Shown here in pieces: positions 1 through 64,000 of a stretch of DNA of 64,000 nt; position 1 is the stretch's first letter; each line of letters opens with the position of its first letter. The DNA lies in contig NZ_CP045302.1 of NCBI RefSeq assembly GCF_009363155.1, forward strand, positions 943,001-1,007,000, given 5' to 3'. The position numbers and the translations under genes are program-made. The stretch is from Azotobacter salinestris (lineage in GTDB: Bacteria > Pseudomonadota > Gammaproteobacteria > Pseudomonadales > Pseudomonadaceae). Below the pieces are notes generated by a model. The model saw nothing but the letters and a program-made list of their open reading frames with translations. It searched no databases and was not told where the DNA came from.

Positions 1-1812
1 CGCACCACGGCCGGCGATGAATACCCGCGCCACTACCGCTGCCCGCGCCCGACGGACGGCTCGCTGCGCACGGACGACAGCCGCGAGGAACTGCTGCTCG
101 ACCCCAATGCCCTGGCCGACGGTGGCTACCTGTCGCTCGGCGCCTTCGAGATCAGCCCCGACCAGCGGCGCCTGGCCTACAGCCTGGATACCAGCGGCGA
201 CGAGATCTACCGGCTGTTCGTCAGGGAACTGGACAGCGGCGCGCTGCACGAACTGCCCTTCGAGGACTGCGACGGCAGCATGACCTGGGCCAACGACAGC
301 GAAACGCTGTTCTTCGCCGAGCTGGACGACACCCAGCGCCCGCACAAGCTGTACCGCTACCGGCTCGGCGCCGAGGAGGCCGAGCTGGTATTCAACGAAC
401 CGGACGGACGCTTCTTCATCCACTGCTACCGCGCCAGCTCCGAGCGCCAGTTGATCCTCCTGAGCAACAGCAAGACCACCTGCGAGGCCTGGGCGCTGGA
501 CGCCGCGCGTCCGCAGGAGGCCTTCGTCTGCCTGGCGCCGCGTCTGGAGGGTCACGAATACTACCCCGACCACGGGCGCATCGACGGCGACTGGGGCTGG
601 CTGATCCGCACCAACCAGGACGGCATCGAGTTCGCCGTCTACCAGGCCCCCGAGGGCGCACCGAGCCGAGAACACTGGCGGCCGCGGATCGGCCACGACG
701 AAACGCGGATGATCGAGGACCTCAGCCTGAACGCCGCAGGCTTCGTCCTCAGCCTGCGCGAGCAGGGCCTGCCGATCGTCGAGGTGCACCCGGCCGACGC
801 CACGCCCTACCGCGTCGAACTGCCGGATGCCGCCTACAGCCTGGACGTGCAGGACACCCTGGAGTTCGACAGCCCGGTGATCCGCCTGCGCTACGAGGCG
901 CTCAACCGCCCGGCGCAGATCCGCCAGCTGGATCTGGCCGGCGGCGCCCAGCAGGTGCTCAAGGAAACCCCGGTGGAAGGTCCGTTCGATGCCGACGACT
1001 ACCTCAGCCTGCGGCTCTGGGCCGAAGCGGCCGACGGCGCGCGCATTCCGGTCAGCCTGGTCGCCCGTCGCGACGTCCTCCAGGGCACGGGGGAGAGACG
1101 CCCCGCCCCACTCTATCTCTATGGCTACGGCGCCTATGGCGAGAATCTCGACCCCTGGTTCTCCCATGCCCGGCTGAGCCTCCTGGAGCGCGGCTTCGTC
1201 TTCGCCATCGCCCACGTGCGCGGCGGCGGCGAACTGGGCGAGGCCTGGTACCGCGCCGGCAAGCTCGAACACAAGGAAAACACCTTCGGCGACTTCATCG
1301 CCGTGGCCGAACGGCTGATCGCCGAGGGCTTCACGTGCGCCGACCGGCTGGCGATCAGCGGCGGCAGCGCCGGCGGCCTGCTGATCGGCGCCGTGCTCAA
1401 CCGGCGTCCGGAGCTGTTCGCCGCGGCGATCGCCGAGGTGCCCTTCGTCGACGTGCTGAACACCATGCACAATCCCGACCTGCCGCTGACCGTCACCGAA
1501 TACGACGAGTGGGGCGACCCGAACGATCCCGAGGTCCACGCGCGGATCGAAGCCTACGCGCCCTACGAGAACGTGCGCGCCCAGGCCTACCCGGCGATCC
1601 TCGCGGTGGCCGGCTACCACGACAGCCGGGTGCAGTACTGGGAGGCGGCGAAGTGGGTGGCCAGGCTGCGCGCCAGCAAGACCGACGGCAACCTGCTGCT
1701 GCTGAAGACCGAGTTCGGCGCCGGCCACGGCGGCATGAGCGGACGCTACCAGGCGCTGAAGGACGTGGCGCTGGAATACGCCTTCCTGCTCAAGGTGCTC
1801 GGCCGCAGTTGA
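1..1812 (+). CDS. ptrB: Oligopeptidase B (prolyl oligopeptidase family S9A), 5' truncated by window edge
   Basis: Serine peptidase that cleaves short peptides after basic residues in the cytoplasm. The frame is open from base 1 with no start, so the N-terminus lies outside the window; about 603 residues are present against roughly 690 in the family. The C-terminal alpha/beta-hydrolase domain is clear: the nucleophile elbow ISGGSAGGLLIGA has its Ser codon at 1366-1368, the catalytic Asp sits in GYHDSRVQYWEAAKW, and the His in GAGHGGMSG near the end. The upstream part is the beta-propeller cap. The stop codon abuts the stop of the convergent yihY-like gene. Recognition of the family is firm; P1 specificity is inferred from the family. 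Confidence 0.93.
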   Translation, partial: RTTAGDEYPRHYRCPRPTDGSLRTDDSREELLLDPNALADGGYLSLGAFEISPDQRRLAYSLDTSGDEIYRLFVRELDSGALHELPFEDCDGSMTWANDSETLFFAELDDTQRPHKLYRYRLGAEEAELVFNEPDGRFFIHCYRASSERQLILLSNSKTTCEAWALDAARPQEAFVCLAPRLEGHEYYPDHGRIDGDWGWLIRTNQDGIEFAVYQAPEGAPSREHWRPRIGHDETRMIEDLSLNAAGFVLSLREQGLPIVEVHPADATPYRVELPDAAYSLDVQDTLEFDSPVIRLRYEALNRPAQIRQLDLAGGAQQVLKETPVEGPFDADDYLSLRLWAEAADGARIPVSLVARRDVLQGTGERRPAPLYLYGYGAYGENLDPWFSHARLSLLERGFVFAIAHVRGGGELGEAWYRAGKLEHKENTFGDFIAVAERLIAEGFTCADRLAISGGSAGGLLIGAVLNRRPELFAAAIAEVPFVDVLNTMHNPDLPLTVTEYDEWGDPNDPEVHARIEAYAPYENVRAQAYPAILAVAGYHDSRVQYWEAAKWVARLRASKTDGNLLLLKTEFGAGHGGMSGRYQALKDVALEYAFLLKVLGRS

Positions 1813-2682
1813 TCACAGCTTCTTCTCGCCGGGGTCCTTGCCCTCGGGATGATGGTGTTCGATCACCGCATTCAGCTCCGCGCCGAACAGCAGCACCGCC
1901 GCGGAGATGAAGAAGTACAGCAGCATGACGATGATCGCCCCGACGCTGCCGTAGGTGGCGTCGTAATTGGCGAAATTGCGCACGTAGAAGCCGAAGCCGA
2001 GCGAGGCGGCGATCCATACCAGCACCGCCAACACCGAGCCCGGAGTGATGAAGCGGAAGCTCTGCTCGGCGTCCGGCGCCACGTAGTAGATCACGGCCAC
2101 CGCCAGGATCAGCAGCAGTATCGCCACCGGCCAGCGCAGCCAGGTCCAGAGGGTGACGATCAACTGCTCCAGCCCCACCCAGCCGGCCAGCCAACTCATC
2201 ACCTCCGGGCCGACGAGCATCAGGGCGGCCGCACTCAGCAGCATCAGGGCGATGCCGACGGTGTAGAGCACCGACAGGGGAATGCGCTTCCAGGCCGGGC
2301 GGCCCTCCTTGACGTCGTAGGCCTTGTTCATCGCCTGCATGGTCGAGCGCACGCCGGCCGAGGCCGTCCACAACGCGACCACTATCCCTACCGAGAACAA
2401 CCCGACCCGCTCCTGCTGGAACTGGGCGATGACCGTGTTGACCGTGTCCATCGCCTGCGGTGGCAGCAGCAGAGCCGCCTGCTGCTGCAGCCAGTCGAAG
2501 AATTTCTGCAGGTCGAGAAAGCCGATCAGGGCGATCAGGAACAACAGGAAGGGGAACAGGGAAAAGAGCATCTGGAAGGCCAGCGCCGAGGCATAGGTCG
2601 GCATCTCGTCGTCCATGAAATCCTTCACCGTGCACTTGAGGACCTCGACCAGTCCCATTCCCCGCAGATCCCACAGATGCAT
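1813..2682 (-). CDS. YihY/BrkB-family inner membrane protein
   Basis: 289-residue integral membrane protein of the YihY (formerly BrkB) family; its biochemical role is not settled and the old ribonuclease BN label is wrong for this family. About six hydrophobic segments are visible, beginning near residue 30 after a short cytoplasmic N-terminus with the motif YASALAFQMLFSLFPFLL, and ending in FISAAVLLFGAELNAV followed by a charged tail. The start codon gives the usual family length. It is convergent with oligopeptidase B, the two stop codons being adjacent, so the genes are independently transcribed. Confidence 0.85.
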   Translation of the reverse strand: MHLWDLRGMGLVEVLKCTVKDFMDDEMPTYASALAFQMLFSLFPFLLFLIALIGFLDLQKFFDWLQQQAALLLPPQAMDTVNTVIAQFQQERVGLFSVGIVVALWTASAGVRSTMQAMNKAYDVKEGRPAWKRIPLSVLYTVGIALMLLSAAALMLVGPEVMSWLAGWVGLEQLIVTLWTWLRWPVAILLLILAVAVIYYVAPDAEQSFRFITPGSVLAVLVWIAASLGFGFYVRNFANYDATYGSVGAIIVMLLYFFISAAVLLFGAELNAVIEHHHPEGKDPGEKKL

Positions 2683-2797
2683 GCCGTCGCCTCCCGCTGA
2701 GCACTCTAGAGATAGACGGGACGGATCCGTATCGGTGCCCGCGGACCGACCAGTGGCAGGGCAGACACCCGGAAATGCGGCCGGAGGAGGCCCGGGC

Positions 2798-3247
2798 TCA
2801 GTCGAAGAACTTGGCCAGCATCCGCGAAACGAAGCTGCCCTCGATGCTTCTCTTCACGTCGCTCACGTAGTGCTTGTCGTCGCGCTTGATGTGGTTGGTC
2901 AGCCACAGCCCGATGTCGCTGCGCACCTCCCGAGCCAGACGGATCGGATCTTCGCCGCGCTCGAAGCGCACGCCGTAGGAGTAGGCGCGCTCCTTGAAGC
3001 GCTCGTGCACCTGGTGGTGGGCCTCGAGCAGCGGATAGCCGGCCTTCTCCATGAGGCTTTCCTCGAATGTGTTGTGGGAAATGGAGTAGTCGATGATCGC
3101 CTTGATCACGCGCTCGATCTCGGGAACCGACTTGTGGGCGATCGCCCGATCGATTTCGTTCAGGTACTCGAAGATACGCTTGTGCTGATCGTCGATGATG
3201 TCGATACCGGTCTCGAATTCGGCGGACCAGTTGATGTTGTAAGCCAT
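2798..3247 (-). CDS. Bacteriohemerythrin (single hemerythrin domain)
   Basis: 149-residue O2-binding di-iron protein, probably cytoplasmic, for oxygen sensing or delivery. Ligand motifs appear in order: an early His in DDQHKRIF, a His/Glu pair in SHNTFEESLM, two His in LEAHHQVHERF, and the last His/Asp in LTNHIKRDDKHY, so all seven usual di-iron ligands appear present. The start at MAYNINW matches the family N-terminus; an in-frame ATG 12 bases upstream is less likely. It stands alone with no signalling domain. Oxygen binding is family knowledge and not demonstrated here. Confidence 0.88.
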   Translation of the reverse strand: MAYNINWSAEFETGIDIIDDQHKRIFEYLNEIDRAIAHKSVPEIERVIKAIIDYSISHNTFEESLMEKAGYPLLEAHHQVHERFKERAYSYGVRFERGEDPIRLAREVRSDIGLWLTNHIKRDDKHYVSDVKRSIEGSFVSRMLAKFFD

Positions 3248-3467
3248 TTCTACACGCACCTCGGCAAGACAGGAAAGCAGTCAAGTAACGCCTGCCGTGG
3301 ACGTGCAATTCACATGCCGAATGACATCAAAATGATATCGTGCGACCAATGGCCGCTCTGGAAAGATTTCTTGACACCCGGACCTGCCTCTTGCCGGCTC
3401 CAGCTGAAGCAAACGTCACATAAATGCCTATTTGTTGTAATGAACCGCACAATGCAAAGCCCCCCTC

Positions 3468-4706
3468 TCAGCGCCTGGTCTTGAGGGCCAGCAGAGGCGT
3501 ATCCAGCACCTTCGACTTGCCGCCCAGGAGGTTCTCGCTGATCGCGACGAAGTCGTCGGTGTTGACCCGCTCCATGCGGATCAGCCCGCGCACCACATCG
3601 TCCAGCGAGTGGCGGTTCTCGCTGCGCGTGCGGATCTCCGCGTCGAGCGCCTGCAGCAGGAGCACGGCGCGGGCGGTGGCCGGGCCGCTGACCCGCTCGC
3701 CGCGCAGGCTGACGACCTTGCGGCTCCAGCGGGTCAGCTGCTGGCGAATCCGCTCGTAGCGATCCTCGCCGAGGCCGCCGGCACGGCGCAGCAGCTCGAT
3801 GGCGTAGTACTCGGCCAGCCCCTCGCTGATCCAGTCGCTCTCGTCGGTATCGCGAATCCGCGCGAACACGTGCACCAGCTCGTGCAGCAGGGAGCTGGTG
3901 CCGTTCTCGCTGACCAGCGGACGGTCGGCGTGCATGTAGAGGGAGTTCGGCGCCGACAGGCCGCCGCGCCACATCGGACTGCCGGCGCCGACCACCAGCA
4001 GCTTGCCGGGCTCGCGCAGGAACACCGCCTGGTATTCGTCCCAAACGAAAGTCAGGAGGGTCAGAATGTCCATCCGCCGCATCCCTTCGCCGAGCGGCGC
4101 CGCCACGCTGACCTCGCTGTCGCCCAGGGTCGCCCGCCGGGTACCGAGCTTGCCGGCGAGCAGCCAGCCGGTCGGCCGGTCGAACAGGCGCGCCGGGTTG
4201 TCTATGCGAAAGCGGTTCTTGCCGATGCGCGGCCAGCCGGTCTCGACGCCCGTCCAGCCCTCGGGCAGCTCGAACGCCAGGCGCGCCACCAGCTCCACGC
4301 CATCCTGCTGATCGAGGTGGGCGCTGGGCACCAGGTCGTCGCCGCGCAGCAGGGCCCAGTGCTCGGTCATCCGCGCATCGAAGCGCCCGGAAGCACGTGC
4401 ATGGCTGACCTGCACCCGGTAGCTCAGGCTGCTCCTGCCCTCCGCGGGCCGCCAGGTGCCGCTGCCGGGCTCCTCCTGCTGCCACTGCCCGTCGCTCTGG
4501 AAATCGCTGTAGCGGCCCTGCTCGCCCAGCTCGAAGCGCAGGCTGCGGACCGCGCTGCCCCGCTCCAGGGTCAGACGGACCTCGGCCTGGTCGCTCTCGG
4601 GCAGAAAGCGCACGTGGTAGTCCAGATCGACCTTGTCCGCCGCCCACGCGGGGGCGACGGCAAGCAGCAGGACGGCACGGAACAGCAGCTTCGGGCTGGC
4701 AGGCAT
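3468..4706 (-). CDS. Secreted M61-like gluzincin metallopeptidase
   Basis: 412-residue exported protein resembling M61/M1-clan peptidases. The chosen start (MPASPKLL) opens a classic signal peptide with the core LLFRAVLLLAVAPAWA and an AWA-A cleavage site; an earlier in-frame ATG would bury it. The N-terminal half is beta-rich. The zinc site is HELVHVF, and about 16 residues later WISEGLAEYYA supplies the third ligand Glu, as in HExxH-E gluzincins. No C-terminal PDZ domain is evident, unlike longer M61 members. The substrate is unknown. It is followed on the same strand by unrelated genes with normal intergenic gaps. Confidence 0.72.
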   Translation of the reverse strand: MPASPKLLFRAVLLLAVAPAWAADKVDLDYHVRFLPESDQAEVRLTLERGSAVRSLRFELGEQGRYSDFQSDGQWQQEEPGSGTWRPAEGRSSLSYRVQVSHARASGRFDARMTEHWALLRGDDLVPSAHLDQQDGVELVARLAFELPEGWTGVETGWPRIGKNRFRIDNPARLFDRPTGWLLAGKLGTRRATLGDSEVSVAAPLGEGMRRMDILTLLTFVWDEYQAVFLREPGKLLVVGAGSPMWRGGLSAPNSLYMHADRPLVSENGTSSLLHELVHVFARIRDTDESDWISEGLAEYYAIELLRRAGGLGEDRYERIRQQLTRWSRKVVSLRGERVSGPATARAVLLLQALDAEIRTRSENRHSLDDVVRGLIRMERVNTDDFVAISENLLGGKSKVLDTPLLALKTRR

Positions 4707-4806
4707 GGAAAGGACTCCTTGGCAGGACGGACAGGACAAGTGTGCCGACTGGGCGGACACGAGGGGAAGTGCCGGGCCGGCCGGCAGTTCGCGCTTCGGC
4801 GCGGTT

Positions 4807-5256
4807 TCAGCCGGCACGGAAGATCAGATGGTCTTCCCAGTCGTCCTCGGCCACCGAGGTCTCGCTGAGCATGCGTCCGGCCTGGGAAATCCGCTCGCGG
4901 TGCACCGCCTCGGGATCGCCGCAGACCAGCGGGTGCCAGAGCGGCAGGTCCTTGCCTTCGGCGAGCAGGCGATAGGCGCAGGTCGGCGGCAGCCACTGGA
5001 ATTCGCCCGCCTGGGCCGGGGTGAGCTGGATGCAGTCGGGAACCGACTGGCGGCGGTTGGCGTAGTCGCGGCAGCGGCAGGTCTCCAGATCGAGCAGGCG
5101 GCAGGCGATGCGCGTGTAGTAGACGCCGCCGTCCTCCTCGTCCTCGAGCTTCTGCAGGCAGCACAGGCCGCAGCCGTCGCACAAGGACTCCCACTCCCCG
5201 GCATCGAGCTGGTCGAGGGTCTTGCGCTTCCAGAAGGGTTCGACTTTCGCCGCCAT
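4807..5256 (-). CDS. YcgN-family cysteine cluster protein (UPF0260)
   Basis: 149-residue protein of the YcgN/UPF0260 family, whose function is unknown. The hallmark cysteine cluster is visible: [11 protein letters not shown] in the first third, then [17 protein letters not shown] and VCGD, a pattern expected to bind metal, possibly an Fe-S cluster (inference). The start [14 protein letters not shown] matches the conserved N-terminus; the longer open frame upstream lacks similarity. The same relatives sit near rnd and ycgL in other Pseudomonas genomes, as here a few kilobases away. Confidence 0.87.
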
Positions 5257-5377
5257 GGGAACTACCGCCACCTGTGCTGAAAAAGGCGCGCAGTCTAGCC
5301 AGTGCCGGCCCTCTGGCCAAGACCGGCAACACAGGCCGGAGGCACCGACCGTCGCCCGCCCGAAATGCCGGCCGGAC

Positions 5378-5815
5378 TCACTGCGTGTCGAGCATCTCCC
5401 GGTGAGCGCGCAACTCCTCGAGCATCTTCTCCAGATGGGCGATGTGCCGGTCCAGTTGCTCGGGCGTCGGTTCACCCATCATGGCGCCATGACCGCCCGG
5501 CATGCCCTGGCCACCGCCCGTCGTGCCCATGCCGCCACCCGGCCGGTCCATGCCCTCGCCATGCATCATCCCCGGCCCCATCATGGGACAGCCGCCGGCC
5601 ATGCCGGGGCCGGCATGCATGCTCTGCCAGTGCTGCTCCCGCAGTCTGCGGCGCTCTTCCGGAGTCTTGGCCGCCTGCCAGGCCTGGCGGTATTCCTGGA
5701 CCTTCTGCCAGTGCTGCTGCCAGGCCGCCTCGGAATCGGGCGGCGTCTCCTGTGCGCCAACCAGCGCGGCCGAACTGGCGAACAGGATGCCGAACAACCA
5801 GGGAGCGATTTTCAT
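5378..5815 (-). CDS. Small exported protein with Gly/Met-rich linker
   Basis: 145-residue protein of unknown function. It has a signal peptide ([22 protein letters not shown]), then a charged helical stretch rich in Gln, Glu and Arg ([20 protein letters not shown]), a linker dense in Gly and Met ([16 protein letters not shown]), and a C-terminal amphipathic helix ending HREMLDTQ. The Met/His-rich linker resembles periplasmic copper-binding proteins, but that is only a compositional hint. The start follows an AGAGGAG-like ribosome site. Confidence 0.55.
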
Positions 5816-6105
5816 GGAGGCGTTCTCCTCTATCAGGGACAGTCTGAAAGTAGAGACGACATTTGCTGCTCGTGCGCTCGACGGCGGAAAAGAACCGCAC
5901 TGTCCCGGGGGTCGCCTGCAGGCAGCGCGGGCATGTCCGGGCAGCCGTTCCCGGCCAGGTAGAAGCCGCGTCGCCGGTGCCGGCAGCGGCGACGCGGAAG
6001 ATGGGGAGCCGGCGGCCTTGCGCCGCCGGCCGTGGCAGTGGCGAGCACCGCCAGTGGGCACGAACGACTTGTCTGCGCCTCGAGCCGAAGATGACTTCAG
6101 CTGCT

Positions 6106-7458
6106 CTAGCGCACCAGACAGGGCTTCTTGTTATCGAAGCGCCAGCCGGGGATCAGGTACTGCATGGCGACGGAGTCGTCGCGCGCGCCGAGGCCCATGC
6201 CCTTGTACAGCTCGTGGGCCTTGTTCACCTGGTCCATGTCGATCTCCAGCCCCAGGCCCGGCTTCTGCGGCACCTTGACCTTGCCGCCGACGATCTGCAG
6301 CGGCTCCTTGGTCAGACGCTGGCCGTCCTGCCAGATCCAGTGCGTGTCGATGGCGGTGATCCTGCCCGGCGCCGCGGCGGCGACATGGGTGAACATGGCC
6401 AGCGAGATGTCGAAGTGGTTGTTCGAGTGCGAACCCCAGGTCAGCCCCCACTCGTGGCACAGCTGCGCCACCCGCACCGAGCCCTGCATGGTCCAGAAGT
6501 GCGGGTCGGCCAGCGGGATGTCCACCGATTGCAGCTGGATGGCATGGCCCATCTGCCGCCAGTCGGTGGCGATCATGTTGGTCGCGGTGGGCAGGCCGGT
6601 GGCGCGGCGGAACTCGGCCATCACCTCGCGGCCGGAGTAGCCGTCCTCGGCGCCGCAGGGGTCCTCGGCGTAGGCCAGCACACCGTGCATGTCGCGGCAC
6701 AGGCGGATGGCGTCCTTGAGCAGCCAGCCGCCGTTGGGGTCGAGGGTCACGCGCGCCTCGGGAAAGCGCTCGGCCAGCGCGGTGACCGCCTCGATCTCCT
6801 CCTCGCCGCGCAGCACGCCGCCCTTGAGCTTGAAGTCGTGGAAGCCGTAGCGTGCATGCGCCGCCTCGGCCAGACGGACCACGCCTTCCGGGGTCAGGGC
6901 CTCCTCGTTGCGCACCCGGAACCAGTCGTTGTCGGCCCCGGGCTCGCCGCGATAAGGCAGGTCGGTCTTCTGGCGGTCGCCGACGTAGAACAGGTAGCCG
7001 AGCATCTCCACCTCGTCGCGCTGCTGGCCCTCGCCGAGCAGGGCCGCCACCGGCACCTCGAGGAACTGGCCGAGCAAATCGAGAAGGGCTGCCTCCAGGG
7101 CAGTCACCGCGTGGATGGTGATGCGCAGGTCGAAGGTCTGCAGGCCGCGGCCGCCGGCATCGCGCGCGGCGAAGGCCTGGCGCACCTGGTTGAGGATCTT
7201 CTGGTACTGGCCGATCGGCTGGCCGATCAGCAGGCTGCGGGCGTCCTCCAGGGTCTGGCGGATGCCTTCGCCGCCGGGGACTTCGCCGACCCCGGTGTGG
7301 CCGGCGTTGTCCTGGAGGATGACGATGTTGCGGGTGAAGTAGGGACCGTGGGCGCCGCTCAGGTTGAACAGCATGGAGTCGTAGCCGGCCACCGGGATGA
7401 CCTGCATGCCGGTGATGACGGGCGCCTTGCCGATGGCTTGGGAAATCTGAGTGCTCAT
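6106..7458 (-). CDS. gudD: Glucarate dehydratase
   Basis: 450-residue enolase-superfamily enzyme that dehydrates D-glucarate to 5-dehydro-4-deoxyglucarate, the first step of glucarate catabolism. Landmarks: the N-terminal capping domain with [11 protein letters not shown], the KxK base in FKLKGG, metal ligands in TLDPNGGW and YAEDPCG, and the second catalytic His in [11 protein letters not shown]. The start [10 protein letters not shown] gives full length. It is last in a minus-strand set kdgD-gudP-gudD, 77 bp below gudP. Because kdgD upstream is truncated, the product of this enzyme may have no dedicated next step here unless a second copy exists elsewhere. Confidence 0.93.
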
Positions 7459-7535
7459 GAGGGATTCCTGCAACTGGATATGGGGGTTCCGTCCCGCGCC
7501 ATGCCGGGGTCGGCAGGCGCGGGCGGGGTCTGGTT

Positions 7536-8873
7536 TCAGGCGTGGGACCGGCTCAGCCGCGGCTCGGGCAGCCCCGAGTCGCCACGGGGGCCGGGCTGGG
7601 TGCGGGCGAAGAACACCACGATGGCCGCCAGCACCGAGGTCGCGGCCAGCGCGTAGAGGCCGCCCTGGATGGAGCCGGTGTGCTGCTCGAGCAGGCCGAA
7701 GGTGGTCGGCGCGACGAAGCCGCCGAGGTTGCCCACCGAGTTGATCAGAGCGATGACGCCGGCGGCGATGCGCGCGTCCAGATAGCCCTGGGGAATCGGC
7801 CAGAACAGCGAGGCGGCCGACTTGAAGCCGATGGCGGCGAAGCACACGGCGACGAAGGCGAAGATCGGCCCGCCGGTGGTGGAGGCGAACATTCCCAGGC
7901 CGGCGGTCAGCAGCGCCGCGGCGACCCAGGCCTGCTGGAACTTCCAGCGGGCGGCCAGCCAGGCGAAGGCGTACATGGCGATGATCGAGATCAGCCAGGG
8001 AATCGAGTTGAAGAAGCCCACCTCGACGCTGCTCAGCTCGCCCATGCGCTTGATGATCGTGGGCAGCCAGAAGGTGGCGGCGTAGATGGTCAGCTGGATG
8101 CAGAAGTAGATCAGACAGAACAGGCCGATCTGGGAATCCTCGAGCAGCGTCCAGATCGACGGCTTGACGGTGGTCGCCGTCTCGCGGGCGCGCTGCTCCT
8201 CGTCGATGGCCGCGACCAGGGCGTCCTGCTCGGCGCGCTCCAGCCACTTGGCGTCATGGGGCCTGGAGTCCAGCCAGAACCAGACGAAGCCGCAGAGCAG
8301 CACCGAGGCCATGCCTTCGATGAAGAACATCCACTGCCAGCCGTGCCAGCCGAGTCCCTCGATCTGCAGCAGCGCGCCGGACAGCGGGCCGGAGATCAGC
8401 GAGGCCAGCGCCGAGCTGCTGAGGAAGATGGCGATGGCCTTGCCGTGCTCGGCTCCCGGCAGCCAGCGGGTGAAGTAGTAGATCACTCCGGGGAAGAAGC
8501 CCGCTTCGGCGATGCCCAGCAGAAAGCGCAGGATGTAGAAGTGGGTTTCGTTCTGGATGAAGGCCATCGCCGTGGCGACCAGGCCCCAGGTCAGCATGAT
8601 CCGGGTCAGCCAGGCACGGGCGCCGACCTTCTGCAGCAACAGGTTGGAAGGCACCTCGAAGAGGGCGTAGCCGATGAAGAACAGGCCGGCGCCGAAGCCG
8701 AAGGCCGCCGCGCCGATGCCCAGGTCGGTTTCCATCTGGGAGCGGACGAAGCCGATGTTCACCCGGTCGATGTAGTTGACGACGAACAGCGGCAGCACAT
8801 GGCGCTTGACCTTGGCGACCGCCGACTGCAGCGTCGGATCGGCGGTGGGGCCGGCATGGGATGCGTGATGCAT
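7536..8873 (-). CDS. gudP: MFS glucarate/galactarate-type transporter (anion:cation symporter family)
   Basis: 445-residue major facilitator with about 12 membrane segments, of the GudP/phthalate permease (ACS) group that imports hexarates with protons. The N-terminal signature [11 protein letters not shown] and the loop after TM2-3 ([19 protein letters not shown]) are typical. It lies directly upstream of glucarate dehydratase on the same strand, which fixes the likely substrate as D-glucarate; galactarate is possible. The start is preceded by a GGGAG-like ribosome site. Confidence 0.86.
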
Positions 8874-8951
8874 GGTGAGTCTCCCACTGATTGTTTTTAT
8901 GCGGGGTGCAGACGGGTGCCCGGCCTGCCGGAAGGCGGCCGGGCAGTCGTA

Positions 8952-9280
8952 TCACTGCGGGCCGAGCTTCCTGATCAGCGCGGCGAGGCGTTCGTACTCG
9001 TCGGGCAGCAGGTCGGTCAGCGGCGCGCGCACGGGGCCTGCGTCGTGGCCGACGATCTTGACCCCGGCCTTGACCATGCTCACCGCGTAACCGGCGTGGC
9101 GGTTGCGGATCTCCAGCAGCGGCAGGAAGAAGTCGTCGATGATCTTGCCCACGGTTTCGTGGTCGTCGGCGGCGATGGCCTTGTAGAACTCCATCGCGGT
9201 GCGCGGGATGAAGTTGAACACCGCCGAGGAGTAGACCGGCACGCCCAGGGCCTTGTAGGCCGCGGCGAAGACTTCGGCAT
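8952..9280 (-). pseudogene. kdgD: kdgD remnant: C-terminal third of 5-dehydro-4-deoxyglucarate dehydratase
   Basis: About 109 codons homologous to the C-terminal end of KdgD (family length about 303), the decarboxylating dehydratase that makes 2-oxoglutarate semialdehyde. Similarity runs from [17 protein letters not shown] through [12 protein letters not shown] to [16 protein letters not shown] and stops abruptly near 9280. Upstream of that point the sequence matches a regulator gene on the opposite strand. The N-terminal two thirds, including the catalytic Lys of the DHDPS-like barrel, are missing, so the fragment cannot be active. A GTG at 9242 could start a short product, but this is probably meaningless. 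Confidence 0.88.
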
Positions 9281-9770
9281 CGGCACCTTCGTGCTGGAGC
9301 GCAAGCCGCAGGCGCCGCTGGGCCTGAACGTCGAAACGGCGCTGAGCATGCGCGACATCCTGGAACTGCGCCTCGGACTGGAAAGCCAGGCGGTCGCCCT
9401 GGCCGCGCGGCGGCGCACGGAGGAACAGCTGGCGGCGATGCGCCAGGCACTGGACGATTATCAGGACGCGCTAGCCGGCGCCCGCAGCTGCGTGGAGGCG
9501 GATCGGCGCTTCCACCTGCTGATCGCCGAAGCCACCGGCAACCCCTATTTCGGCGAGATCATGCGCCACCTGGGCGAGGCCCTGATTCCGCGCAACAGGA
9601 TCGACTCCGGCGCGCGGGGCGGCAAGGACCTGGCCCGCCACGGCTATCTGGCCAACCTGGAGCACGAAGCCATCCTGAAGGCCATCCGCCAGCAGGATCC
9701 GGACGCGGCCAGAGCCGCCATGTGGACCCACCTGAGCAACAGCCGCGAGCGCTTCGCACTGGACGAATAG
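9276..9770 (+). pseudogene. GntR/FadR-family regulator remnant (FCD domain only)
   Basis: An open frame without a natural start encodes the end of the DNA-binding wing (GTFVLERK) and then a complete-looking FCD effector domain: [34 protein letters not shown] and LEHEAILKAIRQQD. A whole member would be about 230-250 residues; the first 65-75 residues holding the winged helix are gone. The fragment begins exactly where the kdgD remnant ends, so one deletion removed both 5' ends and the divergent promoter between them. It was presumably the repressor of the glucarate genes (inference from position). Confidence 0.82.
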
Positions 9771-9847
9771 CCGCGGCGCGAAGCCGCGAGGAAGGATCGG
9801 AGGCGGAACGGCCGCCGCGCACAGCCGCCCCGCCGGGCCGGCCCGGA

Positions 9848-10141
9848 TCAGACCGGGTCGTTCATCCGCAGCAGCTCCTCCGGCAGGTGCTCGATGTACT
9901 CCTCCTCCGGCGGCGGCATCTGCAGGTGATAGCCCTGCTTCCCGAGGTTCTCCAGCACCTTGCGGATGTCCTCGCGGGCCAGCGTGCGTTCGGGCGAGAG
10001 CACCAGGTCGAAGGCGTGCTGCGGCGCGCCGAAAGCCGCCAGCAGGCCCTCCGGCACCCGCGACAGGGCATCCTTCTTCGCCACGTAGAGATACATCTCC
10101 CGGCGCCGCGGACTCTTGTAGATGGAACAGATGCATTTCAT
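9848..10141 (-). CDS. YcgL domain protein
   Basis: 97-residue YcgL-family protein, a small alpha/beta fold of unknown function conserved in gammaproteobacteria. The N-terminus [20 protein letters not shown] and the C-terminal part [17 protein letters not shown] are typical. Its ATG overlaps the TGA of rnd (ATGA, 10138-10141), so it is translationally coupled to ribonuclease D, the arrangement seen in other pseudomonads. Confidence 0.9.
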
Positions 10142-11265
10142 GGTCGTACTCCGCCGAGGCAATCGAGCAGGGCCTGGCCCATCCGCTCGCGGCGCCAGCC
10201 GCGCAGCGTATCGGGCAAGCAGTAGGGGCCGTTGGGGAAGCCGCTTTTCAGCAGGGCTTCGAGAATCTTCTTGCGCAGCGCCAGCTCCGGGGCGATCTGC
10301 AGGCGCACGGCCTCGGCCTGGCCGACCGCCCGCAGCTTCTTGAGCAGCCCCGAGGCCTCCATCGGCAGCGGTTCGGACAGGGGCTCGGGCCAGCTGTCGG
10401 GTGGCGTCGCGCCGCTGTCGCGGATCAGCCGGAGCAGAGTCTCGCCGTCCTGGCGCACCGTGCGCGGGTGCATGTCCTCGATGCGTCCGAGGCCGACCAG
10501 ATCGGTCGGCTGATAGCGCGCCAGCGGCCACAGGCTGTTCTCGCGCAGGATGCGGTTGCGCGGCTGGTCGCGCCGGCGCGCTTCGCGCTCGCGCCAGGCG
10601 TACAGCTCGCGCAGCACGGCCAGTTGCTGGCGGCTCAGCTTCCAGGCCAGCCGGCCCTCGCGGTAGAGCTCCTCGGGCACCACGTCGCGGCGCAGGCCGG
10701 CGACCAGCTCGGCGCCGTCCTCCAGGGTCCAGGCGCGCTTCTCCTCGGACAGCTGCGCGGAGAGCGCGACGTAGAGTTCCGCCAGGTGCACGGCATCCTC
10801 GGCGGCATAGCGGATCTGCAGCTCGCTCAGCGGGCGCTGCAGCCAGTCGGAGCGGGTCTCGCCCTTGGGCAGCTCGATGCCCAGCACCGTCTGCACCAGC
10901 CGGGAGTAGCCCATGGAGAAGCCGAGGTTCAGGTAGGCCGCGGCCAGCTGGGTGTCAAACAGCGGCAGCGGCAGGCTGCCGGTCAGGCGCAGCAGCACCT
11001 CCAGGTCCTCGCTGCAGGCATGCAGCACCTTGACCACCGCCGGGTCCTCCAGCAGCTCGGCCAGCGGCCGCCAGTCGCCGATGGTCAGCGGATCGATCAG
11101 GTAGGCGCTGCGGCCGTCGCCGATCTGCACCAGCCCGGTCTGCGGATAGAAGGTGTCGACCCGCACGAATTCGGTATCGAGGGCGACGAAGGGCAACTGC
11201 CGCCAGCGCGCGCAGTGGCTGGCGAGGCTGGCATCGTCGCGGATCCAATGAATGTCGATGGCCAC
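10138..11265 (-). CDS. rnd: Ribonuclease D
   Basis: 375-residue 3'-5' exoribonuclease that trims tRNA and other stable RNA ends. The DEDD catalytic residues are visible in [17 protein letters not shown] (Exo I), [13 protein letters not shown] (Exo II) and YAAEDAVHL (Exo III), followed by a C-terminal HRDC domain. The start is a GTG at 11265 preceded by AAGGAG with seven bases spacing; this gives [11 protein letters not shown], the family N-terminus. It is transcribed with ycgL through a 4-bp overlap. Confidence 0.94.
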
Positions 11266-11518
11266 GAAGGCTCCTTGTTGACTGGCCGCGGCAAGCAGCG
11301 CCGCGCCGGGGCGACCGGCGCCGGACGCGGCTGGCACGGCTGCATCCGTACTGCGAAATGCGGCACCGGGCCGCCGGAGGGCATGCAGTATATCCAGCGC
11401 CCCGGGTCCCGGCCAAACGGCATCGGCGTCATTTCAACCGGACGGCTTGGCGTTTGCCGCGGCGGGCCGCAGACTCGCACCTTCCGGAAATTCCTCCACC
11501 GAACGACAAGGAGCCTTC

Positions 11519-12373
11519 ATGTCCCACGCGCAACTGCTCAGCCCCGCCCAGTTGGCGGAACGCCTCGACCAGCCGGACCTGCGCATCCTCGACTGCCGCT
11601 TCGCCCTCGAAGACCCGGCCTACGGCGCGCGCAGCTACGCCGAGGCGCACATCCCCGGCGCCCGCTTTGCCGATCTCGAACGCGACCTCTCCGGCCCGGT
11701 GCACAAGGGCGTGACCGGCCGCCACCCGCTGCCCGATCCGGCCCTGCTGATCGAGCGCCTGCGCGCCTGGGGCATCGACAACGACAGCCAGGTGGTGCTC
11801 TACGACGACGGCCCCGCCGCCTTCGCCGCCCGCGCCTGGTGGCTGCTCGCCTGGCTCGGCAAGCGCGACGGCGTGTTCCTCCTCGACGGCGGCCTGAACG
11901 CCTGGCGCGCCGCCGGCCTGCCGCTGACCGCCGAGCTGCCCGCCCCGGCGACCGGCGCCTTCCGCGGCGCGCCCGACGCCAGCCTGCTGGTGGATGCGCC
12001 GCAGCTGCTGGCACGTCTCGGCGACGGACGCCTGACCCTGCTCGATGCCCGCGCCCTGCCCCGCTTCCGCGGCGAGGTGGAGCCCCTCGACCCGGTCGCC
12101 GGCCACATCCCCGGCGCCCGCTGCGCGCCCTTCACCGAGAATCTCGGCGCCGACGGCCGCTTCCTGCCGGCCGGAGAACTGCGTGCGCGCTTCGCCGGCC
12201 TGCTCGGCGAACGTCCCGTCGAGCAGTTGGTGGCCTATTGCGGCTCGGGCGTCACCGCCTGCCACAACCTGTTCGCCCTGAGCCTCGCCGGCTATCCGCT
12301 GGCACCGCTCTACGCCGGCTCCTGGAGCGAATGGCTGACCGACCGCTCCAGGCCGGTCGCCACGGGGGATTGA
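11519..12373 (+). CDS. 3-mercaptopyruvate sulfurtransferase-type rhodanese
   Basis: 284-residue protein with two rhodanese domains. The N-terminal inactive domain holds the LDCRF and AHIPGARFADLE motifs; the C-terminal domain carries HIPGARCAPFTEN and the active-site loop AYCGSGVTACHN. CGSGVTA is typical of mercaptopyruvate sulfurtransferases (SseA type), while thiosulfate sulfurtransferases usually have CRKGVT. The start at 11519 follows AAGGAG. It is divergent from rnd. Physiological sulfur acceptor unknown. Confidence 0.9.
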   Translation: MSHAQLLSPAQLAERLDQPDLRILDCRFALEDPAYGARSYAEAHIPGARFADLERDLSGPVHKGVTGRHPLPDPALLIERLRAWGIDNDSQVVLYDDGPAAFAARAWWLLAWLGKRDGVFLLDGGLNAWRAAGLPLTAELPAPATGAFRGAPDASLLVDAPQLLARLGDGRLTLLDARALPRFRGEVEPLDPVAGHIPGARCAPFTENLGADGRFLPAGELRARFAGLLGERPVEQLVAYCGSGVTACHNLFALSLAGYPLAPLYAGSWSEWLTDRSRPVATGD

Positions 12374-12603
12374 GGCTCCCCATGGGAGAGCCGGTCGGCG
12401 GCTGGTCTAATCACCAGCCGCTATATGGCTGCGAATCCCCCAGCGAAAATAAATTGAAAACAGGAGTTTACAGGCCAAAGATCGCACTACACTTCAAGTC
12501 GAGCGGCCAGCGGAGCGCCACAGACTCCGCATTCCCGCTTCCGGCGAGGCGCTGCACCCGGACCGAACTTCCCGCCGGACACCCTTTCCTTGCGAGGCGC
12601 CCC

Positions 12604-13176
12604 ATGGGCATTGCAGCCAGCGAACTGAGCAAGCACGTGATCCGGCCGACCCTGCTCTACCTGGGTCGCTCCTCCGCCGCGGCCGAAGCCCTGCTGCTGG
12701 GCATCGCGGCGACCCAGTCGGCACTCGGCTCGGCCCTGCACCAGCACCATGGCCACGGCCTCTACGGCATCCGCGAGACCAGCCACCTGCAGCTCTGGGA
12801 CCGTTATCTGGCCCAGGATCCGGACCTGGCCAGCCATGTCCGCGGCCTGGCCAGCCAGCACGCCTTCCTGATCGCGCCGCACCTGGAACTGACGGTCAAC
12901 CTGCGCTACGCCACCGCCATCGCCTGGCTGCTGGTGGAAGCGCAGCGCCTGTCCCTGCCCAGCGCCGACGACCTGCCGGGCCTGGCGCAGATCTGGTGGC
13001 GCGTGTTCCATCCCGAGGGGCGGCCGGAGGAATTCCTCGACGCCTGGCGGCGCTGCATCGCGGCGCCATCCGGGCTGGCTGAAGCGGGCCAGGGCAACAG
13101 TCCCGAGCAGACACTCCCATCCATCCGTCACTTGCCGATGAACCTCACGTCCCGCTCCAGGTCGATCATGAGGTAA
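12604..13176 (+). CDS. Phage lysin-like family protein, copy 1 of a tandem pair
   Basis: 190-residue protein nearly identical over its first 140 residues to the gene at 13547. The N-terminus SELSKHVIRPTLLYLG and the middle NLRYATAIAWLLVE recall, from memory, an uncharacterised family in Pseudomonas prophages with a lysozyme-like helical core (motif GTAAQES). Here that spot reads GIAATQS, so the Glu expected as catalytic acid is replaced. After about residue 155 this copy has an unrelated tail ending RSRSIMR that its sister lacks. No other phage genes are present. Function unknown. Confidence 0.6.
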   Translation: MGIAASELSKHVIRPTLLYLGRSSAAAEALLLGIAATQSALGSALHQHHGHGLYGIRETSHLQLWDRYLAQDPDLASHVRGLASQHAFLIAPHLELTVNLRYATAIAWLLVEAQRLSLPSADDLPGLAQIWWRVFHPEGRPEEFLDAWRRCIAAPSGLAEAGQGNSPEQTLPSIRHLPMNLTSRSRSIMR

Positions 13177-13546
13177 TCGACGCATCCAACAATAACGCCA
13201 TGAGCATCATGGCTGGTGCGACCGGTATCCGGGCTCTCGTGCCCGGGCTGCCGCTTTCGACGAATGTGCCCTGCCGCGCGGTCGATGCAAGGCCAGAAGG
13301 CCCCCTGCCCCGCCTCCGGCAAGGCCGGTTCGCCCGGGCAGCCGAGTCTGGCGTCCTGCCTGTGCGATTGATCAGTCGATACGCGATGGATGTCCGAAGC
13401 GACGCGGTGAAGGAAGTCCGCGCGGCCATGACAGGGAGCGACAACGCATCCTCAGGGGTTCGGGCAGCAGAATCGGCCGGTCACCTCGACCAAGCAGGCC
13501 ACCGAAGGCTCGCCGTTCGCCTTTTCCCATGCGAGGTCCACCACAT
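13177..13546 (+). other. Spacer between the tandem paralogues, no convincing gene
   Basis: About 370 bases. A 123-codon open frame (13200-13571) crosses it and runs into the second paralogue in another frame; it has no recognisable domain and no ribosome site, so it is not called. The sequence just upstream of each paralogue ends in a similar CCATGGGCATTGCAGC / ATATGGGCATTGCAGC junction, as expected for a duplication whose spacer has diverged. Confidence 0.5.
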
Positions 13547-14026
13547 ATGGGCATTGCAGCAAGCGAACTGAGCAAACACGTGATTCGTCCGACCCTGCTC
13601 TACCTCGGGCGTCCTTCCGCGGCCGCCGAAGCCCTGCTGCTGGGCACCGCGGCGATCCAGTCGGCGCTCGGCGAGGCCCTGCACCAGCGGCATGGGCATG
13701 GCCTCTACGGCATCAGCGCCGCCAGCCACCTGCAGCTCTGGGACCGTTACCTGGCTCGCAACCCCGACCTGGCCAGCCATGTCCGCGGCCTGGCCAGCCA
13801 GCAGGCCTTCCTGATCGCGCCACACCTGGAGCTGACGGTCAACCTGCGCTATGCCACCGCCATCGCCTGGCTGCTGGTGGAGTCGCAACCCCTGCCCCTG
13901 CCCAGGGCCGACGACCTGCCGGGACTGGCGCGGGTCTGGTGCCGGGTGTTCCAGCCGGAGGGCAAGCCCCAGGACTTCATCAACGCCTGGCGCCGCTGCA
14001 TCGACGACTTCAGCCAGGCGGCCTGA
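13547..14026 (+). CDS. Phage lysin-like family protein, copy 2 of a tandem pair
   Basis: 159-residue paralogue of the 12604 gene, sharing SELSKHVIRPTLLYLG, SHLQLWDRYLA and NLRYATAIAWLLVE. The MGIAASE start is chosen over an upstream in-frame ATG because it matches the start of copy 1. It ends soon after the DAWRRC-like motif NAWRRCIDDFSQAA, probably the natural family C-terminus, so the longer tail of copy 1 is the derived state. The putative catalytic Glu is Gln here (GTAAIQS). Possibly a domesticated phage protein (inference). Confidence 0.62.
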   Translation: MGIAASELSKHVIRPTLLYLGRPSAAAEALLLGTAAIQSALGEALHQRHGHGLYGISAASHLQLWDRYLARNPDLASHVRGLASQQAFLIAPHLELTVNLRYATAIAWLLVESQPLPLPRADDLPGLARVWCRVFQPEGKPQDFINAWRRCIDDFSQAA

Positions 14027-14099
14027 ACTCGCCTGTGCTGCCGGAACCGGCCGCTGCGCCTGCAGCGATGGAGAGGGCCACCGCCTTGGGAGGAGCATC

Positions 14100-14435
14100 A
14101 TGACCATCATGGATTACACGATCGCCATCCAGGCCTGCAGCGCCTGTGCCGTGGCCTGCGACACCTGCGCCGAGGCCTGCCGGCAGGCCGCCGACCCGCA
14201 GCCCCTGCGACGCTGCATCGAGCTCAACCGCGACTGCGCCGACCTCTGCCGCCTGACCGCCCTGCTGATGGTGCGGGAAAGCGAATGGGCGGCGACCCTG
14301 TGCCGCCTGTGCGCCCGCCTCTGCACCGACTGCGCCGAGGAATGCATCGCGCATCGCCTGCCCCAGTGCCAGGAATGCGCGCAGACCTGCCAGCATTGCG
14401 CCGACGAGTGCGAGACGGCAGGCGAGGCGGCGTAA
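14100..14435 (+). CDS. Cysteine-rich four-helix bundle copper-binding protein (Csp/DUF326 type)
   Basis: 111-residue protein with Cys pairs spaced for four amphipathic helices: CSACAVACDTCAEAC, RRCIELNRDCADLC, LCRLCARLCTDCAEEC and QCQECAQTCQHCADEC. This matches the Csp copper-storage family, where Cys line the bundle core and bind many Cu(I) ions. There is no signal peptide, so it should be cytosolic (Csp3-like). The start is preceded by GGGAGGAG. Copper storage or buffering is inferred from the family. Confidence 0.85.
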   Translation: MTIMDYTIAIQACSACAVACDTCAEACRQAADPQPLRRCIELNRDCADLCRLTALLMVRESEWAATLCRLCARLCTDCAEECIAHRLPQCQECAQTCQHCADECETAGEAA

Positions 14436-14446
14436 CTACCCGCTCC

Positions 14447-15178
14447 TCAGAGCGCCAGTCCCACCACCACTGCACACTCCACCAGCTCGAGCAGCGCCCC
14501 GGCGGTGTCGCCGGTGGTGCCGCCGAGGCGTGCCAGCAGGCAGCGGCGCAGGTAGAGGAACAGCACTGCGGCCAGCAGCAGCGCAAGCAGCCCGGCCCCG
14601 CCGAACAGCAGCGGACAGGCCGCCGCCGAGCCCAGCAGTACCCGGCGGGCGGCCTTGCGCGGCAGGTGCTCGGCGAGGGCCTGGCCGAGGCCGCCGGGGC
14701 GCACGTAGGGGGTGAGGAGAAACAGCGCCAGCAGCGCGCCGCGCCCGAGCAGCGGCGCCAGCAGCAGCGCCGCGCCCGCGCCCTCCTCCAGCAGCGCCAG
14801 GAGCGCGGCGAACTTCAGCAGCAGCACGACGAGCAGTGCCACCACGGCGATCGGGCCGCTGCGCGGATCCTTCATGATCGCCAGGGTGCGTTCGCGGTCG
14901 CCGCAGCCGCCGATCCAGGCGTCGGCGCTGTCGGCCAGGCCGTCCAGGTGCAGCGCCCCGCTCAGGCCGACCCAGGCGGCGAGCAGCAGCGCCGCGTGCA
15001 GTGGTCCCGGCGCCTCGCCCAGCAGCCCGTGCAGGACCAGCAGCAGCGCGCCGAGCAGCAGCCCCACCAGCGGATACCAGAGCAGCGAGCGGCCCAGTTG
15101 CTGCGGCGCCGGCATGCCGGGCAGATGGATCGGCAGGCGGGTGAGGAACTGCAGGGCGATCAGCAAAGGCAGTGGCAT
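14447..15178 (-). CDS. cobS: Adenosylcobinamide-GDP ribazoletransferase (cobalamin synthase)
   Basis: 243-residue inner membrane enzyme joining adenosylcobinamide-GDP with alpha-ribazole (phosphate), the step that completes the nucleotide loop; called CobV in Pseudomonas nomenclature. The conserved acidic motif HLDGLADSADAW and the following MKDPRSGPIAV are present, with about six hydrophobic segments. It is the last gene of the cobalamin unit, two bases below cobC. Confidence 0.93.
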   Translation of the reverse strand: MPLPLLIALQFLTRLPIHLPGMPAPQQLGRSLLWYPLVGLLLGALLLVLHGLLGEAPGPLHAALLLAAWVGLSGALHLDGLADSADAWIGGCGDRERTLAIMKDPRSGPIAVVALLVVLLLKFAALLALLEEGAGAALLLAPLLGRGALLALFLLTPYVRPGGLGQALAEHLPRKAARRVLLGSAAACPLLFGGAGLLALLLAAVLFLYLRRCLLARLGGTTGDTAGALLELVECAVVVGLAL

Positions 15179-15180
15179 CC

Positions 15181-15750
15181 TCACAGCTCCCGCCAGTCCA
15201 GCCCGTCCAGACACAGGCGATGCAGCGCGCCGTGGGCCACCGTCACCTGCAGCAGCGCGCGGCGCGGCAGGCCACGGGCGCGGGCCAGCAGCAGGCGCAT
15301 CACCCCACCGTGGGTGACCAGCAGCAGGCGGCGGCCGGCGCAGTCGCGGCGCAGCCGCTCGACGGCGCCCAGCACCCGCGCCTCGAAGGCCGCCACCGGC
15401 TCGCCGTCCGGTGGGGTGAAGGCGTAGGGATCGTCCCAGAAGCGCCCGAGCCCCTCGGCGTCGTCGTGCATCAGCTCGCTGGCGTTGCGGCCTTCCCAGG
15501 CGCCGAAGTGCAGCTCGCGCAGGTCCGCCTCGTGGTGCAGCGACAGCCCCCTTGAAGCGGCCAGCTCGGCGGCGAAATCGGCGCAGCGACGCAGCGGCGA
15601 GCTGACCACGAGATCCCAGGGCCCGGCCGCGACGGTCGCCGCGCGCATCTGCGCCCGACCCACGGCGGTCAGCGCATCGTCCAGGCTGCCGCGGAAGCCG
15701 CCGCCGCATTCGGTTTCGCCGTGGCGCAACAGGTCGAGATGCAGGGTCAT
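15181..15750 (-). CDS. cobC: Alpha-ribazole phosphatase (histidine phosphatase superfamily)
   Basis: 189-residue phosphatase with the N-terminal LRHGETE motif that carries the phosphorylated His, and the second His in [14 protein letters not shown]. Its placement between cobT and cobS fits alpha-ribazole-5'-phosphate or adenosylcobalamin-5'-phosphate dephosphorylation. It overlaps the end of cobT by ATGA (15747-15750). It is distinct from the PLP-dependent enzyme that Pseudomonas literature also names CobC. Confidence 0.88.
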
Positions 15751-16805
15751 CGGCCGGCGTCCGCCACGGCCGCCTCGGCGAAGGTGGCCATCTCGCCGTG
15801 CAGCCGGCAGGCCAGCTGCAGCAGCGGCACCGCCAGCGCCGCGCCGCTGCCCTCGCCCAGGCGCAGGCCGAGCTCCAGCAGCGGCTCGGCGGCCAATGCC
15901 TCGAGCACCCGCCGGTGGCCCGGCTCGGCGCCGCAGTGGGCGAACAGCAGCCAGTCGCGGCAGGCGGGATTCAGGCGCACGGCGAGCAGCGCCGCCACGC
16001 TGCAGATGAAGCCATCCACCAGCGCCGGCAGGCCCTCCTGGGCGCAGGCCAGGTAGGCGCCGGCCAGCGCGGCGATCTCGAAGCCGCCGAGGCGCAGCAG
16101 GAGCTCCAGCGGCTCGCCGGCATGCGCACCGTGCAGCATCAGAGCGCGCTCGACGACCGCGACCTTGCGCGCCACCCCGGTGGCGTCCAGCCCGGTGCCC
16201 GGCCCGACCAGCGCCGTCGCCGGACGGCCCAGCAGGGCGCAGGCCAGGGCGCTGGCCGAACTGGTGTTGGCGATGCCCATCTCGCCGCCGATGTACAGGT
16301 GTGCGCCGACCGCCTGGGCGCGCCGCACGCTGTCGCGCCCGGCTTCGAGAGCGTCACGGCCCTGCTGCGCGCTCATCGCCGGTCCGAGGAGGAAATTCGC
16401 CGTGCCGCGCCCCAGTTGCAGGCGACGCACACCGGCCGGCGACGGCTCCAGCGGCTCGGCGGTGCCGAGGTCGATCAGCTCCAGCTCGGCGCCCAACTGG
16501 CGGGCCAGCACGCTGATCGCCGCGCCGCCGGCGGCGAAGTTGCGCAGCATCTGCCCGGTCACCGCCTGCGGATAGGGAGACACGCCCTCCTCCGCCACGC
16601 CGTGGTCGCCGGCGAAGATGGCGATCCACAAATGCTCGACGACCGGCCGCTCGCGGCCCTGCAGGGCCGCCAGGTGGATCGCCAGCTGTTCCAGGCGGCC
16701 CAGCGCACCGCGCGGCTTGGTCAGTTGCTGCTGGCGGATACCGGCCAGGGCGCGGGCCGTCTCGTCCAGCGGTCGGGCGGCGGCCTGCCACCAGTCGTGG
16801 TTCAT
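15747..16805 (-). CDS. cobT: Nicotinate-nucleotide:dimethylbenzimidazole phosphoribosyltransferase
   Basis: 352-residue enzyme that activates the lower ligand base as alpha-ribazole-5'-phosphate (CobU in Pseudomonas nomenclature). Family motifs: [14 protein letters not shown] near the N-terminus, [35 protein letters not shown], and the C-terminal [12 protein letters not shown] that carries the catalytic Glu. Its start overlaps cobU and its stop overlaps cobC by ATGA, so the three are translationally coupled. Works with BluB in the same unit, which makes its dimethylbenzimidazole substrate. Confidence 0.95.
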
Positions 16806-17323
16806 AGAGGATCTCCCTTGAGGGTCATGGGCAGGCCGGCGACGCAGAACAGCACCCGCCCGCAACGTTCGGCCAGCGCCTGGTGCAGCCAGCCGGCCTC
16901 GTCCACGTAGCGCCGGCTCAGCTCGCCCAGCGGCACCACGCCAAGGCCGGTCTCGTTGCTGACCAGGATGAGCCGTCCGGGCAGTTCGGACAGACACTCC
17001 AGGAGCGCGTCGCGCTCGCGCGCCAGGCATGCCGGGTCGTCGGCCAGCAGCAGGTTGGTCAGCCACAGGGTCAGGCAGTCGACCAGCAGGCAGCGCTCCG
17101 GCCCGGCCTGCTCGCGCAGCACCCGGGCCAGCGCCAGCGGCTCCTCGACCAGTGCCCAGCCGGCCGGCCGCCGCTGGCGGTGATGGGCGATGCGCGCGGC
17201 CATCTCGCCGTCCAGCGCCCGGGCGGTGGCGACGTAGGTCACCGCCAGTCCGGACTCCGCGGCCAGGCGCTCGGCCAGGCGGCTCTTGCCGGAACGGGCG
17301 CCGCCGAGGATGAGCTCATGCAT
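16802..17323 (-). CDS. cobU: Bifunctional adenosylcobinamide kinase / adenosylcobinamide-phosphate guanylyltransferase
   Basis: 173-residue enzyme (CobP in Pseudomonas nomenclature) that phosphorylates adenosylcobinamide and transfers GMP to it. P-loop GGARSGKS lies immediately after the start; the guanylylated His is in [21 protein letters not shown] and [10 protein letters not shown] are typical. The chosen start (MHELILGG) puts the P-loop at the usual position. A REP-filled gap of about 255 bp separates it from cobQ. Confidence 0.94.
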
Positions 17324-17351
17324 CGTGATGCCTCTCGATTCGTTGGGGCTT

Positions 17352-17575
17352 GCGTAGGGTGGAAAACGGCCGCAGACCTTTTCTACCAAGTCGCCCCGGC
17401 GTTTTCGGTGGAAAACGCTGCGCGGTTTTACACGGGGTGGCCATCCACCCTGCGATCCCCGGCTGCGGGATCAACCGACAAGGACCGTAGGGTGGGAAAC
17501 TGCCGCAGGCATTTCCCACCATTGGGGGCGATGCGCTGGAAAACGCGGTACGGTTTTCCAGCCTACGCGGCATCG
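17352..17575 (-). repeat. REP palindrome cluster between cobU and cobQ
   Basis: Four imperfect palindromes of the dispersed REP family lie in this spacer, at roughly 17352-17390, 17407-17450, 17486-17523 and 17534-17571. Each has a GTAGG-type head and a TGGAAAAC...GTTTTCCA-type stem with a CGCAG-like loop. They sit inside an otherwise tightly packed operon and could act as transcript-processing or attenuation sites (inference). Confidence 0.75.
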
Positions 17576-17578
17576 GAG

Positions 17579-19036
17579 TCATCCGGACAGCCCGCACAGC
17601 TCGCGCAGCCGCGCCGTATCCAGATGCGCCTCGACCAGATCGGCCAGCCGCTCGATGTCGCGCTCGCGCAGGGCGTGGTAGTCGTGGGTGACGACTTCGC
17701 CCAGGCCGGCCCAGCGCAGCAGCGCGCTGCAGGCGGCGGGCGACTCGAACAGGCCGTGCAGGTAGGTGCCGAGCACCTGGCCGTCCTCGCTCAGCGCGCC
17801 GTCGCTGCGCCCGTCATCGAGCTTGACCGCCGGCCGCTCGAGGCCCGCACCGCGACTGATCCCGGCATGGATCTCGTAGCCCGTGACCTCTGCGCCCTCC
17901 AGTGCCAGCCGTCCGCGCACGTTGCGCAGCTGCTTCTCCTCTTCCAGCACGGTATCCAGATCCAGCAGGCCGAGGCCGCGGCTCGTGCCCGGTGCGCCCT
18001 CCAGGCCCAGCGGGTCGGCGACCCGCCCGCCGAGCATCTGCAGGCCGCCGCAGATGCCGAGGACCTTGCCGCCGTAGCGCAGATGGCGGCGGATCGCCGC
18101 CTCCCAGCCCTGTGCGCGCAGGAAGGCCAGGTCGGCGCGCACGCTCTTCGAGCCGGGCAGCACGATCAGGTCGGAAAGCGGCGACGCCTGGCCGGGACCG
18201 ACAAAGCTCAGCTCCACCTGCGGATGCAGGCGCAGCGGGTCGAAGTCGGTGTGGTTGCTGATCCGCGGCAGTATTGGCACCGCCACCTTCAGGCGCTCGC
18301 CCTCCTTGGCCACCTGACGATTGTCGATGGCGTCCTCGGCCTCCAGATGCAGGTCGTGCAGATAGGGCAAGACGCCCAGCACCGGCTTGCCGGTGTGCGC
18401 CTCCAGCCAGTCGAGGCCCGGCTTGAGCAGGGCCAGATCGCCACGGAAGCGGTTGATCACGAAGCCCTTGACCCGCGCCTGCTCGCTCTCGGAGAGCAGC
18501 GCCAGGGTGCCGACCAGATGGGCGAACACCCCGCCCCGGTCGATGTCGGCGATCAGGATCACCGGACAGTCGACCGCCTCGGCGAAGCCCATGTTGGCGA
18601 TGTCGTTGGCGCGCAGGTTGATCTCCGCCGGCGAACCGGCACCCTCGACCATCACCACGGCGTACTGCTCGCTCAGACGCCGGTGCGAGACGAGCACCGC
18701 CTCGCGGGCCACGCGCTTGTAGTCGTGGTAGGCGGCGGCGTCCATGCAGGTGACGGCGCGGCCGTGGATGATCACCTGGGCGCCGGTGTCGCTGCTCGGC
18801 TTGAGCAGCACCGGGTTCATGTCGGTGTGCGGCACGAGGCCCGCAGCCTGCGCCTGCACCGCCTGGGCACGGCCGATCTCGCCGCCATCCAAGGTGACGG
18901 CGCTGTTCAGCGCCATGTTCTGCGGCTTGAACGGCGCCACCGCCACGCCCTGGCGCGCCAGCCAGCGGCACAGCGCAGTCACCAGGGTGCTCTTGCCGGC
19001 GTCGGAGGTGGTGCCCTGCACCATCAGGGTGGTCAT
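17579..19036 (-). CDS. cobQ: Cobyric acid synthase
   Basis: 485-residue ATP-dependent amidotransferase that adds four amide groups to adenosylcobyrinic acid a,c-diamide. The N-terminal ATPase domain starts [17 protein letters not shown]; the C-terminal class I glutaminase-like domain has the nucleophile Cys in [12 protein letters not shown] and the His in TYLHGLFES. The start overlaps cobD by ATGA (19033-19036). Length and order match the Pseudomonas cobalamin cluster. Confidence 0.96.
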
Positions 19037-20031
19037 GTCGTTTCCTTCTGGTAGTCGGCCAGCGCCCGAGCCAGGCGCTGCCAGCCGGTTTCGTCCGCCG
19101 GCAGGCCGAAGCGCAGGCTGGCGGGCGTCTCGAACAGGCGCACGAGGATGCCTTGGCGGGCGAGAAAGTCGTGCAGCCGAGCAGCTTCGGGCGTACGCAC
19201 CCACTGGAACAGCGCGGTGCCGCCGGCTGGCGCCAGCCCCTGCGCGCTCAGCAGTCCGGCCAGCCGCTCTCCTGCCTTCTGCAGCTGGCCGGCACGCTGC
19301 GCGCGCGCCGCGCCGCCGGCCGGCCCTAGCGCCTGCAGGCCCAGCGTCCGCGCCGGGCCGCTGACCGCCCAGGGGCCGAGGCGCTCCTGCAGCCGCGCCA
19401 GCAGCGCCGTCTCGGCCAGCACGAAGCCCAGGCGGACGCCGGCCAGGCCGAAGAACTTGCCGAACGAGCGCAGCACGACCAGCCCCGGCCGCTGGCTATA
19501 GGCCGCCAGGCTGTAGTCGGGCGTGCAGTCCATGAAGGCCTCGTCGACCAGCAGGCAGCCGCCGCGCCGGGCCAGCCGTGCCTGCCAGTCGAGCAGCCGG
19601 GATGGCTCGAACCGCTCGCCGGTGGGGTTGTTGGGATTGGCCAGCACCAGCACATCGAGCTCGTCGAGACGCGCCTCGATGTCTCCGGCGAGCAGACGGA
19701 TCAGCCGGTGACCGGCGCGTTGCCAGGCCTGGGCGTGCTCGGCGTAGCTCGGCGCCAGCACGCCGACCCTTCCGGCCGCGAACAGCGCCGGCAGCGCCTG
19801 GATCGCCGCCTGACTGCCGGCCACCGGCAACGCCTGGGCGGCGCCGTAGCAGGCGCAGGCGGCCTCGGCCAGACCGTCATCGTCCTCCGGCAGACGCGCC
19901 CAGGCATCGAGCGGGATGGACGGCACGGGCCAGGGCTCGGGGGCGATGCCGGTGGACAGGTCCAGCCAGTCGCCCAATGGGATGCCGTAACGTTGCGCCG
20001 CGGCGCGCAGACGGCCGCCGTGCTCAAGCAT
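19033..20031 (-). CDS. cobD: Threonine-phosphate decarboxylase (PLP-dependent)
   Basis: 332-residue class I/II aminotransferase-fold enzyme that makes (R)-1-amino-2-propanol phosphate for the cobinamide side chain; CobC in Pseudomonas nomenclature. PLP-binding landmarks: [22 protein letters not shown] and the Schiff-base Lys in [18 protein letters not shown]. The start [12 protein letters not shown] matches the family. Eight bases overlap cbiB upstream and four overlap cobQ downstream. Confidence 0.92.
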
Positions 20032-20932
20032 GCAGCCAGTCTCCCAGCAGAACCAGTGCCAGCCAGAGCAGCACGCCATGCTGGAGCAGGCGCCAGGCCG
20101 CGGCGATGGTCCCCGCATCGGCCGGGCCGCCGGCACCGAGGGTCGGGCGCTCGTGCCGCGCGCCGTGGTAGACCGCCGTGCCGCCCAGCTCGACGCCCAG
20201 GGCACCGGCGCCGGCGGCCATCACCGGGCCGGCGTTGGGGCTGTCCCACAGCGGCGCCTGACGGCGCCAGCAGGCCAGGGCGAGGCGCGTCTTGCCGAGC
20301 AGCGCGTAGGTCAACGCGGCGAGGCGCGCCGGGACATAGTTGAGGAGATCGTCGATCCGCGCCGCAGCCCAGCCGAAGCGCTCGAAGTGTGGCGTGCGGT
20401 AGCCCCACATGGCGTCCAGGGTGTTGGCCAGCCGGTGCAGCACCACCCCCGGCGCGCCGGCCACGACGAACCAGAACAGCGTGGCGAACACCGCGTCGCT
20501 GCCGTTCTCCAACAGCGACTCGCTGGCTGCGCGGGCCACGCCGCCGGCATCCAGCGTCGAGGTGTCGCGGCTGACCACCCGGCCCACGCCACGGCGGGCC
20601 GCCACCAGGTCGCCGCGCTGCAGCGCGTCCAGCACCGGCCGGGCGTGTTCGCCCAGGCTGCGCAGGCCGAGCGCGACGTAGAGGGTAAGGATCGCCAGCA
20701 GTTCGCCGACCAGCGGCAATTGCGCCAGCAGACTGGCGAGCAGAGTCAGGGGCAGCACTGCCAGGCTCCAGGCGAGCAGGCCGTCGAGGCGGCGGCCGCG
20801 CCCCGCCGCATTGAAGCGCGCCTCCAAGGCACCGGCCAGCCGACCGAAACCGACCAGCGGATGGAAACGCCGCGGCTCGCCGAGGGCCGCATCCAGCGCC
20901 ACGCCGGCGAGCAGGCTCAATCCCAGGCTCAC
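20024..20932 (-). CDS. cbiB: Adenosylcobinamide-phosphate synthase
   Basis: 302-residue inner membrane enzyme attaching the aminopropanol arm to adenosylcobyric acid (CobD in Pseudomonas nomenclature). The N-terminal motif [19 protein letters not shown] and the internal [16 protein letters not shown] are characteristic. The start is GTG at 20932 within a GTGA overlap with the bluB stop. Downstream it overlaps the decarboxylase that makes its co-substrate. Confidence 0.93.
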
Positions 20933-21579
20933 GGACGCACCCCCCAGCGGTTCTCGAAGACCAGCTCAGCCAGCGGTTTCTCCTCGGCCCAGCCCTGCTC
21001 CACCAGCATCGGCCGCGGGTAGAAGCCCTCCACCGGGCCGAGACAGAGCAGCGCCACCGGCTCGGCGCCGGCCGGCAGGCCGAGCAGCTCGCCGAGCGCC
21101 CGCGGCTCGAACAGCGACACCCAGCCCATGCCCAGGCCTTCGGCGCGGGCGGCCAGCCAGAGGTTCTGGATGGCGCAGGACAGCGAGGCCAGGTCCATCT
21201 GCGGCAGGGTGCGGCGGCCGAAGACGTGCGCCTCGCGGCCGTCCATCAGCGCGCCGACCAGCAGCTCGGCGCAGTCGCCGATGCCCTCGACCTTCAGGCG
21301 CATGAACTCGTCGGCGCGCTCGCCGAGGGCTTCGGCGGTGCGCACTCGCTCGGCCTCCACCAGTGCCTGGATGCGCCGGCGCAGCGCCGGATCGGTGATG
21401 CGGATGAAGCGCCAGGGCTGCATCAGGCCGACGCTGGGCGCCTGGTGCGCGGCGTTGAGCAGACGCGCCAGGAGCTCCGGTGCCACGCTGCCGGCGCTGA
21501 AATGGCGCATGTCGCGGCGCTCGGCGATGGCGCGGTAGACCGCGGCGCGCTCGGCGTCGCTGAAAGCATGAGGGTTCAT
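20929..21579 (-). CDS. bluB: 5,6-dimethylbenzimidazole synthase
   Basis: 216-residue flavin enzyme of the nitroreductase fold that cleaves reduced FMN with O2 to give dimethylbenzimidazole, the lower ligand base. Conserved features are [11 protein letters not shown] near the N-terminus, [17 protein letters not shown] and [13 protein letters not shown]. Its presence implies oxygen-dependent, complete B12 lower-ligand synthesis. REP elements separate it from cobB upstream; it is coupled to cbiB by GTGA. Confidence 0.93.
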
Positions 21580-21646
21580 GGAGATTTCTCGCGGGTCGCG
21601 GGCGTTCTCGATCATTTTCGGTTTCGTCGAATGGGCGGGCAGTTGG

Positions 21647-21710
21647 GTAGGGTGGATGGCCGAAGCCATCCACCCTGGTGGAAAATCGCTGCGCGAGTTT
21701 TCCACCCTAC
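21647..21710 (-). repeat. REP palindrome pair between bluB and cobB
   Basis: Two adjacent palindromes: GTAGGGTGGATGGCCGAAGC with its complement ending at about 21675, then a GGTGGAAAATCGCTGCGCGA-type element closing with TTTTCCACCCTAC at 21710. Same dispersed family as at 17.4, 23.1, 47.7 and 48.7 kb. Confidence 0.8.
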
Positions 21711-21755
21711 AGCCGCTCGCAGCTCGCTCCATATGAAGCAGCGCCTCCCGTGTCA

Positions 21756-23048
21756 TCAGGGTCGCAGCAGCGCGGCCGTCGCCTGCGGCGCCGAGGGCAG
21801 GTAGAAATGGATGTAGCTGGCGGTCAGCCGGCCGCGGCGGTAGACCGCCTCGGCGGTGCGCCGGTAGTTGGGGCATTCGCCATGGGCGACGGGTGTCAGC
21901 GCGCAGGCCATGGTGGAATGGTGATAGCTGTGTCCGCGCAGGCGCATGCCGTCCAGCTCGACCTCCTGCATGGCCAGGGCGGCCAGCTTCGGCTGCATCC
22001 AGGCCTCGCCGGGCAGCAGGCCGAGCATGGCCGCGCGCCGGCCGTCCAGGTCGGTCAGCGCGTCGAGCAGGTAGAGCATGCCCCCGCACTCGGCGAGGAT
22101 CGGCTTGCCGGCCTCATGGTGGGCGCGGATCGCCGCGCGCAGCGGCACGTTGGCGGCCAGCCGGTCCAGATGCAGCTCGGGATAGCCGCCCGGCAGGTAG
22201 AGGCTGTCGACCGCCGGCAGCGCGGCGTCGGCCAGCGGCGAGAAGAACGCCAGCTCGGCGCCGAGCCGTTCGAGCAGCTCCAGGTTGGCCTGGTAGAGGA
22301 AGGCGAAGGCGGCATCCCGCGCCACGCCGATGCGTACCCCGGCGAGCAGCGGCTCGGGCGTCGCCTGTGCGGGCGCGGCGAAGGCCACCGGCGCCGGCAG
22401 GTCGGTGCCGGCGCTGGCGGCCAGGGCCTCGGCGGCGGCGTCCAGGCGGGCGTCGAGATCGGCCAGCTCGCCGGCCTGTACCAGTCCCAGGTGGCGGCTC
22501 GGCAATTCGATGTCGGCGCTGCGCGGCAATGCGCCGTACCAGGGCAGGTGCGCCGGCAGGCTGCCCTGGAGGATCTCGCCGTGGCGGGCGCTGCCGACCC
22601 GGTTGGCCAGCACCCCGGCGAACGGCAGGTCGACCTGGAACGTGGCCAGGCCGTGGGCGACGGCGGCGAAGGTCTGGGCCATGGCCGCGGCGTCGATCAC
22701 CGCCAGCACCGGCACGCCGAAGCGCCGCGCCAGGTCGGCGGCGGACGGCGCGCCGTCGAACAGGCCCATCACCCCCTCGATCAGGATCAGGTCGGCCTCC
22801 CCGGCCGCCGCCCAGAGCAGGCGCCGCGACTCGGCCTCGCCGACCATCCACAGGTCGAGCTGGTGGACCGGCGCTCCGCAGGCGCGGGCGAGAATCATCG
22901 GGTCGAGAAAATCCGGGCCGCACTTGAACACCCGCACGCGCCGGCCGCGGTTGACGTGATGGCGGGCCAGGGCGGCGGTGACGGTGGTCTTGCCCTGGCC
23001 GGAGGCCGGGGCGGCGATCAGCAGGGCCGGGCAGCGGCGCTCGTTCAT
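21756..23048 (-). CDS. cobB: Cobyrinate/hydrogenobyrinate a,c-diamide synthase
   Basis: 430-residue ATP-dependent glutamine amidotransferase that amidates the a and c side chains of the corrin ring. The N-terminal ATPase motif is APASGQGKTTVTAAL; the glutaminase Cys is in ILAECGGMLYLLD and the late His motif in RGHSYHHSTM. The start MNERRCPALLIAA is chosen because it matches the family and follows a GGGAGG-like site; the upstream in-frame extension lies in REP sequence. Not to be confused with the Sir2 protein also called CobB. Confidence 0.95.
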   Translation of the reverse strand: MNERRCPALLIAAPASGQGKTTVTAALARHHVNRGRRVRVFKCGPDFLDPMILARACGAPVHQLDLWMVGEAESRRLLWAAAGEADLILIEGVMGLFDGAPSAADLARRFGVPVLAVIDAAAMAQTFAAVAHGLATFQVDLPFAGVLANRVGSARHGEILQGSLPAHLPWYGALPRSADIELPSRHLGLVQAGELADLDARLDAAAEALAASAGTDLPAPVAFAAPAQATPEPLLAGVRIGVARDAAFAFLYQANLELLERLGAELAFFSPLADAALPAVDSLYLPGGYPELHLDRLAANVPLRAAIRAHHEAGKPILAECGGMLYLLDALTDLDGRRAAMLGLLPGEAWMQPKLAALAMQEVELDGMRLRGHSYHHSTMACALTPVAHGECPNYRRTAEAVYRRGRLTASYIHFYLPSAPQATAALLRP

Positions 23049-23090
23049 CGGCGCCTCCCGAGGCCCGGGACCGCGAATGGAGGCAACAGC

Positions 23091-23191
23091 CGCAGGGTGG
23101 ATGGCCATCCCGTGGAAAACCGCGCGGCGTTTTCCAGCATGAGCCCCACGGTGGGTAAGGCTGCGCCGTTATCCACCCTACGAGAAGCACG
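23091..23191 (-). repeat. REP palindromes between cobB and cobO
   Basis: Contains CCGTGGAAAACCGCGCGG...CGTTTTCCAG and a second pair GCAGGGTGGAT / ATCCACCCTACG at the outside. Same dispersed REP family as elsewhere in the window. Confidence 0.7.
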
Positions 23192-23208
23192 GAGCTTCGC
23201 TCGATACA

Positions 23209-23820
23209 TCAGAACTCGATCCCCTTCTGCGCCTTCACCCCGGCCTGGAAGGCGTGCTTGACCAGGGTCATCTCGGTCACGGTGTCGGCCGCCTCGATCA
23301 GCCCGGGCGGCGCGCCGCGGCCGGTCACCACCACATGCTGGTGCAACGGCCGCGCCTGGATGTCGGTGAGCACCGGCTCCAGCTCCAGATAGCCGCATTT
23401 CAGCGCGATGTTCAGCTCGTCGAGCAGCACCAGGCCGATCGACGGATCGCCGAGCAGCTCGCGGGCCACCACCCAGGCCTCGCAGGCCTTGTCGATGTCG
23501 CGCTGGCGGTCCTGGGTTTCCCAGGTAAAGCCCTCGCCCATCACGTGGTAGCGCACCAGATCGGGAAAACGGCGGAAGAAGGCCTCCTCGCCGGTGGTGG
23601 CGGCGCCCTTGATGAACTGCACCACGCCGACCCGCATGCCGTGGCCGAGGGCGCGGGCAGCCATGCCGAAGGCCGCGCTGCTCTTGCCCTTGCCGTTGCC
23701 GGTGTGCACCAGCAACAGGCCGTGCTCGTCGGTGGCGTGGGCGATCTTCCCGTCGATCACCGCCTTCTTGCGCTGCATGCGTGCCTTGTGGCGGGCGTCC
23801 CGCTCCGGCGACTCGCTCAT
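23209..23820 (-). CDS. cobO: Cob(I)yrinic acid a,c-diamide adenosyltransferase
   Basis: 203-residue ATP:corrinoid adenosyltransferase (BtuR/CobA type) that attaches the 5'-deoxyadenosyl ligand. P-loop HTGNGKGKSSAAFG, then VVQFIKGAATTGEE, LLDELNIALKCGYL and VVTGRGAPPGLIEAAD. Start at 23820 overlaps the btuM stop by ATGA. In a cell that imports B12 through BtuB/BtuM, it also adenosylates salvaged corrinoid. Confidence 0.95.
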   Translation of the reverse strand: MSESPERDARHKARMQRKKAVIDGKIAHATDEHGLLLVHTGNGKGKSSAAFGMAARALGHGMRVGVVQFIKGAATTGEEAFFRRFPDLVRYHVMGEGFTWETQDRQRDIDKACEAWVVARELLGDPSIGLVLLDELNIALKCGYLELEPVLTDIQARPLHQHVVVTGRGAPPGLIEAADTVTEMTLVKHAFQAGVKAQKGIEF

Positions 23821-24401
23821 CCGCGGGCTTCCTCGGCGCGCTGCGCCTTCAGGCGGGCGGCGAAGCCGGCGTAGAGTACCGCAGCGAGACCCACGTAGAG
23901 GGCCAGATTGCCCAGGTTGCGCGGGTAGTAGGCCAGCAGGCGCTGCACGAACTCGGCGAACGCCGGCTCCGGATAGCGGCCGGAGAAGAAGTAGAAGCCG
24001 CCGCCGGAGAACAGGTAGCAGACGAAGGCGCTGGCGACCACCGCCAGGCCGAGCCCGGCCAGACTGTCCAGCTTGTCCAGGCTGTCGCGCTGCAGCGCAG
24101 CGAAGATCCGGCCGCCCAGCCACAGCGAGCCGTAGGCCGGCACCAGCAGCCAGTAGGCCGGCGACAGGCACCAGTCGCTCACGCCCATCCAGCCGATGGC
24201 GACGAAATCGAGCAGCGAGGCCTCGAGGAACAGCGCCGGAAACACCCAGCGCGGGCGCAGCAGCACGCCGGCGAGGAAGAACACCGCCCAAGAAGCGCTC
24301 GGCAGGTTGAGGGTGGCGAAGTGCTGGCCGCGGGTCATGGCCATCAGCAGGGCCAGCGCCACGCCGACGATCAGTTGGCTGCGAGGGGACAGGTTGAGCA
24401 T
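23817..24401 (-). CDS. btuM: BtuM-type cobalamin transporter / decyanating membrane protein
   Basis: 194-residue membrane protein with about six hydrophobic segments. It resembles BtuM, a small B12 transporter of some proteobacteria that needs neither BtuF nor an ATPase and removes cyanide through a conserved Cys. The motif LNLPSASWAVFFLAG and Cys78 in SDWCLSPAYWLLVPAYGS correspond to the BtuM signature and its reactive Cys (recalled, not aligned). It lies between btuB and cobO, overlapping cobO by ATGA, behind a B12 riboswitch. The start is MLNLSPRSQL. Identification is strong by context and motif; transport is inferred. Confidence 0.82.
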   Translation of the reverse strand: MLNLSPRSQLIVGVALALLMAMTRGQHFATLNLPSASWAVFFLAGVLLRPRWVFPALFLEASLLDFVAIGWMGVSDWCLSPAYWLLVPAYGSLWLGGRIFAALQRDSLDKLDSLAGLGLAVVASAFVCYLFSGGGFYFFSGRYPEPAFAEFVQRLLAYYPRNLGNLALYVGLAAVLYAGFAARLKAQRAEEARG

Positions 24402-24445
24402 GCGCGTTCTCCTTGTGTGATTCCGGCCCGCCGGCCGGCGGCGCC

Positions 24446-26299
24446 TCACAGCGCCTGATAGCGGACGGTAAGGTATACCGCCTGTCCTGGCTGGTTGTAG
24501 CCCAGGGCGGTCTCGTAATCGGCGTTCAGCAGGTTGGCCACGCGCGCCTGCAGACGCCACTCCGGGGTGATGCGGTATTCGCCGCGCAGGTCCACGTCGG
24601 CATAGCCGGACAGCTCGTTGGCGTTGGCCACGTCGTCGTAGCGCCGGCCCTCGGCGTGCAGCGTGGCGCCAACGGCGAGGTCGCCGAAGCGCCGGTCCAG
24701 CTCCAGGTTGAACATCTGCGAGGCACGGCGCGGCAGCTCGTTGCCGTCGTTGGCGCCCGAGCCGCTGTTCTCCGGCTCCAGCAGACTGTAGTTGGCGCTC
24801 CAGTCCCAGCCGAAGGTGCGGCTGCCGATCACCAGCTCGAGGCCGCGGATGCGCGCCTCGTCGAGGTTCGCCGGACCCTGGATGGAAGAATCGTAGACGA
24901 TCAGATCGTCCACCTTGGTGCGGTAGGCGTTCAGCGACCAGTGCCCCCAGCCGTGCGTGCCGGACAGGCCGATCTCCAGACTGCGGGAAGTCTCCTCGTC
25001 GAGGTCGGGAATGCCGTAGAAGGGGTAGTACAGCTCGTTGAAGGTCGGCGCCTTGAAGGCGCTGCCGTAGCTGACGGTGGCGCGCAGCGCGTCGGTCAGG
25101 GCGTAGCCGTAGGCGATGTTGCCGGTCTCGTGCTGGCCGAACTGCTCGTTGTTGTCGCGGCGCAGGGACACCTGCCAGTCGTGGCGGCCGTATTCGCCGA
25201 GGTACTGGACGAAGGCGCCGTTGTTTTCCCGCGAATCCTCGTCGTAGTCGGTGCTGCCGTTGACCTCCTCGCGCTGGTAGTCGACGCCCAGGGTGAGGAC
25301 ATGGCCTTCGGCCAGGGTCAGGTCGTTCTGCCAGCTGGCGCTGTCGCGGCGGCTGTCGAAGCGCGAATAGAAGCTGCCGTCCTGGTAGGTGTCGGACTTG
25401 TCCTCGTTGCGCCCGGCCTGCAGGGTGACCTGCCAGAACGCCAGCAGGCTGAAGCGGGCGCGGCCGCTGACCACGTTCTGCTCGCCGTCGGCGTTGGCGG
25501 AAAAGCCGGCGGTGCCGCGGCGGTTCACCTGGTCGTAGTCGTTGTGCGACTTGGCGCGCAGGAAGGTGCCCTCCAGCTCCAGGCCGTTGTCGAAGCGCCA
25601 GCCGGCGCGCAGCGCGGCGGAATGGTTGCGGTAGCCGTCGGCGTCGTTCTCGTAGCCACTGGTGCCGGGGCTCTTCACGTTGATGCCGTCGGTGTCCGCG
25701 CTGCTCAGGGCCAGGCTGTACCAGCCGTGGGCGTTGCCGCCGGAAACCCCGGCGCTGCCGGTGTAGGTGTCGTGGGTGCCGTAGCCGGCGGAGAAGAACG
25801 GCCTGGGCGCGCCGTCACCGCCCTTGCGGGTGAAGATCTGGATCACCCCGCCGATGGCCTCCGAGCCGTACAGGCTGGAGCGCGGCCCACGGACCACCTC
25901 GATGCGCTCGATCATCTCCACCGGCAGATCCTGCCAGGCGGCGGTGCCGGTGGTCACCGAGCCGACCCGCACGCCATCGATCAGTACCAGCACATGGTCG
26001 GACTCGGTGCCGCGCAGGTAGACGGAAGTATTCTTGCCCGGCCCGCCGTTATTGGAGATGGACACCCCCGGCAGCCGCTTGAGCAGCTCGGGCACCGACT
26101 GCGCCTGGCTGCGCTCGATGTCGTCGCGCTCGATCAGGCTCGTCGCGGCGAGGCTGTCGCGCAGGGTCTGGGCGCTGCGTGCGGCGGTCACCACCGTGGC
26201 GTCGAGGCCCAGGGGGGTGTCGGCCGCCTGGGCCGGGGAAAGGGAAAAGAGGCCCAGCAGCGCGGACGCCGCCGGCCCGAAACAGGGCTTGCGAATCAA
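24446..26299 (-). CDS. btuB: TonB-dependent outer membrane cobalamin receptor
   Basis: 617-residue 22-strand barrel receptor for B12. After a signal peptide (FGPAASALLGLFSLSPAQA) comes the TonB box LDATVVTAAR, then the plug domain with VPELLKRLPGVSISN, VYLRGTESDHVLVLIDGVR and IERIEVVRGPRSSLYGSEA; it ends in the aromatic-rich strand GQAVYLTVRYQAL. No ATG fits; TTG at 26299 with GGAG seven bases upstream is chosen, while another in-frame TTG at 26335 is weaker. It is the first gene after the cobalamin riboswitch and so is repressed when adenosylcobalamin is abundant. Confidence 0.92.
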   Translation of the reverse strand: MIRKPCFGPAASALLGLFSLSPAQAADTPLGLDATVVTAARSAQTLRDSLAATSLIERDDIERSQAQSVPELLKRLPGVSISNNGGPGKNTSVYLRGTESDHVLVLIDGVRVGSVTTGTAAWQDLPVEMIERIEVVRGPRSSLYGSEAIGGVIQIFTRKGGDGAPRPFFSAGYGTHDTYTGSAGVSGGNAHGWYSLALSSADTDGINVKSPGTSGYENDADGYRNHSAALRAGWRFDNGLELEGTFLRAKSHNDYDQVNRRGTAGFSANADGEQNVVSGRARFSLLAFWQVTLQAGRNEDKSDTYQDGSFYSRFDSRRDSASWQNDLTLAEGHVLTLGVDYQREEVNGSTDYDEDSRENNGAFVQYLGEYGRHDWQVSLRRDNNEQFGQHETGNIAYGYALTDALRATVSYGSAFKAPTFNELYYPFYGIPDLDEETSRSLEIGLSGTHGWGHWSLNAYRTKVDDLIVYDSSIQGPANLDEARIRGLELVIGSRTFGWDWSANYSLLEPENSGSGANDGNELPRRASQMFNLELDRRFGDLAVGATLHAEGRRYDDVANANELSGYADVDLRGEYRITPEWRLQARVANLLNADYETALGYNQPGQAVYLTVRYQAL

Positions 26300-26407
26300 G
26301 GTCGTTCTCCGCCGCGCCACCCGCACGGCCTGCAATCAGCGAAAGCGGGTGGGAAAGCGCTCAGGCAGAACCTGCCTGCAGCCTTCTCCGCGCCGCCAGA
26401 AATCGCG

Positions 26408-26612
26408 ACAGGCCGGTCTCCGGGCTCACGAGTGAAGCGCCATGCGGCGGCCTCCGAAACCACGCCTTCCCGTGCCCATGGGGCACAGTGGCCTTACTGC
26501 GGTTTCGCGACTCGTCTACCGTTGCGGGGGCAGCGCCGGCCTTGCACCGCGAATCGTCGCGGCACGCACCGGCTTCCCTGTTTCACCTTTCGAGAGAAAG
26601 GCACCTGAAGCG
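26408..26612 (-). promoter_or_regulatory. Cobalamin (adenosylcobalamin) riboswitch
   Basis: Read on the minus strand, all conserved elements appear in order: GGTGCC near 26606, GGTGAAACAGGGAAGCCGGT, GCTGCCCCCGCAACGGTA, the B12 box GCCACTG at about 26489-26495, GGGAAGGC, and the closing GAGCCCGGAGACCGGCC near 26410-26430. It lies about 110 bases upstream of btuB, the expected distance for control of translation or termination. It should control at least btuB-btuM-cobO and possibly the whole cobalamin unit. Confidence 0.95.
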
Positions 26613-26695
26613 AGGCGCGCAGGGTAGTGGAAACGCCGGCCGCGCACAATGGAACGAATCGTCCGGCGTCATGAACAGCGCTCATACGCTCCCTT

Positions 26696-27433
26696 TCAGA
26701 GCGACTCCAGGGCAGTCAGCAACTGCGGCAGGACGCTGCCGGCCGCACCGTGCAGGCAGCGATCGGCGTACCGGCTGAGCGGGGTCGGCTGCGGGTTGAT
26801 CTCGACCACGCAGGCGCCGCAGCGCTTGGCCGAAAACGGCAGGTCGGCGGCCGGATAGACCAGGCTGGAGGTGCCGATGCTGAAGAACAGTTCGGCCTGC
26901 AGGCCGGCCTCGCCGGCCCGGGCCAGCACATCGGACGGCAGGTTCTCGCCGAACCAGACCACCGCAGGGCGCAACAGACCGCCGCAGGCGCAGCGCGGCA
27001 GGGAGTCGAGCGTCTCCGGCCAGTCGCCGCCGTCGGCCTCGCAGCGAAAGCACTTGAGCCGGTGGATGTTGCCGTGCAGCTCCAGCGGCGCCGCGCTGCC
27101 GGCGCGCTGATGCAGGCCGTCGACGTTCTGGGTGATCAGTGTGACCCCGGGCAGCCGCCGCTCCAGCTCGGCGATGGCCAGGTGTGCCGGGTTCGGCTGA
27201 GCGGCCAGGCACTTCTCGCGGCGCCAGGCGTACCACTCCCAGACGGTGCGCGGATCGGCGCGAAACCCCTCGGGGCTGGCCAGTTCTTCCGGGCTGTAGC
27301 GCGCCCAGAGCCCGGTCTGGGCGTCGCGGAAGGTCGGGATGCCGCTCTCGGCGGACACCCCGGCGCCGGTGAAGAGCACCAGCCGGCTACAGTCGCGCAG
27401 GCGACGGGCGAGGTCGGAAATGGCGTCGTGCAT
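26696..27433 (-). CDS. Sir2-family NAD-dependent protein deacylase, first copy
   Basis: 245-residue sirtuin. NAD-binding motifs are LVLFTGAGVSAESGIPTFRD and LITQNVDGLHQRAGS; the catalytic His is in PLELHGNIHRLKC; the zinc-binding Cys pairs are KCFRC and RCACGG; SIGTSSLVYPAA follows. WARYSPEELASPEGF with Tyr/Arg in the YAWRREK region resembles class III (SIRT5/CobB-like) desuccinylases (inference). The start MHDAISDL is chosen over an upstream extension lacking similarity. Divergent from the glutamine amidotransferase gene. Only about 31% shared motif with the second copy at 30611 by eye. Confidence 0.9.
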   Translation of the reverse strand: MHDAISDLARRLRDCSRLVLFTGAGVSAESGIPTFRDAQTGLWARYSPEELASPEGFRADPRTVWEWYAWRREKCLAAQPNPAHLAIAELERRLPGVTLITQNVDGLHQRAGSAAPLELHGNIHRLKCFRCEADGGDWPETLDSLPRCACGGLLRPAVVWFGENLPSDVLARAGEAGLQAELFFSIGTSSLVYPAADLPFSAKRCGACVVEINPQPTPLSRYADRCLHGAAGSVLPQLLTALESL

Positions 27434-27533
27434 GCTCGAGCTCCTGTTGCGGGGATGGGTGGCGGGCCTCGACAGCCTGCGAGCCCATCGCATAGGGTGC
27501 CTCTCAAACCCACAACATGAAACCGGTACAGAA

Positions 27534-28241
27534 ATGAAAACCGCCATCGCCATTCGCCATGTCGCCTTCGAGGACCTCGGCGTCTTCGCGCCCGTGCTCG
27601 AGGAGCTGGGCTACCGGATCCGCTATGCCGACCCTGGCATCCTGGACGCCCGCGAACTGGCCGCGCTGGACGTGGAGTCGGCCGAACTCCTGGTCGTGCT
27701 CGGCGCACCCATCGGCGCCTGCGACGAGGCCACCTATCCCTTCCTGCTCGCGGAGCTGGAGCTGATCGGCAGGCGGCTGCGCAGCGGCAAGCCCCTGCTC
27801 GGCATCTGTCTGGGCGCCCAGCTGATCGCCCGCGCCCTGGGGGCAAAGGTCGCGCCGATGGGCGTCAAGGAAATCGGCTTCGGCGGCCTGCAGCTGACCG
27901 CGGAGGGCGCTGCCGGCTGCCTCGGCGAACTGGGCGACGACGGCAGCGTGCTGCACTGGCACGGCGACATGTTCGAGCTGCCGCCGGGCGCCACCCTTCT
28001 CGCCCGCACCGACATCTGCCCGAACCAGGCCTTCATGCTCGGCACGGCCGTGCTGGGCCTGCAGTTCCACCTCGAAGCCGATCCGGCGCGGATCGAGCAG
28101 TGGCTGATCGGCCACGCGGCGGAGCTGTCGGCCAGCCGGATCGATCCGCCGACGATCCGCCGGCAGGCGAAGGACGTGGGTGAAGAACTCCGCCGGCGCG
28201 GGCAGCGGGTACTGCGCCGCTGGCTTGCCGGTCAGCAGTGA
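27534..28241 (+). CDS. Class I glutamine amidotransferase domain protein
   Basis: 235-residue stand-alone GATase1 domain. The nucleophile Cys is in GICLGAQLIARALG and the His/Glu pair in LQFHLEADPARIEQW; LGAPIGACDE marks the oxyanion region. Such proteins hydrolyse glutamine or gamma-glutamyl compounds (GuaA-like or PuuD-like); the substrate cannot be assigned. The start at 27534 (MKTAIAIRHV) matches family length. Its TGA overlaps a GTG just upstream of the next gene, so the two may be coupled. Confidence 0.85.
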   Translation: MKTAIAIRHVAFEDLGVFAPVLEELGYRIRYADPGILDARELAALDVESAELLVVLGAPIGACDEATYPFLLAELELIGRRLRSGKPLLGICLGAQLIARALGAKVAPMGVKEIGFGGLQLTAEGAAGCLGELGDDGSVLHWHGDMFELPPGATLLARTDICPNQAFMLGTAVLGLQFHLEADPARIEQWLIGHAAELSASRIDPPTIRRQAKDVGEELRRRGQRVLRRWLAGQQ

Positions 28242-28255
28242 TCGGAAGCGCGGAC

Positions 28256-28963
28256 ATGCCGATCGCACTGGGAAGAATCGAGGCCGTCCTGATCGGAAAG
28301 GCAGCGCCCTATACCCGCCCGGGCACCTACAGCGGCATCGACAAGTCGGTGGTCGCAGGCTCGGTCCAGGTCCGCCGGCTGGGCCTGTGCGGAGACGAGC
28401 AGGGCGACCTGCGGGTGCATGGCGGAGTGGACAAGGCGATCCACCAGTACCCGGCGGAGCATTATTCATCCTGGACAGCGGAGCTTGGCCGCCTGCCCCC
28501 GCTCGAAAAGCCGGGCGCCTTCGGGGAAAACATCCACAGCCGGGGCATGACCGAGGCGGACATCTGTCTCGGCGACAGGCTCCGGGTCGGCTCGCTCGTC
28601 GTGGAGGTCAGTCAGGGCCGGCTGCCCTGCTGGAAACTGAACGACCGCTTCGGCGTCGCCGACATGGCGCTGCGGATACAGCGGAGCCAGAGATGCGGCT
28701 GGTACTACCGGGTGCTCGAAGAGGGCTGCATCACGGCGGGAGACCTGCTCCATCTGCTCGACCGGCCGCATCCCGCCTGGAGCATCCAGCGGATCTCGGC
28801 CGCCTTCCATGCGCGGGAGGTGGATGTGCCGTTCCTGCAGGAGCTGCTCGAACTGCCGCTCGTGCCCTCGTGGCGGAAGATCTTCCAGCGCCGGCTCGAC
28901 ACCCTGTGCGTGGAAGACTGGTCGGCGCGGCTGCAAGGGCCGCCACGGGATGACGGCAATTGA
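28256..28963 (+). CDS. MOSC domain protein, YiiM type
   Basis: 235-residue molybdenum cofactor sulfurase C-terminal (MOSC) domain protein like E. coli YiiM, which reduces N-hydroxylated compounds. Recognisable parts: GLCGDEQGDLRVHGG, KAIHQYPAEHY, PGAFGENIHS and the conserved Cys in QGRLPCWKLNDRFG that would ligate Mo. ATG 28256 with GGAAG eight bases upstream is preferred; an in-frame GTG at 28238 overlaps the preceding stop (GTGA). Confidence 0.88.
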   Translation: MPIALGRIEAVLIGKAAPYTRPGTYSGIDKSVVAGSVQVRRLGLCGDEQGDLRVHGGVDKAIHQYPAEHYSSWTAELGRLPPLEKPGAFGENIHSRGMTEADICLGDRLRVGSLVVEVSQGRLPCWKLNDRFGVADMALRIQRSQRCGWYYRVLEEGCITAGDLLHLLDRPHPAWSIQRISAAFHAREVDVPFLQELLELPLVPSWRKIFQRRLDTLCVEDWSARLQGPPRDDGN

Positions 28964-28987
28964 CGGCATGGCGCGTTGCGCCTCCGC

Positions 28988-29500
28988 TCAGGGCTGGCGC
29001 GCCACCGGCATGCCGCGCAACACGCGCCGGGCGCCCAGGTAGCTGGCGCGCCAGTAATCGTCGGACAGGCGATCCAGACGCACCGTGCCGCCGCTGGAGG
29101 GTGCGTGCACGAAGCGCCCCTCGCCCGCGTAGATGCCGGCATGGCTGACCCGGCGGCCGCCCTCGGTGGCGAAGAACACCAGATCGCCGCTGCGCAGGGC
29201 CTCGGGACGCACGCCGGGCACGCCCATCGCAAGCATTTCGCGGGTCGAGCGCGGCAGGCGGATGCCCGCCGCCTCGCGATAGACATAGCCGATCAGCCCG
29301 CTGCAGTCGAAGCCGGAGTCCGGGGTGTTGCCGCCCCAGCGATAGGGCGTGCCGACCAGCCCGAGGGCGCGGACCAGCACGTCCTCCGCCGCCGGTGGGG
29401 GACCGGCATCGGGCAGCGCATCGGGCGTGGGAGAGCGGGCGGAGCAGGCCGCGAGCAGCGCGGCGAGGAGAACCAGGGCAAGGCGGGCCTGAGCGGGCAT
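28988..29500 (-). CDS. NlpC/P60 cell-wall peptidase lipoprotein, copy 1
   Basis: 170-residue lipoprotein: signal peptide with lipobox LLAACS, short Pro/Asp linker, then an NlpC/P60 domain that cleaves peptide stems of peptidoglycan. Catalytic Cys in GFDCSGLIGYV, His in RVSHAGIYAGEGRFVHAPS. It is a paralogue of the gene at 29634 on the same strand; both share the GTPYRxGGN and LPRSTREM motifs. MOSC and this gene are convergent. Confidence 0.9.
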   Translation of the reverse strand: MPAQARLALVLLAALLAACSARSPTPDALPDAGPPPAAEDVLVRALGLVGTPYRWGGNTPDSGFDCSGLIGYVYREAAGIRLPRSTREMLAMGVPGVRPEALRSGDLVFFATEGGRRVSHAGIYAGEGRFVHAPSSGGTVRLDRLSDDYWRASYLGARRVLRGMPVARQP

Positions 29501-29581
29501 GAGCGACAGTCCGGTTGTCGTATCGCTCTACTCTGCCGACAGGCGGCACTTCGTGCAAGCCGACGCCCCGGCCCCGCGAAA

Positions 29582-29622
29582 ACGAAAAGGCCCGATCGCC
29601 TGGAGGGGATCGGGCCTTTTCG
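29582..29622 (-). terminator. Rho-independent terminator after the 29634 NlpC gene
   Basis: Inverted repeat AAAAGGCCCGATC / GATCGGGCCTTTT around a nine-base loop. On the minus strand it ends in TTTTCGTTTT, directly below the stop of the NlpC gene. The A-run on the other side makes it potentially bidirectional. Confidence 0.88.
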
Positions 29623-29633
29623 CAAGCAAGGCT

Positions 29634-30260
29634 TCAGTCGTGCTGGGAAGCCAGTACCAGGGCGGGCTTGGCAGGCGCCATCGGCTGCGCGCTGTTGCCG
29701 GGCGCCAGCACCAGGGCGCGCTTGGCCTGCAGGTAGCTGGAACTCCAGTAGTCGTCCTGCAGGCTGTCGACTCGCACGCCGCCGCTGCGGCGGCTGGCGG
29801 AATGCAGGAAGCGGCCGTTGCCGATGTAGACGCCGACATGGTTGACCCCGCCGCGACCGCGGTTGTTGAAGAAGATCAGGTCGCCGGCCTGCAACTCGTT
29901 GCGGGCCACGCGGGGCGCCTCGAGGGAGATCATCTCGCGGGTCGAGCGCGGCAGCTTGATGCCCGCCTCTTCGCGGAACAGGTAGCCGATGAAGCCGCTG
30001 CAGTCGAAACCGGTGTCTTCCGAATTGCCGCCGTAGCGGTAAGGCGTGCCGAGCAGGCCGAAACCGCGCACCAGAATGCTGTCGGCCAGCGCCGGAAGAC
30101 GGTAGCCGTTGTTCAACGCGGCCAGATCCTTTTGGCTGGGCTCCTGGACCAGGGCTACCCGCTGGGGAGCGGCGAAGTCCTGCTGCGGAGCCTGCCCCGC
30201 GCAGCCGGTCAGGAACACGGCGAGCGCCAGGGGCACGAGGGTTGCGAGACGATTCAGCAT
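29634..30260 (-). CDS. NlpC/P60 cell-wall peptidase lipoprotein, copy 2
   Basis: 208-residue lipoprotein with lipobox FLTGCAG and an NlpC/P60 domain: GTPYRYGGNSEDTGFDCSGF with catalytic Cys, then VNHVGVYIGNGRFLHSAS with His. Compared with copy 1 it has a longer N-terminal linker and a C-terminal extension rich in Ala and Pro. MLNRLATL is preferred over an ATG two codons upstream. Followed by its own terminator. Confidence 0.9.
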   Translation of the reverse strand: MLNRLATLVPLALAVFLTGCAGQAPQQDFAAPQRVALVQEPSQKDLAALNNGYRLPALADSILVRGFGLLGTPYRYGGNSEDTGFDCSGFIGYLFREEAGIKLPRSTREMISLEAPRVARNELQAGDLIFFNNRGRGGVNHVGVYIGNGRFLHSASRRSGGVRVDSLQDDYWSSSYLQAKRALVLAPGNSAQPMAPAKPALVLASQHD

Positions 30261-30610
30261 GGGCAAACGCTTGTCTAAAGGTCCAATGGCCGGCGACTAT
30301 GCCTGTGACGAGAACGATTTACAAACTCTCTCTGTGCGGATTGTGACAAAAGAGGCGTTTTCGCCCCGGAGAAGGACAGGCAATGTCGCATTCCCGACAC
30401 ACCTGCGCGACACCACGACAATCGCCATAACCCCAGTAATTACGCGGGCTTCAGCCTGGACGAATGGGTTTTTCCGAGGGGAATTCCGGGCTGTCGGCGC
30501 GTGTATTCCCTGCGACAACCCGTCGCAAAATCATTTCGCCATTACGATTGCATGCTCGCGAATGTCACGTCCTGTCTTCGCACCTCCCGCCAGTGGCGGA
30601 AGCGACGGGA
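30261..30610. other. Intergenic region without a gene
   Basis: About 350 bases, more AT-rich than the surroundings, upstream of the second NlpC gene and downstream of the second Sir2 gene. It must hold the NlpC promoter. No convincing coding frame, repeat or RNA was recognised. Confidence 0.5.
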
Positions 30611-31378
30611 TCAGCCGCGGGAAAGACGCTCCAGCAGGGCCGGCAGGACCCGGGATGCCCGCCCCGGCAGATGGATGTCGACGATGTCGCTGAGATCGGT
30701 GCGTTGCGGGTTGATTTCCGCGGTGAAACCGCCGGTCTGCCAGGTGCACAGGACCGGCTCGACGATGTAGGGAAAGCTCGCCGTGGTGCCCACCGCCAGT
30801 ACCGCATCGAAGCCCCGGGCGAGCTGTTCGGCGAGGGTCTGGCAGGCGCGCGCGGGAAGCATTTCCTCGAACAGCACCACCGGCGGGCGGAGCACTCCGC
30901 CGCAGTGCGCGCAATGCGGCGGCAGCGGCCGCGCCAGGTGTTCGCGCAGTTCCTCGCTGCGTCTGCCACAGGCCTGGCAATACAGCGGCGCCAGCTCGCC
31001 ATGGATCTCGATCAGCCGCTCCGGCGGCGAGCCGGCAGCGCGGTGATAGCCGTCGATGTTCTGGGTCAGCACCCAGCAGCCGGGCTTGCGCCGCTGCAGC
31101 TCGGCGATGGCCGCGTGGCCGGCGTTGGGGCGGGCCGCGAGACAGGCCCGGCCCAGCTCGGCCAGGTACTTCCAGCACAGCGCCGGATCGCGGCGCAGCA
31201 TGCCGGCGGAGAGCGCCGCCTCGATCGGCAGGCCCTCTGGCGTGCAGCCGTTGTAGAGGCCGCCGAGGCCGCGATAGGTGGGCAGGCCGGAGTCGGCGGA
31301 AAGCCCCGCCCCGCTGATGACGAGGATGCGCTCGGCCCGCCGCAGGGCCCCGGCGATCCGCTCGATGCTGTCTTCCAT
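30611..31378 (-). CDS. Sir2-family NAD-dependent deacylase, second copy
   Basis: 255-residue sirtuin distinct from the copy at 26696. Motifs: LVISGAGLSADSGLPTYRG, VLTQNIDGYHRAAGS, catalytic His in LIEIHGELAPLYC, zinc Cys pairs CQACG and CAHCGG, AVGTTASFPY. The start MEDSIERIAG has GAAGGAGG seven bases upstream. Two divergent Sir2 genes within 4 kb suggests different substrates; which one corresponds to the main deacetylase cannot be told here. Confidence 0.88.
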   Translation of the reverse strand: MEDSIERIAGALRRAERILVISGAGLSADSGLPTYRGLGGLYNGCTPEGLPIEAALSAGMLRRDPALCWKYLAELGRACLAARPNAGHAAIAELQRRKPGCWVLTQNIDGYHRAAGSPPERLIEIHGELAPLYCQACGRRSEELREHLARPLPPHCAHCGGVLRPPVVLFEEMLPARACQTLAEQLARGFDAVLAVGTTASFPYIVEPVLCTWQTGGFTAEINPQRTDLSDIVDIHLPGRASRVLPALLERLSRG

Positions 31379-31502
31379 GCCGCCTCCTTCGGGCGCAACC
31401 GCTCCCTGCCCGCCCGTGCCGAACAATGCCCGACTCAGTGAAGCCCAGGGAGCGCCGGAGGGAAAAGACCTTCGGTCGCCTCCCCCGGCAGCCGCCGTGT
31501 CG

Positions 31503-32174
31503 TCAGTGATTCACCGTGTGGGCGAGCATCACCGACAACTGGCACAGCGGCCGGCCGCTTTCCGCCTGCCAGCGGTTGAAGGCGGCCTGCACCGCGGCCA
31601 GGTCCTTCTGGCTGGTCGGCGCCTTGTCGACGATGCCCTGGGCCTTGAGCGCGGCGACCACGTCCTCGGTGGGAATGAAGGTGTCCTTGCCGGCCATGCG
31701 CAGCAGGCGCGGCGCCGACAGCCCGCCGAGCTGGTTGCCGTGTCTGGCCAGGTACTTCCACAGGCCGACGATGTCGGAAGCCGGCCAATCGGCGATCAGC
31801 GCGCCGAAGCTGCCCCGCTCCTGTGCCGCGTCCAGCACCAGGCGCGCATTGAGCGGCACGCTCCGGAGCTTGGCCAGATGACGGATCAGCCGCTCGTCGT
31901 GCATCAGCCGCTCCAGATGTTCGGCCCCCATCAGCACTGCCTTGTGCGGATCGAAGCCGAAGAAGGCTTCCTCGAAGGCCGGCCACTTGGCGTCCACCAG
32001 GCTGTGCTTGAGGCCGGCGCGGAACACCCGCAGGGCGATCAGCGACAGGTAGCGGTCATCGGGGATCGCACGCAGCTCGTCGGCGCTTCTGGGCTGCGGC
32101 AGCCGCGCCTCCAGTGCCGCCGCCGAGCCGAAGCGGTTGAGACAGTATTCGTGCAGCCAGGTGTAGTCGCGCAT
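31503..32174 (-). CDS. DNA-3-methyladenine glycosylase I family protein
   Basis: 223-residue protein resembling the Tag-like 3-methyladenine glycosylase group annotated in pseudomonads. It begins MRDYTWLHEYCLNRFGS and contains LIALRVFRAGLKHSLVDAKW, a helical segment corresponding to the Tag motif around its base-binding pocket, and KYLARHGNQLGG later. The zinc-site Cys/His of classical Tag are not obvious, so base specificity is uncertain. The start is placed at the first Met with similarity; the upstream extension is spurious. Confidence 0.68.
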   Translation of the reverse strand: MRDYTWLHEYCLNRFGSAAALEARLPQPRSADELRAIPDDRYLSLIALRVFRAGLKHSLVDAKWPAFEEAFFGFDPHKAVLMGAEHLERLMHDERLIRHLAKLRSVPLNARLVLDAAQERGSFGALIADWPASDIVGLWKYLARHGNQLGGLSAPRLLRMAGKDTFIPTEDVVAALKAQGIVDKAPTSQKDLAAVQAAFNRWQAESGRPLCQLSVMLAHTVNH

Positions 32175-32265
32175 CCTGAAGGTCCGGTCCGAAAAAGGCA
32201 GCGGCAGAGGTTGCCCGCAGGCGGTGCCGCCCCGCAAGTGCGCCTCGCTGCGGGACGGCCGCGAC

Positions 32266-33345
32266 TCAGTCGCGCAGGCGCCGGGCGGCGTCCTGCAGCA
32301 GCCGTTCGGTGCCGCTCCAGCCGAGGCAGCCGTCGGTGACCGAGACGCCGTAGCGCAGCGCGCCGGACAGCGGCTGGCAGCCGTCGAACAGATGGCTCTC
32401 CAGCATCACCCCGCGCAGGCTCGCATCGCCGGCCAGGCGCTGCGCGAGCACGCTGTCCAGCACGGCCGGCTGGCGCAGCGGATCCTTGCCGCTGTTGGCG
32501 TGGCTGCAGTCGACCATGATCCGCGCGGCGATGCCCTGGCGCTCCAGCGCCTGGCGGGCGCCGGCGACGCTGGCCGCATCGTGGTTCGGCCCGCCATGGC
32601 CGCCGCGCAGCACCAGATGGGTGTCCGGGTTGCCGCGGGTCTGCAGCAGGGCCGGATGGCCCAGCTCGTCGATGCCGAAATGCCGATGGGCATGGGCGGC
32701 CGAGCGCATGGCATCGCAGGCGATGCCCAGGCTGCCGTCGGTGCCGTTCTTGAAGCCCACCGGCAGGTCCAGGCCGCTGACCATTTCGCGGTGGATCTGC
32801 GATTCGCTGGTGCGCGCGCCGATCGCCGCCCAGCCCAGCAGGTCGTCGAAGTAGCTGGCTGCCAGCGGCTGCAGGAGCTCGGTGGCCAGCGGCAGGCCCA
32901 GCTCCAGCATGTCCAGCATCAGCCGGCGCGACAGGCGCAGGCCTTCGGCCATGTCGCCGCTGCCGTCCAGGTGCGGGTCGTAGACCAGCCCTTTCCAGCC
33001 GACGGTGGTGCGCGGCTTCTCGACGTAGGCGCGCATCACCACCAGCAATTGGTCGCCGACCTGCGGCGCCAGTTCGGCCAGGCGCGCGGCGTATTCCCGC
33101 GCGGACTCGGGGTCGTGCAGCGAACAGGGGCCGACCACCACCAGCAGGCGAGGATCCCGGCCGTCGAGCACGGCGCGGATGGCGGCGCGGTCGGCCTGGA
33201 CGCGCTCGGCGAGCGCGGGATTCAGCGGCAGGCGCTGGCGCAGCACGGCGGGGCTGGGCAGCGGCTGGGCGCTGCGGCGGGCGGGAAGGGACTCGGCGGT
33301 GGCGAGCGAAGGGGTGGCGAGCTGGGCGGAAACGGATGCATTCAT
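32266..33345 (-). CDS. 3-deoxy-7-phosphoheptulonate synthase (DAHP synthase, type I)
   Basis: 359-residue first enzyme of the shikimate pathway (AroF/G/H type). Landmarks are VVVGPCSLHDPESA, MRAYVEKPRTTVGWKG, WAAIGARTSESQIHRE, VGFKNGTDGS, LRGGHGGPNHD and VDCSHANSGKDP. The start MNASVSAQL is about 350 residues before the stop, the usual length. Its expression is likely controlled by the aromatic-rich leader and attenuator lying 200-400 bases upstream. Which aromatic amino acid inhibits the enzyme cannot be read from sequence by eye. Confidence 0.95.
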   Translation of the reverse strand: MNASVSAQLATPSLATAESLPARRSAQPLPSPAVLRQRLPLNPALAERVQADRAAIRAVLDGRDPRLLVVVGPCSLHDPESAREYAARLAELAPQVGDQLLVVMRAYVEKPRTTVGWKGLVYDPHLDGSGDMAEGLRLSRRLMLDMLELGLPLATELLQPLAASYFDDLLGWAAIGARTSESQIHREMVSGLDLPVGFKNGTDGSLGIACDAMRSAAHAHRHFGIDELGHPALLQTRGNPDTHLVLRGGHGGPNHDAASVAGARQALERQGIAARIMVDCSHANSGKDPLRQPAVLDSVLAQRLAGDASLRGVMLESHLFDGCQPLSGALRYGVSVTDGCLGWSGTERLLQDAARRLRD

Positions 33346-33388
33346 GGTCTGGCGGTCCTTGGCCGGCGCGGGCGATCCCGCGGCGGCG

Positions 33389-33487
33389 CTAGTCGGTCGT
33401 TCGTTCGAGGGGTGCCGGGACGGCGGTGGAGCGGCTAAATCGCCAGTCATGGCGGTAGGGACGATAAGTGCTGCGATAAGCGGTCAT
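33389..33487 (-). CDS. Small Arg/Tyr-rich peptide ORF between attenuator and DAHP synthase
   Basis: 32 codons with a strong ribosome site (GAGGAGTCACCG before ATG). The N-terminal half, MTAYRSTYRPYRHDWRFSRS, holds three Tyr, one Trp, one Phe and many Arg. It lies downstream of the attenuator and 43 bases above the DAHP synthase start. It may be a second leader that couples translation to aromatic supply, or a small basic protein. Coding is inferred from the ribosome site and composition only. Confidence 0.5.
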   Translation of the reverse strand: MTAYRSTYRPYRHDWRFSRSTAVPAPLERTTD

Positions 33488-33521
33488 CGGTGACTCCTCG
33501 TGATGCAGGCCTTCTGGCGGC

Positions 33522-33563
33522 CGAAAAAACAAAACCCCCGGTCGGGTTGCCGACCGGGGGTTT
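33522..33563 (-). terminator. Attenuator terminator upstream of DAHP synthase
   Basis: Perfect stem AAACCCCCGGTCGG / CCGACCGGGGGTTT with a GTTG loop (33532-33563). On the minus strand it is followed by TTTTGTTTTTTCGG, a textbook intrinsic terminator. It falls between the leader peptide stop (33612) and the structural gene, where an amino-acid attenuator should be. Confidence 0.88.
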
Positions 33564-33611
33564 GCGAAAACGTCTGGTGGCGACCCTGTTTGCCGGGGCG
33601 CCTGTGGGGTA

Positions 33612-33740
33612 TCAGGCGCGCCTGTGGCTAAACCAATACCCGAAGTAATAACCGGCAGCCGCGACCTGACGCGCACGACCCTGCGCAGTGCGCGCGGCAC
33701 CGGCGTGGACGAGGGACAGAAGATCGAGGCTGAGCGGCAT
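33612..33740 (-). CDS. Aromatic amino acid leader peptide for DAHP synthase
   Basis: 42-codon ORF. ATG 33740 has GGAG seven bases upstream (inside an in-frame ATG at 33752). The peptide begins MPLSLDLLSL and near its end reads GYYFGYWFSHRRA: six aromatic residues (three Tyr, two Phe, one Trp) within seven positions, immediately before the stop. The attenuator hairpin follows 49 bases later. This is the organisation of a ribosome-stalling leader that senses all three aromatic amino acids. I infer that stalling in the aromatic run allows an antiterminator. Confidence 0.8.
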   Translation of the reverse strand: MPLSLDLLSLVHAGAARTAQGRARQVAAAGYYFGYWFSHRRA

Positions 33741-33813
33741 GCTGTTCTCCATGAGATTTCCGAACCTTACTCCAGCGGCCCGGCGGTTTTCAACCGGGCC
33801 GTGCGGATGGGGC

Positions 33814-34638
33814 TCACAGGCTCATCACATCGACGAAGCGCGGCGTGGCCTCGTCGTCGATGCGCAGATTGACGAAGTCGAACAGCTTGCGGTCGGCCAG
33901 CTGCGAGGGATGCACGTTCTGCAGGGCGCGGAACATGATCTCGGTGCGCCCCGGCGACTGGCGCTCCCACTCGCGCAGCATCTCCTTGACCACCTGGCGC
34001 TGCAGGTTCTCCTGAGAGCCGCAGAGGTTGCAGGGGATGATCGGGAATTCCTTCAGCCTGGCGTAGGCCTCGATGTCCGTCTCGCTGCAGTAGGCCAGCG
34101 GGCGGATCACCACGTTGCGTCCATCGTCGGAGAGCAGCTTGGGCGGCATGGCCTTCAGGGTGCCGCCGTAGAACAGGTTGAGGAAGAAGGTCTCGACGAT
34201 GTCGTCGCGATGGTGGCCGAGCGCCATCTTGGTCGCGCCGATCTGGTCGGCGAAGGTGTAGAGGGTGCCGCGGCGCAGGCGCGAGCACAGCGAGCAGGTG
34301 GTCTTGCCCTCGGGAATCTTCTCCTTGACCACCGAGTAGGTGTCCTTCTCGATGATGTGGTACTCGACCCCGATGGACTTCAGGTAGGCGGGCAGCACGT
34401 CCTCGGGAAAGCCCGGCTGCTTCTGGTCCATGTTCACCGCGACGATCTCGAACCTGACCGGCGCCACCTTCTGCAGGTAGAGCAGCACGTCGAGCATGGT
34501 GTAGCTGTCCTTGCCGCCGGACAGGCAGACCATCACCTTGTCGCCCTCCTCGATCATGTTGAAGTCGGTGACCGCCTCGCCGGCCAGGCGGCGCAGGCGC
34601 TTCTGCAGCTTGTTCTGATTGACCGAAAGGGTGCCCAT
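33814..34638 (-). CDS. ttcA: tRNA 2-thiocytidine biosynthesis protein TtcA
   Basis: 274-residue ATP-dependent Fe-S enzyme that thiolates C32 of several tRNAs. PP-loop [13 protein letters not shown], cluster-binding Cys in [13 protein letters not shown], and another Cys pair in [12 protein letters not shown]. The start [17 protein letters not shown] fits the family; an earlier ATG adds 16 unrelated residues. Alone on the minus strand, upstream of the leader peptide region of DAHP synthase. Confidence 0.95.
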
Positions 34639-34922
34639 GGTGCTGTGAATCCGGAAGGTACGAAAAGGCGGGCATTTTACGCGCAAATGATGCGCAACGG
34701 GCGCCGCCGCTCGAGCCAGCGCGCCCCGCCGTCGCCGGACTTTAATACTGCCGCGTTATCACCCCTCGCCCGCAGAGAGCAAATCACTCTAAAGCCGCAA
34801 TCGGCGCGGCTTCCAGGCGCCTCCTATACTGCGATTGCAAGGTCGCGGGCCCGGCCTGGAGCCTGTCGCAGGAGCGAAGGCGTCCGGGCGCGGCCCACAC
34901 AATAAAAAAGAGGAGAGTCGGC

Positions 34923-35522
34923 ATGATCAACCACGTCTGGGGGCTGTTCACCCATCCCGATCGGGAGTGGCAGGAAATCCGTGGCGAAGAGGAAAGCATC
35001 AGCCACATGTATCTCACCCATGTCCTGTTCCTGGCGGCGATCCCCGCCGTCTCGGCCTTCATCGGCACGACCCAGATCGGCTGGAGCGTGGCCGGCGGCG
35101 AGCCGGTCAGGCTGACCGCGGCCAGTGCGCTGCAGCTGAGCATCATGACCTACCTGGCGATGCTCGCCGGCGTGGCGGTGATGGGCGGCTTCATCCACTG
35201 GATGGCGCGCACCTACGATGCCAGCCCGAGCCTCACGCAGTGCATCGTGTTCGCCGCCTACAATGCGACGCCCCTGTTCGTCGGCGGCCTGGCGGCGCTC
35301 TACCCCAATCTATGGCTGGCCATGGTCGTCGGCACCCTGGCGGTCTGCTACACGACCTACCTGCTCTACGTCGGCCTGCCGGCCTTCATGAACATCCCCC
35401 GCGAGGAAGGCTTCCTGTTCGCCAGTTCGGTGCTCGCCGTCGGCCTGGTGGTGCTGGTGGCGATGATCGGCATCTCGGTGATCCTCTGGGGCTTCGGCCT
35501 GGGCCCGACCTATATCAGCTGA
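34923..35522 (+). CDS. Yip1-domain membrane protein, copy 1
   Basis: 199-residue inner membrane protein of the bacterial Yip1 family with five hydrophobic segments. It starts MINHVWGLFTHPDREWQEIR, a conserved N-terminal motif shared with the next gene, followed by EEESISHMYLTHVLFLAAIP. Ribosome site GAGGAGAG precedes the ATG. Followed by a terminator. Function unknown; members are often linked to membrane stress. Confidence 0.85.
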   Translation: MINHVWGLFTHPDREWQEIRGEEESISHMYLTHVLFLAAIPAVSAFIGTTQIGWSVAGGEPVRLTAASALQLSIMTYLAMLAGVAVMGGFIHWMARTYDASPSLTQCIVFAAYNATPLFVGGLAALYPNLWLAMVVGTLAVCYTTYLLYVGLPAFMNIPREEGFLFASSVLAVGLVVLVAMIGISVILWGFGLGPTYIS

Positions 35523-35550
35523 CCCGCAGCAGTTTCTCCATCCGCAACCG

Positions 35551-35583
35551 CGAGGCCGCCCCAGGGGCGGCCTCGGTGTTTTC
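35551..35583 (+). terminator. Terminator after Yip1 copy 1
   Basis: Stem CGAGGCCGCC / GGCGGCCTCG around a short CCAGG loop, followed on the plus strand by GTGTTTTCG. The U-run is modest, so confidence is moderate. Confidence 0.65.
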
Positions 35584-35723
35584 GTGTGGGGAACGTCCGG
35601 GCCAGCGGGGCGAACCCTCGGCCAGACAGGCGTCTAAACCCCAGGGTCTGTCGACGTTCGCGGCCTGCGCCAACACGTCGACAGTTCCCAGATGTGCCGT
35701 TTTCCCTGACCACGGAGGCTCAC

Positions 35724-36395
35724 ATGACCCTGCATGCCCTGCATCTGATCAGCCACCCGCAGCAGACCTGGCAGGAAATCCGCCAGGAGGAAGACCACAA
35801 CCGCCTGCACTACCTGCCCCACCTGCTGCTGTTCAGCCTGATTCCCGCGGTATCCCTGTTCATCGGCACCACCTTCGTCGGCTGGAGCCTGGTCGACGAG
35901 GAGCGGGTCAGGCTGGATGCCTGGAGCGCCCTGCAGCTCAGCGTGCTGCTGTACCTGGCGATCCTGGCCGGCACCTCCCTGCTCGGCTGGCTCGTGCACT
36001 ACATGTCGCGCAGCTTCGCGACCCGTCCCGGCCTGCAGCAGTGCATCGCCTTCGTGGCCTATACCCTCACGCCCCTCCTGCTCCTCGGCCTGGCCGGGCT
36101 CTACCCGAACCGCTGGCTGCTGGTGACCGTCATCGTGCTGGGACTGGCGCACTGGACCTACCTGCTGTTCGTCGGTCTGCCCGCCTTCATGCGCCTTGGC
36201 CAGCGGACGACCCAGAGCCTGCTCTACGCCGCCTCGGTATGGGGCGCCGGACTGCTGGTGCTGCTGTCGGTCCTGCTGACCATCCTGCTGTTCTGGCAGT
36301 ACGCCCTGCAGCCGAACTACGAGCGCACCGGCATCGACCAGGGCTACCCGACCCGCGACGAACGGCCGGTGGAGAGGCCGGGAGGAAGGGACTGA
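35724..36395 (+). CDS. Yip1-domain membrane protein, copy 2
   Basis: 223-residue paralogue of the preceding gene: SHPQQTWQEIRQEE, LFIGTTFVGWSL and LLFVGLPAFMRL align with copy 1. It has five membrane segments plus a hydrophilic C-terminal tail of about 30 residues ending VERPGGRD that copy 1 lacks. ATG 35724 follows CGGAGG. A 200-bp gap with a terminator and a palindrome separates the two, so they are probably separate transcripts. Confidence 0.85.
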   Translation: MTLHALHLISHPQQTWQEIRQEEDHNRLHYLPHLLLFSLIPAVSLFIGTTFVGWSLVDEERVRLDAWSALQLSVLLYLAILAGTSLLGWLVHYMSRSFATRPGLQQCIAFVAYTLTPLLLLGLAGLYPNRWLLVTVIVLGLAHWTYLLFVGLPAFMRLGQRTTQSLLYAASVWGAGLLVLLSVLLTILLFWQYALQPNYERTGIDQGYPTRDERPVERPGGRD

Positions 36396-36459
36396 CGGAC
36401 GGAGCGCCAGGCAGCCGCCTGGCTTTCGGCATAATGGCGCATACAGGAGGTATCGCCCC

Positions 36460-36954
36460 ATGCCCGAATCCATTCTTGCCCGTGTCGAGACCTGCTTCTG
36501 CCAGGCCGAGGCCTTCTTCGAGCGCCGCTTCGCGCGTCCCGAGATCAGCCTGAGGCTGCGAGGCCAGAAGGCGGGGATCGCCTACCCGCGGGAGAACCTG
36601 CTGCGTTTCAATGCCCAGCTGTACGCGAATAACCGCGAGGACTTCCTGCTCCAGACGGTGGCCCACGAAGTGGCGCACCTGGTCGCTTTCCAGCTGTTCG
36701 GAATGGGGATCAGACCCCACGGGGAGGAGTGGCAGCGGATCATGCAGGAGGTCTACGGCTTGCCGGCCAAGCGCTGCCACGACTACGTCGTGCAGCGCCG
36801 CCGGGCGACCCACTACCTGTACCGCTGCCAGTGCCCGGACGGCGAGTTTCCCTTCACCGCGCAGCGCCATTCGCTGGTGCTGCGCGGTCGCCGGTATCTC
36901 TGCCGCCGTTGCCGGGCGGTGCTGGAGTTCAGCGGCGAGCGGCGTCTTCAGTGA
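36460..36954 (+). CDS. SprT family zinc metalloprotease-like protein
   Basis: 164-residue SprT/Spartan-like protein. Active-site motif [16 protein letters not shown] (HExxH) at about residues 67-82, and a C-terminal Cys-rich zinc ribbon ([10 protein letters not shown] and [10 protein letters not shown]). The bacterial SprT role is poorly known; eukaryotic relatives cleave DNA-protein crosslinks. Its 3' end overlaps the 3' end of dctA by 26 bases (convergent). Confidence 0.88.
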
Positions 36955-38260
36955 CCAGCAGCGGCTCGGCGGTGGCCTCGACGACGGCCTCCTCCTTACC
37001 CTGGCTGGCCAGCTCGCGCTGCATCTGCTCGCTGTCCAGCTGGCCGACCCACTTGGCCACCACCACGCTGGCCACGCCGTTGCCGATCAGGTTGGTCAGC
37101 GCGCGGGCCTCGGACATGAAGCGGTCGATGCCGAGGATCAACGCCAGACCGGCCACCGGCACGTGGCCGACCGCCGACAGGGTGGCCGCCAGCACGATGA
37201 AGCCGCTGCCGGTGACGCCGGCCGCGCCCTTGGAGGCGACCAGCAGCACGGCCAGCAGGGTCAGCTGCTGCATCATGTCCATCGGCGTGTCGGTGGCCTG
37301 GGCGATGAACACCGCGGCCATGGTCAGGTAGATCGAGGTGCCGTCGAGGTTGAAGGAATAGCCGGTCGGGATCACCAGGCCGACCACCGACTTGTGGCAG
37401 CCGAGCTTCTCCATCTTCTTCAGCATGCGCGGCAGCACCGACTCGGAGGACGAGGTGCCGAGCACGATCAACAGCTCCTCGCGGATGTAGCGGATGAAGC
37501 GCAGGATGCTGAAGCCGTTGGCGCGGGCGATGCTGCCCAGCACCACCAGGATGAAAAACACGCAGGTGATGTAGAAGCACAGCATCAACTGGCCCAACTG
37601 CACCAGCGAACCGACGCCGTACTTGCCGATGGTGAAGGCCATGGCGCCGAAGGCGCCGATGGGCGCGACCTTCATGATCATGTTGATGATGCCGAACATC
37701 ACGTGGGCGATGCGGTCGATGAACTCCAGCACCGGACGGCCGAAGTCGCCCATGCGCTGCAGGGCGAAGGCGAAGATCACCGAGAAGAACAACACCTGCA
37801 GGATGTCGCCGTTGGCGAAAGCGCCGACCACGGTGCTGGGGATCACGTTGAGCAGGAAGCCGATGGTGCTCTGCTCGCCGCCGGCCTTGGCATAGGCCGC
37901 GATGCTGCTGGCATCCAGGCTCGAGACATCGACATGCATGCCCACGCCCGGCTGCGCCAGGTTGATCACCACCAAGCCGATGATCAGGGCCACGGTGGAG
38001 ACGATCTCGAAGTACAGCAGCGCGATGCCGCCGGTCTTGCCGACCGCCTTCATGTCCTGCATGCCGGCGATGCCGCTGACCACGGTACAGAAGATGATGG
38101 GGGCGATGGCCATCTTGATCAGCTTGACGAAGCCGTCACCCAGCGGCTTCATCGCCTCCCCGGTTTGCGGATAGAAATGACCCAGCGCGATGCCGACGGC
38201 GATGGCCACCAGCACCTGGACGTACAGACTCTTGTAGAAAGGTTGTTGTTGATTGGACAT
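36929..38260 (-). CDS. dctA: C4-dicarboxylate transport protein DctA
   Basis: 443-residue DAACS-family symporter for succinate, fumarate and malate. Signature features: N-terminal [21 protein letters not shown], the Ser-rich hairpin [19 protein letters not shown], and the substrate/cation site [17 protein letters not shown]. Start [14 protein letters not shown] sigma-54 promoter lies about 120 bases upstream, consistent with DctB/DctD control known in pseudomonads and rhizobia; the dctBD genes are not in the window. Confidence 0.95.
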
Positions 38261-38382
38261 TGGCAAGGTCCTCGCGGGCGACGCCTTGGCTCCTTCCATG
38301 GATACCGACGCCACCGGACTGGGTACCTCCCTCCTCCGGGGAGATTTTGTAATCCCCGCGAGCGGGGCTGTACAGTCGAGGA

Positions 38383-38397
38383 GCAAGGCATATGCCA
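38383..38397 (-). promoter_or_regulatory. Sigma-54 (RpoN) promoter of dctA
   Basis: On the minus strand TGGCATATGCCTTGC matches the -24/-12 consensus TGGCAC-N5-TTGC with exact GG/GC spacing and one mismatch. Transcription would begin near 38371, leaving a 5' leader of about 110 bases before dctA. Confidence 0.85.
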
Positions 38398-38565
38398 CCC
38401 CGCCAATAGCCAGGATATTTCCTTTAAAATCAATAAATTGAAAAACAAGCATCAAGCCGAAACCACTCGACGAGGCGGATATCCGCCGGCCAGGAGGCGA
38501 GATCCCGCCAGCGGCCGGCTAGGCTTAGCTGCCATCGCCATGACCAACGAAAGGGAGAAATTCGC

Positions 38566-39351
38566 ATGCGTCACTACCTGCCCGGCCTGCTTCTGCTGGC
38601 CTTCAGCACCGCCAGTCTGGCGGAGATCCAGACCCGCGAGCTGAGTTACCGGAGCGCCGACGGCACGCCCCTGGTGGGCTACTACGCCTACGACGACGCC
38701 ATCGAAGGCCCACGCCCCGGCGTCGTGGTCGTGCACGAATGGTGGGGGCTTAACGACTACGCCAAGCGCCGCGCCCGCGACCTCGCCGGTCTCGGCTACA
38801 GCGCCCTGGCCATCGACATGTACGGCCAGGGCAAGAACACCCAGCATCCGGCCGACGCCCAGGCCTTCATGCAGGCCGCCACGGCCAACGCCGAGAACGC
38901 CAGGGGCCGCTTCCTCGCCGGCCTGGAGCTGCTCAAGGCCCAGCCGCAGACCGACAGCCGGAAGATCGCCGCGATCGGCTACTGCTTCGGCGGCAAGGTG
39001 GTGCTGGACATGGCCCGCCAGGGCGTGCCGCTGGCCGGCGTGGTCAGCTTCCACGGCAACCTGGTGCCGCAGAAGCCCGCCACCCCCGGCAGCGTCAAGG
39101 TGCGGATCCTGGTCGCCCACGGCGAGGCCGACAGCTTCGTCAGCGACCAGGACATCGCCAACTTCAAGCGCGAGATGGAGCAGGCCGGCGCCGACTACCG
39201 CTTCAACCGCTATCCCGGCGCCAGGCACGGCTTCACCAACCCCGACGCCGACGCCCACGCCGGCCACGGCCTGGACATCGGCTACCAGAAGGAGGCCGAC
39301 GAACGCTCCTGGGCCGACATGCAGGCCTTCCTCAAGGACGTGTTCAAGTAA
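38566..39351 (+). CDS. Exported dienelactone hydrolase family protein
   Basis: 261-residue alpha/beta hydrolase with an N-terminal signal peptide (YLPGLLLLAFSTASLA). Catalytic triad of the DLH type: nucleophile Cys in AIGYCFGGKVVLDMA, Asp in VAHGEADSFVSDQD, and His in YPGARHGFTNPDAD. VVVHEWWGLNDYAKRRA contains the conserved Glu that tunes the Cys. Substrate unknown; periplasmic location inferred. Divergent from dctA. Confidence 0.9.
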   Translation: MRHYLPGLLLLAFSTASLAEIQTRELSYRSADGTPLVGYYAYDDAIEGPRPGVVVVHEWWGLNDYAKRRARDLAGLGYSALAIDMYGQGKNTQHPADAQAFMQAATANAENARGRFLAGLELLKAQPQTDSRKIAAIGYCFGGKVVLDMARQGVPLAGVVSFHGNLVPQKPATPGSVKVRILVAHGEADSFVSDQDIANFKREMEQAGADYRFNRYPGARHGFTNPDADAHAGHGLDIGYQKEADERSWADMQAFLKDVFK

Positions 39352-39444
39352 CCGGCCGCGATACGGACGGTGGAAGGCGCGGCACGGCTTTCCACCCCGC
39401 GAAATCCCCTACCCGCCCGTCGCCGCTCGCGGCAGAATGCGGCG

Positions 39445-40155
39445 ATGACCCTCTCCAATCCCCTGCCCCCCTGCCTGAGCGAACCGAGCGAGCGCTGGCC
39501 GCTGCCCCTGGCGCTGTCCGCCACCGTGTTCCATAGCGCCCGCTTCGAGCCGGGCCTGCTGCGAGCCGCCGACTTCGACGCCTGCGGCATCGCGCCGGTA
39601 CGCGGCGCCGCCAAGCGCCAGGCCGAATACCTGGCCGGACGCCTCTGCGCGCGCCAGGCCCTGCAGCGGCTGACCGGCACGCCCGACGTACCGGCAATCG
39701 GCGAGGACCGCGCGCCGCAGTGGCCTGCCGGCGTGGTCGGCTCCATCACCCATGGCGCCGGCTGGGCCGCGGCCCTGGTCGGACAGGCGGATGCCTGGCG
39801 CGGCCTGGGGCTGGACACCGAACTCCTGCTTCCCACCGGCCGCGCCCGGCGCCTGGTCGGGCAGATCCTCACTCCCGCCGAACTCGGCCGCCTGCCCGAC
39901 ACCCCCGAGGCGCAGGCCTGGCTGACCAGCCTGACCTTCTCCCTCAAGGAAAGCCTGTTCAAGGCGCTCTACCCGCTGGTTCGCCGGCGCTTCTACTTCG
40001 AGCATGCCGAACTGCTCGACTGGACCCCCGCCGGAACGGCCCGCCTGCGCCTGCTCGAAGGCCTCGGCCCCGACTGGCCGGCCGGCAGCCTGCTCGAAGG
40101 CCAGTTCGTCTGCGAAGGCGAGCGCCTGCTGACCCTGATCGCCATCCCCGCCTGA
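39445..40155 (+). CDS. 4'-phosphopantetheinyl transferase (EntD/PcpS type)
   Basis: 236-residue Sfp/EntD-like transferase that activates carrier proteins with the phosphopantetheine arm. Motifs: VVGSITHGAGWAAALVG, the Mg-binding WRGLGLDTE (Asp/Glu) and FSLKESLFKALYPL. Length and the single-gene context match PcpS, which serves both fatty acid ACP and siderophore synthases in Pseudomonas. The start MTLSNPLPPC is placed at the first Met after the noncoding leader. Confidence 0.9.
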   Translation: MTLSNPLPPCLSEPSERWPLPLALSATVFHSARFEPGLLRAADFDACGIAPVRGAAKRQAEYLAGRLCARQALQRLTGTPDVPAIGEDRAPQWPAGVVGSITHGAGWAAALVGQADAWRGLGLDTELLLPTGRARRLVGQILTPAELGRLPDTPEAQAWLTSLTFSLKESLFKALYPLVRRRFYFEHAELLDWTPAGTARLRLLEGLGPDWPAGSLLEGQFVCEGERLLTLIAIPA

Positions 40156-40306
40156 GGCCTACGTCCGCAGCTTGTACCGTGGATGGCCACCCCGTGGAAA
40201 ACCGCGCAGCGTTTTTCCATCGGCGAGGCCGCGGCCGAGCCTCCTGCCACCGATGGAGCCAAGGCAGGCGCCGAAGCGCTCCGCGCCATGGCAGAAAAAT
40301 GAAAAA

Positions 40307-40322
40307 ACACAAGATATTGTGT
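40307..40322. promoter_or_regulatory. NrdR box 1
   Basis: ACACAAGATATTGTGT agrees with the NrdR consensus (acaCwAtATaTwGtgt) at all but one position, with perfect outer arms ACACAA/TTGTGT. NrdR represses ribonucleotide reductase genes when dATP is high. Confidence 0.78.
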
Positions 40323-40451
40323 TCCCCCGCACAGGGCGGAAACCCTTCCCCGGACCGCCGATTTTCGCGGCGTCGACGACGAGCGGCGCAAGCCAGGCGG
40401 GACGCGGCCTGCACGAAAATACCCTCCTGCCGCCCACAGAAGACCCACACT

Positions 40452-40460
40452 TTATCCACA
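40452..40460 (+). promoter_or_regulatory. DnaA box
   Basis: Perfect TTATCCACA. DnaA boxes upstream of nrdAB link its transcription to the replication cycle in E. coli; the same role here is inferred. Confidence 0.6.
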
Positions 40461-40499
40461 GCTTACCCCCTGCCGCTTCGCCTTGCATAAGCCCCCTAC

Positions 40500-40515
40500 A
40501 CGCATTATCTTGTAT
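40500..40515. promoter_or_regulatory. NrdR-like box 2 (weak)
   Basis: ACGCATTATCTTGTAT fits the NrdR consensus with one mismatch at a core position and less symmetric arms. Confidence 0.4.
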
Positions 40516-40721
40516 CCCCATTCAGCCAGACCCCTACATATAGGGATATAGACCGGGAGCCGGCCCCCTTCGCAAGACCTCTGGAGGCTCCAGTCCGCAG
40601 ACTGGTCCATCCGGTTTCCCATACTGAAAAGATCATGTTCAGCCAGCCGCCGATGCGGCTGGCATTGCTTTCGGCGCAGGGTAGGCGCCGGACTCGAGGG
40701 GTATGCCGCCGACAGCGCGTA

Positions 40722-40737
40722 CCACTAGATATTGTGG
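40722..40737. promoter_or_regulatory. NrdR box 3
   Basis: CCACTAGATATTGTGG matches the NrdR core CwAgATaTtG; it lies 146 bases before the nrdA start. Confidence 0.72.
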
Positions 40738-40883
40738 TTCAGCCCCAGGCACGGAGCCGCATTCGACAGACCAGGAGGACGCCTGCCGCAGCCATCCATC
40801 CACCGTTTCCGCACCGGATCTCCGGGCGGGCGGATCGCTGCGTCAGCCGCCCGAGCAGACACCTTTGACAATGGAGGAGCTTC

Positions 40884-43766
<2,883 letters not shown>

Positions 43767-44052
43767 CAGGTGCCGCACGAATCTGAGCGGCGCCCGCGTT
43801 GTTGCCGGCCCGCCCGACCCCGGTCACGTACTTCAGTACGCTCCCGGGGCCGGGCAACCCGGCGCCTAGCGCTCACTCGCTCAGCTTCGCGCTGGTACGG
43901 AGATGACTTCGACGCCCTCTCCCCCAAGGGAGAGGGCCAGGGAGAAGGCGAAGCCAACGCCCCGTTCCCCCAGATTCCGCGCTTCCCGCGCCGCGGGAAG
44001 CCAACCGACTTGCACCGACCGGCCCGCCCGGTCCCGACCAGGAGAACCCGCC
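43767..44052 (+). other. nrdA-nrdB spacer with a perfect hairpin
   Basis: 286 bases. At 43914-43937 there is a perfect 10-bp stem GCCCTCTCCC / GGGAGAGGGC with a CCAA loop, a hairpin of the type dispersed in Pseudomonas genomes. There is no U-run after it, so it is not a strong terminator and may stabilise or process the nrdAB transcript (inference). Confidence 0.55.
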
Positions 44053-45300
44053 ATGCTCAGCTGGGACGAATTCGATCAACCCGAAGAAGGCGCCGCCAAG
44101 CCCGCCGCCGCCGCGCAACCGCAGGCCACCATGACCCTGGAGCGTCTGAACAGCGTCGGCGACGCCGCCGCCCACGAGGCCCGCGCCGTCACCGCCGACG
44201 ACTCCGACGCCGTGGCCCGCGCCAAGGCCGCGCTCAACGAACTGGACATCCGCGAGGGCCTCGAAGACCTCGAAGGCGCCAGCGCCCGCGTGCGCGTCGA
44301 CGAGAAGCGCATGATCAACTGCCGCGCCGACCTCAACCAGCTCGTCCCCTTCAAGTACGACTGGGCCTGGCAGAAGTACCTCGACGGCTGCGCCAACCAC
44401 TGGATGCCGCAGGAAGTCAACATGAACGCCGACATCGCCCTGTGGAAGAGCCAGGACGGCCTGACCGAGGACGAGCGGCGCATCGTCATGCGCAACCTCG
44501 GCTTCTTCTCCACCGCCGACAGTCTGGTCGCCAACAACCTGGCGCTGGCCGTGTACCGCCTGATCACCAACCCCGAGTGCCGCCAGTACATCCTGCGCCA
44601 GGCCTTCGAGGAGGCCATCCACACCCACGCCTACCAGTACTGCATCGAGTCGCTGGGCATGGACGAGGGCGAGATCTTCAACATGTACCACGAGATCCCC
44701 AGCGTCGCGAAGAAGGCGTCCTGGGGCCTCAAGTACACTCGCTCGATCTCCGACCCGACCTTCGACACCGGCACCCCGGAAACCGACCGCCAACTGCTGC
44801 GCAACCTGATCGCCTACTACTGCGTGCTGGAAGGCATCTTCTTCTACTGCGGCTTCACCCAGATCCTCTCCATGGGCCGCCGCAACAAGATGACCGGCAC
44901 TGCCGAGCAGTTCCAGTACATCCTGCGCGACGAGTCCATGCACCTGAACTTCGGCATCGACATGATCAACCAGATCAAGATCGAGAACCCGCACCTGTGG
45001 GACGCCGAGATGAAGGACGAAGCGACCCAGATGATCCTCCAGGGCACCCAGCTGGAAATCGAATACGCCCGCGATACCATGCCCCGCGGCGTGCTCGGCA
45101 TGAACGCGGCGATGATGGAGGACTACCTCAAGTTCATCGCCAACCGCCGCCTGAGTCAGCTCGGCCTGCCGGAACAATACCCCGGCACCACCAACCCCTT
45201 CCCGTGGATGAGCGAGATCATGGATTTGAAGAAGGAGAAGAACTTCTTCGAGACGCGGGTGATCGAGTATCAGACTGGGGGGGCGTTGAGCTGGGATTGA
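44053..45300 (+). CDS. nrdB: Class Ia ribonucleoside-diphosphate reductase, small subunit
   Basis: 415-residue di-iron/tyrosyl radical subunit. Iron-ligand motifs [18 protein letters not shown] and [14 protein letters not shown] are present. The N-terminus (about 60 residues, Ala/Pro-rich) is longer than in E. coli NrdB, as in Pseudomonas. It ends with [11 protein letters not shown], the tail that docks into NrdA; codons in the last dozen positions are less GC-biased than the rest. ATG follows a GGAGAA site. Confidence 0.96.
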
Positions 45301-45333
45301 AGTAGGGCCAATGAGCTTCGGCTTGCCGCCCAT

Positions 45334-45424
45334 GGTGCATAACGCCCTGAAAGACACCAGCTTCATGCTGAAGGCCGCAGCCCACAAGAGGTTCACCGGG
45401 ATCGGCGAGGGAATGTTATGCACC
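45334..45424. repeat. 91-bp segment bounded by a 10-bp perfect inverted repeat
   Basis: GGTGCATAAC at 45334-45343 and GTTATGCACC at 45415-45424. The ends look like R boxes of integron attC sites (GCATAAC/GTTATGC), but I found only four further paired bases inside, so the fold is poor. It may be a decayed recombination site or an unrelated repeat. A 60-codon frame through it is not called. Confidence 0.4.
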
Positions 45425-45462
45425 AAATGGTGTGTTTGTTCACAACATCTGGTGTCGAATAG

Positions 45463-45579
45463 TATTAATCCGGCAATACGAAAGCACAAATAAGGCTCAT
45501 ACCAGTATCGGCATATATCCTTGATTTTCAAGGAGAAACCAAAATACAGAAAGTGCCCTATTGTATTGCCGGATTAATA
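45463..45579. mobile_element. 117-bp MITE with IS630-like terminal inverted repeats
   Basis: The 17-bp ends TATTAATCCGGCAATAC are identical and inverted at 45463-45479 and 45563-45579; the outer TA would be the duplicated target. The ends resemble those of the IS630-family element at 51268-52365 (TTAACCCGGCAATCA versus TTAATCCGGCAATAC). No coding capacity. It sits directly in front of the TIR gene cassette. Confidence 0.8.
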
Positions 45580-45631
45580 GTTAGGCCACAAGTTTCGCCG
45601 CCTATCACCATGTTCAATTTTTGAGGACCTC

Positions 45632-46267
45632 ATGACAATTCCAAAGGTTTTCATCTCTTATTCACATGATTCACAGGATCATAAGAAGTGGGTCATGGAT
45701 CTGGCTGTTCGACTACGAAACTCAGGGGTCGATGCAATTCTGGATCAATGGGAGCTTCAACCTGGAGATGACATTCCTCACTTCATGGAGCGCCACGTGG
45801 CGTCCTCGGATCGAGTGGTCATGGTATGTACTGAAAAGTACGTTGAGAAGGCAAACGCGGGAAGGGGAGGTGTTGGCTACGAGAAAATGATTGTGACCTC
45901 CGATCTCATGAAGTCGATCGACTCCAACAAGGTGGTCCCAATCATCCGCCAAGCTGGAACGCATCATGTACCAACGTTTTTGAAGAGCAAGCTCTTTGTC
46001 GACTTCTCTCAGAATGCAGATATTGAGTTCTCCTTTGACGAACTCGTTAGAACACTTGTGGGAGCACCACTCTTCCAAAAGCCACCGATTGGGAACAACC
46101 CATTCAAGCCGGTCTCCGAGACGCCTGTAGAGAGGACCGCCGACGCCGTAATGGAACTCATGCGATTCGTCGTGGGACGATTTGAGAGGAGCGTCCTGGA
46201 TTGGGTCCTGTACTCCGAAGTCGTTGCCGGAATGCGCGTGTCTCGGATTCTTCTAGGGATGGTCTGA
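45632..46267 (+). pseudogene. TIR/SEFIR-domain protein, C-terminus cut by an IS5-family insertion
   Basis: 211 residues remain. The N-terminal TIR/SEFIR domain is intact: VFISYSHDSQDHKKWV, LDQWELQPGDDIPHFM, VVMVCTEKYVEKA and GVGYEKMIVTSDL. Such domains in bacteria act in anti-phage defence, often by NAD cleavage or signalling. Clearly lower GC than its neighbours. After codon 208 the reading frame enters the IS and stops. Joining the 3' part at 47455-47573 in frame, minus one CTAG copy, restores a 247-residue protein whose tail resembles a winged helix. The truncated protein could still be made. Confidence 0.8.
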
Positions 46268-47450
46268 AGTAGTCATGTATTTCTGGCTGACTTCAGCCCC
46301 CCGCCGACTTTGAAAGCGGAGAATCGATCAAAAACGATCAGATCACCCGCTCGTTTCTGCGTTTTTTAGCTGCCGCGAGCACGTCGCAGCAACCGTTTCC
46401 CGCATTACAGGCGCACCTCTCCTGCATTCGCCAGTAAATATCGGCGCGCCATCCACAGATTCGACAAGGCGAACAGCGTCACCAACTGTGACGTGTTTTT
46501 GGCCAATCCCCGGAAGCGCACCTTGGTGTAGCCAAACTGGCGCTTGATCACGCGGAACGGATGTTCGACCTTGGCTCGTACCTGGGCCTTGGCCTTCTCG
46601 ATCTTGCGGATCGCTTTGTATAAGGCGCTACGCTTGCCATGCTTCTTGTAGGTACTGCGCCGGGCCGCGACCTGCCAGATGACCTGCCGACCTTCATGCT
46701 CGGGGCGCTTCTCTACGCCGGTATAGCCCGCATCGGCACTCACTACGTTTTCCTCGCCATGCAGCAGTTGGTCGACTTGGGTGACATCTGCCACGTTGGC
46801 TGCCGTGACCACCACGCTGTGCACCAGACCCGACTCAGCGTCGGCACCAATGTGAGCTTTTGCGCCGAAGTAGTACTGGTTGCCCTTCTTCGTCGAGTGC
46901 ATTTCCGGGTCGCGCTTGCCGTCCTTGTTCTTCGTCGAGCTCGGCGCATGGATCAGGGTGGCGTCGACAATGGTGCCCTGGCGCAGCGACAGTCCGCGCT
47001 CGCCCAGATAGCCGTTGATCACCTCCAGTATTCCCCCGGCCAGTTCGTGCTTCTCCAGCAGGCGACGGAAGTTGAGGAGGGTCGTTTCGTCCGGGATGCG
47101 CTCCAGGCTCAGGCCGGCGAACTGGCGCAGGAGAGTGGTTTCGTACAGCGCTTCCTCCATCGCCGGATCGCTGTAGCCGAACCAGTTCTGCATCAGGTGC
47201 ACGCGCAGCATGGCTGCCAGCGGGTAGGCGGGCCGACCGCCTTCGCCCTTGGGATAGTAGGGCTCGATCAGGGCGATCAGCCCCTGCCACGGCACCACCT
47301 GGTCCATCTCGAGCAGGAAGCGCTCGCGGCGGGTCTGCTTGCGCTTGCCGGCATACTCGGCATCGGCGAAGGACAGTTGCTTCATCGGGAAACTCGGACA
47401 AGGGAGCGGGTGTATTTCACCAGAATCGGGAAGTCTTTTTCAGGATTTCC
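46257..47450 (-). mobile_element. IS5-family insertion sequence, complete
   Basis: 1194-bp element flanked by a CTAG target duplication (46253-46256 and 47451-47454), typical of IS5-group insertions. The ends are imperfect inverted repeats: GGATGGTCTGAAGTAGTC on the left against GGAAATCCTGAAAAAGAC read inward from the right. One transposase gene. Inserted in the 3' part of the TIR-domain gene. Confidence 0.88.
46405..47385 (-). CDS. IS5-family transposase (DDE)
   Basis: 326-residue DDE transposase that appears intact. It begins KQLSFADAEYAGKRKQTRRE; the catalytic residues are in IVDATLIHAPS (D), VSADAGYTGVEKR (D) and QVRAKVEHPFRVIK (E). PDETTLLNFRRLLEKH is the IS5 N3/N2-region motif. Transcribed against the TIR gene it interrupts. 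Confidence 0.93.
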   Translation of the reverse strand: MKQLSFADAEYAGKRKQTRRERFLLEMDQVVPWQGLIALIEPYYPKGEGGRPAYPLAAMLRVHLMQNWFGYSDPAMEEALYETTLLRQFAGLSLERIPDETTLLNFRRLLEKHELAGGILEVINGYLGERGLSLRQGTIVDATLIHAPSSTKNKDGKRDPEMHSTKKGNQYYFGAKAHIGADAESGLVHSVVVTAANVADVTQVDQLLHGEENVVSADAGYTGVEKRPEHEGRQVIWQVAARRSTYKKHGKRSALYKAIRKIEKAKAQVRAKVEHPFRVIKRQFGYTKVRFRGLAKNTSQLVTLFALSNLWMARRYLLANAGEVRL

Positions 47451-47454
47451 CTAG

Positions 47455-47573
47455 ACATGACGATTGGGCAGGCGGTAAAGCAAGGACTGATCGAGCTTGA
47501 CGCCTCAGGCGACCTGTACTTGACCGCTGTAGGAAAGCACTATGCCGTTCAGCACAACCTCATTCGGAAGTAA
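47455..47573 (+). pseudogene. Displaced 3' end of the TIR/SEFIR-domain gene
   Basis: In frame with the 5' part once the IS and one CTAG copy are removed. It encodes ACMT-to-end as DMTIGQAVKQGLIELDAS..., ending HNLIRK and TAA at 47571-47573. The segment IGQAVKQGLIELDASGDLY reads like the recognition helix and wing of a small winged-helix domain (inference). It has no start of its own. Confidence 0.75.
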
Positions 47574-47650
47574 TGTGGCCTAACACCTCAATCCACCGGA
47601 CCTCCGGCAAGCTGCGCTTGCCTACGTCCGGTGATTTACAACGTTTTGAT
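47574..47650 (+). other. attC-like recombination site closing the TIR gene cassette
   Basis: Begins one base after the TIR stop with TGTGGCCTAAC, the perfect 11-bp complement of GTTAGGCCACA at 45580-45590 that precedes the gene. GCCTAAC fits the R'' box (RYYYAAC). Next come a 9-base spacer, the stem CACCGGAC, a terminal hairpin GGCAAGC/GCTTGCC, the stem GTCCGGTG, another 9-base spacer and GTT at 47643-47645. This symmetric R-spacer-L layout is that of an integron attC. The right box GTTTTGA departs from GTTRRRY. The inner hairpin also looks REP-like, so the call is tentative. Confidence 0.5.
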
Positions 47651-47695
47651 CGTTCCCACCTCGCCTTGTGACGCAAAGCATCACCCTGCTCCCAC

Positions 47696-48257
47696 GCAGC
47701 GAGTTGCCCGGACATCCCCGGTGGAAAATCGCTTCGCGAGTTTTCCACCCTACGCGGAGTTGCGGCCACGTAGGGTGGACAACGGCGCAGCCTTGTCCAC
47801 CAATCAGGCAGGCAGCGGCCCACAAGATCAGTTCTGTAAGGTGGACAACGCTTCGCTTGTCCACCGACCATGGTCATGACAGGCACGAGGCTCAGGGAGG
47901 CAGCCCATGTCCAACTACCGCCGCGCCCGCGTGCCGGGGGCGGCCTACTTTTTCACGGTGAACCTGCGCGATCGGCGCAGCAAGTAGCCCGGGTATCCCC
48001 AGTGGAAAATCGCTTCGCGAGTTTTCCACCCTACGCGGAGTTGCGGCCACGTAGGGTGGACAACGGCGCAGCCTTGTCCACCAATCAGGCAGGCAGCGGC
48101 CTACAAGATCAGTTCCGTAGGGTGGACAACGCTCCGCTTGTCCACCGAGCATGGCCATGGCAGGCACGAGGCTCAGGGAGGCAGCCCATGTCCAACTACC
48201 GCCGCGCCCGCGTGCCGGGGGCGAGCTACTTTTTCACGGTGAACCTGCGCGATCGGC
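47696..48257 (+). repeat. 281-bp tandem duplication: REP cluster plus 5' end of the RAYT gene
   Basis: Two near-identical units, 47696-47976 and 47977-48257. Each holds GTGGAAAATCGCTTCGCGAG-type, GTAGGGTGGACAACGGCGCA-type and a third REP palindrome, then the start of the RAYT gene. The units join at a CGCAGC(A/G)AG microhomology. The copies differ at scattered positions. Confidence 0.88.
47907..47987 (+). pseudogene. Truncated RAYT copy (first 26 codons)
   Basis: Encodes SNYRRARVPGAAYFFTVNL and then stops with TAG where the second repeat unit begins. Differs from the full gene at one residue in this stretch (A for S). Created by the 281-bp duplication; no catalytic residues are present. Confidence 0.85.
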
Positions 48258-48721
48258 GCAGCGACCTGCTGGTGCGGGAGGTGGACCTGCTGCGCGCCAC
48301 GGTACGGGCGACCAAGGCGCGTCATCCCTTCCACATCGATGCCTGGGTGGTGCTGCCGGAACACATGCACTGCATGTGGACGCTACCGCCGGGCGACAGC
48401 GACTTCGCCCTGCGCTGGAAGGTCATCAAATTCGCCTTCTCCAGACGCCTGCCGGATGACGAGACGCACACGGCCGCACAGGCCGCCCGTGGCGAGCGCG
48501 GCATCTGGCAACGACGCTACTGGGAGCATTTGATCCGCGATGATCGGGACTACCAGCGCCACCTCGACTACCTGCACTACAACCCGGTGAAACACGGGCA
48601 TGTCGCACGGGTGGCGGACTGGCCGTGGTCGAGCTTCCACCGTGCGGTGCGCGAGGGGATCTATGCGCCGGATTGGGCGGGCGATGGAAGCGACGGTCGG
48701 GCAGGAAGTTGGGGCGAGTGA
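48188..48721 (+). CDS. REP-associated tyrosine transposase (RAYT, IS200-like)
   Basis: 177-residue single-copy HUH-type transposase of the RAYT class, which handles REP palindromes. The HUH pair is in LPEHMHCMWTLP, and the nucleophile Tyr region is YQRHLDYLHYNPVKHGHV. Start MSNYRRARV follows CAGGGAGGCAGCCC. It is flanked on both sides by REP palindromes with GTAG heads (47.7-48.15 and 48.74 kb), the arrangement expected for a REPtron. Likely functional. Confidence 0.9.
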   Translation: MSNYRRARVPGASYFFTVNLRDRRSDLLVREVDLLRATVRATKARHPFHIDAWVVLPEHMHCMWTLPPGDSDFALRWKVIKFAFSRRLPDDETHTAAQAARGERGIWQRRYWEHLIRDDRDYQRHLDYLHYNPVKHGHVARVADWPWSSFHRAVREGIYAPDWAGDGSDGRAGSWGE

Positions 48722-48742
48722 GGCGGGAGTCGGCGCGGTCGT

Positions 48743-48777
48743 GGTGGAAAATCGCTGCGCGAGTTTTCCACCCTACA
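48743..48777. repeat. REP palindrome downstream of RAYT
   Basis: GGTGGAAAATCGCTGCGCGA followed by GTTTTCCACCCTAC; the mirror element on the far side of the RAYT gene. Confidence 0.85.
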
Positions 48778-48828
48778 CAAGACGATGCTCCGGGCGGCGG
48801 CGAGAAGTGCCCCCTGGCCTGGAACAAC

Positions 48829-49572
48829 TCAGCGCTTCACACAGGCAAAAAGGGCATTCCCCGAGGTTCCGCTCCAGGGAATGAGCTTTTCGTAATCATG
48901 CTCGAACACATGGACCTCGAAGTACGGTTGCAGCAGCATCTGCAACTCGTCGAAACTCACCGCGACCATGGGGTGTTCGTCGTGCCACACCTGGGTTTCG
49001 CCCGCCACGCTGCGTTCGATACGCAGTTTGAGCGACTGCCGCTCGCCCTGGCCGGGGTAGTTCCAGCCGGAACTGAAGCGGAACAGGCCGTCAGCGTGCC
49101 GTACGCTGTGCGTCACGAATGAAGCGTTGTCGATTTGGTGCTTGTCGACCGCGTTGAAGCAGAAGAGCCCGTTGGCGGCCAGTGCGCGGTGCGCGCTGGC
49201 GATGCATGCCTTCAGCCTGTCGACTCCGCCGCTGTAATGGATGGAATACAGAAAGCAGGTGATCAGGTCCTGCGGTTCGTCCACCCTGAAGGCGCACATA
49301 TCCTGGCGGGAGAATTGCGCCTCCGGACAACGCATGACGGCGCGGTCCAGCATCGGCTGATTGATGTCGAGGCCACTGCCCGAATAGCCGGCATCGATGA
49401 AATGGCGGACATGCGGCCCGGTTCCACAGGCCAGATCGAGATGCCGGCGCCCGCCATTGCCGAACAGTTGCTGCAGCCGGTGAACGCAGTGGCTTTGCGC
49501 CTGGTAGTCGATATCGGCGCACATCAGGTCGTAATAACCGGACAAGTCGTTATAAAGGGCATTGCCGGACAT
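48829..49572 (-). CDS. Class I SAM-dependent methyltransferase
   Basis: 247-residue methyltransferase. SAM motif I is HLDLACGTGPHVRHF; acidic loop GLDINQPMLDRA follows; post-I motif DLITCFLYSIHY. The C-terminal half resembles small-molecule or sugar N-methyltransferases (DesVI/TylM1-like) with a beta-sheet insertion. Start MSGNALYNDLSGYYDLM. The substrate cannot be named. No sugar or antibiotic genes are adjacent, and it lies in the accessory island. Confidence 0.82.
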   Translation of the reverse strand: MSGNALYNDLSGYYDLMCADIDYQAQSHCVHRLQQLFGNGGRRHLDLACGTGPHVRHFIDAGYSGSGLDINQPMLDRAVMRCPEAQFSRQDMCAFRVDEPQDLITCFLYSIHYSGGVDRLKACIASAHRALAANGLFCFNAVDKHQIDNASFVTHSVRHADGLFRFSSGWNYPGQGERQSLKLRIERSVAGETQVWHDEHPMVAVSFDELQMLLQPYFEVHVFEHDYEKLIPWSGTSGNALFACVKR

Positions 49573-49699
49573 GATGGCCTGATGTTCCAAGCGGAGCGTG
49601 GGGGCGCGCATCATAGCCCAACCCAGGCATGGGAGGCATGGCCACAGATGGTGAAAGCAGGGGACATCGTCATCCGCCCGCCATCCCAGGTGCTGCGAC

Positions 49700-49815
49700 G
49701 CCGTGTAGACAATGGCGCAGCCTTGTCTACACGAAGGGGCTCACGACAACGCCCACCACAACGAGCAATCCGGAACGCTGCGGTGGAAGATCGCTGCGCA
49801 AGTCTTCCACCCTAC
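49700..49815. repeat. Two REP palindromes upstream of the methyltransferase
   Basis: GTAGACAATGGCGCAGCCTT with TGTCTAC at 49703-49732, and GGTGGAAGATCGCTGCGCAA with TCTTCCACCCTAC at 49782-49815. Both belong to the REP family seen around the RAYT gene. Confidence 0.8.
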
Positions 49816-49832
49816 GAGGTGCGGCTGTCCGT

Positions 49833-50081
49833 TCAGCGGCAGTTGCCGGCGCAGTTTCCCCGGGCGCAGGCCGGGGGTTCCGGGTTCTTCAGCACCCGGC
49901 TGTTGACCACGCCGGCTGCGCTCATCAGCTTGGTCACCGGCGCGTCGTCCGGGATCGACGGATCTTCCGCCAGCGTGCAGGCGGCGCGCAGTTCGCCCCA
50001 GGTTTTCGGGCTCAGGGCCATCGGATGCTGGACTTCATACACCTGACCGTTGGCTTCGCAACGGTAATCGTAGGTCGGCAT
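49833..50081 (-). CDS. FmdB-type zinc-ribbon small protein
   Basis: 82-residue protein. N-terminus PTYDYRCEANGQVYEV is that of FmdB-like proteins; the usual first CxxC is reduced to one Cys, and the extra Cys are at the C-terminus (CARGNCAGNC). Function unknown. The ATG lies right after a GAGAAATACC site. Confidence 0.7.
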   Translation of the reverse strand: MPTYDYRCEANGQVYEVQHPMALSPKTWGELRAACTLAEDPSIPDDAPVTKLMSAAGVVNSRVLKNPEPPACARGNCAGNCR

Positions 50082-50313
50082 GGGTATTTCTCTCGCGGTT
50101 GATGCGTGATCGGCAATCTGCGGCAGCCGGCGTGAATGGCAGGCGCGGCCGCCGTCATGCCCCTCCCGTGCTGGAGAGGGGCGGGACAGGTCAGGATTGT
50201 ACGCCGCGCGGGGCGACGCGGCCCAGCGACCAGTCTGGCCCTCCCCTGCGGGAAAATCGCTGCGCCGGTTTCCTGCAGGGGAAATATTCGCTCCGCCACA
50301 ACGGCAAGATCCG

Positions 50314-50442
50314 TCACACAGGCTTCAGCTCCAGCAACACGAACCCGCAAGCGATGCCGGCCATGGCGATCAGGTAACCGATCCGATAAGCATGATTCTT
50401 CTGTGCCTGGCGAACGGGGTCCAAGGGCTTCTTCTTTCTCAC
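50314..50442 (-). CDS. Small single-span membrane protein
   Basis: 42 residues from a GTG start with AGGTGG upstream. A Lys-rich N-terminus (RKKKPLDPVRQAQ) is followed by one hydrophobic segment, YLIAMAGIACGFVLLEL. Positive-inside orientation. No family recognised; too short for usual gene callers. Confidence 0.5.
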   Translation of the reverse strand: MRKKKPLDPVRQAQKNHAYRIGYLIAMAGIACGFVLLELKPV

Positions 50443-50617
50443 AAATCCACCTGCCTCTCGATAAAACCAGAACGATGCGCGGCAACCGGCGGCTCTCGCG
50501 AGCCGGCGGCCGCTTACGGCAGGCGGGCCCGCCCTGCGCGACGCGGTCCTTTGTAGGGCGGACGGGCCGGCTTGTCCAGCCCGGCGAATTGCATTCCCGC
50601 CCTCGCCCACACGGCAT

Positions 50618-50653
50618 CCCCGGTGGAAAACCGCTGCGCGGCTTTCCCACCCT
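50618..50653. repeat. REP palindrome
   Basis: CCGGTGGAAAACCGCTGCGC followed by GGCTTTCCCACCC; degenerate member of the dispersed family. Confidence 0.65.
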
Positions 50654-50654
50654 T

Positions 50655-50879
50655 TCACCCCTGCAACTCGGGATGATCCTGGCTTGCCCACACCAGGCCG
50701 AGCCGGCTGTGCCGGCGCACGCAGTACCTCGTGTACTGGCCTCCGCTGAGCGGCGCCCAGATCGGAGCCGTGACGACGACGAACGAATCCATCGGCCAGG
50801 TCCTCATGCCTCCGGCTTCCGGCCCGTCGATGATGGGCAAGGCGACATTCGGGTCACGCAGGGATTGTTCGATATTCAT
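50655..50879 (-). CDS. Hypothetical small protein
   Basis: 74 residues, start MNIEQSLRDPNVALPIIDG with GGAGG nine bases upstream. No membrane segment or recognised motif; FVVVTAPIWAPLSGG suggests a beta strand. It lies between a REP element and an AT-rich spacer in the accessory island. Coding is supported only by the ribosome site and codon pattern. Confidence 0.5.
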   Translation of the reverse strand: MNIEQSLRDPNVALPIIDGPEAGGMRTWPMDSFVVVTAPIWAPLSGGQYTRYCVRRHSRLGLVWASQDHPELQG

Positions 50880-51267
50880 TTCAGGGGACCTCCCATCACT
50901 GGTTTTCCGTTTCTCGCCTCGCGATGGCGAAAGCAGTAGTGACTGAATACGAGCTATCGCGCCAACTTCGGCAAACCACTGAGGATTTGTCAAAGCTCCT
51001 CTCCCTGGCAGGCCATTACTCTGCCAGTGCATGCGATGATCGCCGCACCGATTCCGACCTCCGGGAAACATGCTTTCAATCCGATATCCGCAAGGATATG
51101 CCCAAGCATTCCTGCGACATTTCATATAACTTCGAGGAAACTCGACTTTCCCAACAGTCATATCGGTCTTGAAAGCATCTCTTACGCGGGAAGATACGAA
51201 CTTCGAAGTGAAAAAAAGCAAATGAAAATGTGAAAAATAGATTCTTCGTCGGCCTCAACATCGATTA
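50880..51267. other. AT-rich spacer before the IS630 element
   Basis: About 390 bases of lower GC than the genome. Several short frames without ribosome sites. Nothing recognised. Part of a foreign segment into which IS630 inserted (inference). Confidence 0.45.
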
Positions 51268-52365
51268 TTAACGCGGCAATCAAATTCACGATATAAAGAG
51301 GCATGAAAAAGATCGATGCCCGAAAGCTCTCTCGAGAAACTCAGGACCAGATGCGGCGCCTGGCCATGAATCTGCGTGAGCAGCGCGAACTGACTTGGCA
51401 AGAGGTTGCCGACGCATTGGGCGTACATCTGAGTACCGTACTAGCCTGGTCCAAACGCTACAGCGAGCAAGGCAGCGAAGGTCTGAAATCCAGGACACGA
51501 GGTCGGCGCCAGGCAAGCGGACGGACCTTGACGCTCGCACAGGAGTGGCAGTTGCGCTCGATTCTGGTGGGCCAGACCCCGAACCAGTTGCAACTCGACT
51601 TTGCCCTGTGGAACCGCCGGGCCGTCATGCAGTTGATCAAGCACTTGTATGGCATCGAGATGCCGATCCGGACGGTGGGTCAGTACCTTCAGCGCTGGGG
51701 ATATACCCCACAGCGGCCGACCCGGCAGGCGCTGGAACAGAACCCGGAGGCGGTCGAGCACTGGCTTGAAGAGACCTATCCGGCCATCGTGGCACGCGCC
51801 AAGGCCGAAAACGCGACGATCTACTGGGGCGATGAAACGGCCGTAGCTGAAGATGGGCATTGGATTCGAGGCTATGCGCCGGCAGGCGTCACGCCGGTGC
51901 TGGTGGCGCCGACTCGGCGTCATGGCCTGAGCATGGTCTCAGCGATCAGCAACCAGGGACTGGTACGGTTCGAGTTCCTGGAGGGGGCCATGAATACTGA
52001 GCGGATGATCGGTTTCATGTCGAGGCTGGTGGCGGACAGTGACAGGAAGATCTTTCTGATCCTGGACAACCTGCGTGTCCATCATGCGCGTCTGGTCAGG
52101 GAATGGCTCGAAGGGCACCAGGAAGAAATCGAAGCGTTCTACCTGCCACCCTATTCGCCTGAGTGTAATCCGGACGAGTATTTGAACCGCGACCTCAAGA
52201 CACGCTTGCGCACCAGTGACCGGGCGCGAAACAAGTCGGAATTGCTGGAGAAGGCCGAGGCATTCATGAGCTGGTTGGCCAAAACCCCGGAGCGGGTAGT
52301 TGCCTATTTCCAGCATGCGTCGGTGCGTTATGCCACTTAGATTGGGTATTTGATTGCCGGGTTAA
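51268..52365 (+). mobile_element. IS630-family insertion sequence, complete
   Basis: 1098-bp element. Ends read inward: TTAACGCGGCAATCAAATT on the left and TTAACCCGGCAATCAAATA on the right, flanked by TA on both sides (51266-51267, 52366-52367), as expected of IS630/Tc1-mariner insertion into TA. One intact transposase ORF. Its ends resemble those of the MITE at 45463. Confidence 0.9.
51303..52340 (+). CDS. IS630-family transposase (DDE)
   Basis: 345 residues. N-terminal helix-turn-helix with EVADALGVHLSTVLAW; catalytic D in IYWGDETAVAED, D in FLILDNLRVHHA, and E/D in YSPECNPDEYLNRDLK. Intact; probably active. Confidence 0.93.
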   Translation: MKKIDARKLSRETQDQMRRLAMNLREQRELTWQEVADALGVHLSTVLAWSKRYSEQGSEGLKSRTRGRRQASGRTLTLAQEWQLRSILVGQTPNQLQLDFALWNRRAVMQLIKHLYGIEMPIRTVGQYLQRWGYTPQRPTRQALEQNPEAVEHWLEETYPAIVARAKAENATIYWGDETAVAEDGHWIRGYAPAGVTPVLVAPTRRHGLSMVSAISNQGLVRFEFLEGAMNTERMIGFMSRLVADSDRKIFLILDNLRVHHARLVREWLEGHQEEIEAFYLPPYSPECNPDEYLNRDLKTRLRTSDRARNKSELLEKAEAFMSWLAKTPERVVAYFQHASVRYAT

Positions 52366-52430
52366 TAAGGCAACGATCCCCCTGATCTGGACAAGGATTA
52401 TGACCGCAACGAAGTCATCCGCCACGCCAA

Positions 52431-52458
52431 AACGCAAAACCCCGGCACAAGGCCGGGG
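52431..52458 (-). terminator. Terminator after the 52480 gene
   Basis: Stem CCCCGGC / GCCGGGG (52440-52458) with an ACAAG loop; on the minus strand followed by GTTTTGCGTTTTGG. Lies 22 bases below the stop. Confidence 0.75.
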
Positions 52459-52479
52459 CTCCGCACAGGTTCGCCTTTT

Positions 52480-52689
52480 CTAGGCGACGCCAATCTTCTT
52501 CGCGAACGCCTCGATATTCACATGGTGGTCGAGCACTTCGCCGGAAGCCATTTCGATCAGATACAGGTTTCCCAAACCCTCGTACCTATCGCTGTCGGGC
52601 TGGCAGCGCTTGATCTGCCGTTTCCCTTTCGCAGCCAGAAAATGATTGACCTTGGCCGACAATGCCAGACTTGCCCCTGCCGTGCTCAT
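52480..52689 (-). CDS. Hypothetical small basic protein
   Basis: 69 residues starting MSTAGASLALSAKVNHFL. A Lys-rich KGKRQIKRCQ segment precedes a putative beta hairpin (GNLYLIEMASGEVLDHHV). The start codon was chosen at the first Met that leaves a compact domain; the longer frame upstream is noncoding. Terminated by its own hairpin. No family recognised. Confidence 0.55.
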   Translation of the reverse strand: MSTAGASLALSAKVNHFLAAKGKRQIKRCQPDSDRYEGLGNLYLIEMASGEVLDHHVNIEAFAKKIGVA

Positions 52690-52855
52690 GCCTGTCCCCG
52701 GTAGCGGATCAACGTGGAGCCTCAGGATGGGCGAAAGCGTTACAGCAATAAAGCCATAAAAAACGCCCCAGCCCCATCGGGCGCCCCTTGCACTGGATAC
52801 TCGGGGCACTCCGGATAGCGCCGGCTATCCCCACGCGTTCTCCGGGCCGGCGACG

Positions 52856-53197
52856 CTACATCAGTGAGTCGATCAGCAGCGCATTGCTGTAGATCAGACT
52901 GCCGTCGCTGGCCCGATGGCCGACCAGGTGAAACTGCCCGCGCTGGTCATCCGGCCGCAGGTAGACCCGCAAGTGGCAGTCGGACAGTGGACCGCATCCG
53001 GGCGGAGTGACCAGCTCCAGGGTCCTCCGGTCGACATCGACGAGCACCTCGGATTCGCCACTGTTCTGCAGACGCTCCTCGGCCTGCTCCAGCCTCACGC
53101 GGTCGTCGCCGCTGATATAGAAGTGGATCAACCCCTGGGGAACCGATTTCTCGGTAGGGCTGGTCTTGCACCAGCTCTCGATCTCGAAGCTGCTCAT
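52856..53197 (-). CDS. Hypothetical protein
   Basis: 113-residue soluble protein beginning MSSFEIESWCKTSPTEKS. Mixed alpha/beta with RVRLEQAEERLQNSGESEV and a beta-rich C-terminal half (CHLRVYLRPDDQRGQFHLV). GGGAGAACGCG precedes the ATG. Not recognised. Confidence 0.55.
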   Translation of the reverse strand: MSSFEIESWCKTSPTEKSVPQGLIHFYISGDDRVRLEQAEERLQNSGESEVLVDVDRRTLELVTPPGCGPLSDCHLRVYLRPDDQRGQFHLVGHRASDGSLIYSNALLIDSLM

Positions 53198-53351
53198 CGC
53201 GCGTTCTCCCGAGCCGACTAGAAAGACAGGCCCCATGCCCACCCTTCAGCATAGCCAAGTGGGCATCATCCTCGCGCCCGCTCGCCCACCTTGTCCTCGG
53301 CCGCCATGCCGCGGCATCCGGACCTCCACTGGCTGTCGCACCCCCGAGCGC

Positions 53352-54203
53352 TCAGGGCGCCCCGAACAGCGCCGTCCAATAGATGCCCGCATCGCTCTTC
53401 GGATCGGCCGCGTAGGCGGCGCCCAGCTCGCTGAACTGCGGGTTCATCAGGTTGGCGCAGTGACCGGGACTGGCCAGCCAGCCGTCGACCACCTTGCTCG
53501 CGCTGTCCAGCGCGGCGGCGATGTTCTCGCCGACCAGAGTGCCGCTGTAGCCGGCCAGTTCCGCCCGGTCGCTCGGGGTGCGGCCGTCGCGGTCCTTGTG
53601 ATCGAGGAAGTTGCCGTTGGCCATGGCCCGGCTGTGGCTTTCGGCCGCGGTCGCCAGCGTGGCATTCCAGGCCAGCGGCGCCGCCGCGGCGAAGGACTGC
53701 CGGCCGCACTGGCGAGGCTGCGCACGGGCTGCGTTGATCCGTTCGAGCACCTTCTGTCCTTCCGCCTGCCAGTCGCCCATGCGCCCGGCCAGCAGCGGCC
53801 GCGCCAGCACGATGCGCCAGTCGCGCCCCGCGTGGCTGACGCCGATATCGACGAATTGCGGGTTCAGCAGTACCTGGCAGAAGCTCTGCTGCAACACCGT
53901 CATGGCCGCCTGTGCATCGCGCGGCCCGGACAGGTTGATCGCCTGGGCGTTGACCAGCGGATAGGCGGCGAGGCTCAGGGCTTCCCGCAAATCCCCGACA
54001 CTGCCGGCCGGCAGAACCAGCCGCGGATCGTCCGCCAGCGGCGGCAGCTCCCCGGACGCCTGGCCGGCACAGCTCTGCACCTGCGCCCGGTAGGCGTTGA
54101 TCGACTCCACCAGCCGCGCCTCCTCGGCGGCCCCGGCAGCAGCGGCGAACAGCAAACCCAGCGACACGGCGGCAAGCCGCGCCACGAATGAAGCAATGCG
54201 CAT
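53352..54203 (-). CDS. Exported CAP/SCP-domain protein
   Basis: 283-residue secreted protein: signal peptide (VARLAAVSLGLLFAAAAGAA), a first degenerate CAP-like half (about residues 25-135), and a canonical CAP domain in the second half with LATAAESHSRAMA, FLDHKDRDGRTPSDRA, GENIAAAL and SPGHCANLMNPQFSELG. The conserved His and Glu pairs are present in the second domain. Function unknown; periplasmic. Both halves share LNPQFVDIGV / MNPQFSELGA, which argues for internal duplication. Confidence 0.85.
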   Translation of the reverse strand: MRIASFVARLAAVSLGLLFAAAAGAAEEARLVESINAYRAQVQSCAGQASGELPPLADDPRLVLPAGSVGDLREALSLAAYPLVNAQAINLSGPRDAQAAMTVLQQSFCQVLLNPQFVDIGVSHAGRDWRIVLARPLLAGRMGDWQAEGQKVLERINAARAQPRQCGRQSFAAAAPLAWNATLATAAESHSRAMANGNFLDHKDRDGRTPSDRAELAGYSGTLVGENIAAALDSASKVVDGWLASPGHCANLMNPQFSELGAAYAADPKSDAGIYWTALFGAP

Positions 54204-54543
54204 GGAAACCTCCTCGATATGACGGCCTCCATGATGCGCGATTGCAGGCCTTTCGATCACGTTCGGGGTTTCGATCGCGCCTACGCAGAGCGAGCGATCG
54301 GGTTCGTAACGCCTTGCCATGCAGGCCTACAGCCAGTCATGGCGGCGACTCTATCCGTTCGGACTTTTCGTACGGAACCCAACTTGGCCGTTCGTAGAAT
54401 TCCGTTGCTCATGGGCCACTTTGTGCTTTCGTTGATGTGTTGCAGAGAAAAAGCCCGTAGTAGCAAATGCATGACAGTGGAATATCAAGACTAGCCTGGC
54501 GAGGGCTCTACACCACTATCGAAACGGCACTGAGGAGACAGTC
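54204..54543. other. Spacer upstream of the 16-residue-repeat gene
   Basis: About 340 bases. Short frames only, no palindrome of the REP family. It must hold promoters for the CAP gene (minus) and the repeat gene (plus). Nothing specific recognised. Confidence 0.45.
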
Positions 54544-55287
54544 ATGGAAAACATCAATCAATGCCTGAAGGGATTTCAGGAGCAACTGGAACACCTTCAG
54601 AACAATGCGGCGCTGAAAACTCTCCAGGAGCAGATGGAAAATTTTCAGAAGAATGGCGCACTGAAAGCGATCCAGGAGCAGATGGAGCACTTACAGAGCA
54701 ATTCGATGCTGAAAACGCTCCAGGAGCAGATAGAGCAACTTCAGAACAATCAGGTGCTGAAGGGATTTCAGGAGCAGATGGAAAAATTCCAGTGCAATCC
54801 GCTGCTGAAGGAGTTTCAGGAGCAGATGAAGTGCTTTCAGAACGATCCGGAGCTGAAAGCGCTCCAGGAGCAGATGGAGCAACTTCGAAACAATCCGGTA
54901 ATGAAGGGATATCAGGAGCAGATGGAGTACTTTCAGAACAATATGGAGCTGCAAGCGATCCGCGAAGAAATGGAGAAACTGCAAAACAACCCGGTGCTGA
55001 AAGCGCTCCAGGAGGAGATGGAACACCTGCAGAACAATCCGGCGCTGAAAGCGATCCAGGAAGAAATAGAGCAATTTCAGAATACTGAGGCACTGAAAGC
55101 GATTCAGGAGGAAATGGAGCACTTTCAGAACAACCCGGCGCTGAAAACGTTCCGGGAACAGATAGAGCATCTTCAGAACAACCCGGCGCTGAAAACGATT
55201 CAGGAGGAGATGGAACACTTTCAGAACCATCCGGCGCTGAGAGCGATTCAGGAGCAGATGGAGCAAATCCAGCAAAAACCGGCCTGA
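54544..55287 (+). CDS. Protein of fifteen 16-residue helical repeats, no recognised family
   Basis: 247 residues: a three-residue start, fifteen tandem copies of a 16-residue unit (residues 4-243) and QKPA. The unit consensus is NNPALKAIQEQMEHLQ, with Leu/Ile at fixed positions, Gln and Glu conserved, and an Asn-x-Pro helix cap every 16 residues. Period 16 does not fit a continuous coiled coil; it suggests an array of short helices. ATG has GAGGAG upstream; a terminator follows. No signal peptide, so cytoplasmic. GC is clearly below that of its neighbours. Function unknown. Confidence 0.75.
   Translation: MENINQCLKGFQEQLEHLQNNAALKTLQEQMENFQKNGALKAIQEQMEHLQSNSMLKTLQEQIEQLQNNQVLKGFQEQMEKFQCNPLLKEFQEQMKCFQNDPELKALQEQMEQLRNNPVMKGYQEQMEYFQNNMELQAIREEMEKLQNNPVLKALQEEMEHLQNNPALKAIQEEIEQFQNTEALKAIQEEMEHFQNNPALKTFREQIEHLQNNPALKTIQEEMEHFQNHPALRAIQEQMEQIQQKPA
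54553..55272 (+). repeat. 48-bp tandem repeat array within the gene
   Basis: Fifteen units of exactly 48 bases (about 54553-55272), diverged at DNA level but in register, with CAGGAGCAGATGGA as the best conserved block. All frames stay open across the array on the coding strand in several places, giving spurious ORFs. Confidence 0.85.
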
Positions 55288-55382
55288 ACCACAGGCGCAG
55301 CGCTAGCCCAGCGCTTGCGCAAAGGCACACCGCTGCCCCGCTCCCACGCAGCCTGGTGGGAGCAATCATTCAAGCGGGCAAT

Positions 55383-55421
55383 AAAAAACCGCCGGCAGGT
55401 CCGGCCTGCCGGCGGTTTTTT
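55383..55421. terminator. Bidirectional terminator
   Basis: AAAAAACCGCCGGCAGG / CCTGCCGGCGGTTTTTT with a TCCGG loop. Serves the repeat-protein gene (plus) and the convergent HPF-like gene (minus). Confidence 0.93.
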
Positions 55422-55432
55422 CTGCTGTGGAT

Positions 55433-55843
55433 TCAGGCGATGCGCAGTTGCTCCTCGGCGAGGAAGTCCTCCTCCAGCAGGCGGTCACGGCTGGCCACGC
55501 TGCCGGCGACGTCACGTCCGCTGGTGATGCGCTTGTTGCGCTGCTTGCCGAGCCGGTGGGCCAGGGCGTGGCCGAGTTTCTCCATCGCACCGTCCAGGGC
55601 GAATTCCAGGGACTCGGCGTTGTGACTCACCGACAGCGGCTGGTATCCCTTGGCGCGGGCCTCGATCTGGCAGCGCTTTTCGTTGGCGCCGGCCTTGTTG
55701 CCTTTCTCGTCGTTCAGGTGGACGACAACGCGGGTCAACTCCTCGTCGTAACGCTCGAATTTGCTGGCGACAGTGGCACGAACCCAGCCCGCCAGGCGGG
55801 CACTGCCTTCGATATGGTTATCGCTGTGAACCTGGAGTTGCAT
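55433..55843 (-). CDS. HPF/RaiA-family ribosome-associated protein
   Basis: 136-residue protein with the S30AE/HPF fold: MQLQVHSDNHIEGSARLAGW, ELTRVVVHLNDEKGNK and CQIEARAKGYQPLSVSHNAE. Members bind the ribosome decoding region during stress or stationary phase. Start MQLQVHS is preferred to an upstream ATG. Terminator shared with the convergent repeat-protein gene. Confidence 0.85.
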   Translation of the reverse strand: MQLQVHSDNHIEGSARLAGWVRATVASKFERYDEELTRVVVHLNDEKGNKAGANEKRCQIEARAKGYQPLSVSHNAESLEFALDGAMEKLGHALAHRLGKQRNKRITSGRDVAGSVASRDRLLEEDFLAEEQLRIA

Positions 55844-56173
55844 ACGCCATTCCTTCTTCAGCCGATCAGCAAGGGTGCCGCGTAGTAGCATCGCGACGCC
55901 TCCAGACTACTCCGAACCGAGGCGCCTGGAAGCCCCTGCAGCAGGAAAAATATGCATTGCTGACTTCTGTCAGAAGTTCGTAACAATGGCGGCGATGAGG
56001 GATGGACATGGAGTCCGGGACAGGCCTAGGATCGATTTTTCAGTCGCTCCCGAACCCTCACCGCCCCCGTCGGCTACCTGTCCTGCCTTTACGCAGGCGC
56101 ATGGAGTCGACCGGTGAAAGACGCCCCTGCCGAGGATCGTTCCCACGCAAAAGCATGGGAACGACCGGGCAGG
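55844..56173. other. Spacer with a GTTCCCACGC hairpin
   Basis: About 330 bases. At 56138-56163 a hairpin CGTTCCCACGC / GCATGGGAACG (one mismatch, AAAA loop) belongs to a second dispersed palindrome family, also at 58510-58535 and 60115-60138. Otherwise nothing recognised. Confidence 0.55.
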
Positions 56174-56338
56174 CTATTTGCGATCCTTCTCCTTCCTCTC
56201 CCTCACGGTCGCGCGTCCGCCCATGCTGGGCTCGCCGGTCGTGGACGGCCAGTTCTTGGGCGGCAACCCTTCGCCACCGCCCTTCTCGTGGGTGGGCTCG
56301 CCCTTGTGTCCACCCTTGGATCCGCTGGTCTTCGGCAT
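56174..56338 (-). CDS. Small Gly/Lys-rich hydrophilic protein
   Basis: 54 residues from ATG 56338 with GCGAGGTG upstream, too short for usual callers. It starts MPKTSGSKGGHKGEPTHEKG and ends VRERKEKDRK; Gly, Lys, His and Pro dominate, so it is probably disordered. It resembles small stress-linked KGG-type proteins in composition only. Regular codon use supports coding. Confidence 0.6.
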   Translation of the reverse strand: MPKTSGSKGGHKGEPTHEKGGGEGLPPKNWPSTTGEPSMGGRATVRERKEKDRK

Positions 56339-56484
56339 AACGATCACCTCGCTGGGTACTTCGCGGCATGCACCCTGTCAGTCTAGACGACGCATCGCCC
56401 GACTCCCGTTCGGGCGCGTGATGCGATCAGAAATCGCACAAGGCGGGTACAATGGCCGCCCTGTTTCACACCGGTTTCCACGCC

Positions 56485-58485
56485 ATGTCATTACCTAAGC
56501 ACCATCTGGAACTGCTGAGCCCGGCACGGGACGTGTCCATCGCCAGGGAGGCCATCCTGCATGGCGCCGATGCCGTGTATATCGGCGGCCCCAGCTTCGG
56601 TGCGCGGCACAATGCCGGCAACAGCGTGGCGGAGATCGCCGGGCTGGTGGAGTTCGCCCACCTGTTCCATGCCCGGGTGTTCGTCACCCTCAACACCATC
56701 CTGCACGACGACGAGCTGGAGCCGGCCCGCCAGCTGATCGGGCAGCTGTACGACGCCGGTATCGACGCGCTGATCGTGCAGGACATGGGCATCCTGGAGC
56801 TGGACATCCCGCCCATCGAGCTGCATGCCAGCACCCAGTGCGACATCCGCACCCCGGAAAAGGCCAGGTTCCTTTCGGATGCCGGCCTTACCCAGCTGGT
56901 GCTGGCCCGCGAGCTCAGCCTGCAGGAGGTCCGCGCCATCGGCGCGCAGGTGGACGCGACCATCGAGTACTTCATCCATGGCGCACTGTGCGTGGCCTTC
57001 TCCGGGCAGTGCTACATCTCTCATGCGCAGACCGGGCGCAGCGCCAACCGCGGCGACTGCTCGCAGGCCTGCCGGCTGCCCTACACCCTGCAGGACGACC
57101 AGGGCCGCGTGGTGGCCTACGACAAGCACCTGCTGTCGATGAAGGACAACAACCAGAGCGCCAACCTGCGCGCCCTGATCGATGCCGGCGTGCGCTCCTT
57201 CAAGATCGAGGGCCGCTACAAGGACATGGGCTATGTGAAGAACATCACCGCCTACTACCGCCAGCGGCTCGACGAGATCCTGAACGAGCGCCCCGAGCTG
57301 GCGCGGGCCTCCAGCGGCCGGACCGAGCACTTCTTCGTGCCGGACCCGGACAAGACCTTCCACCGCGGCAGCACGGACTACTTCGCCAACGAGCGCCAGA
57401 TCGACATCGGCGCCTTCGACTCGCCGACCTTCACCGGCCTGCCGGTGGGCGAGATCCTCAAGGTCGGCAAGAAGGACCTGATCGCCAGGACCCATGAGCC
57501 GCTGTCCAACGGCGACGGCCTGAACGTGCTGGTCAAGCGCGAGGGGGTGGGTTTCCGCGCCAGCGTCGTCGAAGAACTCGAGCGGTTCGAGCAGGACGGC
57601 AAGCCCCGCTGGCAGTACCGCATCGAGCTCAACGAGATGCCGCCGGCGCTGAGGCAGCTGCGTCCGCAGCATGCGCTGAACCGCAACCTGGATCACAACT
57701 GGCAGCAGGCGCTGCTGAAGACCTCCGCCGAGCGCCGCGTGGCGGTCCGCTGGTACGTCCAGCTGAGCGAAGAACGACTCGTCCTGACGGTGACCAGCGA
57801 GGAAGGCATCGGCGCCTCGGCGAGCCTGGCGGGGCCCTTCGGTCTGGCGAAGAGGCCGGAGCAGGCGCTCGAGCAACTGCGCGACCTGCTCGGCCAGCTG
57901 GGCACGACCCTCTACCATGCCGAGGGCGTGGAGATCGACGCGCCGCAGGCCTTCTTCGTCCCCAACTCCCAGCTCAAGGCCCTGCGCCGCGAGGCCATCG
58001 ACGCGCTGAGCGCCGCGCGCCTGGCCGCCCACCCGCGCGGCGGCCGCAAGCCGGTCAGCGTGCCGCCGCCGGTGTATCCGGAATCGCACCTGACCTTCTT
58101 GGCCAACGTGTACAACGAGAAGGCCCGGGCCTTCTATCACCGCTACGGTGTGCAGCTGATCGACGCGGCCTACGAGGCCCACGAGGAAACCGGCGAGGTG
58201 CCGGTGATGATCACCAAGCACTGCCTGCGCTTCTCCTTCAACCTGTGCCCGAAACAGGCCAAGGGCGTTACCGGCGTGCGCACCAAGGTCGCGCCGATGC
58301 AACTGGTGCACCAGGACGAGGTGCTGACCCTGACCTTCGACTGCAAGGCCTGCGAGATGCACGTGATGGGCAGGATCAAGGGCCACATCCTCGACCTGCC
58401 CCAGCCCGGCAGCACGGCCAGCGTGGTCGGCCAGATCAGCCCCGAGGATCTGCTCAAGACCATCAGGAACAGGCCGCAGCGCTGA
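56485..58485 (+). CDS. rlhA: 23S rRNA 5-hydroxycytidine synthase (peptidase U32 family)
   Basis: 666-residue U32-family protein matching E. coli RlhA (YdcP), which hydroxylates C2501 of 23S rRNA. Recognised stretches: HLELLSPARDVSIAREAILH, LIVQDMGILELDIPPIELHA, AQTGRSANRGDCSQACRLPY and GVRSFKIEGRYKDM. Cys for the Fe-S cluster are in CSQACRLPY, KHCLRFSFNLCPK and CKACEMHVMG. The start MSLPKHHLELL is chosen by similarity; an upstream in-frame ATG is less likely. Confidence 0.93.
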   Translation: MSLPKHHLELLSPARDVSIAREAILHGADAVYIGGPSFGARHNAGNSVAEIAGLVEFAHLFHARVFVTLNTILHDDELEPARQLIGQLYDAGIDALIVQDMGILELDIPPIELHASTQCDIRTPEKARFLSDAGLTQLVLARELSLQEVRAIGAQVDATIEYFIHGALCVAFSGQCYISHAQTGRSANRGDCSQACRLPYTLQDDQGRVVAYDKHLLSMKDNNQSANLRALIDAGVRSFKIEGRYKDMGYVKNITAYYRQRLDEILNERPELARASSGRTEHFFVPDPDKTFHRGSTDYFANERQIDIGAFDSPTFTGLPVGEILKVGKKDLIARTHEPLSNGDGLNVLVKREGVGFRASVVEELERFEQDGKPRWQYRIELNEMPPALRQLRPQHALNRNLDHNWQQALLKTSAERRVAVRWYVQLSEERLVLTVTSEEGIGASASLAGPFGLAKRPEQALEQLRDLLGQLGTTLYHAEGVEIDAPQAFFVPNSQLKALRREAIDALSAARLAAHPRGGRKPVSVPPPVYPESHLTFLANVYNEKARAFYHRYGVQLIDAAYEAHEETGEVPVMITKHCLRFSFNLCPKQAKGVTGVRTKVAPMQLVHQDEVLTLTFDCKACEMHVMGRIKGHILDLPQPGSTASVVGQISPEDLLKTIRNRPQR

Positions 58486-58509
58486 GCCCGGCTGCTCTTC
58501 TGCCTTGAT

Positions 58510-58535
58510 CGTTCCCACGCTCCCGCGTGGGAACG
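58510..58535. repeat. GTTCCCACGC-type hairpin after rlhA
   Basis: Perfect CGTTCCCACGC / GCGTGGGAACG around a TCCC loop, 25 bases below the rlhA stop. No U-run follows, so it is a dispersed palindrome and not a classic terminator. Confidence 0.75.
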
Positions 58536-58614
58536 CCACTCCGGACGCTTCGGTCTCCATGTACACGCCGAAGAACCGCCGCGCGGGTTTTCCAGCCCTC
58601 GGCGCCACCGCTGC

Positions 58615-59187
58615 CTACCGATCAGGCAGCGCTTTCCGATAAACGCTGGCATGCCAGTAGCCCTTCATCAGCAGATGCCGCGGCCCTGCCCAGCCGCGCC
58701 TGCGCAGTTGCCGCGCGATGAGGATGTTCATGATGCCGTGGCCCATCAGCAGCACGCTGCCGTGCGTCTCGGCCAGCTGGACGAGCCGCTCCGCCGCCGC
58801 GCCGGCCCGTCTGTTCGACTCACGGATCGGCTCGGTGTGCCGGGCGAAACCGCAGAACCAGGCGCTGCGAAACAGCAGTCGCCAGAAGCCGGCCGGCAGC
58901 TTCGGGAAGGGCCAGTCCAAGTAGGGCAGATGGGCTTCGGCGAACAGCGGATCGGGCTGCCGGCAGCTGTCCACACCCAGGCAGGCTCTCGATTGCACGC
59001 AGCGCGCGATGGAGCTGCAGACCACCGCCCCCGCCGCACGGGCGAGCGTGACGAGCCCGTCGGGCATCTCATGGACGGCCACGTCGGCCTCGTTGTAGCG
59101 CGCGAGCCAGTCCTTCATCTGCGCCGGACTGCACCAGCACGCAGCGCCATGATCGGGCCTGCCATGGCGCACCAGAATGATCTGCAT
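58615..59187 (-). CDS. Histidine phosphatase family protein
   Basis: 190 residues. RHG motif IILVRHGRPDH at the N-terminus, second catalytic His in VLLMGHGIMNILIARQL, and an aromatic middle section (LPYLDWPFPKLPAGFWRLLF). Substrate unknown; the fold covers sugar phosphatases and phosphoprotein phosphatases. The start MQIILVRHG gives the normal RHG position. Confidence 0.85.
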   Translation of the reverse strand: MQIILVRHGRPDHGAACWCSPAQMKDWLARYNEADVAVHEMPDGLVTLARAAGAVVCSSIARCVQSRACLGVDSCRQPDPLFAEAHLPYLDWPFPKLPAGFWRLLFRSAWFCGFARHTEPIRESNRRAGAAAERLVQLAETHGSVLLMGHGIMNILIARQLRRRGWAGPRHLLMKGYWHASVYRKALPDR

Positions 59188-59709
59188 GGACAACCCCCTG
59201 TAGTGGACTAAAAAAAACACTACAAAACCATTGACACAACCGTGTCTGCCCTTGGATGATGGAACTGCTTCCCTAAGAGGGAGCCCTGGTAAGGGTGTTC
59301 GCGGTTTGCTCGACCCACTCGTCGAGCCACTTCGCGGCTGTACTGCCCACAAGGCGGACTGATGAAGTTGACTGGCAGTAATCGCATCTGGCGGCGAGAA
59401 GTGCTGGCGAAACATTCGGATGATGCTTGTGGCGGGCCGTACTACCCCTCCGGCCCCGCTACCGGACACCATCGATGCTCGCCTCCTTCCTCCTCCTCGC
59501 GATCTTCCGTCCCGGCTTCTCCAGGCTTGCTTTGTGTAGTTAGCTCAGATCAGCGCTACATAAGGCTCATGTTGTGATCTGAACCCAGCTGCACGGCATG
59601 CAGGCCGCCGTCCGATCCGTAGATTCACGGACGGCGGGCCTGAATCCGAAGACAGCACACGTTTTTTCGCAAAACGTTCGATCAATGGATGACCATGAGG
59701 ACCTTGCAC
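59188..59709. other. Long spacer, no assigned gene
   Basis: About 520 bases. It includes an inverted repeat GTAGTG / CACTAC around an A-run at 59200-59223 and a TTGACA-like hexamer at 59232, and a 71-codon frame (59362-59577) with a weak ribosome site and no recognised domain. A small RNA is possible but I could not identify one. Confidence 0.4.
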
Positions 59710-60039
59710 ATGAACCTGAACGATGCACTCTCCCCCGAAGACCTGGCTCAACTGTTCGCCCAGCGCAGGGACAAGAGCGAAAGCCATATCCTCTGGGTCT
59801 GCGAAGAGGGTGAAGTCCATCTCGATCGCCTTCCGGCCGGCATGGAGGAAGAGGAGTTCGAAAAACGTACTCCCGCCATGCGTGTCAGGCTCAGAGCCTA
59901 TCACCGTGGAAAAGGCTACGTCGGGAAGAAGGCCGCGGCCGACCGGGAATTCATCGGGCGCGTTCACCAGACCCTGACCGAGCACTGGCGCGTCGCCCGG
60001 AGCAAGCCCGGCGTTCACTACCTGGACAGGTACTGCTGA
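59710..60039 (+). CDS. Hypothetical protein
   Basis: 109 residues starting MNLNDALSPEDLAQLFAQRR (an ATG seven codons upstream is possible). Highly charged: GMEEEEFEKRTPAMRVRLRAY, then RGKGYVGKKAAADREF. C-terminus ends GVHYLDRYC. Soluble and not recognised; similar short proteins occur in pseudomonads (recalled, unverified). Confidence 0.6.
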   Translation: MNLNDALSPEDLAQLFAQRRDKSESHILWVCEEGEVHLDRLPAGMEEEEFEKRTPAMRVRLRAYHRGKGYVGKKAAADREFIGRVHQTLTEHWRVARSKPGVHYLDRYC

Positions 60040-60114
60040 TCGGCTGACCATTCCACCACTGACCCTGCCTACCCGGTTCGCCGGCGATCCCCAGCGAACC
60101 GAGTAGGCATCTCC

Positions 60115-60138
60115 GTTCCCACGCACCCGCGTGAGAAC
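60115..60138. repeat. GTTCCCACGC-type hairpin
   Basis: GTTCCCACGC / GCGTGAGAAC around ACCC, one mismatch. Third member of this family in the window. Confidence 0.6.
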
Positions 60139-60315
60139 ACCGCCCCGCTCCGGCGCTCCCCGCAAAAACGCCCATCCGTCGACGCCCCACCGCCGTCCCG
60201 CTCCGGTACTAGACTGAAAGCGACCCCACAACCGAGGCCCAACGCCAGGGAGGTGATGGTGCACGCCCCGCGCACTCCCCTTTGATCCACTCCCCTTTCC
60301 CTGGAGATCGCCGTC

Positions 60316-60447
60316 ATGAGCAAAAAACACGAGTCGCACAAGGAAGCCAAGAAGAAACCGCTGAAGAGCGCCCAGGAAAAACGTCAGGCCAAGCGCCTCA
60401 AGAAGTCCGAGCACACCCTGCTGGGCAGCCACAGCGCCACATCCTGA
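60316..60447 (+). CDS. Small Lys-rich protein
   Basis: 43 residues from ATG 60316 with CTGGAGA upstream. SKKHESHKEAKKKPLKSAQE and KRLKKSEHTLLGSH: about one third Lys/Arg, probably nucleic-acid binding or disordered. Below the length cutoff of most gene finders. Coding inferred from ribosome site and codon regularity. Confidence 0.6.
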   Translation: MSKKHESHKEAKKKPLKSAQEKRQAKRLKKSEHTLLGSHSATS

Positions 60448-60563
60448 ACACCACCCCGGCCCGGCCGCCACGCGCCGGGCCTGCCCATCGCCCCGTACCC
60501 GCCAGCTTGCACGGCCTGCGCATTAGGGTAGGCTGGGCGTCCTCATTGAACAGGAGTCTCCCC

Positions 60564-60845
60564 ATGGCCCGTGCCACCGCCCGCCACATTCTGGTTCCCA
60601 CCGAAGCCAAGTGCCTCGAACTGAAGGCCGCCATCGAAGCCGGCGCCGACTTCGCCCAGGTCGCCCGTGACAACTCCACCTGCCCCTCCGGCCGCGACGG
60701 CGGCGACCTCGGCTCCTTCGGCCGCGGCCAGATGGTGAAGGAGTTCGACGCCGTGGTGTTCAGCGCCCCGCTGAATGTCGTGCAGGGTCCGGTCAAGACC
60801 CAGTTCGGCTACCACCTGCTCGAAGTCACCAGCCGCCAGGACTGA
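60564..60845 (+). CDS. ppiC: Parvulin-type peptidyl-prolyl isomerase
   Basis: 93-residue single-domain parvulin, cytoplasmic: ATARHILVPTEAKCLELK, SGRDGGDLGSFGRGQMVKEF, FSAPLNVVQGPVKTQFGYH and LLEVTSRQD. Size and sequence match PpiC. ATG follows CAGGAGTC. Confidence 0.95.
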   Translation: MARATARHILVPTEAKCLELKAAIEAGADFAQVARDNSTCPSGRDGGDLGSFGRGQMVKEFDAVVFSAPLNVVQGPVKTQFGYHLLEVTSRQD

Positions 60846-61028
60846 ACCGGCCGGCGCCATGCCGGGGCTGTCCGGCGTGGTCTCTCCAGGGCCGCCGCCC
60901 GCTCTCGCCCCCTCCAGCCCTCATGAGGCGTCCACGGGAACACGGACGAACGCCCATGCCCGGCTGTCTTTGCGAAGAACCAGCCCAGAAGCTCCCGCAA
61001 ACCGGCCCCCGCCACCTGTCCGGCAGGA

Positions 61029-62285
61029 TCAATTCTGCCTGCGATCGGAGGCCGTCGCAGGCCGGGCTGCAGGCTCCGCGAGGACCTGGTCGATACCGAG
61101 CAGTCTGCCGCCGTTCATCAGAGTGAAACAGCGCGGCGCCGTGCGTGTCAGCAGCAGAGCGGCGAGCAGCGCGACGGTCACGGTGACGAGGACACTGGCC
61201 AGGTAGTGCGCCAGCATCCAGCCGTCGGTCGGGGCCGGGATCAGGCGCCACAGCTGGATTTTTACCGCAGCGATGAGCGGAAAATGCGTGGCGTAGAGGA
61301 AGAAGGCCAGCCCTCCATAGCGCGCGACGGCGGCGCCCAGCGGAGTCGCCGCCAGATGCAGAACGATTCCCCAGCACGCCAGCACGCCGATCAGGCGCAT
61401 GGCGCGGGTCGCCGTCGTCAGCCATTCGGGGCGTTGGTCGTCCCAGGCCAGGAACAGCGGTGCTGCGGCCCGCAGGGCGACGAGAGCGACATAGAGCGCC
61501 GCCAGCAGCAGTGCAGCGCGCTGCCCCATTTCCAGCGACACGCCGCGCACACGCAGCCAGCCGCCCAGGAAAAAGAAGAACACCACGTCGGAGCGGAAGA
61601 AGATCAGCAGGTCGTGGCCGGCCATCCACGCCAGCCCCAGTGTCGCCAGCCCCAGGTAGGGCGCATGGCGCAGCAGCAGCCACAGGACCGGACTGACCAG
61701 CACGGTGACGAACAGGTCGCGCACGAACCAGAACTGGAATCCCACCGGGTGGCGGGTGAGGCCGAAGACGGCGTTGAGATAGTCGAACCAGCCGGCGCGC
61801 GCGAAGCGGATATTGAGGTCGTCCAGGAGCGGGTCGTCCGAGCGCCAGATGAACAAGGCCAGCAGGAGCGCCAGGAACACGGCGTTCCAGAATACCAGCG
61901 GCAGGTACAGGGACAGCAGGCGCCGCCGGATACGCCGCGGCAGTTCGAAGCGGGCGGCATGCGGGCGCTCGGCGAAGGAGAAGAACAGCCAGCCGGAGAT
62001 CAGGCTGAGCAGGGGAACCGCGCTGAAGAAGAAGAACAGGACGAAGCTGTTGACGAAGGTCGCCAGCGGATGATGCGCGACATCCATGCCTTCGAACGGC
62101 GAAACCTGTGCGTTCGGGAACTTCAGGTAATGCAGGAAGACCAGGCCGACGATCAGGGTGATGCGCGCAAACCCGATGGCCTGCGACAGGTCCCGATCAG
62201 TCAGCGGACGTGCGTCACGGCGTAGCCACCGCGTAAAACCATCGCCGAATTTCACTGCCTGGAGTTTCACTGGCGTGTCCTCCAT
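61029..62285 (-). CDS. Acyltransferase 3 family membrane protein
   Basis: 418-residue membrane protein with about ten hydrophobic segments, of the acyltransferase-3 (OafA/WecH-like) family that O-acetylates surface sugars or glycolipids. Catalytic-type motif GFARITLIVGLVFLHYL, then FQFWFVRDLF and FFLYATHFPLIAA. Isolated gene; substrate unknown. Confidence 0.85.
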   Translation of the reverse strand: MEDTPVKLQAVKFGDGFTRWLRRDARPLTDRDLSQAIGFARITLIVGLVFLHYLKFPNAQVSPFEGMDVAHHPLATFVNSFVLFFFFSAVPLLSLISGWLFFSFAERPHAARFELPRRIRRRLLSLYLPLVFWNAVFLALLLALFIWRSDDPLLDDLNIRFARAGWFDYLNAVFGLTRHPVGFQFWFVRDLFVTVLVSPVLWLLLRHAPYLGLATLGLAWMAGHDLLIFFRSDVVFFFFLGGWLRVRGVSLEMGQRAALLLAALYVALVALRAAAPLFLAWDDQRPEWLTTATRAMRLIGVLACWGIVLHLAATPLGAAVARYGGLAFFLYATHFPLIAAVKIQLWRLIPAPTDGWMLAHYLASVLVTVTVALLAALLLTRTAPRCFTLMNGGRLLGIDQVLAEPAARPATASDRRQN

Positions 62286-62617
62286 GGTTCATGATCAAGG
62301 GCGCGTATTTACTTCGAGGATATGGCTCCGCTGGCCTTGAATGTGGGTCGTCGCCCGGCGGCACGAGCCGCCGGCCTTCCCAAGGGACTCCGGGCGCTCC
62401 CCCAAGGTCCGGCCAGGCGACGGCCTGCACGCCATTCGTCCAGAAGACTCGGGCAAGGAAAACCTGCGGGATGGTCCCGCTCTCCTCCGCCCTCGCCAGG
62501 GGCGCGGTCGCGGGCATCAGGCGGCACCATACCCACGGCGGCAATGGCCGGGCTGGTCATTGCCTGGCTCTGGCCTCGTAGACCGGATTGCCTTCGATCT
62601 CGAAGTAGTCTTGGCCA
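62286..62617. other. Spacer between the acyltransferase and a mobile element
   Basis: About 330 bases. Overlapping short frames only, none with similarity. Likely contains the promoter of the acyltransferase. Nothing else recognised. Confidence 0.45.
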
Positions 62618-62885
62618 TAGGGTCTGTTGACGTTTTGGCGTAGGCCGCGACGGAGGCCCGTTTGGCGCAGAACAAGGAACGAGGAGAGAGGTTTGGTCAT
62701 TCCAAATGAACGACGAGCGACGCGGTGCTGCGCCAAACGGGCCCCGTCCCTGCGGGTTGCGCGGCAAATGCCGCCATGCGGCGTTGCGGGTCTTGGCAAG
62801 GGAACACCATTGCCGGCGACCCGCGCCTTGCCTGGCGGCATTTGGCGCGGCAACGCGGCTCACGCCAAAACGTCAACAGACCCTA
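62618..62885. mobile_element. 268-bp nonautonomous element with 24-bp terminal inverted repeats
   Basis: TAGGGTCTGTTGACGTTTTG (plus GCGT) at 62618-62641 is repeated inverted and without mismatch at 62862-62885. Inside is a second inverted repeat, GCCCGTTTGGCGCAG / CTGCGCCAAACGGGC, and several GCGGCAAATGCCGCC-type hairpins. No transposase. TA at both outer ends may be the target duplication. Confidence 0.82.
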
Positions 62886-63176
62886 GTGGATGTACCAGAC
62901 GCCGCGCTTGACGGTCACATCCGACAGTGCGACGGCGCCCGGCGCCTTTTCTATGGCGTTGTCCATGGCTTCCTTCATGCTCGGGTACATGCCGGTCGGG
63001 ATGAAGGAGATGATATGGATGACATCCCGCCCCTGGACTCGCCGCCGCGTATCGACGCGGTGCGCTTCGGATTTGATGTCGATGTTCTTGGTCGAGGCGA
63101 CGGTGAAATCGCCGACCCGGTTGACGCAGCCTTGCAGGGCGGACATGGCCAGCACGGACAGCAGCAGCTTTTTCAA
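62883..63176 (-). CDS. Small lipoprotein
   Basis: 97 residues from a TTG start with AAAGGA upstream; signal KKLLLSVLAMSALQGC with a lipobox LQGC, then a soluble domain ending VTVKRGVWYIH. The TAG stop is contributed by the terminal bases of the mobile element at 62618-62885, so the insertion may have changed its C-terminus. Family not recognised. Confidence 0.65.
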   Translation of the reverse strand: MKKLLLSVLAMSALQGCVNRVGDFTVASTKNIDIKSEAHRVDTRRRVQGRDVIHIISFIPTGMYPSMKEAMDNAIEKAPGAVALSDVTVKRGVWYIH

Positions 63177-63309
63177 TCTCGAATCCTTTGTCCATCGAAT
63201 TGAAGTCGTTCCGTCGTGAACGCCCGATGGCGACAGTAGCCATGGCCGTGAACGAACATGAATAATATCAATTTGATGACAAAGTCCCCATGCCGCCCCC
63301 TGACGCAGC

Positions 63310-63345
63310 CCGCTGGAAAACCGCTGCACGGGTTTTCCACTACAA
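63310..63345. repeat. REP palindrome
   Basis: GCTGGAAAACCGCTGCACGG followed by GTTTTCCACTACAA; member of the dispersed REP family. Confidence 0.7.
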
Positions 63346-63399
63346 CGGGGGGCGTCAGGTCTCGCCAGGCAAGGGTCGGGGAATGGCCGGGCTGCCGAT

Positions 63400-63684
63400 C
63401 TACGTCGTCTGCAACTGGCGGGCGATCTGCTCGATGCAGGCAGCGAGGCGTTCTTCGGCCTCGCGCAGCTGCTGGCCCTGCTGCAGCAGGGGGACGCAGA
63501 GGTTGAGGGCCGTCAACACCAGCAGTTCGTCCTTGCTGGCATTGGGGAAACGCTGGCGGCTCTCCGCCACGCGCTCCTGGAGCAGGGCGGCGGCCTCCTG
63601 CAGGACGCGCTCCTCGTCGGCGGAGGCCTTGATCGGGTACTCGCGCCCGAGAATCCTCAGGACACGGACGCCATTCTCCTTCAT
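63400..63684 (-). CDS. zapA: Cell division protein ZapA
   Basis: 94-residue FtsZ-ring stabiliser: VRVLRILGREYPIKASADEE, LQEAAALLQERVAESR and LVLTALNLCVPLL are the conserved parts, with a C-terminal coiled coil. Overlaps the upstream gene by ATGA (63681-63684). Confidence 0.93.
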   Translation of the reverse strand: MKENGVRVLRILGREYPIKASADEERVLQEAAALLQERVAESRQRFPNASKDELLVLTALNLCVPLLQQGQQLREAEERLAACIEQIARQLQTT

Positions 63685-63908
63685 GCGGCGCTACTGGTGC
63701 CGGCACGCTCGATCAGCGCCTGCAGGCGGGCGACCATGGCGGCCTGCCGTTCTTCCTGCTCGAGGGCAGCCAGTTGAAGGTTGTCGTTCTCCTCCCTGGC
63801 ATGGCGCAGGTCCTGCTCAAGCTGGCTGCAGTTCTCGGCCAGCGTCCGGTTTTGCTGGAGAAGGTCGGCCACAATGCGTTCGAGTTGTGCGAGGGTTGTT
63901 TCAAGCAT
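63681..63908 (-). CDS. ZapB-like coiled-coil protein (TIGR02449 type)
   Basis: 75 residues, nearly all heptad coiled coil (LEQDLRHAREENDNLQLAAL). Partner of zapA in pseudomonads, translationally coupled to it. Proposed link of the Z-ring to other division factors, by analogy with ZapB. Confidence 0.88.
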   Translation of the reverse strand: MLETTLAQLERIVADLLQQNRTLAENCSQLEQDLRHAREENDNLQLAALEQEERQAAMVARLQALIERAGTSSAA

Positions 63909-64000
63909 GGTAGGTATCTGGATCCGTAGAGAAGCGTGGAAGGTTAACTAAGAACACTGGCAAGGGGGAAAGTTTTTGACTCGATCATTGCCATGCTGTG

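Follow-up and report, generated by a model that had tools for sequence, protein, structure and literature searches.

The repeat gene of the window, by which we mean the whole 64-kb stretch of DNA that was analysed, encodes a protein in which fifteen 16-residue units follow one another without a gap from residue 4 to residue 243, an array that is kept at the same length and in an open frame in three Azotobacter species. We tentatively read the product of this gene as a single-copy, soluble, cytoplasmic helical-repeat protein that may work as a multivalent folded scaffold, the job of which would probably be to hold many partners or a surface at once. The features on which this reading draws are collected in Table 1.

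Table 1. Features of the repeat gene, its surroundings and its relatives (window positions, unless another locus is named)
Feature	Coordinates	Strand	Remark
Coding sequence of the (predicted) fifteen-unit helical repeat protein	54544..55287	+	247 aa; ORF with ATG start
Array of fifteen 48-nt (16-aa) units	54553..55272	+	consensus NNPALKAIQEQMEHLQ; without indels
AGGAG, probable ribosome-binding site	54533..54537	+	precedes the ATG; kept in three species
Upstream stretch conserved with the gene, probable promoter/leader	54379..54543	+	
Palindromic terminator-like sequence after the gene	55383..55421		
Block shared with A. chroococcum DSM 2286 at another chromosomal place	54381..55317	+	L009 4838-5775, 90% identity
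Antisense frame open over the whole array	54554-55369	-	271 aa
Second sense frame open within the array	54561-55088	+	175 aa
Pseudomonas sRNA P15 (Rfam)	33535-33654	-	
Cobalamin riboswitch (Rfam)	26394-26623	-	
Array-SH3 relative L020	L020 799-1962	-	
Array-SH3 relative L021	L021 41-1141	+	
Array-SH3 relative L022	L022 1465-2658	+	
Array-SH3 relative L023	L023 763-1860	-	

The repeat array and its predicted helices

The first-pass annotation had described fifteen 16-residue repeats over residues 4-243, and both the gapless division into units and the periodicity of the protein agree with it: identity at a lag of 16 residues is 0.563, as against a mean of 0.098 and a maximum of 0.173 in 10,000 composition shuffles, and 0.059 at a lag of 11. 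At the DNA level TRF recovers a 48-nt period from 54577 to 55265 (14.4 copies, 73% matches). The DNA units are diverged, with a mean unit-unit identity of 0.72, and between units of one gene pS is 0.54 and pN 0.22. The gene has a GC content of 0.49 vs 0.67 in the window, and a GC3 of 0.68 vs 0.80-0.93 in the four genes with which it was compared. The abundance of Q, E, N, K and L in the protein brings the second-position GC down to just 0.18; hence, amino-acid composition explains much of the low GC. The earlier description of this composition as foreign is right in that it is unusual, but the foreign origin is weakly indicated, given that synonymous divergence resembles that of the four compared genes.

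The consensus of the unit runs N1 N2 P3 A4 L5 K6 A7 I8 Q9 E10 Q11 M12 E13 H14 L/F15 Q16. Counted over the 45 units of the three species (15 per species), the proposed NNP cap stands as a consensus but is not invariant (N1 and N2 in 35 units each, P in 25). The hydrophobic strip comprises position 5 (L in 42 of the 45 units, M in the other 3), position 8 (I, F, L or Y throughout), position 12 (M, I or L throughout) and position 15 (L, F or I throughout). The polar positions are about as constant as this strip (compare L5, 42/45), with K6 kept in 40/45, Q9 in 41/45, E10 and E13 in 43/45 each and Q16 in 42/45. That these polar residues are constant though synonymous sites have diverged between units points towards specific packing, and the joint constancy of polar and strip positions suggests that the units dock on each other or on a specific partner, and not merely on lipid.

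In the window's protein the hydrophobic moment points nearly the same way (125-150 degrees) in all fifteen units, with per-unit moments of 0.39-0.63, mean hydrophobicities of 0.20-0.47 and a net charge of 0 to -3 per helix. Over 16 residues an unbroken helix would turn the strip by ~160 degrees from one unit to the next, which makes such a helix unlikely and the breaks important. With all fifteen units (3 rows), AlphaFold2 predicted fifteen helices of 13-18 residues, mostly 14, in step with the units (best mean pLDDT 69, pTM 0.22), and with seven units (8 rows) it predicted seven helices (best mean pLDDT 74, pTM 0.31). These models support one predicted helix of about 14 residues per unit and, together with the uniform moment direction, accord with the chain of short amphipathic helices foreseen in the first-pass annotation; they contain no credible prediction of how the helices pack in tertiary structure. 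Foldseek returned no PDB match for either model, and a search of viral folds gave one chance-level match to the seven-unit model. The GRAVY of the array protein is -1.05 to -1.12, and from its highest 19-residue hydropathy of -0.36 we infer a cytoplasmic location.

Conservation and genomic setting in Azotobacter

Three of the four compared Azotobacter genomes, the window's own included, carry the repeat gene, the named orthologues being those of Azotobacter vinelandii CA (94% identity) and A. chroococcum DSM 2286 (90%). All three copies are 247 aa long and have fifteen units, no indel and an open frame, so that unit number and frame, which the first-pass annotation had expected relatives to maintain, are indeed kept in both orthologues. 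The gene was not found in the fourth genome, G002, a draft of ~180 contigs with a completeness of 100; its absence from one genome in four implies that it is dispensable for the genus.

Between species the coding frame has a dS of 0.26-0.30 and a dN of 0.025-0.05, with a dN/dS of about 0.08-0.2, and to judge from these substitutions the sense frame is under purifying selection; together with the unit-unit DNA identity this bears out the earlier view that the DNA repeats have diverged and that selection keeps the protein pattern. Among the other five frames, dS lies above dN solely in the antisense frame that shares wobble positions with the sense frame (frame -1; dS 0.17-0.21, dN 0.03-0.06), and it does so because of this sharing. 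The 271-aa antisense frame (frame -2) has a dS of 0.02-0.07 and a dN of 0.087-0.098, a pattern that appears free of constraint; both here and in the other open sense frame (+2) dS is below dN in all three comparisons. Similar antisense frames of 271 and 259 aa are found in the two sister species.

For comparison we used the HPF-like, U32 peptidase and CAP genes beside the window gene and the DUF4432-like gene next to the copy in A. chroococcum, which have a dS of 0.19-0.40 and a dN of 0.042-0.110, these dN values possibly being somewhat inflated, as the genes were taken stop to stop and are partly truncated. The dN of the array gene is the lowest of the five in two of the three comparisons (own-vinelandii and vinelandii-chroococcum); between the window's own species and A. 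chroococcum three of the four comparison genes have a dN below its 0.050, and hence it is not slow-evolving throughout. In this latter pair its dS is 0.255 vs 0.19-0.23 in the comparison genes, and the similarity of its dS to theirs argues against a recent arrival in these species. In 15, 14 and 14 of 15 cases a unit finds its best cross-species match at its own position in the array, which implies that the array is old and frozen, and nothing points to recent exchange of units or a recent change in copy number among the three species. As tandem arrays commonly change copy number, a perfectly regular array of fifteen predicted helices that is frozen in three species is unusual.

Both in the window and in A. 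vinelandii, the repeat gene is flanked by a CAP-domain gene on one side and an S30AE/HPF-like gene on the other. A. vinelandii CA additionally has what we take to be an IS4-like transposase gene (L008 3227-4747), which separates the CAP gene from the conserved upstream stretch. The CAP/HPF-like site is empty of the repeat gene in A. chroococcum and likewise in G002. The A. chroococcum copy lies between what we take to be a DUF2790-like ORF and a DUF4432-like gene, and at the corresponding place in the window's own genome the matching pieces are separated by no more than ~80 bases. A comparison of the block ends found neither an exact inverted repeat of 9 bases nor an exact direct repeat of 8 bases. 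The terminator-like palindrome is also present in two empty sites, and therefore belongs to the locus and not to the block.

The upstream sequence (54379-54546) is 88 and 85% identical to that of the other two species, with 18-20 of 20 positions identical in each of its three best 20-nt blocks, and the ~165-base stretch gives one match per genome in three of the six searched genomes, those with the gene. Neither a sigma-70-type consensus scan nor an AlgU-type scan of this stretch found a site. Positions 54379-54470 can be read in all three species as a hydrophobic peptide, VRRI-x-LLM-x-HFVLSLMC, coding and promoter conservation being indistinguishable at this length. Elsewhere in the window, ~2 kb before the repeat gene, there is a 345-aa ORF (51303-52340, +) that we take to resemble an IS630-type transposase, and a 281-bp unit is present in two tandem copies with 95% matches at 47695-48262, overlapped by an ORF that presumably resembles a REP-associated tyrosine transposase.

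Family searches and relatives of the array

A Pfam listing up to E = 1, in which the HMMER filters drop most matches above about 0.1, contained no phasin, STI1, LEA, SH3 or solenoid model for the repeat protein, and NCBIfam up to E = 1 contained no phasin model; searches of NCBIfam, PHROGs, PADLOC and PDB sequences gave nothing convincing. These models give no support for membership in the phasin, STI1/HOP-DP, LEA or alpha-solenoid (TPR/HEAT/ARM) families, and the affiliation with phasins or STI1 modules envisaged in the first-pass annotation was not borne out; it is possible all the same that the protein works like phasin, LEA, STI1 or TPR-class proteins. STI1/HOP-DP and Sgt2-type modules have short helices with Asn-Pro caps and a high content of Met, Gln and Leu, which can bind hydrophobic helices. 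The Azotobacter protein shares such NP-capped helices, predicted to be short and rich in the same residues, but is set apart by its strict 16-residue tandem array. With TPR-type alpha-solenoids it has in common short predicted helices with tight turns; it differs in having one 16-residue helix per repeat, and no solenoid family or PDB fold matched it.

Several matches were rejected. DUF6757 scored 29.7 vs a cut-off of 27 (E 7.1e-7) over 25 of 54 model positions, and GlutR_dimer 23.0 vs a cut-off of 22.9. When the columns were permuted, one control out of nine exceeded a cut-off and seven matched at E up to 0.001 (best 9.4e-9), from which it follows that such matches come easily with this composition; we take both as probable composition matches, although the real protein has two passes. 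An ARM_CPL3 match in one of eight members of A3 (E = 0.0049) was no better than the permuted controls, the PHROG matches (best E 4.1e-5) covered short stretches and are of unknown function, and the best matches among PDB sequences were weak and to designed helical proteins. A match in G041 (E 6.1e-4) has eight stops inside, and array matches in the own and sister genomes lay on the antisense strand. A Bradyrhizobium plasmid match lay on the strand opposite to an annotated gene, its source being an ORF of short tandem repeats (L027 5755-6789, -). No relative of the repeat gene was found in plasmids and phages by DNA or in phages by protein, and L023, L022 and L020 retrieved nothing from plasmids, nor L022 from phages. 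Viral contigs were searched with the repeat gene and two relatives; patterns matched in 2/3 and no relative was confirmed. PADLOC matched none of five proteins (the repeat protein and four relatives) at E up to 0.01.

In the window's bacterial family, the profile built from the three orthologues matched in 7 of 398 genomes at E up to 1e-5, namely the three Azotobacter genomes and four (of the 394 other genomes) belonging to one other genus, which from family and gene content we take to be Pseudomonas or a close one. In even samples, as distinct from complete surveys, of the class (369 genomes, E up to 1e-5) and the phylum (349 genomes, profile A3, E up to 1e-6) the window's own genome was the one match. 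The orthologue profile scores the four relatives, L020 to L023, at 35.8-45.3 bits. When the order of the unit columns was permuted 200 times, the real scores of L020, L021 and L022 were never reached and that of L023 was reached at least once, which supports a motif-specific resemblance to the array for three of the four relatives and does so less firmly for L023. The reverse search from L023 matched 14 of the 398 genomes and recovered the three Azotobacter genes at 6.6e-9 to 4.5e-7, two of these three matches extending past the stop of the repeat gene; most of the remaining new matches are confined to the SH3 side of the query. Seven units of the Azotobacter array can be aligned with L022 and L023 without an internal gap, and BLASTP between the repeat protein and L022 gives 22% identity across 155 residues, the single gap being 3 residues long and close to the end. 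The earlier statement that the protein is unlike any family thus holds with respect to named families, but not with respect to these uncharacterised array relatives.

The relatives are typified by tandem helical-type units, of 16 residues in L020, L022 and L023 and about 19 in L021. L022 and L023 share the NPALKA-type start of the Azotobacter protein, whereas the units of L020 start NPxYL. All four have a C-terminal SH3_3 match, that of L022 being below the curated cut-off (22.3 vs 27), preceded by a hydrophobic segment with a 19-residue hydropathy of 1.74-2.21. The Azotobacter protein resembles this array-SH3 class in its tandem 16-residue helical units with an N/S-P start, the likeness being weakest for L023, but has neither the hydrophobic segment nor the SH3_3 domain, and consists of fifteen units and nothing else as against about 6-9 units in the relatives. 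The similarity rests on the repeats, and could reflect convergence on a helix-break-helix rhythm.

L022 adjoins a DUF4238 gene followed by a UvrD-like helicase; L020 adjoins Fic/DUF4172, with a PP2C-like gene further on; and L023 has a DUF4062 gene about 3 kb away, in surroundings that we take to include UmuDC-like and phage-lysis-like ORFs. Our impression is that the settings of L020, L022 and L023 are island- or prophage-edge-like. Together with further frames of the same bacterial family (in L030, L031, L034-L037 and L039-L041), L020-L023 belong to a varied, uncharacterised set of proteins that have a helical-looking N-terminal region, a hydrophobic segment and, at the C terminus, an SH3-like part. 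Clear repeats of 16-22 residues are seen in some, e.g. L037, and some lie near integrase-like, Fic or UvrD-like genes.

Possible roles of the array protein

In the scaffold interpretation each 16-residue unit would form one amphipathic helix of about 14 residues, with an NN(P) N-cap followed by the hydrophobic strip at positions 5, 8, 12 and 15, the residues at 4 and 7 being small for the most part. Thanks to the breaks, the fifteen helices would show the same face repeatedly, and by packing on each other the helices could form a regular ribbon or superhelix along which low-affinity sites of much the same kind recur, to be bound by a partner protein or a hydrophobic surface. The Azotobacter form is the array alone, the nearest relatives having the same kind of array placed before a membrane-type segment and an SH3_3 domain. 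We place this scaffold first, as a tentative preference, followed in order by a phasin-like coat, a protective role and former island cargo.

It is unlikely, in our estimation, that the protein is a phasin-like coat whose amphipathic helices rest flat against PHB granules or some other hydrophobic surface, with repetition giving avidity. The strip is one-sided in every unit, as the moments given above attest, and the available part of one study describes PHB storage by A. vinelandii, whose phasins PhbP1, PhbP2 and PhbP3 are 186, 179 and 203 aa long, PhbP3 (avin34720) being reported there as having no conserved domain and clear orthologues limited to Azotobacter (PMC11511541). The repeat protein and these phasins are alike in being small, helical and amphipathic and in belonging to the same organism. 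However, neither Pfam nor NCBIfam gave a phasin model (there is no family match of the Phasin_2 kind), avin34720 is far from the estimated locus tag of the repeat gene (see below), and no pha gene was recognised by eye among the ORFs around either chromosomal place. Moreover, the helices carry a net charge of 0 to -3 with a low mean hydrophobicity, and the polar-face residues are conserved about as well as the strip; as a loose surface coat would not obviously need constant polar residues, we favour it less.

We consider it improbable that the array is a LEA-like protective protein of encystment or desiccation, with helices that form on drying and shield membranes or proteins. LEA group 3 proteins are hydrophilic and have repeat-built amphipathic helices. 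The repeat protein is likewise hydrophilic, as its GRAVY indicates, and is built of repeats with predicted amphipathic helices, but its period is 16, not 11, and Pfam up to E = 1 has no LEA model for it. The AlgU-type pattern (GAACTT-N16-TCTGA, up to 2 mismatches, N16 spacer only) has 4 matches in the window vs 5.5 expected, none of them near the gene. The A. vinelandii gene occupies positions 1816026-1816769 of NC_021149, and from the anchors Avin_17860 (a CHAD protein), Avin_18010 (dctB) and Avin_18740 (a CoA-transferase) we estimate that its locus tag lies between about Avin_1816 and Avin_1830. Here the dctB anchor is presumably the A. vinelandii ORF 1790795-1792573, to judge in part by adjacency. 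Azotobacter cysts are desiccation-resistant and a LEA-1 protein is AlgU-dependent, according to the accessible part of PMC10651043, Table 3 of which gives the 'conserved hypothetical protein' Avin_18160 a fold change of 0 in the algU mutant under encysting conditions. The estimated range brackets Avin_18160, so that identity with the repeat gene is possible, if unproven; yet linear interpolation places the gene nearer Avin_18280, and no predicted AlgU promoter is shown for Avin_18160 in that part of the paper (PMC10651043).

Less probable again is an origin as former island cargo, in which the protein would be a soluble derivative of membrane-anchored array-SH3 proteins with a role in stress or phage defence. 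Such a descent is consistent with the array similarity to L020-L023, with the island-type genes directly adjoining two of the three inspected relatives (DUF4238 with the UvrD-like helicase, Fic/DUF4172 with the PP2C-like gene) and with the presence of the ~0.94-kb block at two different Azotobacter places, each with empty counterparts. Against it, the repeat protein has neither hydrophobic segment nor SH3 domain, PADLOC matched neither it nor the four relatives, and phages, plasmids and viral contigs gave no match bar the one on a plasmid that is antisense to an annotated gene; the block ends lack the exact repeats sought, and synonymous divergence resembles that of the four compared genes. 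Lastly, that the array is a by-product of DNA repeat expansion, open by chance and with no protein function, is highly improbable even though the antisense and second sense frames are open too, given the purifying selection indicated for the annotated frame, the dS below dN in both alternative frames and the unchanged unit number in three species.

The scaffold interpretation can be extended to a new class of repeat, in which a natural solenoid of frozen unit number would be fifteen repeats deep, each repeat contributing a single 16-residue helix. Azotobacter would have this solenoid as a scaffold free in the cytoplasm, and related bacteria would have it in genomic islands as an array tethered to the membrane; we regard this extension as doubtful. 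We found no paper describing the repeat protein in the literature covered, most subscription journals and supplements being outside that coverage. In Azotobacter, which serves as a model of aerobic nitrogen fixation, encystment and PHB storage, the array gene encodes a conserved protein of the genus to which no family is assigned. If the one-helix solenoid is true, it would be a simple natural scaffold that designers could copy, and if the granule coat is true, a previously unrecognised granule protein; the relatives, for their part, hint at a wider uncharacterised array-membrane-SH3 family.
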